NCBI GenBank assembly: GCA_029227035.1
Contig: JAQXZD010000113.1
Coordinates: 1 to 36,066, forward strand
DNA from: Lachnospiraceae bacterium
Lineage (GTDB): Bacteria; Bacillota; Clostridia; Lachnospirales; Lachnospiraceae
DNA: 36,066 nucleotides
Direction of reading: 5' to 3'
A program made the position numbers and the translations under genes. The notes beneath the pieces were generated by a model. That model ran no database searches. It was not told where the DNA came from and worked only from the letters and a program-made list of their open reading frames with translations. Below, piece by piece: positions 1 through 36,066 of this stretch; within the stretch, counting starts at the first letter, position 1, and each line of letters opens with the position of its first letter.

Positions 1-206
1 CCTTTAATACAGTAAACAGTATAGAAACTTTTACAGACGTAAAATTTTCTGCAGAACAGGGTGAAGACGGCTACCTTAAGCTTTTGCTGGAGGAAGGCCC
101 ATCTTCCGATGCAGAACTGTTATTACAGTCATTGCTTCTTGGATTGTCGTCCATTCAGGAAGAATACGGAGAGAAACACATAAAAATCCGATTTGAGGAG
201 GTGTAG
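1..206 (+). CDS. prp: Ribosomal-processing cysteine protease Prp, 3' end only
   Basis: This is the last 67 codons of a gene that begins left of the window; the frame starts at base 3 and ends at TAG 204-206. The visible part begins FNTVNSIETFTDVKF and ends with an LLLQSLLLGL-type helix and the tail HIKIRFEEV, which I recognise as the C-terminus of the YsxB/Prp family. The catalytic His and Cys lie upstream and cannot be checked. Prp removes the N-terminal extension of ribosomal protein L27 in Firmicutes. The next gene, 3 bases away, encodes an L27 with exactly such an extension, which supports the call. The rpmA Shine-Dalgarno sequence (GAGGAGGTG, 195-203) lies inside the last codons of prp, so the two genes are probably translationally coupled. 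Confidence 0.9.
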   Translation, partial: FNTVNSIETFTDVKFSAEQGEDGYLKLLLEEGPSSDAELLLQSLLLGLSSIQEEYGEKHIKIRFEEV

Positions 207-209
207 GTT

Positions 210-497
210 ATGCTTCAGATGAACCTTCAGTTTTTTGCCCATAAAAAGGGTGTTGGCTCTACCAAGAACGGCAGAGACTCCGAGTCCAAGAGATTAGGCG
301 CAAAACGTGCTGACGGACAGTTTGTACTGGCTGGCAATATTCTTTACAGACAGCGTGGTACCAAAATTCACCCGGGTGTGAATGTAGGTATCGGCGGAGA
401 CGATACATTGTTCGCTAAGGTGGATGGTGTATTAAGATTCGAGCGCGTAGGCAGAGACAAAAAACAGGCATCTGTATATCCAGTAGATAACGAGTAG
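210..497 (+). CDS. rpmA: 50S ribosomal protein L27 with Prp-cleavable N-terminus
   Basis: The product is a 95-residue bL27, a large-subunit protein whose N-terminus reaches toward the peptidyl-transferase centre. The core is typical: [20 protein letters not shown], then a [11 protein letters not shown] stretch and a [11 protein letters not shown] stretch. It starts with a ten-residue extension, [10 protein letters not shown], in front of HKKG. In Firmicutes this LQFFA-type extension is removed by Prp after the Ala, so A10-H11 is the predicted cut site. The ATG at 210 has a good Shine-Dalgarno at 195-203. A second in-frame ATG at 219 would give a shorter extension but is worse placed. The gene lies between prp and obgE, the standard order when rplU precedes prp. 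The family is certain; the exact cut is inferred from known homologues. Confidence 0.97.
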
Positions 498-503
498 TGA
501 AAG

Positions 504-530
504 AACCCCGACTTTTTAGCCGGGGTTTTT
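504..530 (+). terminator. Intrinsic terminator or attenuator between rpmA and obgE
   Basis: The arms AACCCCG (504-510) and CGGGGTT (521-527) form a GC-rich 7-bp stem with a 10-base loop. The stem runs straight into a T-tract (526-530). It sits 7 bases after the rpmA stop and 29 bases before obgE. No strong promoter is visible between it and obgE, so it probably acts as a partial terminator that lowers obgE-rsfS expression relative to the ribosomal protein genes. Confidence 0.8.
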
Positions 531-555
531 CGATATTGTAGTAGGAGAAAGGTGA

Positions 556-1842
<1,287 letters not shown>

Positions 1843-1853
1843 AGGAGGCATTT

Positions 1854-2144
1854 ATGAACAGCAGGCAACGGGCATATTTAAGCAGTCTTGCCAATACGAT
1901 GGATCCTATTTTTCAGATTGGGAAAGCTTCTCTGACACCGGAAATCATCGAAGCCCTTGACAGTGCGCTGGAAAAGCGTGAGCTGATTAAGGTGTCGGTT
2001 TTGAAGAACTGTATTGATGAGCCAAAGGAGATTGCTTCGGTCATCGCGGAGCGCACACATTCCCAGGTTGTCAAGGTAATCGGCAAGAAGATGATCTTTT
2101 ACCGCAGGGCAAAAAAGAATCCGAAAATCAAGCTTCCGGAATAA
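1854..2144 (+). CDS. yhbY: CRS1/YhbY-type RNA-binding protein
   Basis: This 96-residue protein belongs to the YhbY (YqeI in Bacillus) family, a single CRM RNA-binding domain associated with 50S precursors. Typical features are the N-terminal RAYLSSLANTMDPIFQIGK helix-turn segment, an ELIKVSVLKNC strand and the C-terminal VIGKKMIFYRR segment that carries the basic surface. The length matches the family. The Shine-Dalgarno AGAGGAGG precedes ATG 1854 by 6 bases. It sits between obgE and nadD, as in many Firmicutes, which fits a role in ribosome maturation. Confidence 0.93.
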   Translation: MNSRQRAYLSSLANTMDPIFQIGKASLTPEIIEALDSALEKRELIKVSVLKNCIDEPKEIASVIAERTHSQVVKVIGKKMIFYRRAKKNPKIKLPE

Positions 2145-2153
2145 CAGGATATT

Positions 2154-2759
2154 ATGGATATTGGAATATTAGGCGGATCTTTTGATCCGATTCACAATGG
2201 ACATCTGCATATGGCAGTCAGCGCATACCGGTCTTTTTTGCTGGATCAGGTATGGCTGATGCCGGCGGGACATTCTCCCAATAAAGATGAGGCAGGGATG
2301 ACAGGAGCTTTGCAGCGTTACCGGATGTGTGAGCTGGCGGCCTCGACCTATGACTGGCTTACGGTAAGCAGACTTGAACTGGACAGTGCTGAGACAAGTT
2401 ATACGTACCGCACTCTGGAAAAGCTCAAAAAACAGTATCCTGCAGAGCATTTTTACTTTATCATGGGAGGAGATTCCCTGGATTATTTCGAGAGCTGGAA
2501 GCATCCGGAGACGATTGCAAAGCTTTGCACCGTTCTGGTGATTCCCAGAGACCGGTTTGACATTCCGGCTCTGGAAGAGAAAATCAAAAAGCTGGAGCAA
2601 TTATTTCCATGCGATATCCGCATGGTTTCCTGTGACAGATATCCGGTTTCTTCCACCGAAATAAGAGCGAAGCTTTTGCGCGGAGAAGAGACGGAAGAGG
2701 AGATTCCGCAAAAGGTTCTTACTTATATCCGGGAACAGGGATTGTATAGAGTACGGTAA
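2154..2759 (+). CDS. nadD: Nicotinate-nucleotide adenylyltransferase
   Basis: This 201-residue enzyme transfers AMP from ATP to nicotinate mononucleotide, giving deamido-NAD in NAD biosynthesis. The nucleotidyltransferase signature GSFDPIHNGH is at residues 8-17, with the catalytic-site HxGH-like pair H14/H17. The C-terminal SSTEIR segment (about 165-170) is the second ATP-binding motif of the family. FIMGGDSL is the usual substrate-pocket segment. The gene starts 9 bases after the yhbY stop with a modest AGGAT Shine-Dalgarno. The nadD-yqeK-rsfS order is widely conserved in Firmicutes. Confidence 0.97.
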   Translation: MDIGILGGSFDPIHNGHLHMAVSAYRSFLLDQVWLMPAGHSPNKDEAGMTGALQRYRMCELAASTYDWLTVSRLELDSAETSYTYRTLEKLKKQYPAEHFYFIMGGDSLDYFESWKHPETIAKLCTVLVIPRDRFDIPALEEKIKKLEQLFPCDIRMVSCDRYPVSSTEIRAKLLRGEETEEEIPQKVLTYIREQGLYRVR

Positions 2760-2771
2760 AGAGGCGATAGA

Positions 2772-3359
2772 ATGGACATACGTGATATTCGAAAGAAACT
2801 GAAAAAGGAACTGGATAAGGACCGGTATGAGCATTCCAAAGGGGTTATGTACACGGCAGGCTGCATGGCCATGGCATTTGCCTATGATTATGAAAAGGCA
2901 ATGCTTGCCGGAATTCTGCACGATTGTGCAAAATGTCTTTCCCCGGCAGAAAAGGTTGCCCTGTGCAAAAAGAAGCATCTGGAGATTTCCCAGGTGGAAC
3001 TGGATAATCCGGGACTTTTGCATGCCAAAGCCGGAATGGTTCTGGCAGAGGAAAAGTACGGCGTCAAAGATCCGGATATTCTGCATGCCATCATGGTACA
3101 CACGACCGGTGAGCCGAATATGAACACTCTGGATAAGATTATCTATGTGGCGGATTATATAGAGCCCCAGAGATGTGATGCCCCGCATCTGGATTTGATA
3201 CGGAGACTTGCATTCTCGGATTTAAATGAGTGCGTTGCGGAGATATTGTATGACACCCTGAATTATCTCAAAGGGCGAAAGGGCAGTATTGATTCTTCGA
3301 CACAATTGACCTATGAATTTTACAAACAATATGGAAAGGAGCGGCCATGGAAACATTAG
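2772..3359 (+). CDS. yqeK: HD-domain bis(5'-nucleosyl)-tetraphosphatase YqeK
   Basis: The product is a 195-residue HD-superfamily hydrolase of the YqeK family, whose characterised members split diadenosine tetraphosphate symmetrically into ADP. Metal-binding candidates are H21 (in YEHSKG), the H50-D51 pair (ILHDCAK), and the downstream HTTGEPNM and VADYIEPQR segments typical of the family. The ATG at 2772 is preceded by AGAGGCG. The 3' end overlaps the rsfS start by 13 bases, pointing to translational coupling. No transmembrane segment is seen. Confidence 0.94.
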   Translation: MDIRDIRKKLKKELDKDRYEHSKGVMYTAGCMAMAFAYDYEKAMLAGILHDCAKCLSPAEKVALCKKKHLEISQVELDNPGLLHAKAGMVLAEEKYGVKDPDILHAIMVHTTGEPNMNTLDKIIYVADYIEPQRCDAPHLDLIRRLAFSDLNECVAEILYDTLNYLKGRKGSIDSSTQLTYEFYKQYGKERPWKH

Positions 3360-3688
3360 ATATGGTGAAAGCTGCAGTAGAAGCTCTGAAGGATAAAAAG
3401 GCGGAGGATATTACAGTCATTGATATCGCAGAGGTTTCTTCCATCGCAGATTATTTTATTATTGCAAACGGCAGCAATCAGAATCAGTTGTCTGCAATGC
3501 AGGATGCCGTGGATGAGGCATTGTATAAAGCAGGTCTGCATGCAAAGCAGATAGAAGGAAATAACAAATCCACATGGATTCTGATGGATTATCAGGATAT
3601 CATTGTGCATCTGTTCTCCAAAGAGGATCGGCTGTTTTATGATCTGGAGCGTATCTGGAGAGACGGAAAAATTGTAGAGTTGGATTAA
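3347..3688 (+). CDS. rsfS: Ribosomal silencing factor RsfS
   Basis: This 113-residue RsfS (RsfA/Iojap family) protein binds L14 and blocks joining of the 50S and 30S subunits when nutrients are scarce. The diagnostic segments are the IDIAEVSSIADYFIIANGSN core, the EG-x-x-STWILMDYQDIIVHLF block and the terminal DLERIWRDGK. ATG 3347 has the Shine-Dalgarno AAAGGAG and lies inside the end of yqeK. It is the last gene of the plus-strand operon; the palindrome at 3696-3867 follows directly. Confidence 0.96.
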   Translation: METLDMVKAAVEALKDKKAEDITVIDIAEVSSIADYFIIANGSNQNQLSAMQDAVDEALYKAGLHAKQIEGNNKSTWILMDYQDIIVHLFSKEDRLFYDLERIWRDGKIVELD

Positions 3689-3695
3689 AAATGCC

Positions 3696-3867
3696 TTTTT
3701 ACAAAAGTGTACCAAAATGAATTTGCATATTCTATTGCAGACACGCTTCCGCTCGGATCGCAACGTAGTGGTACTAAATTCGTTAAAAAACTCATTAAGT
3801 ACCGACGTTGCTTTACGGTCTGCAATTAGAATAGCAAAATTCATTTTTAGAAACACAACGGTAAAAA
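3696..3867. repeat. Long imperfect palindrome between convergent rsfS and lexA
   Basis: This gene-free stretch folds on itself over about 172 bases. The outermost arms are TTTTTAC (3696-3702) and GTAAAAA (3861-3867), then GTGT (3707-3710) with ACAC (3853-3856). The main arms are 3714-3742 and 3818-3847, nearly perfect complements of about 29 bases with small bulges. Inner arms GCAACG/CGTTGC and GGTACT/AGTACC lie within 3760-3775 and 3798-3811. T-runs lie outside the stem on both strands, so it could act as a bidirectional terminator for the two convergent genes. Its size and architecture also suit a MITE or REP-type element. No terminal target-site duplication was recognised. Confidence 0.7.
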
Positions 3868-3887
3868 TACTTCGTAAAAAATCTGTT

Positions 3888-4505
3888 TTACCGGAAAAAG
3901 CGGAATACTCCAAATACCTTTCCGAGGATCTTACAATCCGGTACAATGATTGGATCCATATTGTCATTCTCAGGCTGAAGCCGGATATGTCCGTCTTCTT
4001 TGTAAAATGTCTTAACCGTTGCGGAATCGTCTACCAGTGCCACAACCATTTCACCGTTGCGGGCGGATTCGCATTTCTCCACGATGACATTATCCCCGTC
4101 AAAAATTCCGGCATTAATCATGCTTTCTCCCTTTACCTTTAACATAAAGGACTCTGCGTTTGGCATAAATTCGGCCGGAATCGGAAAATAGGAATCAATA
4201 TTTTCAACGGCAAGAATCGGCTGTCCGGCGGCAACCTGTCCAACCATCGGGACATTTACAATCTCCCGGCGTGTCAGATTAAAGCTGTCATCCACAATCT
4301 CGATTGCGCGAGGCTTGGTAGGATCCCGGCGGATATATCCGTTCTTCTCAAGGGTTTCCAGATGGGAGTGAACACTTGAGGTGGACTTTAAGTGAACTGC
4401 TTCACAGATATCGCGAACCGTAGGCGGATATCCTTTGTTGAGGATTTCCTTTTTGATATATTCTAAAATTTCTCTTTGCTTATCCGTAATCTTTCCATAT
4501 GCCAT
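3888..4505 (-). CDS. lexA: SOS repressor LexA
   Basis: The product is a 205-residue LexA. Residues 1-65 form the winged-helix DNA-binding domain ([32 protein letters not shown]). The autocleavage site is Ala93-Gly94 in QVAAGQP. The S24-type catalytic dyad is Ser128 (GESMINAG) and Lys165 (SATVKTF). The start is placed at ATG 4505, the [10 protein letters not shown] start usual for the family, because AGGAGG lies 9 bases upstream of it. The longer in-frame ATG at 4535 would add ten residues with no good ribosome site. LexA represses DNA-damage genes until RecA filaments trigger self-cleavage. Two SOS-like boxes lie upstream of its own promoter, so it is probably autoregulated. Confidence 0.97.
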
Positions 4506-4539
4506 ATATGAAATACCTCCTGTATGTTTAGTCACTCAA

Positions 4540-4593
4540 AGTTTAACATACTTCCACCGAAAAAGCAAACGTATATTCGCGAAAATCTGTTCG
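4540..4593 (-). promoter_or_regulatory. lexA promoter with two tandem SOS boxes
   Basis: Read on the minus strand, TTGCTT (4568-4563), a 17-base spacer and TAAACT (4545-4540) form a plausible sigma-A promoter 34 bases before the lexA start. Immediately upstream are two adjacent 14-mers resembling the Gram-positive SOS consensus CGAACNNNNGTTYG: CGAACAGATTTTCG (4593-4580, one mismatch) and CGAATATACGTTTG (4579-4566, one mismatch, overlapping the -35). The tandem arrangement fits LexA autoregulation. Box identity is by eye. Confidence 0.78.
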
Positions 4594-4636
4594 CATTTCC
4601 TGTATGATATGCGCAGAAAGTTTCGAAAAAAGCAGT

Positions 4637-4675
4637 AATCGTTTGCTTGATTTATGGTTTGCAAACGATTATACT
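4637..4675 (+). promoter_or_regulatory. Promoter with overlapping inverted-repeat operator for the diguanylate cyclase gene
   Basis: TTGATT (4647-4652), a 17-base spacer and TATACT (4670-4675) make a good sigma-A promoter. It is overlapped by a perfect 10-bp inverted repeat, AATCGTTTGC (4637-4646) and GCAAACGATT (4661-4670), with 14 bases between the arms. The left arm abuts the -35 and the right arm covers the spacer up to the -10, a layout expected of a repressor operator. The binding protein is unknown; the sequence does not fit the SOS consensus. Confidence 0.65.
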
Positions 4676-4715
4676 GTATATAGGATTGTGGGTTGAATTC
4701 TTTGGAGGAAGATTG

Positions 4716-6323
4716 ATGACCATAAATATCTCAGATAAGAAAATTAAAAACCTGTTTTACATATTTCTGGTGTTTACACTGGCTCTGACTCTCGTTGCGT
4801 TCTGGATGGGAGGAAGTAAAGAAAACGTGAATACAACCTGTGAAATCTGCAAGCCGACTACCATGCAAAAACTGGCAGACGGCGTGGATGAGTTCACCTT
4901 TGTTCCGAAAAAATATCCGATGGAGCTTAATACCATTGCGTTTTTTACCAGCCATCAGTTTGTCGAGATATATGAAGGCAAAAAGCTTATTTATTCCTTT
5001 GATACGGATGCCGGAATACTGGGACATACCACGGGAACGGCATGGCATTTTATACCTGTCGGGGACGGAGTTGAGGAGATAACGGTCCGGCTGACGCCTG
5101 CGTATGAGAGCGGGGAGTATCAGAAATGTACATTTTACTGCGGCAGTGAAATGGATATTTTTATTTATCTGTTTCGAAGAGCATTGCCATCATTTCTGGC
5201 TAGTGTGATTATTCTGATTCTCGGAATTGCACTGATTGTTCTCTCGAGGATTGTTGGAAAATGCGGCTTTACCGGGCAAAGCTTTTTATATTTGGGAATC
5301 TTTTCCACTCTGTTTGGGATTTGGTCGGCAAACGAGACGGATATTGTCACTCTGTTATGCAAAAACAGGGTTGGTTCGTATTTCCTTGCTTATGTGGCGC
5401 TGATGCTGATGGTGATTCCGTTTATTTTCTTTGTGCGGGAATTTTTCCGGGTAGGCGAGAATAAGATATGGAAGTTTTTTGCGGTGTCCAATATTCTGGA
5501 AATGATGACGGTGCTTGCACTTCAGTTTTTTGGAATCCGGGACCTGCGGGAGACGTTGTTTCTGACGCATATTTTCCTTGCTATAGGCATCGGTTATCTG
5601 ATCGGCTGCGTGTTGTATAAGATAATCAGAAACAAAGCGGATAAACGTGTAAGAGCCACAATATTCAGCGGTGTTTTGATTGTTGCGGCAGTGGTGATTG
5701 ATATCTATACCTATTATTACCGAATCGGAGATGCAGATTTGTTTGGACGGTTCGTATTCCTTTTGTTCATTGTCACAGTGTCCTTTGAAACCATATCAGA
5801 GACTCTTATCGTGATTGAAAAAGGAAAGAAGGCTGCAGAATATCAGAAGCTTGCAGATACGGATGCTTTGACAGGGCTGAAAAGCCGCAGTTCCTATGAG
5901 CGGGATGTGCAGCATCAGGCTTCCCACGACACGATGATTATTTCTTTTGATTTGAATAATCTGAAAAAATGCAACGACCGTTACGGGCATAAGATGGGAG
6001 ATGAGTACATTGTCAGCTCTTCCAGGATCATTAAAAAAGCCTTCAGCAGATACGGAAAAGTCTACCGCATCGGAGGAGATGAATTTGTCTGCATTGTTCC
6101 GCATTCCGGGAAGTGTCCCATTGATAAATGCCTGAAGCAGATGCAGGAAGAAGTTACGAAATACAATAGTGCAGGAACGCGATACTATGGATTTGTCATG
6201 CAGATTGCATGCGGTTATGCCGTGTATAATCCGCTGACGGATGAGGATCTGGAAGCAACGAGAAATCGTTCGGATTTTATGATGTACCAGAATAAATCGG
6301 CACTGAAAGAGAATAAAGAATAA
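4716..6323 (+). CDS. Membrane diguanylate cyclase (7TM-like sensor plus GGDEF)
   Basis: This 535-residue membrane protein probably makes cyclic di-GMP. An N-terminal membrane anchor (about 11-30) is followed by an extracytoplasmic domain (about 31-150). About seven hydrophobic segments follow between 155 and 375, resembling the 7TMR-DISM arrangement. The C-terminal GGDEF domain starts near TDALTGLKSR and has the active-site sequence GGDEF intact at 453-457 (YRIGGDEFVCIVP). The RxxD inhibitory I-site expected just upstream is absent (SRYG at that place), so simple product inhibition is not predicted. The start is placed at ATG 4716 because GGAGGAA lies 5 bases before it; an upstream in-frame ATG at 4647 lies within the promoter. 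It is a single gene between lexA and the BIG2 gene. The ligand sensed is unknown. Confidence 0.9.
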   Translation: MTINISDKKIKNLFYIFLVFTLALTLVAFWMGGSKENVNTTCEICKPTTMQKLADGVDEFTFVPKKYPMELNTIAFFTSHQFVEIYEGKKLIYSFDTDAGILGHTTGTAWHFIPVGDGVEEITVRLTPAYESGEYQKCTFYCGSEMDIFIYLFRRALPSFLASVIILILGIALIVLSRIVGKCGFTGQSFLYLGIFSTLFGIWSANETDIVTLLCKNRVGSYFLAYVALMLMVIPFIFFVREFFRVGENKIWKFFAVSNILEMMTVLALQFFGIRDLRETLFLTHIFLAIGIGYLIGCVLYKIIRNKADKRVRATIFSGVLIVAAVVIDIYTYYYRIGDADLFGRFVFLLFIVTVSFETISETLIVIEKGKKAAEYQKLADTDALTGLKSRSSYERDVQHQASHDTMIISFDLNNLKKCNDRYGHKMGDEYIVSSSRIIKKAFSRYGKVYRIGGDEFVCIVPHSGKCPIDKCLKQMQEEVTKYNSAGTRYYGFVMQIACGYAVYNPLTDEDLEATRNRSDFMMYQNKSALKENKE

Positions 6324-6385
6324 ATTAGCTAATTTAAAAAATGAGCTTTTATGCATCGATAAAGTAAAAATTGAATAAAAATAGC

Positions 6386-6404
6386 GCAAAAATTTTTGCT
6401 TTTT
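6386..6404 (+). terminator. Weak AT-rich hairpin after the GGDEF gene
   Basis: The palindrome GCAAAAATTTTTGC (6386-6399) is followed by TTTTT. It lies 63 bases after the diguanylate cyclase stop and just before the next promoter. The stem is AT-rich, so termination would be weak. Confidence 0.4.
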
Positions 6405-6411
6405 GTGCAAC

Positions 6412-6440
6412 TTGACTACTGCAGAGAAAAGTGTTAGAAT
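6412..6440 (+). promoter_or_regulatory. Sigma-A promoter for the BIG2 protein gene
   Basis: TTGACT (6412-6417), a 17-base spacer and TAGAAT (6435-6440) match the vegetative consensus well. The predicted transcript would have a leader of about 60 bases with the Shine-Dalgarno GAAAGGAG (about 6492-6499) before ATG 6509. No riboswitch-like structure was recognised in the leader. Confidence 0.75.
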
Positions 6441-6508
6441 TTACTTAACCATTATTTAGCAGGATGGGGGAAGCAATACAAACAGTATTTTGAAAGGAGA
6501 ATATCGTT

Positions 6509-7492
6509 ATGAAGAAATTTGCAAAAAATCTGCTGGCAGCCGCATGTGCTGTTGCACTGTCGGTAACGACGCTTGTACCGGCTACACCGGTTCTTGCTGC
6601 AAGCAAGAACAAAGTTGTTGAGATTCCGGTAAACTTTACCAACAGCAGTTGGGAGGATAATTGGGACACGACTTCATTCAGTGATATCTGTTTATGGTCA
6701 ACGGGAGAGCAGTCAGCTTATTCGGATTGTTACACAGTCAGCTTCAAGCTTTATGTCCCGACTTCTTTTATGAAAGAAGGTTCTGCTCTCAATATCGGTG
6801 GCAGTCTGAATTTTGATGATACCACAGAAGAGGAGTGGAAGTGGGCAGGCTTCACGGAGTTACCGAGTGCAGAATTGCATGAAGACGGTTCTGTAACAAA
6901 ATGGAGCGATGAAGAGCAAAAGGATGTTCCGATTGATTATGCAACGGTCAAGAAGACCGGAGACTTCTATGTTATTTCCTATTCGGGAAAGACAGGTACG
7001 GTTCACGCTGAGGATGCACAGGCAGATCCGACCAAAGCAGAGAAGGTGGCAGTCACTCCTTCTGTTTGCATCAAAGGCATTTTCATCACGGCAAAGAACA
7101 GTGCCATCTATTTGGATGATCTCAAGATTACCAAAGCGGACGGAACCGTTGTCCGTGACCAGAACTTTACCTCTGACAAGAAGGTAGAGGGTGAGACAAG
7201 AGTTGCACCGAAGATGGGCGAAAGTGATGGCAAGGCAATCAAGCTTGCTACCATTACCGACAATAAGGTATTAACCGTTAAATCGACCAAGCTTTCCGTT
7301 AAAGTGAAAAAGACGGCAAAGATTTCTGCAACCGCTACACCGGCAACCAAGATTACCTACACTTCTTCCAACAAGAAGGTCGCTACTGTTAATTCAAAGG
7401 GCGTTGTCACAGGTAAGAAGGCCGGAAAGGCAGTGATTTCCGTTAAGGCAAACGGCAAGACCGTAAAGGTTACCGTTACCGTCAAAAAGTAA
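6509..7492 (+). CDS. Secreted protein with C-terminal BIG2 (Ig-like) domain
   Basis: The product is 327 residues. Residues 1-30 form a Sec signal peptide (KK start, hydrophobic core, TPVLA-A cut). Residues about 35-215 look like a beta-rich domain with many aromatic and acidic residues (NFTNSSWEDNWDTT, VSFKLYVP, KGIFITAKNSAIYLDDLKI), similar in feel to carbohydrate-binding beta-sandwich modules, though no specific family was recognised. Residues about 252-327 form a BIG2 domain with the usual hallmarks ATPATKITYTSSNKKVATV, GVVTGKKAGKAVI and VTVTVKK. No LPXTG, catalytic motif or membrane anchor is visible, so it is probably released or held by wall polymers. The C-terminal third is Lys-rich. 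It is transcribed alone: a strong promoter precedes it and a strong terminator follows. Confidence 0.85.
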   Translation: MKKFAKNLLAAACAVALSVTTLVPATPVLAASKNKVVEIPVNFTNSSWEDNWDTTSFSDICLWSTGEQSAYSDCYTVSFKLYVPTSFMKEGSALNIGGSLNFDDTTEEEWKWAGFTELPSAELHEDGSVTKWSDEEQKDVPIDYATVKKTGDFYVISYSGKTGTVHAEDAQADPTKAEKVAVTPSVCIKGIFITAKNSAIYLDDLKITKADGTVVRDQNFTSDKKVEGETRVAPKMGESDGKAIKLATITDNKVLTVKSTKLSVKVKKTAKISATATPATKITYTSSNKKVATVNSKGVVTGKKAGKAVISVKANGKTVKVTVTVKK

Positions 7493-7514
7493 AGAAATGT
7501 AAAATAAGAGGATG

Positions 7515-7549
7515 TGTTCCGGAAGTTCGCTTTCGGAACATATTTTTTA
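7515..7549 (+). terminator. Strong intrinsic terminator with UUCG loop
   Basis: TGTTCCGGAAG (7515-7525) pairs with CTTTCGGAACA (7530-7540) as an 11-bp stem with one G-U pair, closed by a UUCG tetraloop (7526-7529). TATTTTTTA follows. It ends the BIG2 gene transcript. Confidence 0.93.
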
Positions 7550-7586
7550 TTTGATAGGAAATTCTCTTCGAGCTTTGTTGTAAAAT

Positions 7587-7663
7587 CGAAAATTTGTTCG
7601 AATTATGTGTTGACAAACATTTGTTCTTGTATTATATTATATATACAAACAAACGAACGTTCG
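7587..7663 (+). promoter_or_regulatory. Promoter with three SOS boxes for the YneA-like gene
   Basis: TTGACA (7610-7615), a 17-base spacer and TATATT (7633-7638) form a near-consensus promoter. Three 14-mers fit the Gram-positive SOS consensus CGAACNNNNGTTYG when read on the appropriate strand. CGAAAATTTGTTCG lies at 7587-7600 (one mismatch, same form as a lexA box). CAAACATTTGTTCT at 7614-7627 overlaps the -35 end and spacer; its reverse strand is AGAACAAATGTTTG. CAAACGAACGTTCG at 7650-7663 lies just after the start point; its reverse strand CGAACGTTCGTTTG is a full match. One box upstream, one on the core promoter and one downstream implies tight LexA repression. Confidence 0.83.
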
Positions 7664-7698
7664 ATGATACAGAAGTTAAAGGTTTCGGAGGGATAATT

Positions 7699-8076
7699 AT
7701 GAGAAGAGTATATAATGAAAAAATATCTGCCCGTGCAAATGAGAGTCTTGCAAGGCGCGCTCGTACAGTCCGCATAGAGAAGAGTATTATCGCAATTGTC
7801 AGTATTATCATTATAGCTGCCATCATACTGATTGGAAGCAGTATCATTACGTTTGCCAGTGCCTGCGGTCAGAAATCTTATTCAAAAGAATATACCAGCA
7901 TACGGATTGAGCCGGGAGATACGCTTTGGGATATTTCCGATCATTATCTGGTGGACGGAGCCATGGACAAGGAAGACTATATTGATGAAATATGCAGAGT
8001 GAACAATATTTCCAGGGAAGATACACTTCACAGCGGAGAATATCTTGTGGTAGCCTGCTATTCCGAAATCGAATAG
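7699..8076 (+). CDS. yneA: YneA-like SOS division inhibitor (TM + LysM)
   Basis: This is a 125-residue protein with a basic N-terminus, one membrane segment (about 29-53) and an extracytoplasmic LysM domain (about 66-121, EPGDTLWDIS to GEYLVVAC). This is the domain plan of Bacillus YneA, which halts division during the SOS response and usually lies beside lexA. Here lexA is 3.2 kb away, separated by two genes, but three SOS boxes surround this promoter. The start is at ATG 7699 with the Shine-Dalgarno GGAGGG 8 bases upstream; the upstream in-frame ATG at 7594 lies within the SOS-box region ahead of the promoter. LysM binds peptidoglycan. Function is inferred from layout and regulation; the gene symbol is by analogy, not by sequence identity. 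Confidence 0.78.
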   Translation: MRRVYNEKISARANESLARRARTVRIEKSIIAIVSIIIIAAIILIGSSIITFASACGQKSYSKEYTSIRIEPGDTLWDISDHYLVDGAMDKEDYIDEICRVNNISREDTLHSGEYLVVACYSEIE

Positions 8077-8113
8077 AACAGTCGATTCTCTCTTTATATC
8101 ATAGACCGATAAG

Positions 8114-8142
8114 TTGAAAAAAATCGCTCAATACATTATAAT
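8114..8142 (+). promoter_or_regulatory. Sigma-A promoter for plsC
   Basis: TTGAAA (8114-8119), a 17-base spacer and a perfect TATAAT (8137-8142) lie 28 bases before plsC. No clear terminator was found between the LysM gene stop and this promoter, so some read-through of SOS transcripts into plsC is possible. Confidence 0.85.
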
Positions 8143-8169
8143 GTTATAGTATAAAAAGGGAGAAAGATT

Positions 8170-8886
8170 ATGCTGAAATTTATTTATGTGATACTTATGA
8201 ATTTGCACAAAGCACCCTATATGATTCCGAAGATGCGGATACGTGCAAATCATCCGGAGCGATATACGGAAGAACAGCGATATGCTCTGGTGCATCATGT
8301 GATTTATCTGATGAATAAGACCGGGAAGATTACAACCAAAGCCTATGGTTTGGAAAATCTTCCGGAAGAGGGTGGATATATGATGTATCCGAATCATCAG
8401 GGAAAATATGATGTACTGGGAATTATGTATACGCATAAGAAGCCGTGTTCTTTTATTATGGATGCAAAAAAGTCCCATACCGTTTTAGTGCGTGAGTTCT
8501 GTGATTTGGTTCAGGCGTATCGGTTGGAAAAAGACAATCCAAGACAGGGTATTACCATCATTAACAAGGTTGCAAAAGAAGTTGCCGCAGGCAAGAGATA
8601 CATTCTTTTTCCGGAAGGCGGGTATAAGTTCAATAATAAGAACAGTGTGTGTGATTTTAAGGCTGGAAGCTTTAAGATAGCACTCAAATCAAAGGTTCCG
8701 ATTGTACCGGTTGCTTTAATTGACTCCTATAAAGTTTTTAACAGCTTTCATTTAGGACCAATCACAACCTACGTTTATTATTTAAAACCAATTACATACG
8801 ACGAATACAAGAATATGAAAACGCAGGAGATTGCAGCTCTTGTGAAAGAGAGAATCTCTGAGAAAATTCAGGAGGTACAGTCCTAG
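8170..8886 (+). CDS. plsC: 1-acyl-sn-glycerol-3-phosphate acyltransferase family protein
   Basis: The 238-residue protein is a PlsC-family acyltransferase that adds the second fatty acid in phospholipid synthesis at the membrane. Motif I HQGKYD (H76, D81) is the catalytic HX4D in an NHQ context. Motif III FPEG is at 147-150, and VPIVPVALI near 180 is the usual motif IV region. The N-terminus is only weakly hydrophobic. ATG 8170 has AGGGAGAAAG upstream. The gene converges on the recombinase gene; the two stop codons share the palindrome CTAG at 8883-8886. Exact substrate preference cannot be judged. Confidence 0.9.
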   Translation: MLKFIYVILMNLHKAPYMIPKMRIRANHPERYTEEQRYALVHHVIYLMNKTGKITTKAYGLENLPEEGGYMMYPNHQGKYDVLGIMYTHKKPCSFIMDAKKSHTVLVREFCDLVQAYRLEKDNPRQGITIINKVAKEVAAGKRYILFPEGGYKFNNKNSVCDFKAGSFKIALKSKVPIVPVALIDSYKVFNSFHLGPITTYVYYLKPITYDEYKNMKTQEIAALVKERISEKIQEVQS

Positions 8887-9938
8887 TCATCCTCGCGTAA
8901 ATGAACATATTTTGCAGCCTGACGCCGCCTGTCATCTTCCAGGGCGGCGTAGTGCTTTTTAGTGGTATTTACGTCCTTATGACCGAGCACGTCTGCTACC
9001 AGATAGATATCCCCTGTTTCACGGTAAAGAGCAGTACCGTAAGTGCTACGGAGCTTATGAGGGGTAATTTTTTTCAACCCGGTTATCAGTTTTGAGTATT
9101 TTTTGACAAGATTTTCTACTGCACGCACGCTGATTCTTTTGTTCTGTATGGACAAAAATAAAGCTTTTTCATGTCCGGCAGACGGAGTCATTTCTTTTCG
9201 TTCCAACAGATAATCACAGAGTGCATCCCGCACTTCCGTTCCAAAATATACAATAACTTCAGCACCACCTTTACGGTGGATTTTGATACCGTTATTGTTT
9301 AAATCAACATCATCAAGATCCAGACCTACACACTCGGACACGCGGATTCCGGTTCCCAGCATAAGGGTTAAGAGAGCCAGGTCGCGAACTTTGGTTTTGG
9401 CATGATATGCCTGCTGTTTTTTGGTCAGATCCTCGCCGGATTCCACTTCATCCAACAATCGGGCAACCTCATCCACATCCAGACGAATGATATTTTTATC
9501 ATGGATTTTTGGCATACTTACCTTAACTGCAGGATTGGTTTCAATGAATTCATTCTTATACAGATAGTTATAAAAAGAACGGAGAGAGGCCAGTTTCCGT
9601 TTTATGCCGCGCTCTTCATTGGTATGGGCATTTCCGTCTTTTTCATATACTTTAAGATTATAGAGATATTCTTCAATATCCATAGGTTTTAACTGATCCA
9701 AGATACTGATGGGAATATCTTTTATTTCCATTTTCTTGCAAATAGGATTGTTTTCATGAAGATAGTCAAAGAAACAGGCAAGGTCATATGCGTAGGCGAG
9801 TCTGGTTCTTGACTGTGTTTCGTGTTCTATTCCGATAAAGTACTGTTTACAGTAGGGTGGGAGAGCTGCCAACTGTTTTCGCAGCTTTAATTCATTATCA
9901 ATATCAACTTGTTCATAATATGCTTTAGGTGTCTCCAT
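8883..9938 (-). CDS. xerS: XerS-like tyrosine recombinase
   Basis: The product is a 351-residue phage-integrase-family recombinase. The N-terminal SAM-like core-binding domain is about 20-135. The catalytic domain has R199 (GTGIRVSE), K223 (HRKGG), H294 and R297 (HKLRS), H320 (LGHKD) and the nucleophile Y330 (KKHYAAL), so all six expected residues are present. The length above 340 and the N-terminal LPPYCKQY segment resemble XerS, the single dimer-resolution recombinase of streptococci, more than XerC/XerD (about 300 residues). Its start overlaps the end of ttcA by 14 bases, with the Shine-Dalgarno AAGGATGG. No dif-like site was recognised in the window. The neighbours are housekeeping genes, which argues for a chromosomal Xer role, not an integrase. 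XerS versus another Xer subtype is not certain. Confidence 0.85.
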   Translation of the reverse strand: METPKAYYEQVDIDNELKLRKQLAALPPYCKQYFIGIEHETQSRTRLAYAYDLACFFDYLHENNPICKKMEIKDIPISILDQLKPMDIEEYLYNLKVYEKDGNAHTNEERGIKRKLASLRSFYNYLYKNEFIETNPAVKVSMPKIHDKNIIRLDVDEVARLLDEVESGEDLTKKQQAYHAKTKVRDLALLTLMLGTGIRVSECVGLDLDDVDLNNNGIKIHRKGGAEVIVYFGTEVRDALCDYLLERKEMTPSAGHEKALFLSIQNKRISVRAVENLVKKYSKLITGLKKITPHKLRSTYGTALYRETGDIYLVADVLGHKDVNTTKKHYAALEDDRRRQAAKYVHLREDD

Positions 9939-10653
9939 AACAATTCCATCCTTCTATATTTCCGTTTATAATTGCATGAAATAATCTCTTTTTTACACCG
10001 GGATTTTCACGGTTTAACTGCCTGACAATATCTTTGACATATTCACGGTGTGTCATATGATCCGCAGGGCAGGGGTTCTTTATGACAGGAAGTTCATATT
10101 TATTCTGAAAGCCGATCACATCAGCTTCCGGAACATACATGAGAGGTCTTATTACGGTAAGCTTGCTCCTTGTAAGCTGTGTAACCGGAGGAAACGTATA
10201 AAATCTTCCTTCGTAAATTAAAGACAACAGCATGGTCTCTATCAGATCATCCATGTGATGCGCATAGGCAACTTTATTATATCCAAGTTTGGCGATATAA
10301 TCATTGAGAGCTCCTTTGCGCATTTTGGCGCATAGAGAGCATGGAGATTTTTCATTACGTTCTTCAAATACAATCTGACCGATATCGGTTTTTACAACAT
10401 GATATTCTACCTGAAGCTGTTCACAAAGTTCTTGAATTTTATCTACAGCAAAGGGAGTAAAGCCTAAGTCTACGGTGACTGCACAAAGCGAGTACCGGAC
10501 AGGATAAAACTTCTGCAGCCCTGCAAGGGCATACAGGAGAGAGAGAGAGTCCTTCCCGCCGGATATCCCAACGGCGATTCTGTCGTTTTCTTCAATCATA
10601 TGATAGTCTTCGATTGCCTGTCTGACATAACTGTATAATTTTTGCAGTTTCAT
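9925..10653 (-). CDS. ttcA: TtcA-like tRNA thiolation PP-loop ATPase
   Basis: The protein has 242 residues. An N-type ATP pyrophosphatase PP-loop SGGKDS sits at 31-36. A CxxC pair is at 105-108 (CSLCAKMR), with a further Cys at 195 (NPCPADHM). The three cysteines fit an Fe-S cluster as in the TtcA/TtuA family, which puts sulfur on tRNA bases. TtcA itself makes 2-thiocytidine-32; Firmicutes members may have another target base. The Shine-Dalgarno GTGAGGA precedes ATG 10653. It is the first gene of a two-gene operon with the recombinase. The promoter is at 10698-10726. Confidence 0.85.
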   Translation of the reverse strand: MKLQKLYSYVRQAIEDYHMIEENDRIAVGISGGKDSLSLLYALAGLQKFYPVRYSLCAVTVDLGFTPFAVDKIQELCEQLQVEYHVVKTDIGQIVFEERNEKSPCSLCAKMRKGALNDYIAKLGYNKVAYAHHMDDLIETMLLSLIYEGRFYTFPPVTQLTRSKLTVIRPLMYVPEADVIGFQNKYELPVIKNPCPADHMTHREYVKDIVRQLNRENPGVKKRLFHAIINGNIEGWNCYGDT

Positions 10654-10697
10654 GCTCTGTCCTCACTTTTGGCGGGTATGCTTTGCGGTTCCTTTTG

Positions 10698-10726
10698 ATT
10701 ATACACTACTTGCGTGGGATATGTAA
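10698..10726 (-). promoter_or_regulatory. Promoter for ttcA-xerS
   Basis: On the minus strand, TTACAT (10726-10721), a 17-base spacer and TATAAT (10703-10698) lie 45 bases upstream of ttcA. It is divergent from the dtd promoter about 80 bases away. Confidence 0.75.
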
Positions 10727-10783
10727 CTGTTTCATGGATTTTTTCATCGGAACAGGGAAGGTACTGAACATTTTGAGTACTTG

Positions 10784-10820
10784 TGCTATAATGTGAGCAT
10801 AACCCGAATTATTATTCGGG
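10784..10820 (+). promoter_or_regulatory. Extended -10 promoter for dtd plus leader hairpin
   Basis: TGCTATAAT (10784-10792) is an extended -10 with no convincing -35. The predicted start point is followed at once by the hairpin CCCGAAT (10803-10809)/ATTCGGG (10814-10820), four-base loop, at the 5' end of the dtd leader. Such a 5'-terminal hairpin could stabilise the mRNA. The left part of it (ACCCGAATTATTATTC, 10802-10817) recurs exactly at 12904-12919. Confidence 0.6.
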
Positions 10821-10850
10821 CATAATTTGCAGAGAAAGGGTTTTATTTTT

Positions 10851-11300
10851 ATGAAGTTTGTTATTCAGCGAGTATCACAGGCAAAATGTGAAGTAAATGG
10901 CAGCATAACCGGAGAGATTGGACAGGGATTTTGTGTTTTGATTGGCATATCACAGACCGATACCTGTGAAGTTGCAGATAAGATGATAAAAAAGCTGTTG
11001 GGAATGCGTATTTTCAGTGATGAGGAGGGAAAAATCAATTTGTCAATCCATGATGTTCAGGGGGAATTGTTATTGATTTCACAATTTACTTTATATGCAA
11101 ATTGCCGTAAAGGAAATCGTCCGTCCTTTGTGGATGCCGGCAATCCGGATATGGCAAATGAATTATATGAATATATCATATCCGAATGTCGTAAAGTAAT
11201 TCCCAATGTGCAGACCGGAATCTTTGGAGCAGACATGAAGGTTTCTTTGACAAATGACGGTCCGTTCACCATTGTATTGGATTCAGAAGATCTTAAGTAA
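10851..11300 (+). CDS. dtd: D-aminoacyl-tRNA deacylase
   Basis: The product is a 149-residue DTD that hydrolyses D-aminoacyl-tRNAs (and Gly-tRNA-Ala) to keep D-amino acids out of protein. The signature elements are SQFT at 77-80 and the Gly-cisPro motif GPFT at 137-140, with the usual start [15 protein letters not shown]. The start is set at ATG 10851 for that reason, with GAGAAAGGG 10 bases upstream; the earlier ATG at 10827 would add eight non-conserved residues. It is apparently monocistronic. The TAA stop at 11298-11300 lies on the first bases of a 65-bp direct repeat. No terminator follows within the next 40 bases except the repeat hairpin at 11349. Confidence 0.96.
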
Positions 11301-11363
11301 ACGTCCTGTGGAGCTGGAAATTAGGGTGAAAAGAGGAACAAGTAACTATTCGCAAAACTCTTG
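11299..11363 (+). repeat. 65-bp direct repeat, copy 1
   Basis: This copy starts AAACGTCCTGTGGAGC on the dtd stop codon and ends ACTATTCGCAAAACTCTTG. Copy 2 is at 12042-12107. The ends match exactly (about 16 and 23 bases); the middle is imperfect, with small substitutions and one base of length difference. The two copies bracket the structured RNA candidate. Confidence 0.9.
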
Positions 11364-11378
11364 ACCGAGTTTTGCGAA
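11349..11378. repeat. Palindromic repeat, TTCGCAAAACTC hairpin
   Basis: The arms TTCGCAAAACTC (11349-11360) and GAGTTTTGCGAA (11367-11378) are perfect 12-bp complements with a 6-base loop. Related hairpins lie at 11453-11485 and 12088-12121. It could terminate dtd transcription, but no T-tract follows. Confidence 0.85.
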
Positions 11379-11623
11379 AGCAAAGCAAAGCGGAGCGGTA
11401 GTTGATAACGTGCGACATGGAATGTGCGAAAACGGAGTGCGTTTGCCTATCCACTATTTGCAAAATGAGAAGTTTTGCGCATAGTTGCGTATAGGGATAC
11501 ATGTAGGTAAAATGCTTTGAAAACGTCGGTATTCGGGGATAAAACGTGGAACGTCTGCGGGTGTGGAGCGGGTACAAAGCGGCGGCAAGCGCACGCGCGC
11601 CCTTTGCCCGCGGAAAAAAGGTC
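11379..11623. other. Gene-free stretch between dtd and the RNA candidate
   Basis: No credible gene is seen on either strand. Long open frames on the minus strand are Cys/His/Pro-rich, lack ribosome sites and match no family I know. The stretch is locally G-rich, with purine runs (GCAAAGCAAAGCGGAGCGG) and a GC-rich block (11580-11612) that can fold. Apart from the palindromic copy at 11453-11485, I see nothing specific. Confidence 0.6.
11453..11485. repeat. Palindromic repeat, diverged copy
   Basis: ACTATTTGCAAAA (11453-11465) and TTTTGCGCATAGT (11473-11485) pair at 11 of 13 positions around a 7-base loop. The sequence is clearly related to the hairpin at 11349 (ACTATTCGCAAAAC). Confidence 0.7.
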
Positions 11624-11652
11624 TTGCAAGTGCAGAGGTGGAATGTTATACT
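11624..11652 (+). promoter_or_regulatory. Promoter of the structured RNA candidate
   Basis: TTGCAA (11624-11629), a 17-base spacer and TATACT (11647-11652) fit a sigma-A promoter. No open reading frame with a ribosome site begins downstream of it before the terminator at 12009-12036. Confidence 0.65.
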
Positions 11653-11657
11653 GTGTG

Positions 11658-12036
11658 GCATGAAAAACCGTTCTGAGGGGGTTTTGGAAAGCCTGCGCTG
11701 AGTTGTTGTGTAAAGCAAGCCAGATGCGGGAGCGCAAGCGGGTCGCATGAGTGCAAAGCACGGAAGGGCAACCATGAGCTTGCCAACCATAACGCTCACC
11801 ATGTAGCGGCGGCGCTATTAGAACGTGTGGCAAATTTAGACAGACTCGGAACGGAAGTTCCGGCTCTCGGTGTAAAGGGTTGTCGGAACGTAAAGACTTG
11901 GTCCCCCCTACTTGACTATGGGGACAAAAGTTACTCATTTTTGAAAAAGCTACTCCCGTCAGCATACGGACATAATGCGTATGCAGTCAGTCCACTAACG
12001 GACAAAAAGCCCGTGCGTAACAGTGCGGGCATATTT
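11658..12036 (+). ncRNA. Candidate structured non-coding RNA, about 375 nt, family unknown
   Basis: The predicted transcript runs from about 11658 to the terminator at 12036 and is packed with hairpins. AAAACC/GGTTTT is at 11664-11685. ATGCG/CGCAT is at 11724-11748, with an inner GC(GCAA)GC GNRA loop. GTGC/GCAC is at 11751-11761. GGCAA/TTGCC is at 11767-11784. TAGCG/CGCTA is at 11804-11817. CGGAAC/GTTCCG is at 11847-11862, with a GGAA (GNRA) loop. GTCCCC/GGGGAC is at 11901-11925. GCATACG/CGTATGC is at 11962-11984. GTCC/GGAC is at 11990-12003. The segment is richer in GC than its surroundings and lacks a plausible protein. I checked by eye for RNase P, tmRNA, T-box and group II intron domain V hallmarks and did not find them. 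It lies between the 65-bp direct repeats, so it may be an acquired unit. Expression and family are unproven. Confidence 0.55.
12009..12036 (+). terminator. Terminator of the structured RNA candidate
   Basis: GCCCGTGC (12009-12016) pairs with GTGCGGGC (12023-12030), including two G-U pairs, around a 6-base loop. ATATTTTA follows. It lies just before direct-repeat copy 2. Confidence 0.75.
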
Positions 12037-12041
12037 TATGC

Positions 12042-12107
12042 AAACGTCCTGTGGAGCCTGTAATCTTGGGTGCAAAGAGAAGTGAGTAACTATTCGCAAA
12101 ACTCTTG
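12042..12107 (+). repeat. 65-bp direct repeat, copy 2
   Basis: This is the partner of 11299-11363: it starts AAACGTCCTGTGGAGC and ends with the same TAACTATTCGCAAAACTCTTG block. It begins six bases after the RNA terminator. Confidence 0.9.
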
Positions 12108-12121
12108 TTTAACGAATAGTT
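12088..12121. repeat. Palindromic repeat, third copy
   Basis: AACTATTCG (12088-12096) pairs with CGAATAGTT (12113-12121) around a 16-base loop. The left half is identical to the hairpin at 11349, but the inner part of the right arm is replaced. Confidence 0.75.
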
Positions 12122-12176
12122 CTATGCATACGGCAAGACTATCTCCGCGTTTTGTACTGAATGGCTGTTTTACAAA

Positions 12177-12211
12177 GAAATCCCGCACACATTAAATATG
12201 TACGGGATTTA
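12177..12211 (-). terminator. Terminator of the cytidylate-kinase-like gene
   Basis: On the minus strand, AAATCCCGTACAT (12210-12198) pairs with a near-complementary arm ending GCGGGATTT (12186-12178). It lies 11 bases after the stop at 12221. The T-tract is short. Confidence 0.75.
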
Positions 12212-12220
12212 TCGTATGTA

Positions 12221-12847
12221 TCAGTGGTTCATTTTCTCACGATAAGCAAGTATAATATTTACGCATTCCTCTGGAGAGATTTTTGTAGTGTTTAAGGTAA
12301 GGTCATAGCTGCGTGCGTCACCCCATTTTTTACTGGTATAGTAATTATAGTAGCTGGAACGCTGCTTATCCTTCTTCTGGATCATATCTTTTGCTTTATT
12401 CTCGGTAATATTTTCCCGCTTGCTGATTCGTTTAATGCGAACATCCATGTCTGCATGTACAAAGATATTCAGACAATCAGGATTTGAAGCAAGCGCGTAA
12501 TCTGCGCATCTTCCAACGATAACGCAGGATTCTTCCTGTTCTGCAATCTTTTTGATGGTGTCAAACTGTGCCAGGAATACCTTCTGGTTCAGGGGCATAT
12601 CCAGAAAAGGCGCTGAAAAATAGTTGCCGCCGGAATAGGTATCCATGACAAGAGAATAGAGAAAACTGTTGGTTGGTTTCTCATCCTGATTCTCAAAGAT
12701 TTCCTCGCAAAATCCTGATTCTTTTGCGGCCTGTGTCAATAATTCTTTGTCATACAATTTGATTCCAAGACGTTCTGCGAGCTTTTTTCCTACGGTATAA
12801 CCGCCGCTTCCAAGCTCTCTTCCGATTGTATAAATCTGATTACCCAT
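12221..12847 (-). CDS. Cytidylate kinase-like family protein
   Basis: This 208-residue protein has the N-terminal nucleotide loop TIGRELGSGGYTVGKKLA (7-24), followed by LYDKELL and a central VIVGRCADYAL segment. These are the marks of the cytidylate-kinase-like family (Pfam Cytidylate_kin2 type), which is common in Clostridia and Bacteroidetes. Classic Cmk has a GPxGxGKS loop; here it is the GRxxGSGG form. Substrate and role are not established for this branch. It has its own Shine-Dalgarno (GGGAGGAA) and terminator. It is flanked by inverted copies of GAGTAACTATTC (12084-12095 and 12888-12899), so it sits as an island between repeats. Confidence 0.8.
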   Translation of the reverse strand: MGNQIYTIGRELGSGGYTVGKKLAERLGIKLYDKELLTQAAKESGFCEEIFENQDEKPTNSFLYSLVMDTYSGGNYFSAPFLDMPLNQKVFLAQFDTIKKIAEQEESCVIVGRCADYALASNPDCLNIFVHADMDVRIKRISKRENITENKAKDMIQKKDKQRSSYYNYYTSKKWGDARSYDLTLNTTKISPEECVNIILAYREKMNH

Positions 12848-13125
12848 ATCTGGTTCCTCCCATGTTTATCTTATTCTAAGGGGTTCTGAATAGTTACTCT
12901 TTTACCCGAATTATTATTCACAGTCACCCACAGGCCACAGACCAGTTGCGCAATGCGCAACTGTCGCTGCTTTGCAGCTTTTGTCTGAGGCTATGTGGGG
13001 AGGGTGAATAAATTCCCCCCTCAAGTGAAATCATAAATTCGGCTTACAAGCAAGCTTGACGCTCGAATTACCGATTTCACTTGACCACTGTGAATAATTC
13101 AAGTTAATTATATTATACCCAATTG
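12848..13125. other. Repeat-rich intergenic region between rluD and the kinase-like gene
   Basis: This 278-base gene-free stretch holds the 12-mer GAATAGTTACTC (12888-12899, an inverted copy of 12084-12095) and the nested palindromic element 12904-13100. No promoter for the kinase-like gene was convincing. The last bases (13101-13125) are AT-rich and follow the rluD stop. Confidence 0.7.
12904..13100. repeat. Nested palindromic element with two competing outer arms
   Basis: TTATTCACAGT (12914-12924) is complementary to ACTGTGAATAA (13087-13097), defining the outer limits. Inside, the first module pairs TTATTCAC (12914-12921) with GTGAATAA (13004-13011) and GCCACAGAC (12934-12942) with GTCTGAGGC (12983-12991, one mismatch). 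It encloses two hairpins, CAGTTGCGC/GCGCAACTG (12943-12963) and GCTGC/GCAGC (12966-12978). The second module is a perfect 12-bp stem TCAAGTGAAATC (13021-13032)/GATTTCACTTGA (13073-13084) with inner AATTCG/CGAATT. One TTATTCAC arm can pair with either of two partners. The layout fits a MITE or REP-type mobile repeat, or a structured RNA switch. The module could also terminate rluD. Confidence 0.75.
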
Positions 13126-14052
13126 TTAATTTGATTTCAACAAATCCAGCAATCTGATAAAATAATCCGGTAACGGTGCGGAAAATTCCATATACTGTCC
13201 GGTTCGCGGATGAATAAATCCGATAGTTTTGGCATGAAGTGTCTGCCCCTGCAGATTCTTAAAACGGCTGTGTTTTCCGTTTCCGGCATATAAGGTATCC
13301 CCCAGAAGCGGATGTCCGATACTTGCCATATGAACCCGTATCTGATGGGTTCTTCCGGTTTCCAGTTTGAACTGCATGTAAGTATAGTCCTTGAAATGCT
13401 TCAAAACCTTATAGTGGGTAATGGCAGGCTTTCCGTTTTTGACGTTAATCGCCATTTTTTTGCGATCTGTCGGATGTCTTCCGATTGCCCCTTCAACGGT
13501 GCCTTCTTCCTCCTTGACGTTTCCGTATACAATGCCTTCATAGATGCGGTTTACCGTATGATTTTTAATCTGCTCTGCAATATTCAGATGCGCTTCATCG
13601 TTTTTGCAGACAATCAGGGAACCGGTGGTATCCATATCGATCCGATGCACAATACCGGGCCTGATTTCTCCATTGATGCCGCTGAGGGAATCTTTGCAGT
13701 GGTACATCACAGCATTGACCAGTGTACCGGAACTGTGTCCGGCAGACGGATGCACAACCATTCCCTTTGGTTTATTGACAATCAGAACGTCTTCGTCCTC
13801 GTACAGAATGTCAAGAGGAAGGTCTTCCGGCAAAATAGCAGTCTCCACCGCATCCGGGATAATAATGGATACGAGATCGTTCTCACGGATGGGATAACTT
13901 GCCTTTTGGCATTTGTCGTTTACAGATACCTGTTGGTTTTTAATCAGTTTTTGGATAAAAGAACGGGAAAAATCAGGATAAACGGTACTCAGATACCGGT
14001 CTAAGCGCTCTCCCTCCTGTTCTCTTTGCACTTCAAATGTTTCGGTTTGCAT
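13126..14052 (-). CDS. rluD: RluA-family 23S rRNA pseudouridine synthase (RluD-like)
   Basis: The product is a 308-residue protein. An N-terminal S4 RNA-binding domain (about 14-70) is followed by the RluA catalytic domain with HRIDMDTTG, in which Asp139 is the catalytic residue. The family segments NKPKGMVVHPSAGH and GRTHQIRVHMA are also present. Such enzymes turn uridines in helix 69 of 23S rRNA into pseudouridine; the exact sites cannot be assigned. It starts 6 bases after lspA and is the last gene of the minus-strand operon that begins at 18093. Confidence 0.94.
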   Translation of the reverse strand: MQTETFEVQREQEGERLDRYLSTVYPDFSRSFIQKLIKNQQVSVNDKCQKASYPIRENDLVSIIIPDAVETAILPEDLPLDILYEDEDVLIVNKPKGMVVHPSAGHSSGTLVNAVMYHCKDSLSGINGEIRPGIVHRIDMDTTGSLIVCKNDEAHLNIAEQIKNHTVNRIYEGIVYGNVKEEEGTVEGAIGRHPTDRKKMAINVKNGKPAITHYKVLKHFKDYTYMQFKLETGRTHQIRVHMASIGHPLLGDTLYAGNGKHSRFKNLQGQTLHAKTIGFIHPRTGQYMEFSAPLPDYFIRLLDLLKSN

Positions 14053-14058
14053 GGTCTA

Positions 14059-14664
14059 TCACATATCTTTCTTTGCTTTTTTGTCTGTTTTGGGTGGAAA
14101 AACGGATTCAAAATCCTGTTCCTTGTACAGAAAAAGAACCGAAATGATCAATAAGGCCGCAGAAAGTGTCACATAAATATCCGCAACATTAAATATCGGA
14201 AAATTAATCAGCTTGAAATAAAAGAAATCCACTACATACTGATACATTAACCGGTCAATCAGATTCCCGATGGCTCCGGCAAAAAAGCCGATTACTACGC
14301 AGTTGAGTGGCAGCCAGTGACGATTCCACGGAAGTCTACAATAAAAAATGCTTAAAAGTATCAGTACAATAATTGTTAATACGGCAAAAAATATCATTTT
14401 AGCGGTCAAAAGTGCATCAGGATGTGCATTAAAGTACGAAAAATGAAAGATTTTATGCAAAAAGGAAATCGGATCAAAGCTGAATGCAGCGCTTTGATTT
14501 TCCAGATATCTCAGTTCAAAGACTCCATCGATAATGGAAAAAGGTTCCTGCCCTTTCAGCCGGGCGACTGCCAGATATTTGGTTATCTGATCCAGAAAAG
14601 TCAGTACAAGGACTGCTATTCCGCTGAGAATCAAGGTCTTTGTGGATTTTTTGCATTTTTTCAT
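14059..14664 (-). CDS. lspA: Lipoprotein signal peptidase II
   Basis: The 201-residue membrane protease cuts the signal peptide of diacylated prolipoproteins at the membrane. The catalytic aspartates are D146 (VVDFF) and D162 (NVADIY). Also conserved are FLDQITKYL, the Asn-Ser-Ala-Ala-Phe (NQSAAF) and GAIGNLIDR. Four hydrophobic segments are visible. It is longer than the usual 150-170 residues because of an insert at about 63-90 and a charged tail after 182. The start is set at ATG 14664 (AGAAAGGA upstream); ATG 14688 overlaps the ylmH stop. A likely substrate, the DacA-like lipoprotein, is encoded at 18995. Confidence 0.94.
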   Translation of the reverse strand: MKKCKKSTKTLILSGIAVLVLTFLDQITKYLAVARLKGQEPFSIIDGVFELRYLENQSAAFSFDPISFLHKIFHFSYFNAHPDALLTAKMIFFAVLTIIVLILLSIFYCRLPWNRHWLPLNCVVIGFFAGAIGNLIDRLMYQYVVDFFYFKLINFPIFNVADIYVTLSAALLIISVLFLYKEQDFESVFPPKTDKKAKKDM

Positions 14665-14680
14665 GTTGAATAAATCCTTT

Positions 14681-15433
14681 CTATACATACATCAGAAAGC
14701 GAACACGCAATTTTCCCTTTTTGCTGAAAGTGTGGTCGGTTTCAAAGATAAAACGTCCTTTTCCGCGAACCGAAACAATAGCGCCGGGCTCGCAGGACTG
14801 ATTGCAGTTTGTGATACATTTTCCGTTTATGAATACTTTTTCCGAGGAAAGATATTCAGAAGCTTCCGAACGCGACAGATGATAGGCTTTTGCAACAATG
14901 GCATCAATACGGTTTGAGGCAATCATTTCCGTCTGTTCTTTAAATTGCGGAGTTACCTCAAGGGACTGTGTCCTATCCAGCTTTTCCAAACGCATCATGG
15001 TATGTCGGATCTGCGTGAGATTTTCCATGATAAAATCACAGATGATATCTTCACAAAAGATAATATACTTTGTTTCAAGACAGACGATATCGCCAATTTT
15101 GCTTCTGTCTATTCCCAGATGCATCAAGGCACCCAGTACATCCCGGTGCGTAAGCTTTTCCGCATATTTGGGATACTGGGGAACCGCACAGATGGCGGTA
15201 AGAGGAAAATCCCATTCATAACAAAGAGCATCAGGGATGAATGCAACCATCTGACGCTCAGCACCCTCATAGCCGCCGGAACACTTTGTAGAGGTATAGA
15301 GTTCACAGGCAATACCATGAAAAATATTTTGTTCATTCAGATTTAGGAAACCGCTAAAAGTCACGATTCCTTTGTACTCTGCCTGTCTGGATAAATCCAG
15401 CAGACGTTTCTTACATAATTCCTGTTCGTTCAT
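14681..15433 (-). CDS. ylmH: YlmH-type S4-domain RNA-binding protein
   Basis: This 250-residue protein has the YlmH layout. A first domain of about 165 residues (ITFSGFLNLNEQ-like region, HRDVLGALMHLGIDRSKIGDI) is followed by a C-terminal S4 domain (about 175-245) with RIDAIVAKAYHLSRSEA and GAIVSVRGKGRF. YlmH is encoded with sepF in most Firmicutes. Bacillus homologues bind RNA and have been linked to rescue of stalled 50S-peptidyl-tRNA complexes. The stop TAG at 14681 lies just before the lspA ribosome site. Confidence 0.9.
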   Translation of the reverse strand: MNEQELCKKRLLDLSRQAEYKGIVTFSGFLNLNEQNIFHGIACELYTSTKCSGGYEGAERQMVAFIPDALCYEWDFPLTAICAVPQYPKYAEKLTHRDVLGALMHLGIDRSKIGDIVCLETKYIIFCEDIICDFIMENLTQIRHTMMRLEKLDRTQSLEVTPQFKEQTEMIASNRIDAIVAKAYHLSRSEASEYLSSEKVFINGKCITNCNQSCEPGAIVSVRGKGRFIFETDHTFSKKGKLRVRFLMYV

Positions 15434-15439
15434 AATAAA

Positions 15440-15973
15440 TTAACTGTTATATCCGATGTCAAAAGATTCCATTAAATCCTGAATGTCACCGGAGATATCG
15501 ACACCGTTTGGTGTGGCAAGGAAAATATAATTGGAAATCTTCTGCAGATTGCCTCTCATGGCAAAGGTTGCTCCGGAGGTGAAATCAATGATTCTCTGTG
15601 CAATATCAATGCTCAGCCCTTCCATATTGATTACGACAGTCCGTCCGTTCAGTAAGGTGTCCACAATCTCTATTTCGTCTTCTATTGCGGTTGGTTTAAT
15701 CACACATACTTCCATACCCAGTTGTACCTGCTTTCTATTCTTGGAAATTGGAGTAATCTTATTTTGCTGCTTTTGTGGTTTTTCCTTAAAATCAAAGGTT
15801 TCCGTGCGTTCCTGTTCCTCTTTGCGGCGTTCTTTCCGGGAAGGCTTTTTCTCCTTAGGCTCTTTTTCCGGTTCCTCATCCTCATCGTATTCGTATTCGT
15901 CGTTATCGAATTCGTAATCATAATCCTCGTCATTTAAACGCATAATATCCAGGAATTTATCAATTACACTCAT
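15440..15973 (-). CDS. sepF: Cell division protein SepF
   Basis: SepF is a cytoplasmic FtsZ partner that bundles FtsZ filaments and tethers them to the membrane. The 177-residue product has an N-terminal membrane-binding helix (MSVIDKFLDIMRL), a strongly acidic linker (about 15-45, mostly Asp, Glu and Tyr), a basic segment (about 50-75) and the SepF fold (about 88-170, EVCVIKPTAIEDEIEI, NGRTVVINMEGL, FTSGATFAMRG, IFLATPNGVDIS). The Shine-Dalgarno AAGGTGG is good. It is flanked by yggS and ylmH, the order typical of Firmicutes. Confidence 0.96.
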   Translation of the reverse strand: MSVIDKFLDIMRLNDEDYDYEFDNDEYEYDEDEEPEKEPKEKKPSRKERRKEEQERTETFDFKEKPQKQQNKITPISKNRKQVQLGMEVCVIKPTAIEDEIEIVDTLLNGRTVVINMEGLSIDIAQRIIDFTSGATFAMRGNLQKISNYIFLATPNGVDISGDIQDLMESFDIGYNS

Positions 15974-15992
15974 GTTTTACCACCTTATATTT

Positions 15993-16688
15993 TTAAATAT
16001 TGTAATTTCTTTCGCCGAAGATACCGGTTCCCACACGAACCATGGTTGCGCCCTCTTCGATTGCAACCATATAGTCACCGGTCATCCCCATGGACAAAAT
16101 GTCCATACTTACATTATCTATGTTTTGCGCTTTGATGTCAACAGATAATTGGCGTATCTGTCGGAAGTACTCCCGATTGTCCTCCGGATTTTCCACAAAC
16201 GGAGCGATGGTCATAAGTCCTTCTATGTGAAGATGCGGAAGCTCTGCAATCTGGCGAATCAGTTCCATGGTTTCTTCTTTGCGGATGCCGAATTTGCTCT
16301 CTTCTTCGGCAATATTTACTTCCACAAGGATGGAGACCGTCACATCCTTTTTGGCAGCCTGTTTTTCAATTTCTTTTGCAAGATGCAGGCTGTCTACAGA
16401 GTGAATCAGAGCTGTCTTGCCCACGATATATTTTACTTTGTTGGTCTGAAGATGACCAATCATGTGCCAGCGGATATCATCCGGCAGGACTTCTATCTTA
16501 TCACACATCTCCTGCACTTTATTTTCGCCGAAATCCCGGATATTTTGGTCATATATTGTCTGCAGCATCTCGACCGGTTTGGTTTTGCTGACGGCAATCA
16601 GGGTGATCTCATCCCGGTTTCTGCCCGCTTTTTCACAGGCCTTTGCAATATTTTCTTCTACGTTTTTCAGATTATCGATCAGTTCCAT
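15993..16688 (-). CDS. yggS: YggS-family PLP homeostasis protein
   Basis: This 231-residue protein of the YggS/PLPBP family binds pyridoxal 5'-phosphate on Lys35 (LIAVSKTKP). It has the alanine-racemase-like barrel segments DFGENKVQE, WHMIGHLQTNK, VEVNIAEEESKFG and the C-terminal SMGMTGDYMVAIEEGATMVRVGTGIFG. It keeps PLP and amino-acid pools balanced and has no racemase activity. The start is placed at ATG 16688 (MELIDNL) with GAGAGG upstream; a TTG at 16715 in the same frame would overlap the upstream gene. Confidence 0.93.
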   Translation of the reverse strand: MELIDNLKNVEENIAKACEKAGRNRDEITLIAVSKTKPVEMLQTIYDQNIRDFGENKVQEMCDKIEVLPDDIRWHMIGHLQTNKVKYIVGKTALIHSVDSLHLAKEIEKQAAKKDVTVSILVEVNIAEEESKFGIRKEETMELIRQIAELPHLHIEGLMTIAPFVENPEDNREYFRQIRQLSVDIKAQNIDNVSMDILSMGMTGDYMVAIEEGATMVRVGTGIFGERNYNI

Positions 16689-16704
16689 TTTTTTGTTCCT
16701 CTCT

Positions 16705-18093
16705 TTATTTGACAACTAACTGGTTTTCTTTTACTTTGCTGCCGTCCAGGGCGATATGGTCATATAACGCCACGCCGTAGGCGGTCTTCGTCCGAACAAT
16801 CGCATAATTTTCATTTTGCGACAGGATATCAATCTGTTTGAATACGGCATAGCCTTTGTTGATGTTATATACGCCGGCAAGTTCATCTACATCCTTTCCT
16901 ACCGTATACGTTGTGGAATTGCTTCCAACGATAACATCTCCGGCAGCCACCGATTCATCATCCACATAATAGGAAGTATCGCTTTCGTAATAAATGGTTG
17001 GCTGAACCATCTCCACATTGGAGGTATCACCGGCTTTGGTTTCCACCAGAAGACTCAGCTCGGAGGAATCTCCGCCCTTGGTAAAATAGGACTTTGGAAT
17101 GGTATAAAATTCCTTGCTGGTAATGGCAGTATTTGGTATTTTAAGTCCGCTCTCTTCGGACACCACCAGTTCCACATCCACAAAACGGTCATTGACATAT
17201 CGAAGCATTGCCGTTTTCAGGGAAAGATTCAGATAAAAACTTCCATCTTTTTTTAACAGGGAAAAAGGAACAGTCAGTGAAAAATCGTCTTTGCAGAAAC
17301 GGATTTTTACATAGGAATCTTCACTAAGCTGTTTTGCAAGCTCGTCCGATACCGGAAAAATAATATTCCAGTTCTCACTGTTAATCAATTTATAAGCCGC
17401 ATCATCCGCCTGAACCTCTGCGGCATTCTCCAGGATGGTCTTGCTGTAACCTGTCGTGGAAAAATCTTCCTTGGAAAAAGTGTCAAGGCTGACATCTTCA
17501 TAGCCGTCGGTATAATAGACAACAATACCGGGAGACTCCGGTTTCTTCTTGTAAAAGGTATTATTCTTTACCGCCGAATGTACCACGTCCTTCAGTTCCC
17601 CCAGCGCATTGGTGCTTAAGGACTGGGATAGCTGGGCATTCAGCTCATTCTTAAAGGCAGATACCGAAGAAAAATTGTTTGAATCATAAGAATTCCGGAA
17701 AGAATCAAGCTGCTCCGAGATGTCGGAGAGAGTTTCCGTATCCAGTCTGGTTCCGTCAGTGGCGGCAGAGGTGATTTTTTTGGATAATTCACCACTTGTG
17801 TCAATGGAATATATTACATCATTGACAGAAGCCTTTCCGCCGTTTTTCATATAATAGTTGATATAACCGCTCTGCCCTGCATAAACAACCGTTTCATCCC
17901 GCAGAATCATGCCGTGATATACATGATTGGCAGCAATTGTTCCCTGACTGACTTCATACTCTGCAACAGTATCCGAAGTCAGGTATTCAAATATGTTAAA
18001 TGCAACGTAAATGATAATAATCAGAAAAATCACAACTCCGATATTCAGATTAAAGCCGCGATGCATCTTGATTACTTTTTGTTTCTGTGCCAA
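16705..18093 (-). CDS. HlyD-like membrane-anchored adaptor protein
   Basis: The product is about 462 residues with a single N-terminal membrane segment (about 17-37, FNLNIGVVIFLIIIIYVAFN) and a large extracytoplasmic part. The part after the anchor (EYEVSQGTIAANHVYHGMILRDETVVYAGQSGY) is the barrel-sandwich start seen in HlyD-type adaptors, followed by a helical stretch (about 95-165) and beta-rich segments. This family is often found with yggS-sepF in Clostridia, and no ABC or MFS partner is encoded here, so a division or envelope role is as likely as export. The start is taken as TTG 18093, six bases after GAGGTGG; the ATG at 18108 overlaps that ribosome site and ATG 18066 is a third choice. 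It is the first gene of the operon that runs to rluD. Confidence 0.72.
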   Translation of the reverse strand: MAQKQKVIKMHRGFNLNIGVVIFLIIIIYVAFNIFEYLTSDTVAEYEVSQGTIAANHVYHGMILRDETVVYAGQSGYINYYMKNGGKASVNDVIYSIDTSGELSKKITSAATDGTRLDTETLSDISEQLDSFRNSYDSNNFSSVSAFKNELNAQLSQSLSTNALGELKDVVHSAVKNNTFYKKKPESPGIVVYYTDGYEDVSLDTFSKEDFSTTGYSKTILENAAEVQADDAAYKLINSENWNIIFPVSDELAKQLSEDSYVKIRFCKDDFSLTVPFSLLKKDGSFYLNLSLKTAMLRYVNDRFVDVELVVSEESGLKIPNTAITSKEFYTIPKSYFTKGGDSSELSLLVETKAGDTSNVEMVQPTIYYESDTSYYVDDESVAAGDVIVGSNSTTYTVGKDVDELAGVYNINKGYAVFKQIDILSQNENYAIVRTKTAYGVALYDHIALDGSKVKENQLVVK

Positions 18094-18139
18094 AAAAATC
18101 CACCTCATTTAGAATACTTCAAGCTTTTACAACATCTTT

Positions 18140-18168
18140 ATCTTAACATTTCTGATAAATAAATACAA
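18140..18168 (-). promoter_or_regulatory. Promoter for the HlyD-like/yggS/sepF operon
   Basis: On the minus strand, TTGTAT (18168-18163), a 17-base spacer and TAAGAT (18145-18140) lie 47 bases before the TTG start. It diverges from the DUF378 gene. Confidence 0.55.
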
Positions 18169-18181
18169 TAAGATGTAAAAT

Positions 18182-18210
18182 GTATATTTTATTCGTTTTT
18201 TGGGAAAATA
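18182..18210 (+). promoter_or_regulatory. Possible sporulation-type (sigma-F/G-like) promoter for the DUF378 gene
   Basis: GTATA (18182-18186), exactly 15 bases, then GGGAAAATA (18202-18210). This resembles the Bacillus sigma-F pattern GYWTA-N15-GGNRANANTR with one mismatch. No good vegetative promoter is visible here. It is a short, degenerate match, so weak on its own. Confidence 0.35.
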
Positions 18211-18241
18211 GATAAAGTAAATTAACTCGGAGGTGAATGCT

Positions 18242-18448
18242 ATGAGATGGCTGGATAATTGTCTGTTGACATTGGCAATCATTGGCTGTATTGTCTGGGG
18301 ACTGATTGGCTTTTTCCAATTCAATCTGGTTTCTTTTATTTTTGGAAACGGAAGCTGGCTGACACGCATTATTTATGCGCTGGTCGGATTGAGTGGTCTG
18401 TATATGATCAGTTTCTATGGAAGAATACAGTCTTCTATGGAAGATTAA
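18242..18448 (+). CDS. Small DUF378 membrane protein
   Basis: This 68-residue protein has two hydrophobic helices, about 8-28 and 40-58. The segments LAIIGCIVWGLIGFF and RIIYALVGLSGLYMI with an intervening GNGSW are typical of DUF378 (YuzA-like) proteins, whose function is unknown. The start is ATG 18242 with a strong GGAGGTGA five bases upstream; the GTG at 18233 lies inside that site. It is monocistronic and ends at a convergent terminator. It resembles a structural or stress membrane peptide more than an enzyme. Confidence 0.85.
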   Translation: MRWLDNCLLTLAIIGCIVWGLIGFFQFNLVSFIFGNGSWLTRIIYALVGLSGLYMISFYGRIQSSMED

Positions 18449-18451
18449 ATA

Positions 18452-18474
18452 AGAGGGTTGCAATGCAACCCTCT
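18452..18474. terminator. Bidirectional terminator between DUF378 and P-loop genes
   Basis: AGAGGGTTGCA (18452-18462) and TGCAACCCTCT (18464-18474) are perfect 11-bp complements separated by one base. It lies 3 bases after one stop and 9 bases after the other. T-tracts are poor on both sides (better on the minus strand, CTTATTTA). Confidence 0.75.
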
Positions 18475-18483
18475 GAATATTCA

Positions 18484-18906
18484 TTATAAAGACAAAATAA
18501 CCTTTGCTTTTGCACACTCTGGAAGATCTGCCTTGTTTTTGGAAATGCTGAGAATAAAGCAAACCTTGTATTTCTCACTGATGACATCCAGCTTTTCGAT
18601 TGCTTTTAAGATGTCGGCATCGGATTCAATGGATGCAATTGTAAGAAAACTGTCAAGATAAATCTCTTCCAGATCATGATCCTGTGAAACAATACCACAT
18701 ACAAAACCTAAGAATTCATCACAATTATCAATCGGATAATCCATTACATTAATCAGACGAACTTTATTATTCAATTCATACATATGTTTCTGGCTTTTGT
18801 CCAGATATACAACATTACCGGAAGCTGTCGCAACCGAATTATTTACTTTGTCCAAAAGTTCTTTTGTTTTCCCTTTTCCTGTTTCACCGCATATGATTTC
18901 AAGCAT
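18484..18906 (-). CDS. Small P-loop protein of unknown function
   Basis: The protein has 140 residues with an N-terminal Walker A GETGKGKT at 7-14. A Walker B-like strand (LEEIYLDSFL, about 79-88) and a second strand VCFILSIS (about 114-121) follow, so it looks like a minimal AAA- or RecA-like nucleotide-binding fold. No membrane segment or DNA-binding domain is visible. Similar small clostridial proteins are sometimes labelled as twitching-motility ATPases on the strength of the P-loop alone; I would not accept that name. It has its own strong promoter and AGGAGG Shine-Dalgarno. Function is unknown. Confidence 0.75.
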   Translation of the reverse strand: MLEIICGETGKGKTKELLDKVNNSVATASGNVVYLDKSQKHMYELNNKVRLINVMDYPIDNCDEFLGFVCGIVSQDHDLEEIYLDSFLTIASIESDADILKAIEKLDVISEKYKVCFILSISKNKADLPECAKAKVILSL

Positions 18907-18962
18907 GGCACATCCTCCTGAATACTATATTTTGTAACAAACAAAAACATCTCCTAATTGCA

Positions 18963-18991
18963 ATTATAATATACTTATATCGGAAATACAA
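18963..18991 (-). promoter_or_regulatory. Promoter for the small P-loop gene
   Basis: On the minus strand, TTGTAT (18991-18986), a 17-base spacer and TATAAT (18968-18963). It starts only 4 bases after the stop of the DacA-like gene, with no terminator in between, so read-through from the long upstream operon is also possible. Confidence 0.75.
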
Positions 18992-18994
18992 TCA

Positions 18995-19963
18995 CTATTT
19001 GGCAAAGGTTTTCAAAATCTGATTCATCAGTGAATACATATTGGAACGACCGTCTGATTTAAAGACGATACTGATGATGTCTTCGCCCTTTTTGTTGGTG
19101 GAATACAGTACCAGACAGTAACCGGCAGCATTGGTTGTTCCGGTCTTGCCGCCAACCACCTGAATTCCTTTAGGCGCCTCCACGCCTCCGGAAAGGTATT
19201 GATTGGTGTTATTCCAGGTCTTCGTCACGGTGTTGCCGTTTGCATCCTGATATGAGGCCTCATAGGAGTCTGTATGTATGATATCAACAAATTCCTTTTG
19301 CTGAATCGCCTCCTGAAAAATGAGATACATGTCATAGACGGTGGTATAATGCTCTTCATCCGGCAGACCGTTGGCATTGACAAAATGACTTCCGGTGGCA
19401 CCGAGCTTCAAAGCCTCCTTGTTCATTTGTTTTGCGAATTCGTCCGTGGAACCGGAGTAATATTCCGCCAGAACATTGGCGGCATCATTTCCGCTTACCA
19501 GCATCAGACCGTATAAAAGATCCCGCACGGTCAGGACGTCTCCGGCCTGTATGCCGCACTTTGAGGAATCTGCCATATTGGCAACTGCCTCGGCACTTAC
19601 CGTCACCTTGTCATCCAGATTGCAATGTTTGATGATGATATATGCGGTCAGAATTTTGGTGGTGCTGGCCGGATACATCTTGTTAAACAGGTTCTGGCTG
19701 TACATCACTTCCTGTCTGTCAAGATTGAATACACCGGCAGCCTGCGCGTATTCGGAGTTCACCTGATCGGTTCCGAAATTCATCTGTTCGGTTACGCAAA
19801 GATTTTTGGCAAAAAGCTGCCCTGTCAAAGCTCCGCTGTTCTCCTGGAGAGAATACGGATTTTCTATTACCTCGGTTTCTTTCCCACATCCGCCGATAAA
19901 AAGAGCTGCTATGCAAAAAAGGCATAGCAGTGCGGATTTCCTTCTTCTACTTGTACATTTCAC
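18995..19963 (-). CDS. dacA: D-alanyl-D-alanine carboxypeptidase, lipoprotein form
   Basis: This 322-residue S11-family (low-molecular-weight PBP) enzyme trims the last D-Ala from peptidoglycan stems outside the cell. The catalytic motifs are STTK (Ser100, Lys103), SGN (157-159) and KTG (273-275). The N-terminus is a lipoprotein signal (basic RRRK, hydrophobic core, FIGGC with Cys26). The C-terminal PBP5-type beta domain and amphipathic anchor are missing; the protein ends soon after the catalytic domain. Lipid anchoring thus seems to replace the usual C-terminal anchor. It starts at GTG 19963 inside mgsA (17-base overlap, AGAGGAGA upstream). It is the last gene of the long minus-strand operon. 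Confidence 0.92.
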   Translation of the reverse strand: MKCTSRRRKSALLCLFCIAALFIGGCGKETEVIENPYSLQENSGALTGQLFAKNLCVTEQMNFGTDQVNSEYAQAAGVFNLDRQEVMYSQNLFNKMYPASTTKILTAYIIIKHCNLDDKVTVSAEAVANMADSSKCGIQAGDVLTVRDLLYGLMLVSGNDAANVLAEYYSGSTDEFAKQMNKEALKLGATGSHFVNANGLPDEEHYTTVYDMYLIFQEAIQQKEFVDIIHTDSYEASYQDANGNTVTKTWNNTNQYLSGGVEAPKGIQVVGGKTGTTNAAGYCLVLYSTNKKGEDIISIVFKSDGRSNMYSLMNQILKTFAK

Positions 19964-20342
19964 GCCAGTCCAAATCTCCTCTGTCCAAAGATTTAATCAA
20001 AAGCTCTGCGGTGGCCAGATTGGTGGCCAGCGGAATGTTGTGCTCGTCGCAGAGCCGTACAATGCTGTTTACGTCAGGTTCATGTGATTTTGGACGCAAC
20101 GGATCCCTGAGAAATATCACAAGGTCAATCTCGTTATGTTCAATCTGGGCTCCAAGCTGCTGGGAACCGCCCAGATGTCCTGCCAGATATTTGTGAATCT
20201 GGAGATTGGCTACCTCTTCAATCAGGCGTCCGGTGGTACCGGTGGCATAAAGTTCGTTTTTTGCCAGAATGCCACGGTATGCGATACAAAAATTCTGCAT
20301 CAGTTTCTTTTTTGAATCATGTGCTACTAGTCCAATATTCAT
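19947..20342 (-). CDS. mgsA: Methylglyoxal synthase
   Basis: The 131-residue enzyme turns dihydroxyacetone phosphate into methylglyoxal plus phosphate, a glycolytic bypass. The diagnostic segments are NIGLVAHDSKK, the phosphate-binding TGTTGRLI (34-41), HLGGSQQLGA (56-65) and FLRDPL with Asp80. The length is normal. The Shine-Dalgarno GGGGGAA is good. Its place after rodA in a cell-shape cluster is common in Clostridia and may just reflect operon history. Confidence 0.97.
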   Translation of the reverse strand: MNIGLVAHDSKKKLMQNFCIAYRGILAKNELYATGTTGRLIEEVANLQIHKYLAGHLGGSQQLGAQIEHNEIDLVIFLRDPLRPKSHEPDVNSIVRLCDEHNIPLATNLATAELLIKSLDRGDLDWREMYK

Positions 20343-20353
20343 AGATATTCCCC

Positions 20354-21466
20354 CTAATATTTTTTCGGTTGTAATCCAACATTTAACACAAACCCCATTC
20401 CAATATATAGCGATAACAGTGAAGTCAGCCCATAGCTTACAAACGGAAGCGGAATACCGGTATTTGGCATGAGTCCTGTTGCCACAAAGATATTAAATAC
20501 ACTCTGGAAACCAATCAGGGCTGCCATACCGCAGCATATCAGACGTCCGGACAAATCTCTTGCTTTTCTGCCGATCAGGATACACTCAACGATGATAAAA
20601 AGTAAAAGTCCGATAATCACGGCAGTGCCTACAAAGCCAAGCTCCTCTCCTGCCACCGCAAAAATGAAATCCGTCTGCGGCTCAATGATATAGTTGGCAT
20701 TTTTCATGGATGTTGCGACGGAATTGTTAAGACCTTTTCCCCACAACTGTCCGGAGGCGATTGCCATAATGGAATTCTGCTGCTGGGCAGCTTTCTCCGT
20801 CCATCTGGGATCCGTCGGGTAAAGCCATGACATGATTCTGCCAAACCGGTAATCGTCACTGGTTAGTGCTTTACGCAGTATAATACTGATTCCGATAATT
20901 CCCGCCGGTATGCAGATTCCGAGTACCGGCACTATTATTTTATAACTTAATCCGGCAATAAACAAGAGGCTAATGAAAATTAATGCAATTGCTATGGTCG
21001 TGGAGGTATCCGGCTGCTTGTAAATCAGCAGGAGCGGAACGGCCGCCAGAGCAAAAGCGGTTAGCAGAACCTTCAGGGTATTGAGATTCTCTTCATATTT
21101 TGCAAAATAGGCTGCAAAAAAGAGGATAATGACAATTTTTGCCAGCTCGGACGGCTGAAAACGAAAGCCGCCGAGGGAAATCCAGCGCTGGGCACCGTTA
21201 CTGTCATCACCGATTCCCGGAACCATGACAAGACCGAGCAGGCCGACAATTCCCACATAGTACAGCCAGCGGAAACGCAGAATAAAAGTATAATCCATAA
21301 GAGATACCACGGTCATGATAAACAGACCGGCGATAAATCCGAGAATCTGCATTTTCTGTACGGAATGCTTTGCACTGCCAATCAGAAGGATTCCGATAAT
21401 ATTCAATGCCATAATCGCAATGACGAGTTGGAATTTGTAATCTCTGAGTTTGTATTGTTTTAACAT
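20354..21466 (-). CDS. rodA: Rod shape SEDS glycosyltransferase RodA
   Basis: This 370-residue protein has about ten membrane segments and belongs to the SEDS family, which polymerises lipid II into glycan strands. The family marks are GGFRFQPSELAKI (about 95-107), GQLWGKGLNNS, PQTDFIFAVAGEELGF and the C-terminal TGLMPNTGIPLPFVSYGLTSLL. The short length and the mreBCD-mrdA context point to RodA (elongation) over FtsW or SpoVE. It starts one base after the minE stop, so the two are coupled. Its likely partner is the PBP2 encoded at 22520. Confidence 0.93.
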   Translation of the reverse strand: MLKQYKLRDYKFQLVIAIMALNIIGILLIGSAKHSVQKMQILGFIAGLFIMTVVSLMDYTFILRFRWLYYVGIVGLLGLVMVPGIGDDSNGAQRWISLGGFRFQPSELAKIVIILFFAAYFAKYEENLNTLKVLLTAFALAAVPLLLIYKQPDTSTTIAIALIFISLLFIAGLSYKIIVPVLGICIPAGIIGISIILRKALTSDDYRFGRIMSWLYPTDPRWTEKAAQQQNSIMAIASGQLWGKGLNNSVATSMKNANYIIEPQTDFIFAVAGEELGFVGTAVIIGLLLFIIVECILIGRKARDLSGRLICCGMAALIGFQSVFNIFVATGLMPNTGIPLPFVSYGLTSLLSLYIGMGFVLNVGLQPKKY

Positions 21467-21467
21467 C

Positions 21468-21686
21468 TTACGCTCTTTTCCTGTTTTGTTTCAAAATCAC
21501 TCTTATCTCATAGTTTTCCGGATTCATTTCATAATATCTGGAAATAATATCTGAAATCTCTTTTCTCATCCGTCGGGCTGTGGCGGGAGAATGTTCAAAA
21601 GGCATGTCCTCCACCATAAGCTTGAGACGTTCTTTTGCAATCTGATTGGTGCCTTCTGCCCGTTGTTCCATAAATTTACCCTTCAT
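21468..21686 (-). CDS. minE: Cell division topological factor MinE, short N-terminus
   Basis: This 72-residue protein matches MinE through IAKERLKLMVEDMP (MinD-contact helix) and RMRKEISDIISRYYEM (dimer helix), then a final beta strand EIRVILKQNRKRA. Normal MinE has 85-95 residues and begins with an MxLLxxF-type amphipathic membrane-targeting helix. Here the first 15 residues (MKGKFMEQRAEGTNQ) are polar, so that helix is absent. The start at ATG 21686 has AAAGGAA upstream and overlaps the minD stop by 11 bases; a second ATG at 21671 would be even shorter. Confidence 0.85.
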   Translation of the reverse strand: MKGKFMEQRAEGTNQIAKERLKLMVEDMPFEHSPATARRMRKEISDIISRYYEMNPENYEIRVILKQNRKRA

Positions 21687-22485
21687 AGCCGCATTCCTTT
21701 CCGTTTACATAAATCTGTCCTTTTTTGGTGCAGGGATCTTCTGCATCCAGATTTACCGGAATCACCTGTGGCCGGGCGATGTACTTTGCAACATTCATAA
21801 AAGCCTTTGCAGATTTTGCCTTAAGAGACAGAACCGGAACACCTTTATTCTGACTGACTACAATCTTATCGTCTGCCGGAATTGCTCCGATACTCTGTAT
21901 TCCCAGAATATCTTCAATATCTTCTCGGGACAGCATGTCGTGCTTCCGGACCATGCGCTGATTGTAGGAATTGATCAAAAGATCGACCTGTGACAGCCTC
22001 TGGCCTTCCAGAAGATATAATACCCGTCCGGCATCCCGCACGGCGGCCACATGCGGAGTCGTTACCACTATGGCACGATCTGCCGCAGACACTGCAAAAT
22101 GGAAGCCGTCGTCAATTCCTGCCGGGCAGTCTATCAGACAATAATCAAATTCCTGCTTTAGCTGACTGATCAGAGTATAAAACTTACTCTCATAGTCGCG
22201 AATCTGCTCGCAACGCAGTGCAGCCGGAATCATAAAAAGTTGCGGGTAATGTCTGTCACGAATAATTGCCTGCTTTAACCGGCAGCTATTCTTTAACAGA
22301 TCTATCAGATTATATTGAATCTGATCCTCCATTCCCATTACAACATCCAAGTTTCGAAGCCCCATGTCGGTATCCAGCATGATGACTTTTTTATCTAACC
22401 GTGAAAGTCCTGCGCCGATGTTTGCAATTGTTGTAGTCTTGCCAACACCGCCTTTTCCTGAAGTGAATACAATTGCTTCACCCAT
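21676..22485 (-). CDS. minD: Septum site-determining ATPase MinD
   Basis: This 269-residue ParA/MinD-type ATPase has the deviant Walker A SGKGGVGKTT (9-18, signature Lys11 and Lys16), the MLDTDMGLRNLDVVMGME segment and Walker B DCPAGID. The C-terminus ends with polar residues (AEDPCTKKGQIYVNGKECGYEG). The basic, hydrophobic amphipathic helix that normally anchors MinD to the membrane is not visible there, and I found no frameshift that would restore it. minC, usually just upstream, is absent: only 34 bases separate minD from mrdA. The Shine-Dalgarno AGGAGG is good. Confidence 0.93.
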   Translation of the reverse strand: MGEAIVFTSGKGGVGKTTTIANIGAGLSRLDKKVIMLDTDMGLRNLDVVMGMEDQIQYNLIDLLKNSCRLKQAIIRDRHYPQLFMIPAALRCEQIRDYESKFYTLISQLKQEFDYCLIDCPAGIDDGFHFAVSAADRAIVVTTPHVAAVRDAGRVLYLLEGQRLSQVDLLINSYNQRMVRKHDMLSREDIEDILGIQSIGAIPADDKIVVSQNKGVPVLSLKAKSAKAFMNVAKYIARPQVIPVNLDAEDPCTKKGQIYVNGKECGYEG

Positions 22486-22519
22486 GAATAAACCTCCTGT
22501 TAGTATTGAATTTTATGGA

Positions 22520-25327
22520 CTAATCGGTAACTGAATTGTTTGAGTTACCGTTACCACCGGATGCCTTCATCTTCTTCAGATCGTCAAGAGTCTTTTCTCC
22601 GTAATAGTATGCGATAATGTTCCGGGCTGCCGAAGCGGCATTGTGGGAACTGTATCCGTTTGCAATTCTTGTCGCAATCGTAATTTCCGGATTCTGATAC
22701 GGTGCATATCCTACAAACAATGCGTGGTTTGGATGTTCTGCCTGCTCCGCGGTACCGGTCTTACCGGCCACTTCGATATCGAAGCCGTCAAAGCTGTCCA
22801 AAGTCTGCGCCACCATACGCATTCCGGAATGAATGGCATTCCATTCCTGTGTACTCAGAATTCCGGAGATGTCTTCATATTCCGGCTGATACTCTTCCAC
22901 CGTTTTTCCGTCTGCATCCACAATCTTATCCATAAGCTTGTAGGAATACAGTTTTCCTGATGTTACCGCCGTTACATAACGGGATAACGCGACGGTTGTG
23001 ATATTGTTGTTACTCTGTCCGATTGCGGCCATAACCGGATACTCCGTTGCAATTTCGGAAGTATTTTCCTCGATTTCCAGTCCGGTCTTTTCGTTTAAAC
23101 CATAGATATCTGCATATTTCTGAATGTATTTGATACCGTTTTCATCATTATAGGTGCCGGTATCTTTTCTGGCAAAATCGTTTCCGAGTGTATAGAAAAA
23201 GACGTTACAGGAATCCCGGATGGCTTCCGAGACATTATCCATTCCATGGTTACCCGGATATTTCCAACACTTTGGTTCATTGCTGATATCCTTGTAGATT
23301 CCGGTACAGCGAATCTTGGAGGATGTTGAAATTATATTCTCCGCAAGACCTGCCGTGGCAGTCACCATCTTAAAGGTGGAACCCGGTGCCGTCCGCTCCT
23401 GTGTCGCATAATTCCACTGTGGATTGGACTTGTCGTTTCGCAGTTTCTCATAGTAATCGGCATCCACGCCGTTGGCAAGTTTATTATTGTCATATCCCGG
23501 ATAGCTGACCAGTGCAAGGATCTTTCCGGTTTCCGTATCTGTGATGACGGTGGAACCGGTACAAGGCTCAAGTGCAAGCTGGGCCGGAGTAATCTCAATA
23601 TTGTTAATCTTGTCCATAATAAAATCATATGGTGCAAGGGTTCCGTTTTTCAGCTTGGCAATTGTTGCATCATCATAATCGAGGACTCCCTGCTCGAAGA
23701 GAAGAATACACAGATTCCGGGGTGAGATATCTCCTCTCTCAATCATATACTGATAGATAATCTTGGAAAATTCGGTATCATCCTTCAGCTCTGCAAAAAT
23801 ATAGTCGCAGAGAGCATCATATATTTCCGAAGAATCGGCATATTTTTCATCCACGGAAAGTTTGCTGATATCAATCCAATGTTTCGTGATGCAGTAATTC
23901 AGATACTCCTTCGGACTGAGCTTCTGATCTTTCCATTTCTTGTAAGTTTCATCATTTTCATCAATTTCACTTGTCAGAAGCAGTCCGTCTTCCTTCAGCA
24001 TGGAAATGACATAAGTAAATTCATCCAGCACTTCATCCGACATTTCCGATAAGTTCTTCGGAGATGACTTCAGTTGTGTTTTCATCTCTCCAAAAACAGT
24101 CTTCTGCCGGGCTTTGAATGCGGATTTCATGGATTTTTCCGTATCGGAAGCATTTTTCCGGTCAAAATGTTCAATGTCAATGACACCGTTTCCAATCAGC
24201 GTTTTGTAGACATCTATGATCGGAATGTTTCCGGCTTTGATATTGGAGTAAACAATACTTGCAATCTCTTCCTGCAGGGACAGATATGCGGCTCTTTGCA
24301 GATCTGCGTCTATGGACAGATAGAGATCATTGCCGGCAACGGAATCCGTGCGGTCAATTACTTCGGAGACTCGTCCCACATTATCGCTAAAAAAGCGGAT
24401 TTCCCCGTTTTCACCGCGCAGATAGGACTCATAGTACTGTTCCAGTCCGGCCTTTCCGACCGTGTCATTTCTGGTATAACTCTCATTCTCTTCATGGAGC
24501 TTCTCATACTCCGTATCCGAAATTCTTCCGGTGTATCCGATAATGGACGAAAAGTATTTGGAATAATTATACTTTCGAATCATGTCTTCATTCACCGTCA
24601 CGCCGGTCAGGGTATCCATGTGTTCATTCACATAAGCGACCGTCTTATCCGACACATCTGTTGCAATATCGACTTCCTTATAACGCTCATAACGGTTTTC
24701 ACGCATGGCATAACGCATCACAACAATGTCGTAGGCAATCTGTTCCGGATAGCTTTCGTCGACACCGAATTGATCCTCAGCCTTGAGATAAGTCATAATC
24801 TGCTCTGCGGTTGCCGCTGCCTCGTCAAAACCGTATTCCTTATTGTACTGGAGCTTATCAACGGAAGCCTGTCCGAATACATCCGCACGGAACCGGTCAA
24901 GCTTGGAGTCCGAGACATTGAACTTGTATGTACCGTCACTTTTGCGGTCAATTTCAAAATCATTTACAATTGTTTCATCGTTCTCTTCAAGAACGGTAAG
25001 GATTTCTCCTAGTATGGCATTTAATTCCTCATTCTTCTCGCGGTTGGAGGAATAGGTCATATTATCCGAAATGGAAACCGAGTAAGCAAGCTGATTATAA
25101 GCAAGCAGGTTTCCTTTGGAATCATAGATATTTCCGCGGGCTGCTTCAATCGGAAGATTCTTCTGGATTTTCAGAAGAAAATTATCCTGATAGGACTTTC
25201 CGTTTACCACCTGCAACGAAAATACCCGCGCTAAGATAATTCCGAACAGAAGAAGAAACAATACAGCAAATACCAGAAGTCTGGAGCTGAAAAATTTTTT
25301 TAGGAATTCTTTAATATCATAACTCAA
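22520..25327 (-). CDS. mrdA: Penicillin-binding protein 2 (elongation transpeptidase), long clostridial form
   Basis: The product is a 935-residue class B PBP that cross-links peptidoglycan with RodA during elongation. It has one N-terminal membrane segment (about 17-38, LLVFAVLFLLLFGIIL), a PBP dimer domain (about 50-330) and a transpeptidase domain with STFK (Ser650), SCN and KTG at 856-858. Between about 345 and 590 is a charged, mostly helical insert absent from ordinary PBP2 (600-700 residues). The tail ends Gly/Asn/Ser-rich. The start is TTG 25327, 9 bases after AAGGAGAG; it overlaps mreD by 11 bases. The mreD-adjacent position supports MrdA/PbpA over FtsI. Confidence 0.92.
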   Translation of the reverse strand: MSYDIKEFLKKFFSSRLLVFAVLFLLLFGIILARVFSLQVVNGKSYQDNFLLKIQKNLPIEAARGNIYDSKGNLLAYNQLAYSVSISDNMTYSSNREKNEELNAILGEILTVLEENDETIVNDFEIDRKSDGTYKFNVSDSKLDRFRADVFGQASVDKLQYNKEYGFDEAAATAEQIMTYLKAEDQFGVDESYPEQIAYDIVVMRYAMRENRYERYKEVDIATDVSDKTVAYVNEHMDTLTGVTVNEDMIRKYNYSKYFSSIIGYTGRISDTEYEKLHEENESYTRNDTVGKAGLEQYYESYLRGENGEIRFFSDNVGRVSEVIDRTDSVAGNDLYLSIDADLQRAAYLSLQEEIASIVYSNIKAGNIPIIDVYKTLIGNGVIDIEHFDRKNASDTEKSMKSAFKARQKTVFGEMKTQLKSSPKNLSEMSDEVLDEFTYVISMLKEDGLLLTSEIDENDETYKKWKDQKLSPKEYLNYCITKHWIDISKLSVDEKYADSSEIYDALCDYIFAELKDDTEFSKIIYQYMIERGDISPRNLCILLFEQGVLDYDDATIAKLKNGTLAPYDFIMDKINNIEITPAQLALEPCTGSTVITDTETGKILALVSYPGYDNNKLANGVDADYYEKLRNDKSNPQWNYATQERTAPGSTFKMVTATAGLAENIISTSSKIRCTGIYKDISNEPKCWKYPGNHGMDNVSEAIRDSCNVFFYTLGNDFARKDTGTYNDENGIKYIQKYADIYGLNEKTGLEIEENTSEIATEYPVMAAIGQSNNNITTVALSRYVTAVTSGKLYSYKLMDKIVDADGKTVEEYQPEYEDISGILSTQEWNAIHSGMRMVAQTLDSFDGFDIEVAGKTGTAEQAEHPNHALFVGYAPYQNPEITIATRIANGYSSHNAASAARNIIAYYYGEKTLDDLKKMKASGGNGNSNNSVTD

Positions 25328-25838
25328 ATTTTATTGCTCTCCTTTTCTCATGTTCCTCAAGATTCTGATTAATCTTAAGAAGAATAAAGTAAAGAAAAAT
25401 CGTAATCACCATTGTATATACAAACTCCGGAATGATGATGGAGGATAAATAGTACCAGAACTGAAACCGTCCCCGCATCAGAAACATGATAAAGTAAATC
25501 ACCAGATTGCAGATGATGTCACTGGAACCAATCAGAATCATTGGCAGCTTGATATCATCCGGGTAAAAACGTTTCTGGAACATTCCATTGAAATAACCGA
25601 TGTACATATAAAGTAAAGCATACACACCAAGATAAAAACCAAAAAAAATGTCGATAAGAAGTCCGCAAAAGAAGCCAATCCACAGCCCCTCCTTCTTTCC
25701 TCTCATAAAACCGAAGGCAGATACCACGATAATCAGCAGATTCGGTCCGATATTGGCAAACGACAGTTTTTGAAACAGTGTGGTTTGTAAGAGAAAACAT
25801 ACTGCAATAATTATAAAAAGTACAATTTTTCTGCGCAT
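25317..25838 (-). CDS. mreD: Rod shape-determining protein MreD
   Basis: This 173-residue integral membrane protein has five or six hydrophobic segments. Features consistent with MreD are the MRRKIVLFIIIAVCFLLQTT start, PNLLIIVVSAFGFMRGKKEG and GFFCGLLIDIFFGFYLGVYALLYMYIGY. It is part of the MreB-MreC-MreD-RodA-PBP2 elongasome. It lies 5 bases after mreC and overlaps mrdA. MreD is variable in sequence, so the call leans on topology and position. Confidence 0.9.
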   Translation of the reverse strand: MRRKIVLFIIIAVCFLLQTTLFQKLSFANIGPNLLIIVVSAFGFMRGKKEGLWIGFFCGLLIDIFFGFYLGVYALLYMYIGYFNGMFQKRFYPDDIKLPMILIGSSDIICNLVIYFIMFLMRGRFQFWYYLSSIIIPEFVYTMVITIFLYFILLKINQNLEEHEKRRAIKFEL

Positions 25839-25843
25839 TCTGA

Positions 25844-26749
25844 CTACTCCTGTCCTTTTGATGAAGCCTTGGACAAATCCTCTTCCCCGGTGTCTTTTAC
25901 GGAGGTAATCACAAGAACTTCTCTCAGATGCTGAAAATCCACTACCGGTGTAATCGTTCCCGATTTCGTCAGGTTATTGGAATTCTTCTCGATATCCGTC
26001 ACATATCCGATCAGAATCCCCGGCTGATACAAATCCGATACGGAGGAGGTCACCACCGGATCGCCGATCTGAACGGAATCATCCTCGTCACGAAGCTCGG
26101 AAAACGGCAGTGTTTTATTCTTATTCATGGACATCAGACCGCCGCTGACTGTAAAATTGTCTTTGGTGGTTAAGACCATGCTGCTTACCTTATTGGAATC
26201 ATCAATGATGCTTCTCACCTTGGCAAAATTCGGTCCCACATCCGTTACGATTCCCACCAGTCCGCTTCCGGCAAGTACATTCATTCCTTTTTCAATGCCC
26301 TGCTTTGTGCCCTTGTCAATGGTAAAAGTGGAAAACCAGTTGGTGCTGTCGGCAGCAACCACAGAAGCCGCAACCTTATCATACTCTGCATATTGATCAT
26401 CCAATTCCAGAAGTTCCCTGTAACTGTCCAATTCATATTGTCTGAGCTGGGTGTTCTTAAGCTTTTCCGTCAGTTCATCCACCTGTGCCTTAAGGTCATC
26501 ATTCTCTTTCTGCACTTCACTTAAAGTCTTGAAATTGTTTGCCTTCTGTGAAAGCCACAAACCGGCATTATTGATTCCTTCCTGCATCGGAACAAACACA
26601 TAACCGGCAACCGTATTCAGCGGACCGCCGGAGATGTTCAGTACCAGACTGGAAAAAATGGAAACAATACATACCGCCGAGAGAATCATCAGGAGATATT
26701 TACTGGATATATGTTTCTTTTTGTTTCGGTTTTTTCGAATATTTTTCAT
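25844..26749 (-). CDS. mreC: Rod shape-determining protein MreC
   Basis: The 301-residue protein has one N-terminal membrane segment (about 18-40), a coiled coil (about 75-110, EVQKENDDLKAQVDELTEKLK) and a beta-rich extracytoplasmic domain with DSTNWFSTFTIDKGTKQGIEKGMNVLAGSGLVG, the MreC signature region. MreC dimers activate PBP2. The Lys/Asn-rich cytoplasmic tail (MKNIRKNRNKKKH) comes first. The Shine-Dalgarno is AGAGGG. It is encoded between mreB and mreD. Confidence 0.95.
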   Translation of the reverse strand: MKNIRKNRNKKKHISSKYLLMILSAVCIVSIFSSLVLNISGGPLNTVAGYVFVPMQEGINNAGLWLSQKANNFKTLSEVQKENDDLKAQVDELTEKLKNTQLRQYELDSYRELLELDDQYAEYDKVAASVVAADSTNWFSTFTIDKGTKQGIEKGMNVLAGSGLVGIVTDVGPNFAKVRSIIDDSNKVSSMVLTTKDNFTVSGGLMSMNKNKTLPFSELRDEDDSVQIGDPVVTSSVSDLYQPGILIGYVTDIEKNSNNLTKSGTITPVVDFQHLREVLVITSVKDTGEEDLSKASSKGQE

Positions 26750-26779
26750 AAACCCTCTATGTCTGATTCGTTTTCTATT

Positions 26780-27796
26780 TTATTTCAATGAGTTGTCTCT
26801 CATTGTAAACGGAATCCTTTTATATTTGGAATCCACTGCAATTTTGGAAAGTCCGCGCACGGCACTCTCCTCCGGATTATCACAGGTATTGACCTTAATA
26901 TTGGTAATCTGTGTAAACAGTTTATCCATATCTTTGATTTTTGAACCGCCACCGGTAATATAAATTCCGGCATGAATAATATCTTTGGCAAGTTCAGGCG
27001 GAGTCTTCTCCAGAATCAGCTTAATGGAAGAACAGATGGATTCCAGATTCGCCTTGGTTGCCTCATAAACCACTTCCGCACTGATCTCCCGTTCCACAGG
27101 AAGTCCGCTTACCACATCAAGTCCCACGATAACCATGGTCTCTTCTCTTCCCGGAAGTCCGGAGCCAAGTTCCTCTTTTAAGGACTTTGCAGTCTTTTTG
27201 CCGATGACCAGATTGAATTCCCTGCGAATATAGCTGATGATGGATTCGTCCAGACGGTTTGAGCCAAAATGCATCAGATCGCTTAATACCAGACCACCCA
27301 GGGAAATTACGGAAATCTCGATGGTATCTGCGCCCATATCCACGACCATAACTCCGGTCGGTTCATTGACATCAATGCCGAGTCCCACAGCATCCGCAAG
27401 TGGTTTCTCGCACAGTAAAACGCTCTTCGGATGATATTTGCTCTTATAAAACAGCTCGAAAAAGGCTCTCTTTTCCACATCCGTGATATCCGTCGGTACC
27501 GCCACCAGAAATTCCGCATTTTTCACCTTCGCCTTGAGCTTGGTCTCAAGATAGTCAAAGATCATGGTCTGCAGAAAATTGTAATCCGCAATCACACCCG
27601 TGGATACCGGAAAAGTCACATTAATGGTCTCCGGCGCTTTTTCATACATGGCATAGGCCGTGTCTCCGTAAGCATAAATCTGATTTTTATTGATGATGGC
27701 AATGGTGTTTTTTTCGGTTACAACCTTTCCGCTGGCTTTACTGAATACTTTAAAATTGCATGTGCCAAAATCAATACAGTAAATATTGTTGTTCAT
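26780..27796 (-). CDS. mreB: Diverged MreB/Mbl-type actin-like protein
   Basis: The product is a 338-residue actin-fold ATPase that organises lateral wall synthesis. The phosphate-1 loop reads IDFGTCNFKVF, where most MreB have DLGTANT. Phosphate-2 is VMVVDMGADTIEISVISLGG and the adenosine segment is IYITGGGSKI. The length is normal. The start is placed at ATG 27796 (MNNNIYCIDFG) with AAGGGAGAG upstream; the frame continues upstream into radC, but that part is not conserved. Because it differs at the nucleotide loop and lacks some usual residues, it could be a specialised paralogue (Mbl/MreBH-like). Its position before mreC supports the main MreB role. Confidence 0.88.
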   Translation of the reverse strand: MNNNIYCIDFGTCNFKVFSKASGKVVTEKNTIAIINKNQIYAYGDTAYAMYEKAPETINVTFPVSTGVIADYNFLQTMIFDYLETKLKAKVKNAEFLVAVPTDITDVEKRAFFELFYKSKYHPKSVLLCEKPLADAVGLGIDVNEPTGVMVVDMGADTIEISVISLGGLVLSDLMHFGSNRLDESIISYIRREFNLVIGKKTAKSLKEELGSGLPGREETMVIVGLDVVSGLPVEREISAEVVYEATKANLESICSSIKLILEKTPPELAKDIIHAGIYITGGGSKIKDMDKLFTQITNIKVNTCDNPEESAVRGLSKIAVDSKYKRIPFTMRDNSLK

Positions 27797-27812
27797 GGTT
27801 CTCTCCCTTTTC

Positions 27813-28505
27813 TTATGTTGACAACATATGATTTTCACAAAAACTGAAGTACCGGTTATCCCCAATTACAATATGATCGGTTAAGGTCATTCCGAGAAGT
27901 TCCGCTCCCTTTGTAAGCTGCCCGGTCAGGGCGATGTCCTCCCGGCTGGGATTGGGATCTCCGCTGGGGTGATTGTGCAAAACGACAATCATTACGGCAT
28001 TGTGAAGCAGAGCCTTTCGAAAAAGCTCCATTGGGGAAACACAGGCATAACTGACACTTCCGGTAGCAATCAGACTGTCTCCGAGAAACTTGCATTTGGC
28101 GTCGAAAAAAGCGCCAAGAAAGACTTCTTCCCTGCGGTGTCTCATATCCTCCATATAATAATTTGCAATGGAGGCAGGACTATCCATAGACAGCCGGTAT
28201 CCCCGTCCGGTCTTGACAATTCGTCTGGACAGCTCGGCAATGACTTTGAGCTGTATCGCCTTGACAGGACCGATACCCGGAAGCTCCATAAGCTGCTCAT
28301 GGGACAGTTCATAGAGATTCAGCAGATTGCCCTGACATTTGGACAGAATCTCTCTGGCAAGTTCCAAAGAAGTGTGTTCCCTGGTTCCGGTTTTTAAAAT
28401 AATGGCAAGAAGCTCTGCGTCGGACAGGGCTTCCGCTCCCAGAGTCAGAAAACGTTCATAGGGACGCTCCGATTCCGGTAGATTTTTCAGTGAAATATGA
28501 CTCAA
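27813..28505 (-). CDS. radC: RadC family JAB/MPN-domain protein
   Basis: This 230-residue protein has a short helix-hairpin-helix-like region (about 20-75, LSDAELLAIILKTG, LMELPGIGPVKAIQL) and a C-terminal MPN+ domain with the full JAMM metal motif: His177, His179, Ser187, Asp190. Despite the old name, its role in DNA repair is uncertain. The start is taken as TTG 28505, seven bases after AAAGGA; the in-frame ATGs at 28538/28535 lack a ribosome site. It stands between the Met-gamma-lyase-like gene and mreB, the usual position beside mreBCD. Confidence 0.92.
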   Translation of the reverse strand: MSHISLKNLPESERPYERFLTLGAEALSDAELLAIILKTGTREHTSLELAREILSKCQGNLLNLYELSHEQLMELPGIGPVKAIQLKVIAELSRRIVKTGRGYRLSMDSPASIANYYMEDMRHRREEVFLGAFFDAKCKFLGDSLIATGSVSYACVSPMELFRKALLHNAVMIVVLHNHPSGDPNPSREDIALTGQLTKGAELLGMTLTDHIVIGDNRYFSFCENHMLST

Positions 28506-28552
28506 TAAATATCCTTTCTGCTTTCCCAGAGTCATCACAAATCTTTATTATT

Positions 28553-29851
28553 CTAGCACAATCCATCCATATTAACAAGTTTCCGTTCATAAAGTTTCTG
28601 TAACGACATCAGAATTCCCAGTTTTGCGTGATACCAGGTCAGACCGCCCTGAAAATAGACGGCATACGGCGGTTTTACCGGACCGTCGGCAGAAAGTTCA
28701 ATGGAGGAACCCTGTACAAAGGCACCTGCCGCCATAATGACATCACTGTCATAGCCTGGCATGGCCCACGGCTCCGGAGTTACATAGCTGTCCACAGGGG
28801 CAGCCGCCTGAATGCCTTCACAGAAAGCAATCATGGCATCCTTATTGCCGAATTTTACCGCCTGAATGATGTCATGTCGGCTTTCGGTTCCGTTCGGAAC
28901 GACTTCAAAGCCAAGTTTTTCATAAATATTTGCGGCAAAAATGGCGCCCTTTAAAGCTCCGCTGACAACGGTTGGAGCAAGGAAAAGTCCCTGATAGAAG
29001 GATTGGATAATGCCGAGGGAAGCGCCAACTTCCTTTCCGAGTCCCGGGGAAGTCAGACGGTAAGCCGCATTCTCTACACACTCCTTTTTTCCGACAATAT
29101 AGCCGCCAATCGGTGCCAGACCGCCACCAGGATTTTTGATCAGTGAGCCGACTATCATATCCGCACCCACCGCAAGGGGTTCACGTTCCTCCACAAATTC
29201 TCCGTAGCAGTTATCTACCATACAGATGACATCCGGTTTGATACCCTTGATAAAGGAAATCAGTTTGCCGATTCTCTCTACAGAGAGTGTCGGTCTTGTG
29301 GCATAGCCCTTGGAGCGCTGGATGGTAACCAGTCTGGTCTTTTCGTTTATGGCTTTTTTTATGCCTTCGTAATCAAATTCTCCGTCTTCCAGCAGATCGA
29401 CCTGTGCATAGGTGACACCGTATTCTGCAAGAGAGCCCTTTGACGGACGGATTCCGATAACTTCCTCCAGGGTATCATAAGGTTTTCCGACCGGGGACAA
29501 AAGCTCATCTCCCGGACGAAGATTGGACATCAGTGCAAGGGCAAGTGCATGTGTTCCGCAGGTGATCTGTGGACGCACCAGTGCGTCTTCCCCGCCAAAG
29601 CAGTCCGCATAGACACGTTCTAAGGTATCTCTTCCAATATCATTATATCCATAACCACTGGAGATATTGAAACATTCTGCGCTGACGCGGTTTTTCTGCA
29701 TGGCGGAAATGACCTTCAACTGATTCAGTTCCGCAGTGCTGTCAATTGCATCAAAACGGGCTTCTAACTCTTTTTCAATTTTTTCCCCGAATTCATATAC
29801 TTCTTTACAAATTCCAAGTTTTTCATATTTTTCTTTCAATTTCTGATTCAT
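28553..29851 (-). CDS. Methionine gamma-lyase-like PLP enzyme (aluminium-resistance family)
   Basis: The 432-residue fold-type-I PLP enzyme belongs to the YnbB/Met_gamma_lyase-like family. The probable Schiff-base lysine is Lys239 (GSLIKNPGGG), with the cofactor-site Asp in MVDNCYGEF (about 213) and the family start SAECFNISSGYGYNDIGRD. Members are annotated as aluminium-resistance proteins or cystathionine/methionine-lyase-like, but the true substrate is not settled. The gene overlaps miaA by 29 bases and has its own AAAGGA ribosome site. miaA next to this family is a common Firmicutes pair. Confidence 0.87.
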   Translation of the reverse strand: MNQKLKEKYEKLGICKEVYEFGEKIEKELEARFDAIDSTAELNQLKVISAMQKNRVSAECFNISSGYGYNDIGRDTLERVYADCFGGEDALVRPQITCGTHALALALMSNLRPGDELLSPVGKPYDTLEEVIGIRPSKGSLAEYGVTYAQVDLLEDGEFDYEGIKKAINEKTRLVTIQRSKGYATRPTLSVERIGKLISFIKGIKPDVICMVDNCYGEFVEEREPLAVGADMIVGSLIKNPGGGLAPIGGYIVGKKECVENAAYRLTSPGLGKEVGASLGIIQSFYQGLFLAPTVVSGALKGAIFAANIYEKLGFEVVPNGTESRHDIIQAVKFGNKDAMIAFCEGIQAAAPVDSYVTPEPWAMPGYDSDVIMAAGAFVQGSSIELSADGPVKPPYAVYFQGGLTWYHAKLGILMSLQKLYERKLVNMDGLC

Positions 29852-30785
29852 TTGTGATTCCTTTCCCGGTCAATGTCTCTATCATTTGCTGTAAAATAGC
29901 ATCTTCGTCATATTTATTTTTATCCAGCCAGATGACATCCCGCTCCCGTCTAAACCAGGTAAGCTGCCGCTTGGCAAAATGTCTGGTCTCTCTTTTGATT
30001 ATGTATACGGCTTCTTCCAGAGAACAGTTTCCTTCCAGATAATCCAGAATTTCCTTGTAGCCAAGTCCCTGCATGGAAACCATGTCTCTGTGATATCCCA
30101 TCGCATGAAGGCTTTTTACTTCTTCCAAAAGTCCGCGCTCCATCATAAGATCCACCCGTTTGTCAATTCTTTGGTACAGTCTTTGTCTGTCATCGGTAAG
30201 TACGAAGTAGGCAAAATTGTAGGGGGACTGCTTCTCATGCTGCTCCTGATTATGCAGGGAAATCGGAGTCTTGTTCAGATGATAATATTCCAGCGCACGG
30301 ATCACCCTTTTAACGTTATTCTCATGAATGGTCTCATAGGAAACCGGATCAATGTCACGCAATTTCTCATGCAGTGCATGGGCACCATGGAGTTTGGCAT
30401 AATCGGTCATCTCCTGCCGGAAACTGCTGTCTTCCTCTTCTTTATTGAAATCAATATCATAAAGAAGTGCCTGAATGTAAAATCCGGTTCCGCCGGTAAC
30501 AATGGGGATTTTTCCGTTTTGGTAAATCTCGGATAATGCAGACTCAGCCATCTGCTTAAACCGTACCACATTGAATTCTTCGGACGGCTCCAGCCGGTCA
30601 ATCAGATAATGGGGAATTCCCTGCATCTCCTTTGGCATAATCTTGGCTGAACCAATGTCCATATACCTGTATACCTGCATGGAGTCCGCAGATATGATGG
30701 CACCGTTTATCCTTTTTGCCAGCCGGATGGAAAGGTCGGTTTTTCCAACCGCCGTAGGTCCCGTCAGTATCACTAATGGTTTCAT
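29823..30785 (-). CDS. miaA: tRNA dimethylallyltransferase
   Basis: This 320-residue enzyme adds an isopentenyl group to A37 of tRNAs that read codons starting with U. The P-loop GPTAVGKT is at 9-16, followed by the family segments ISADSMQVYRYMDIGSAK, PHYLIDRLEP and VTGGTGFYIQALL. The C-terminal QLTWFRRERDVIWLD binds tRNA. Its ATG shares one base with the mutL stop (TAATG), so it is translationally coupled. mutL-miaA adjacency is widespread in bacteria. Confidence 0.97.
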   Translation of the reverse strand: MKPLVILTGPTAVGKTDLSIRLAKRINGAIISADSMQVYRYMDIGSAKIMPKEMQGIPHYLIDRLEPSEEFNVVRFKQMAESALSEIYQNGKIPIVTGGTGFYIQALLYDIDFNKEEEDSSFRQEMTDYAKLHGAHALHEKLRDIDPVSYETIHENNVKRVIRALEYYHLNKTPISLHNQEQHEKQSPYNFAYFVLTDDRQRLYQRIDKRVDLMMERGLLEEVKSLHAMGYHRDMVSMQGLGYKEILDYLEGNCSLEEAVYIIKRETRHFAKRQLTWFRRERDVIWLDKNKYDEDAILQQMIETLTGKGITNESEIERKI

Positions 30786-32608
30786 TACACAATCCTCTTG
30801 AATTTCTTTTCAATCTCATATTTTGACATTGAAATAATAGTTGGTCTTCCGTGCGGACAGTTAAAAGGATTCTCCAACGTGAGAAGCTCGTCAATCAGGG
30901 CATTGATTTCCGCAAGAGACAGCTTGTCGTTGCCTTTTACAGCAGCCTTGCAGGACATGGATGCCACTTTTTCCAGAATCAGCTCAGGAGTCTGCTTCCC
31001 GGACATATCGGAAAAATCATCCAGCATCTCAATAAACAAATCTTTCATATCAATGTGATACAGGTTATCCGGGACTGCCGAAATCATGTATTCCCTGCCG
31101 CCGAAAGGCTCCACCTCATAACCGAGCCTGCAGATTTCTTCCCGGTATTTATCCAGCATCTCCTCTTCTTTCACATCAAGACTTAATACAATCGGAGGAC
31201 TGATGGCCTGTGAGGTAAGATCTTTTTCCTTAAGCCTTGCCATGGTCCTTTCGTACAACACCTTTTCATGGGCGGCATGCTGGTCTATGATATATAACTT
31301 GTCTTCGTATTCAATCAGCCAATAGGTCTGAAAAAGCTGCCCTATGATATGATATTTCTTCCGTGCCGCTTCCGTCATAAAAGCAGGAGAGACATCTTCC
31401 AGAGAAATCTGTTTTTGCGATTCTTCCTTTTGTGGTTCTTTTTTTGGCGGAAGAGGCTTGACCGGAAGAACTTCCTCCCTTATATAAGTTTTGGGTTCCT
31501 GAGGCTGCCTGATTTCGTTAATCCGGCGCTTTTCAAAGGGCTCCGGGATTGGTTCCTTATAGATATGAACCGGCTTTGCGGAAGACTTCTTCTCTTCCAC
31601 CGGCACCTCCGGAATCAGTTCCTTATGGGAAAGTACCGCATAAATCTCATCACATAAAGCCTTATAGATTTCCTGATTATGGTCAAAACGAAGTTCCATC
31701 TTGGTTGGATGAACATTTACGTCAAGTGTTTCCCCCGGAAATGTAAAATAAAGCACCGTAAACGGATACTGATGCTGCATCAGAAAGCTTTTATAGGCCT
31801 CTTCGATGGCTTTGGACAAAATGGTGCTTTTTATATATCTGCCGTTGATGAAATAGTTTTCATAATTGCGGTTTCCTCTGTTGATGACCGGTTTTCCGAT
31901 ATACCCGGACAGGGAGAAGAATTCCCCCTCATAATTTACTTCCAAAAGGGAGGCGGCAATTTCTCTTCCGTATATGTGATAGATCAGATCCTTTTTGTTT
32001 CCGTTCCCGGAGGTATGAAGTCTTGTCTGGTTATTGTTGATATACTTGAAAGAAATATCCGGATGGGACAGAGCCAGCTTTTCCAGCATATCGCTGATGT
32101 AGGTTCCTTCCGTCTGGGCGGTCTTTAAAAATTTGCGCCTTGCAGGGGTATTGAAAAACAAATCCCGGACCAGAAAAGTCGTTCCTTCCGGAGCACCGAT
32201 TTCTTCTACGCTAATCTCTTTTGAACCTTCAATCAGATACCTCGTTCCCGTAAGCGCTGCCGCGGTCTTGGTAATCAATTCCACCCGGGATACGGCGGCG
32301 ATACTGGATAATGCTTCGCCGCGAAAGCCCAGTGAATGGACACAGAGTAAATCTTCCGCACTTCTGATTTTGCTGGTGGAATGGCGCAAAAAAGCCAGAG
32401 GTACTTCTTTTTGCTCAATGCCGCAGCCATTATCGGTAATGCGGATAAAAGAAATGCCTCCTTCTTTAATCTCAACAGTGATTGCGGTTGCACCGGCATC
32501 AATGGCATTTTCCACAAGCTCTTTTACCACGGAGCTTGGGCGTTCAATGACTTCTCCAGCCGCAATTTTATCAATTGTCTCCTGACTTAATAACGCAATT
32601 TCACTCAT
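30785..32608 (-). CDS. mutL: DNA mismatch repair protein MutL (endonuclease type)
   Basis: The product is 607 residues. The N-terminal GHKL ATPase domain shows IAAGEVIERPSSVVKELVENAIDAG, DNGCGI and the HSLGFRGEALSSI lid. A Pro/Lys/Glu-rich linker covers about 345-405. The C-terminal dimerisation domain has the nuclease motif DQHAAHEKVLYE starting at Asp442, with SCKAAVK and CPHGRP metal-site segments. This predicts the nicking form of MutL used by bacteria without MutH. It starts 8 bases after mutS. Confidence 0.97.
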   Translation of the reverse strand: MSEIALLSQETIDKIAAGEVIERPSSVVKELVENAIDAGATAITVEIKEGGISFIRITDNGCGIEQKEVPLAFLRHSTSKIRSAEDLLCVHSLGFRGEALSSIAAVSRVELITKTAAALTGTRYLIEGSKEISVEEIGAPEGTTFLVRDLFFNTPARRKFLKTAQTEGTYISDMLEKLALSHPDISFKYINNNQTRLHTSGNGNKKDLIYHIYGREIAASLLEVNYEGEFFSLSGYIGKPVINRGNRNYENYFINGRYIKSTILSKAIEEAYKSFLMQHQYPFTVLYFTFPGETLDVNVHPTKMELRFDHNQEIYKALCDEIYAVLSHKELIPEVPVEEKKSSAKPVHIYKEPIPEPFEKRRINEIRQPQEPKTYIREEVLPVKPLPPKKEPQKEESQKQISLEDVSPAFMTEAARKKYHIIGQLFQTYWLIEYEDKLYIIDQHAAHEKVLYERTMARLKEKDLTSQAISPPIVLSLDVKEEEMLDKYREEICRLGYEVEPFGGREYMISAVPDNLYHIDMKDLFIEMLDDFSDMSGKQTPELILEKVASMSCKAAVKGNDKLSLAEINALIDELLTLENPFNCPHGRPTIISMSKYEIEKKFKRIV

Positions 32609-32616
32609 TTTTCAGC

Positions 32617-35262
32617 CTACCATCGGTTTTTTACTTTGTTTTGCAGTTCGTATAGTTTATTTAATGCATCTAAAGGTGTCATGTTGCTGATGTCCGTCTC
32701 CCGAAGTTCCTGAATGATATCATCATCTTTTACGGTGTCGAACAACGACATCTGTGTCATATCCACTTCGTCCAGATGCTCCTTTTTCTTTTTCGATGCT
32801 CCGGTTTCAATCTGTATGTTTTTGACGGTCTCCGTAATGTCATTGGCGGCGAGCTGTTCCACAATCTCCTTTGCCCGCTCAATCACGGTATCCGGCAGTC
32901 CGGCAAGCTTTGCTACCTGAATTCCATAGCTCTTGTCTGCCCCACCTTTTACAATCTTTCTAAGGAAGACAATATCGTCTCCCTTTTCCTTGACGGCAAT
33001 GCAGTAATTGTTCACACTGTCCAGCTTGCCCTCCAGCTCCGTCAGCTCATGATAATGTGTGGCAAAGAGAGTTTTCGCTCCCAAAAGTTTTGGATTACTG
33101 ATATATTCCACCACCGCCCAGGCAATACTCAGTCCGTCAAAGGTACTGGTTCCACGCCCAATTTCATCCAGAATCAGGAGCGAATCGGACGTTGCATTGC
33201 GCAAAATATTGGCAACCTCGTTCATCTCCACCATGAAAGTACTCTGTCCGCTTGCAAGGTCATCCGAAGCTCCGACTCTGGTAAAGATTCTGTCGACAAT
33301 CCCGATATTTGCAGATACTGCCGGGACAAAACTTCCAATCTGTGCCATCAGGACAATCAGCGCCGTCTGGCGCATGTAGGTGGATTTTCCCGCCATGTTC
33401 GGTCCGGTGATGATGGAAATGCGGTTATTCTGGTTGTCCAGATAGGTATCGTTTTCGATAAACAGGTCATTGTCTATCATTTTTTCCACAACCGGATGTC
33501 TGCCGCCCTTAATATCAATAATGCCGGACTCATTGATCTTTGGTCTGCAATAATGATTCTGTCCGGCAACAACAGCCAGTGATACAAAAGCATCTACTTT
33601 TGCAATTGCCTTTGCGGTTTTCTGGATGCGGGAGACATTGGCGCCAACGGTATCCCGTATTTCGCAGAACAGATCGTATTCCAGATTGACCAGCTTGTCC
33701 TCGGAACCGAGAATGGTATCTTCCAGCTCCTTCAGTTCCGGGGTAATATATCTTTCGGCATTGGTTAAAGTCTGTTTCCTGATGTAATAATCCGGCACTT
33801 TATCCCGAAACGAATTGGTAACTTCCAGATAATAGCCAAATACCTTGTTGTATTTGATCCGCAGATTCTTGATGCCGGTCTTTTCACGTTCGGCAGCTTC
33901 CAAGTCCGCAAGCCAGCTTTTCCCGTCTGTGGAAGCGCTCCGAAGCCGGTCCACATCTTCATTGTAGCCGGTTTTAATAATCTGGCCGTCCCGCACGGAT
34001 ACCGGGGCTTCCTCGTTAATGGAAGCATCCAACAATTCATAGAGATCCTCCAGGCAGTCAAATTCACTGCGGATTTCTTCCGCCAGCGCCCCGTTGATAT
34101 CCTCCAGAAGAGTCCGGATGGACGGAAGCATCGAAAGAGAATTGCGAAAAGCGATCATATCCCTTGGATTGGCGGTCTGGTAAGTAATTCTTGTAATCAG
34201 ACGCTCCAGGTCATAGATTGGATTCAGATATTCACGCAGTTCCTCTCTGGTCATTTCTTTTTCATTGATTTTTTCAATAAAATCCTGCCGCTTTATGATT
34301 TCGCCTTTGTCGATGAGAGGCTGTTCCACATAGGAGCGCAGCAGTCTTGCACCCATGGCTGTTTTGGTTTTATCGAGCACCCACAAAAGGGAACCTCTCT
34401 TCTGCTTCTCGCGAAGGGTTTCCACCAGTTCCAGATTCCGTCTGGACGAACTGTCAATCAACATATATCTGCCGATGGCATACGGATGAATGGAAAGCAG
34501 ATTGGACAGGGAATTTTTCTGGGTTTCATACAGATATTTGAGCATGGAACCGGCGGCAATCACACCGCAGTCATAATCCATCAGTCCAAGCCCTTCCAGA
34601 CTATGTACATGAAAATGGGAAAGCAGCGTCTCTTTGGCAAGCTCATCCCCAAAATACCAGGAATCCAGAGCAGATACCGCAATTTCCAGACGCTCGCGCA
34701 AATCTTCCACATCAATTCCGCTCATATAAAAGGGTTCATTGCAGATGATTTCCGAAGGGGAAAAGCGGTTCAGCTCATCAAGCAGTTTCCGCTCGCTGTC
34801 TACTTCCGTCACAAAAAAGTCACCGGTTGTGACATCGGCAGTTGCGATTCCGTATCGATCCCCAATGTAGACAATGCACATGAGATAATTGTTTTTTGCT
34901 TCATCCAGGGAATTCATATCGATATTGGTTCCCGGGGTAACCACACGGATTACCTCACGTTTAACAATCCCCTTTGCAAGCTTTGGATCTTCCATCTGTT
35001 CGCAGATTGCAACTTTATAGCCTTTTTTAACCAGACGGTTGATGTAACCGTCTGCTGAATGAAAAGGAACACCGCACATCGGAGCCCGTTCTTCAAGTCC
35101 GCAGCTTTTTCCGGTTAAAGTCAGCTCCAGTTCTCTTGAAACGGTCTTGGCGTCATCGAAAAACATTTCGTAGAAATCTCCCAGCCGGTAAAATAAAATA
35201 CAATCCTTATATTCTTCTTTTGTCTGCAGATAATGCTGCATCATAGGTGTTACTTTCTGCAC
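32617..35262 (-). CDS. mutS: DNA mismatch recognition protein MutS
   Basis: The 881-residue MutS1 binds mismatches and small loops. The N-terminal mismatch motif GDFYEMF (F-x-E) is intact. The ATPase domain has Walker A GPNMAGKST (about 620-628), Walker B LLILDEIGRGTSTFDG and the ATHYHEL switch. The C-terminus carries a clamp region ending NKLYELQNKVKNRW. It starts at GTG 35262, 8 bases after GAGGA. It lies directly upstream of mutL, so the pair is co-expressed. Confidence 0.98.
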   Translation of the reverse strand: MQKVTPMMQHYLQTKEEYKDCILFYRLGDFYEMFFDDAKTVSRELELTLTGKSCGLEERAPMCGVPFHSADGYINRLVKKGYKVAICEQMEDPKLAKGIVKREVIRVVTPGTNIDMNSLDEAKNNYLMCIVYIGDRYGIATADVTTGDFFVTEVDSERKLLDELNRFSPSEIICNEPFYMSGIDVEDLRERLEIAVSALDSWYFGDELAKETLLSHFHVHSLEGLGLMDYDCGVIAAGSMLKYLYETQKNSLSNLLSIHPYAIGRYMLIDSSSRRNLELVETLREKQKRGSLLWVLDKTKTAMGARLLRSYVEQPLIDKGEIIKRQDFIEKINEKEMTREELREYLNPIYDLERLITRITYQTANPRDMIAFRNSLSMLPSIRTLLEDINGALAEEIRSEFDCLEDLYELLDASINEEAPVSVRDGQIIKTGYNEDVDRLRSASTDGKSWLADLEAAEREKTGIKNLRIKYNKVFGYYLEVTNSFRDKVPDYYIRKQTLTNAERYITPELKELEDTILGSEDKLVNLEYDLFCEIRDTVGANVSRIQKTAKAIAKVDAFVSLAVVAGQNHYCRPKINESGIIDIKGGRHPVVEKMIDNDLFIENDTYLDNQNNRISIITGPNMAGKSTYMRQTALIVLMAQIGSFVPAVSANIGIVDRIFTRVGASDDLASGQSTFMVEMNEVANILRNATSDSLLILDEIGRGTSTFDGLSIAWAVVEYISNPKLLGAKTLFATHYHELTELEGKLDSVNNYCIAVKEKGDDIVFLRKIVKGGADKSYGIQVAKLAGLPDTVIERAKEIVEQLAANDITETVKNIQIETGASKKKKEHLDEVDMTQMSLFDTVKDDDIIQELRETDISNMTPLDALNKLYELQNKVKNRW

Positions 35263-35282
35263 AATTCTGTCCTCACATCTTA

Positions 35283-36066
35283 TTATTCTGCCGGACGGTA
35301 CTGCTCCATAACGGCACTTGCGGCTTTTAGTCCGTCTATTGCCGCCGATATGATTCCTCCCGCATAACCGGCACCCTCACCGCATGGGAAAAGTCCTTTT
35401 ATACGGCTTTCTCCATGTTCATCCCGCAAAATACGAACCGGGGAAGAGGTTCTTGTTTCCATCCCGGAGAGAATGGCATCCGGGCGGTCAAAATTCGGGA
35501 TAATATGAGAAAAATGTTCCATCCCCTGTATCAGTGACTGCTCCATATCCCCGGAGAGAAGTCCTCTGAGATTGGAGAAAACGGTTGCTCCTTTGGTCTG
35601 AGACCGGAACATGCCGTATTCGCTGCTTTTTGTATTCTGCACAAAATCCCCGTAAAGCTGCTGGGGAATCTTTCCCTGTCCCAGTGCATAACATGCCTTT
35701 TCCAGCTTTTCCTGATAGTGCATTCCGCAAAGTGCATCCGTTCTTCCAAAATCCTCTCCGGAAACAGAGACGATAATTGCGGAATTTGCGTTTTTTCCGC
35801 TTCTGCCGGAATAGCTCATACCATTCACGCAGGTACCGCCGTTTTCGGAAGAGGCATTAACCACATAGCCGCCCGGGCACATACAAAATGAATATACACC
35901 GCGTCCGTTTGGAAAATTGGAGGTCACCTTGTACGGAGCAGCTGGAAGATTTCCTGCTTTTTGGATTCCGTACATGGCTTCATCTATCATCTTCTGGGGA
36001 TGTTCCACCCGAAATCCCACAGCGAAATTCTTTGCTTCCATGGGTACGGTTTTTTCATTCAGCATC
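35283..36066 (-). CDS. FAD-dependent oxidoreductase (COG2509-like), C-terminal part
   Basis: These are the last 260 codons of a gene that continues past the right edge; the Met at 36065 is internal. The segments VGFRVEHPQKMIDE, FCMCPGGYVVNASSE, NGGTCVNGMSYSGRSGKNANSAI and the closing FAD-binding LFPCGEGAGYAGGIISAAIDGL identify the uncharacterised FAD-dependent dehydrogenase family (NAD(FAD)-utilising dehydrogenases). The N-terminal dinucleotide-binding motif lies outside the window. The substrate is unknown. The stop is 20 bases before the mutS start codon, so this gene probably heads or belongs to the mutSL operon. Confidence 0.88.
   Translation of the reverse strand, partial: MLNEKTVPMEAKNFAVGFRVEHPQKMIDEAMYGIQKAGNLPAAPYKVTSNFPNGRGVYSFCMCPGGYVVNASSENGGTCVNGMSYSGRSGKNANSAIIVSVSGEDFGRTDALCGMHYQEKLEKACYALGQGKIPQQLYGDFVQNTKSSEYGMFRSQTKGATVFSNLRGLLSGDMEQSLIQGMEHFSHIIPNFDRPDAILSGMETRTSSPVRILRDEHGESRIKGLFPCGEGAGYAGGIISAAIDGLKAASAVMEQYRPAE

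What the first reader, a model, noticed from the sequence alone, without database searches (positions are those of the whole stretch)
11624..12036. Candidate structured non-coding RNA with its own promoter and terminator
A GC-richer, protein-free segment has a TTGCAA-N17-TATACT promoter, about nine local hairpins (two capped by GNRA loops) and an intrinsic terminator at 12009-12036. The predicted RNA is about 375 nt. I could not match it by eye to RNase P, tmRNA, a T-box, 6S or a group II intron. It lies in an intergenic slot between direct repeats, as an imported RNA unit would. It is the best candidate here for something undescribed.
Basis: partly seen in the sequence, partly recalled or inferred. 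Interest (0 to 1): 0.78.

Follow-up and report, generated by a model that had tools for sequence, protein, structure and literature searches.

The report
Gene-less phage satellite at dif
The supposed non-coding RNA gene is most likely part of a tiny protein-free DNA parasite of filamentous phages, carrying a phage replication origin and a foldable insertion site and sitting in the chromosome's dimer-resolution site.

Summary
The hairpins are real, but the stand-alone ncRNA reading is not supported. 11624-12036 lies inside a 744-bp insertion (11344-12087) in the chromosome's dif site, between dtd and a cytidylate kinase-like gene and near a XerS-like gene. In fetched congeneric regions, 43 of 47 with dtd have a dif-like site within 2.5 kb downstream; GC skew changes sign there. 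The insertion has no recognisable gene. It carries three cis-acting parts, in the order seen in a dif-integrated gut inovirus: (1) a CTXphi-type double attP (attP1 11344-11380, attP2 11453-11488), whose inner arm dinucleotides covary in nine elements (18 of 18 Watson-Crick, five pair types); (2) a rolling-circle origin (11905-11937), 31 of 33 bases identical to the block before the HUH Rep gene of an IMG/VR inovirus; (3) the right dif. Three more gene-less insertions (about 0.8, 1.05 and 1.3 kb) and several inovirus-type prophages occupy the same kind of site. Best reading: a naturally integrated 'miniphage', a satellite replicated in trans by a helper inovirus and integrated by the host XerS as folded ssDNA. 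Origin, attP and dif rest on sequence evidence; present mobility is inferred. A dead deletion relic is the main rival.

The parts
8883..9938 (-). XerS-like tyrosine recombinase gene, the likely integrase in trans
   Evidence: Best NCBIfam model XerS (NF003462), E 9e-61, 205.5 bits, below its curated cut-off of 267
10851..11300 (+). dtd, D-aminoacyl-tRNA deacylase; chromosomal gene left of dif
   Evidence: NCBIfam TIGR00256 E 1.4e-55; flanks dif in congeneric loci; start taken at the ATG read
11300..11343 (+). Flank that resembles the element's right end (12043-12087)
   Evidence: 85% identity over about 65 bp including the dif left arm; origin unexplained
11344..12087 (+). 744-bp gene-less element inserted at dif
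   Evidence: Bounded by two dif-like copies; no Pfam/NCBIfam family; no match of 445 inovirus-locus ORFs to it at E<0.05 with a fixed database size; a default run gave one 28-aa match at 0.020, read as chance
11344..11380 (+). attP1/attL: dif left arm, enlarged centre (12 nt against 6 in dif by the same measure), phage right arm
   Evidence: Pattern, alignment, covariation
11397..11404 (+). GGTAGTTG, conserved after attP1; can pair with the left arm of attP2
   Evidence: GGTAGTT kept in 5 of 6 rows, GTTAGTT in the sixth; pairing seen in folds
11453..11488 (+). attP2, second dif-like site whose arms pair with those of attP1
11624..11652 (+).
   Evidence: 9 of 12 matches; 1 found against 1.0 expected by chance
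11901..11937 (+). Rolling-circle (plus-strand) origin: TACTTGACTATGG (11909-11921) in and beside the loop of hairpin GTCCCC...GGGGAC
   Evidence: 11905-11937: 31 of 33 identical to the block upstream of HUH Rep in inovirus L273; motif in 0 of 100 shuffles; hairpin
12009..12030 (+). GC-rich hairpin, terminator-like; role unknown
   Evidence: 2 sites found against 1.3 expected
12088..12121 (+). Intact dif (right end of the element)
   Evidence: Conserved near-palindrome AACTATTCGCAAAAC-TCTT-GTTTAACGAATAGTT after dtd in the genus; GC skew switch
12221..12847 (-). Cytidylate kinase-like gene; chromosomal neighbour right of dif
   Evidence: Best NCBIfam cyt_kin_arch E 2e-17, 63.6 bits, below its cut-off of 102.1

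Best explanation
11344-12087 is a gene-less inovirus-type satellite, an integrated 'miniphage'. A helper filamentous phage in the same cell would nick the origin hairpin at 11901-11925 with its HUH (G2P-type) Rep, replicate the 744-nt circle by rolling circle and pack it with its own coat and Zot-like proteins. In a new cell the entering ssDNA would fold so that attP1 pairs with attP2, making a double-stranded dif-like site with an enlarged bulged centre. The host XerS-like recombinase would join it to chromosomal dif, leaving an intact dif on the right. This is the CTXphi scheme with a single recombinase. Shown by sequence: insertion at dif, double attP with covariation, origin, absence of recognisable genes. 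Inferred: nicking, packaging, XerS action, present mobility.
For: dif: of 50 congeneric regions fetched because they had matched the dtd end or a dif arm, 47 hold dtd and 43 of these have a dif-like site within 2.5 kb downstream, 37 within 250 bp; one base-shuffled control gave 0 of 47. GC skew turns negative at about 12 kb; a XerS-like gene is near. Same site used by phages: inovirus-type prophages lie at dif beside dtd or xerS (L222; L130; L071; L257 and L258, judged mainly from their ORFs by eye). Double attP: R1/L2 dinucleotides 18 of 18 Watson-Crick with five pair types in nine elements, reached by 16 of 362,880 permutations; L1/R2 15 of 18 plus 2 wobble, 720 of 362,880. In 4 of 9 the attP1:attP2 hairpin is the free DNA minimum, and in a fifth (L257) it is so but for one mismatch. 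Origin: TACTTGACWATRG occurs once in the window, 0 in 100 shuffles; in the first 264 loci it occurs only in copies of this element, of the G426 element, and in five Rep-encoding inoviruses, 37-103 nt before the first ATG of Rep; 31 of 33 identity to L273. At E<0.05 only attP, origin and dif blocks are shared between the four short elements and 13 loci with inovirus-type genes.
Against: The free DNA fold of this element prefers an attP1 self-hairpin by 3.6 kcal/mol over the attP1:attP2 fold; G426, G442 and L130 also prefer other folds. No G2P-type Rep, hence no such helper, in the host assembly, which is 85.6% complete. The element is single-copy in its genome and no second copy was found elsewhere, so there is no direct sign of movement. 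L257 has one mismatch in the outer pairing. The stretch 11490-11900 has no relative. The flank repeat 11300-11343 is unexplained. The origin motif is missing from 3 of 8 distinct Rep loci that were not found through the motif (L134, L263, L264) and from the G442 and G301 elements.
Confidence: 0.7

Rival explanations
1. Dead relic: an inovirus prophage integrated at dif lost all its genes by deletion, leaving attP, origin and attR. The remains do not move.
For: No G2P-type helper Rep in the assembly; single copy; the G442 and G301 elements lack the origin motif; the flank duplicate could be an older insertion scar.
Against: Gene-less insertions in four species keep att-type sites and an intact dif while their inner parts are unrelated: outside att and dif blocks the four share one 20-nt match, E 0.009, beside the short origin motif of the window and G426. 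No protein remnant at E<0.05 with a fixed database size except one 16-aa match at 0.049 (G426), while the same search finds 23 hits on the L222 prophage from other loci; a default run, of which three lines were printed, listed matches of 27-29 aa at 0.011-0.029, read as chance. Arm pairing and the origin hairpin are intact.
Confidence: 0.24
2. Free-standing structured non-coding RNA gene, perhaps inserted at dif by chance.
For: Strong fold (z -3.4); promoter-like and terminator-like sites.
Against: Promoter and terminator counts are at chance; no Rfam match; no RNA-like homologue; the segment holds a phage-type replication origin.
Confidence: 0.04
3. Non-phage rolling-circle element (cryptic plasmid or integrated element) that shares an HUH origin.
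For: HUH origins occur in plasmids (recalled).
Against: No plasmid match at E 1e-5. The origin relatives with a G2P-type Rep that were examined for it have a Zot-like gene: L130 (the query itself), L149, L150, L202, L222 by tblastn; L273 by a Walker-A motif read by eye in its ORF. L292 was not examined for Zot.
Confidence: 0.02

Closest known systems
M13/f1 and Pf4 miniphages (gene-less filamentous phage cheaters; PMC7064744, passages read)
   Same: Genome reduced to cis-acting parts; needs a full phage in trans
   Different: The passages describe miniphages arising in passaged cultures; this one sits in the chromosome at dif with an attP of its own, and is 744 bp against about 2.5 kb for Pf4
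CTXphi-type IMEX (PMC4246890 and PMC5357621, passages read)
   Same: Two inverted dif-like attP sites, attP1 with an extended centre, about 90 bp apart, folding as ssDNA to recombine with dif
   Different: Single XerS-like recombinase instead of XerC/XerD; host of the Clostridia; no genes
TLCphi (PMC4246890, passages read) and RS1 (recalled), satellites of filamentous vibriophages
   Same: TLCphi: Xer-integrated and without morphogenesis and coat genes; RS1: helper-dependent (recalled)
   Different: Those encode proteins (TLCphi: an autonomous replication module in the passage; RS1 genes recalled); here no recognisable protein
Begomovirus deltasatellites (PMC12193555, passages read)
   Same: About 0.7-kb protein-free circular ssDNA satellite that depends on the helper for replication and carries an origin stem-loop
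   Different: Plant viruses; chromosomal integration is not part of their description in the passages; convergent, not homologous
Gut inoviruses of Enterocloster (PMC10061712, passages and abstract start)
   Same: Inoviruses of gut Clostridia, flanked by direct repeats
   Different: Full 6.5-16 kb phages; the term Xer does not occur in the main text held

Membership tests
XerS/dif chromosome dimer-resolution site (12088-12121) | Near-palindromic site at the replication terminus, close to the recombinase gene | tested here: met
XerS/dif chromosome dimer-resolution site (12088-12121) | Recombinase reaches the curated XerS score | tested here: not met
   205.5 bits against a cut-off of 267; best model all the same: XerS-like, not a certified XerS
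IMEX of CTXphi type | Inserted at dif, bounded by dif-like sites | tested here: met
IMEX of CTXphi type | attP1 with extended centre and inverted attP2 about 90 nt on, complementary arms | tested here: met
   Starts 104-121 nt apart and centres of 9-12 nt (6 in dif) in nine elements; covariation
IMEX of CTXphi type | Folded attP is the preferred single-strand structure | tested here: inconclusive
   Free minimum in 4 of 9, nearly so in a fifth, but not in this element, where a self-hairpin is 3.6 kcal/mol better
IMEX of CTXphi type | Recombination of folded ssDNA attP with dif | not testable with these tools
   needs biochemistry
Inovirus (Inoviridae) | Zot/pI ATPase, coat and Rep genes | tested here: not met
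   No such gene found in the element: not an inovirus itself
Inovirus satellite / miniphage | Helper's plus-strand origin present | tested here: met
   31 of 33 identity to the Rep-linked block of L273; that the block is the origin is inferred from its place and hairpin
Inovirus satellite / miniphage | Replication and packaging by a helper | not testable with these tools
   No resident G2P-type Rep in the 85.6% complete assembly
Inovirus satellite / miniphage | Packaging signal | not tested
   No such signal of these phages was known to me; hairpins are candidates only
Structured ncRNA gene | Match to an Rfam family | tested here: not met
Structured ncRNA gene | Covarying homologues of 11624-12036 | tested here: inconclusive
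   No homologues found to test

The most novel reading that the evidence does not exclude
Protein-free filamentous-phage satellites are a natural, recurrent class of mobile element in gut Lachnospiraceae: 0.7-1.3 kb single-stranded circles made only of an origin, a foldable double attP and structured DNA, which parasitise inoviruses and use the host's single Xer recombinase, the bacterial counterpart of plant-virus deltasatellites.
Probability: 0.45. Interest if true: 0.82.

Novelty: new variant of a known kind. Interest (0 to 1): 0.67.

Why it matters
If mobile, this would be a very small integrating mobile element and would show that miniphage cheaters, described from passaged cultures (PMC7064744), settle as heritable residents of chromosomes. 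It would extend CTXphi-style ssDNA integration to a single-recombinase system in a major group of gut bacteria, supported here by base-pair covariation. It also gives a signature (double attP at dif plus the TACTTGACWATRG hairpin) for elements that gene-based phage finders would be expected to miss and that can pass for orphan structured RNAs.

Tried and rejected
Degraded protein gene: the 127-codon frame 11680-12060 (+) and two long minus-strand ORFs gave no Pfam or NCBIfam match and at most PHROG E 0.15. The frame has no relative in 396 other family genomes. My first thought that I remembered this peptide was a false recollection.

Known RNA: Rfam scans negative. Dispersed repeat of the host: single copy.

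Exact attL pattern in IMG/VR: no match. A Zot query in IMG/VR: 3 candidate stretches, none confirmed. In genome contigs the attL pattern gave 28 stretches: I read nine by eye plus the dtd and xer hits in all 28 and kept L129, L130, L134 and L138. The window-type origin 15-mer gave 27 IMG/VR stretches, of which one, L273, holds a G2P-type Rep; the other 26 I treat as chance. The family-wide attP1 pattern matched 39 of 397 genomes, the host included. I kept G149, G369 and G235 because their matched text shows the GGTAGTT signature, fetched G301, G048 and G171 as well and did not examine the rest. G048 and G171 show no double attP. G301 has two dif sites with a second dif-like site about 260 nt from the first, so it is not in the nine-element covariation set. 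L071, whose second site is about 350 nt away, is not in the set either. The 74 IMG/VR stretches with a dif-like site were searched with five phage proteins and a Rep profile only.

Literature: nine searches, listings only except the papers named. They showed no gene-less integrated inovirus satellite and no inovirus integration through XerS. One search was swamped by 'difficile', one search returned one paper, and subscription papers are not covered.

Limits: the dinucleotides of L257-L259 were read by eye and typed in; one search finds both sites by regex in all nine. In one search the forced fold of L257 contains a non-standard pair and its energy is not used. The nine elements are related, so permutation counts are not probabilities. 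The 50 regions come from 49 of the 62 genomes and were chosen for matching dtd or dif arms, so 43 of 47 is not an unbiased rate.

Full report
Check of the observation. The stretch 11624-12036 is GC-richer than the window (0.51 against 0.44) and folds well as RNA (z -3.4; 0 of 100 shuffles as good). It has no Rfam match. The promoter and the terminator are consensus matches at the rate expected by chance. No protein family matches its ORFs at a meaningful level. It occurs once in its genome, has no plasmid or phage match at E 1e-5, and among 397 family genomes hits only itself and one 32-nt stretch.

The turning point was the genus search. With 11200-12260 as query, 47 of 62 genomes of the genus, the host included, matched, but mostly at only two places: the end of dtd and a near-palindrome at 12088-12121. 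I fetched 50 regions from 49 of these genomes, chosen because they matched dtd or a dif arm. 47 hold dtd, and 43 of these have the site, consensus TTTATTCGCAAAAC-ACAA-GTTTAACGAATAGT, within 2.5 kb downstream, 37 of the 43 within 250 bp; one base-shuffled control gave 0 of 47. The four without a site are L071 (a prophage lies in between), L090 (the contig ends), L095 (Ns follow) and L109. A XerS-like recombinase gene lies 2 kb away in the window (best NCBIfam model XerS, below its cut-off), and a relative was found in 37 of the 50 regions. The GC skew changes from positive to negative at about 12 kb. The site is therefore most likely the chromosomal dif of a single-recombinase system; the review PMC5357621 (passages read) describes XerS with its dif beside the gene in streptococci.

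In the window the dif is doubled: a left copy with a dif left arm but a different right arm (11344-11380) and an intact right copy (12088-12121), with 744 bp from one to the other.

Other genomes carry insertions at the same kind of site. G426 (L075) and G442 (L106) have gene-less insertions of about 0.8 and 1.05 kb sharing the left 75 and 147 nt with the window (79% and 69%). G301 (L260), of another genus, has a gene-less insertion of about 1.3 kb between two dif copies, 2 kb from a xerS-like gene. Their longest ORFs are 91, 83 and 79 codons. Inovirus-type prophages sit there too. L222 (IMG/VR) runs dtd, attP1, attP2, coat-like ORFs, Zot-like gene, origin block, HUH Rep, dif. L130 (Lachnospiraceae SIG310) starts beside xerS; its right end was not examined. 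G407 (L071; Rep_trans initiator E 1e-18, morphogenesis PHROG E 3e-7) lies between dtd and dif. G149 (L257; initiator related to that of L071, E 3e-6) and G369 (L258) were judged mainly from their ORFs by eye. The Reps of L130, L134 and L222 belong to PF23343, E 4e-12, 8e-12 and 3e-14, and to a PHROG of rolling-circle initiation.

Double attP. In the window and eight other elements a first dif-like site with an enlarged centre (9-12 nt, against 6 in dif by the same measure) is followed, with starts 104-121 nt apart, by a second dif-like site in which the left arm pairs with the right arm of the first and the right arm with the left arm of the first. The two variable positions inside the arms covary. 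For right arm 1 against left arm 2, all 18 of 18 positions are Watson-Crick with five pair types (TG/CA, AA/TT, AG/CT, CG/CG, CA/TG), reached by 16 of 362,880 permutations. For left arm 1 against right arm 2, 15 of 18 are Watson-Crick and 2 are wobble, with one mismatch in L257 (720 of 362,880). On the six elements found first, before the family scan, the figures were 12 of 12 (4 of 720) and 10 of 12 (48 of 720). In 4 of 9 (L134, L222, L258, L259) the attP1:attP2 hairpin is already the free DNA minimum, and in L257 it is so but for the mismatch. In the window, G426, G442 and L130 other folds are better by 3.6, 4.0, 3.2 and 1.6 kcal/mol; in the window and G442 this is a self-hairpin of attP1. 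This is the arrangement described for CTXphi: attP1 with a 12-bp centre, attP2 with 5-7 bp, 90 bp between, folding as ssDNA to recombine with dif (PMC4246890, passages read).

Origin. BLAST of the G426 element against inoviruses picked out a 39-nt block just before the Rep gene of L222; its core TACTTGACWATRG also stands in the window at 11909-11921. The motif occurs once in the 36-kb window and never in 100 shuffles. Among the first 264 loci fetched it occurs only in copies of this element, in copies of the G426 element, and in five Rep-bearing inoviruses. There it lies 37-103 nt before the first ATG of the Rep ORF (L130, L149, L150, L202, L222; positions). Of eight distinct Rep loci not found through the motif, 5 have it and 3 do not (L134, L263, L264). 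A scan of IMG/VR with the window-type 15-mer gave 27 stretches. One, L273, is a 5.6-kb contig with HUH Rep, a Zot-like gene split over its ends and a long coat-like ORF, the last two by eye. There the identity reaches beyond the search pattern: 31 of 33 bases of window 11905-11937, with a similar hairpin holding the motif. The order and orientation attP1, attP2, origin, dif of the window are those of L222, and, as far as examined, of L130. That the block is the nicking site is inferred from place, hairpin and conservation.

Little else is shared. A nucleotide comparison of the four short elements with 13 loci with inovirus-type genes returns, at E<0.05, only attP, origin and dif blocks. Compared with each other, the four share att and dif blocks and one further 20-nt match (E 0.009, window against G442); the origin motif is in the window and G426, not in G442 or G301. 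A protein search with 445 ORFs from those 13 loci finds no convincing remnant: one 16-aa match in G426 at E 0.049 with a fixed database size, and, in a default run of which only three lines were printed, matches of 27-29 aa at 0.011 (G301), 0.020 (window) and 0.029 (G442). The same search finds 23 hits on L222 from other loci. The elements thus look like cis-acting parts without genes.

Mechanism. The simplest account is a miniphage that has settled in the chromosome: replicated and packed by a helper inovirus, integrated by the host's Xer recombinase. Miniphages of M13 and Pf4, reduced to origin and packaging signal, are described from passaged cultures (PMC7064744, passages read). Plant-virus deltasatellites (about 0.7 kb, no protein, replicated by the helper; PMC12193555, passages read) are a convergent parallel. 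Against present mobility: no G2P-type Rep in the 85.6% complete host assembly and in only 2 of the 62 genomes searched, host included, and no second copy. A dead relic therefore remains possible, and I give it about one chance in four.

Known or new. Nine literature searches listed no gene-less integrated inovirus satellite and no inovirus integration through XerS; one of them was swamped by unrelated hits. The Enterocloster inovirus paper (PMC10061712, passages) reports direct-repeat flanks and its held main text lacks the term Xer; in the 2019 inovirus survey (PMC6813254, term search only) neither 'satellite' nor 'Xer' was found. Subscription papers were not covered. I file it as a new variant of known kinds (inovirus satellite / miniphage, CTXphi-type IMEX), not as a member of the inoviruses themselves, since none of their genes was found in it.

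Noticed in passing
window 12905-13105: Palindrome-rich block ending in inverted repeats (12913-12924 / 13087-13098) between the cytidylate kinase-like and RluD-like genes; 15 other places in this genome carry similar stretches of 71-214 bp (78-90% identity), so it looks like a MITE-like dispersed repeat.
   Followed up: partly
L071 (G407) 3405-11316: An inovirus-type prophage with a Rep_trans initiator at dif; an alpha-L-fucosidase gene lies between dtd and the prophage.
   Followed up: partly
L258 (G369) 3199-10947: Inovirus-type locus at dif whose putative initiator resembles a CRESS-type Rep by eye; not tested with family models.
   Followed up: no
L263 (G410 C10) and L264 (G407 C2): G2P-type Rep genes next to what looks by eye like a tRNA gene, suggesting inovirus-type elements at a second kind of integration site.
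   Followed up: no
L095 and L094 (G427): The assembly breaks at dif: a left site with an element-like right arm followed by Ns, and a right dif on another contig preceded by small ORFs; probably another dif-inserted element.
   Followed up: no
window 11300-11343 and 12043-12087: The flank left of the element resembles the element's own right end; G427 shows a similar duplication. Possibly the scar of an earlier insertion.
   Followed up: partly
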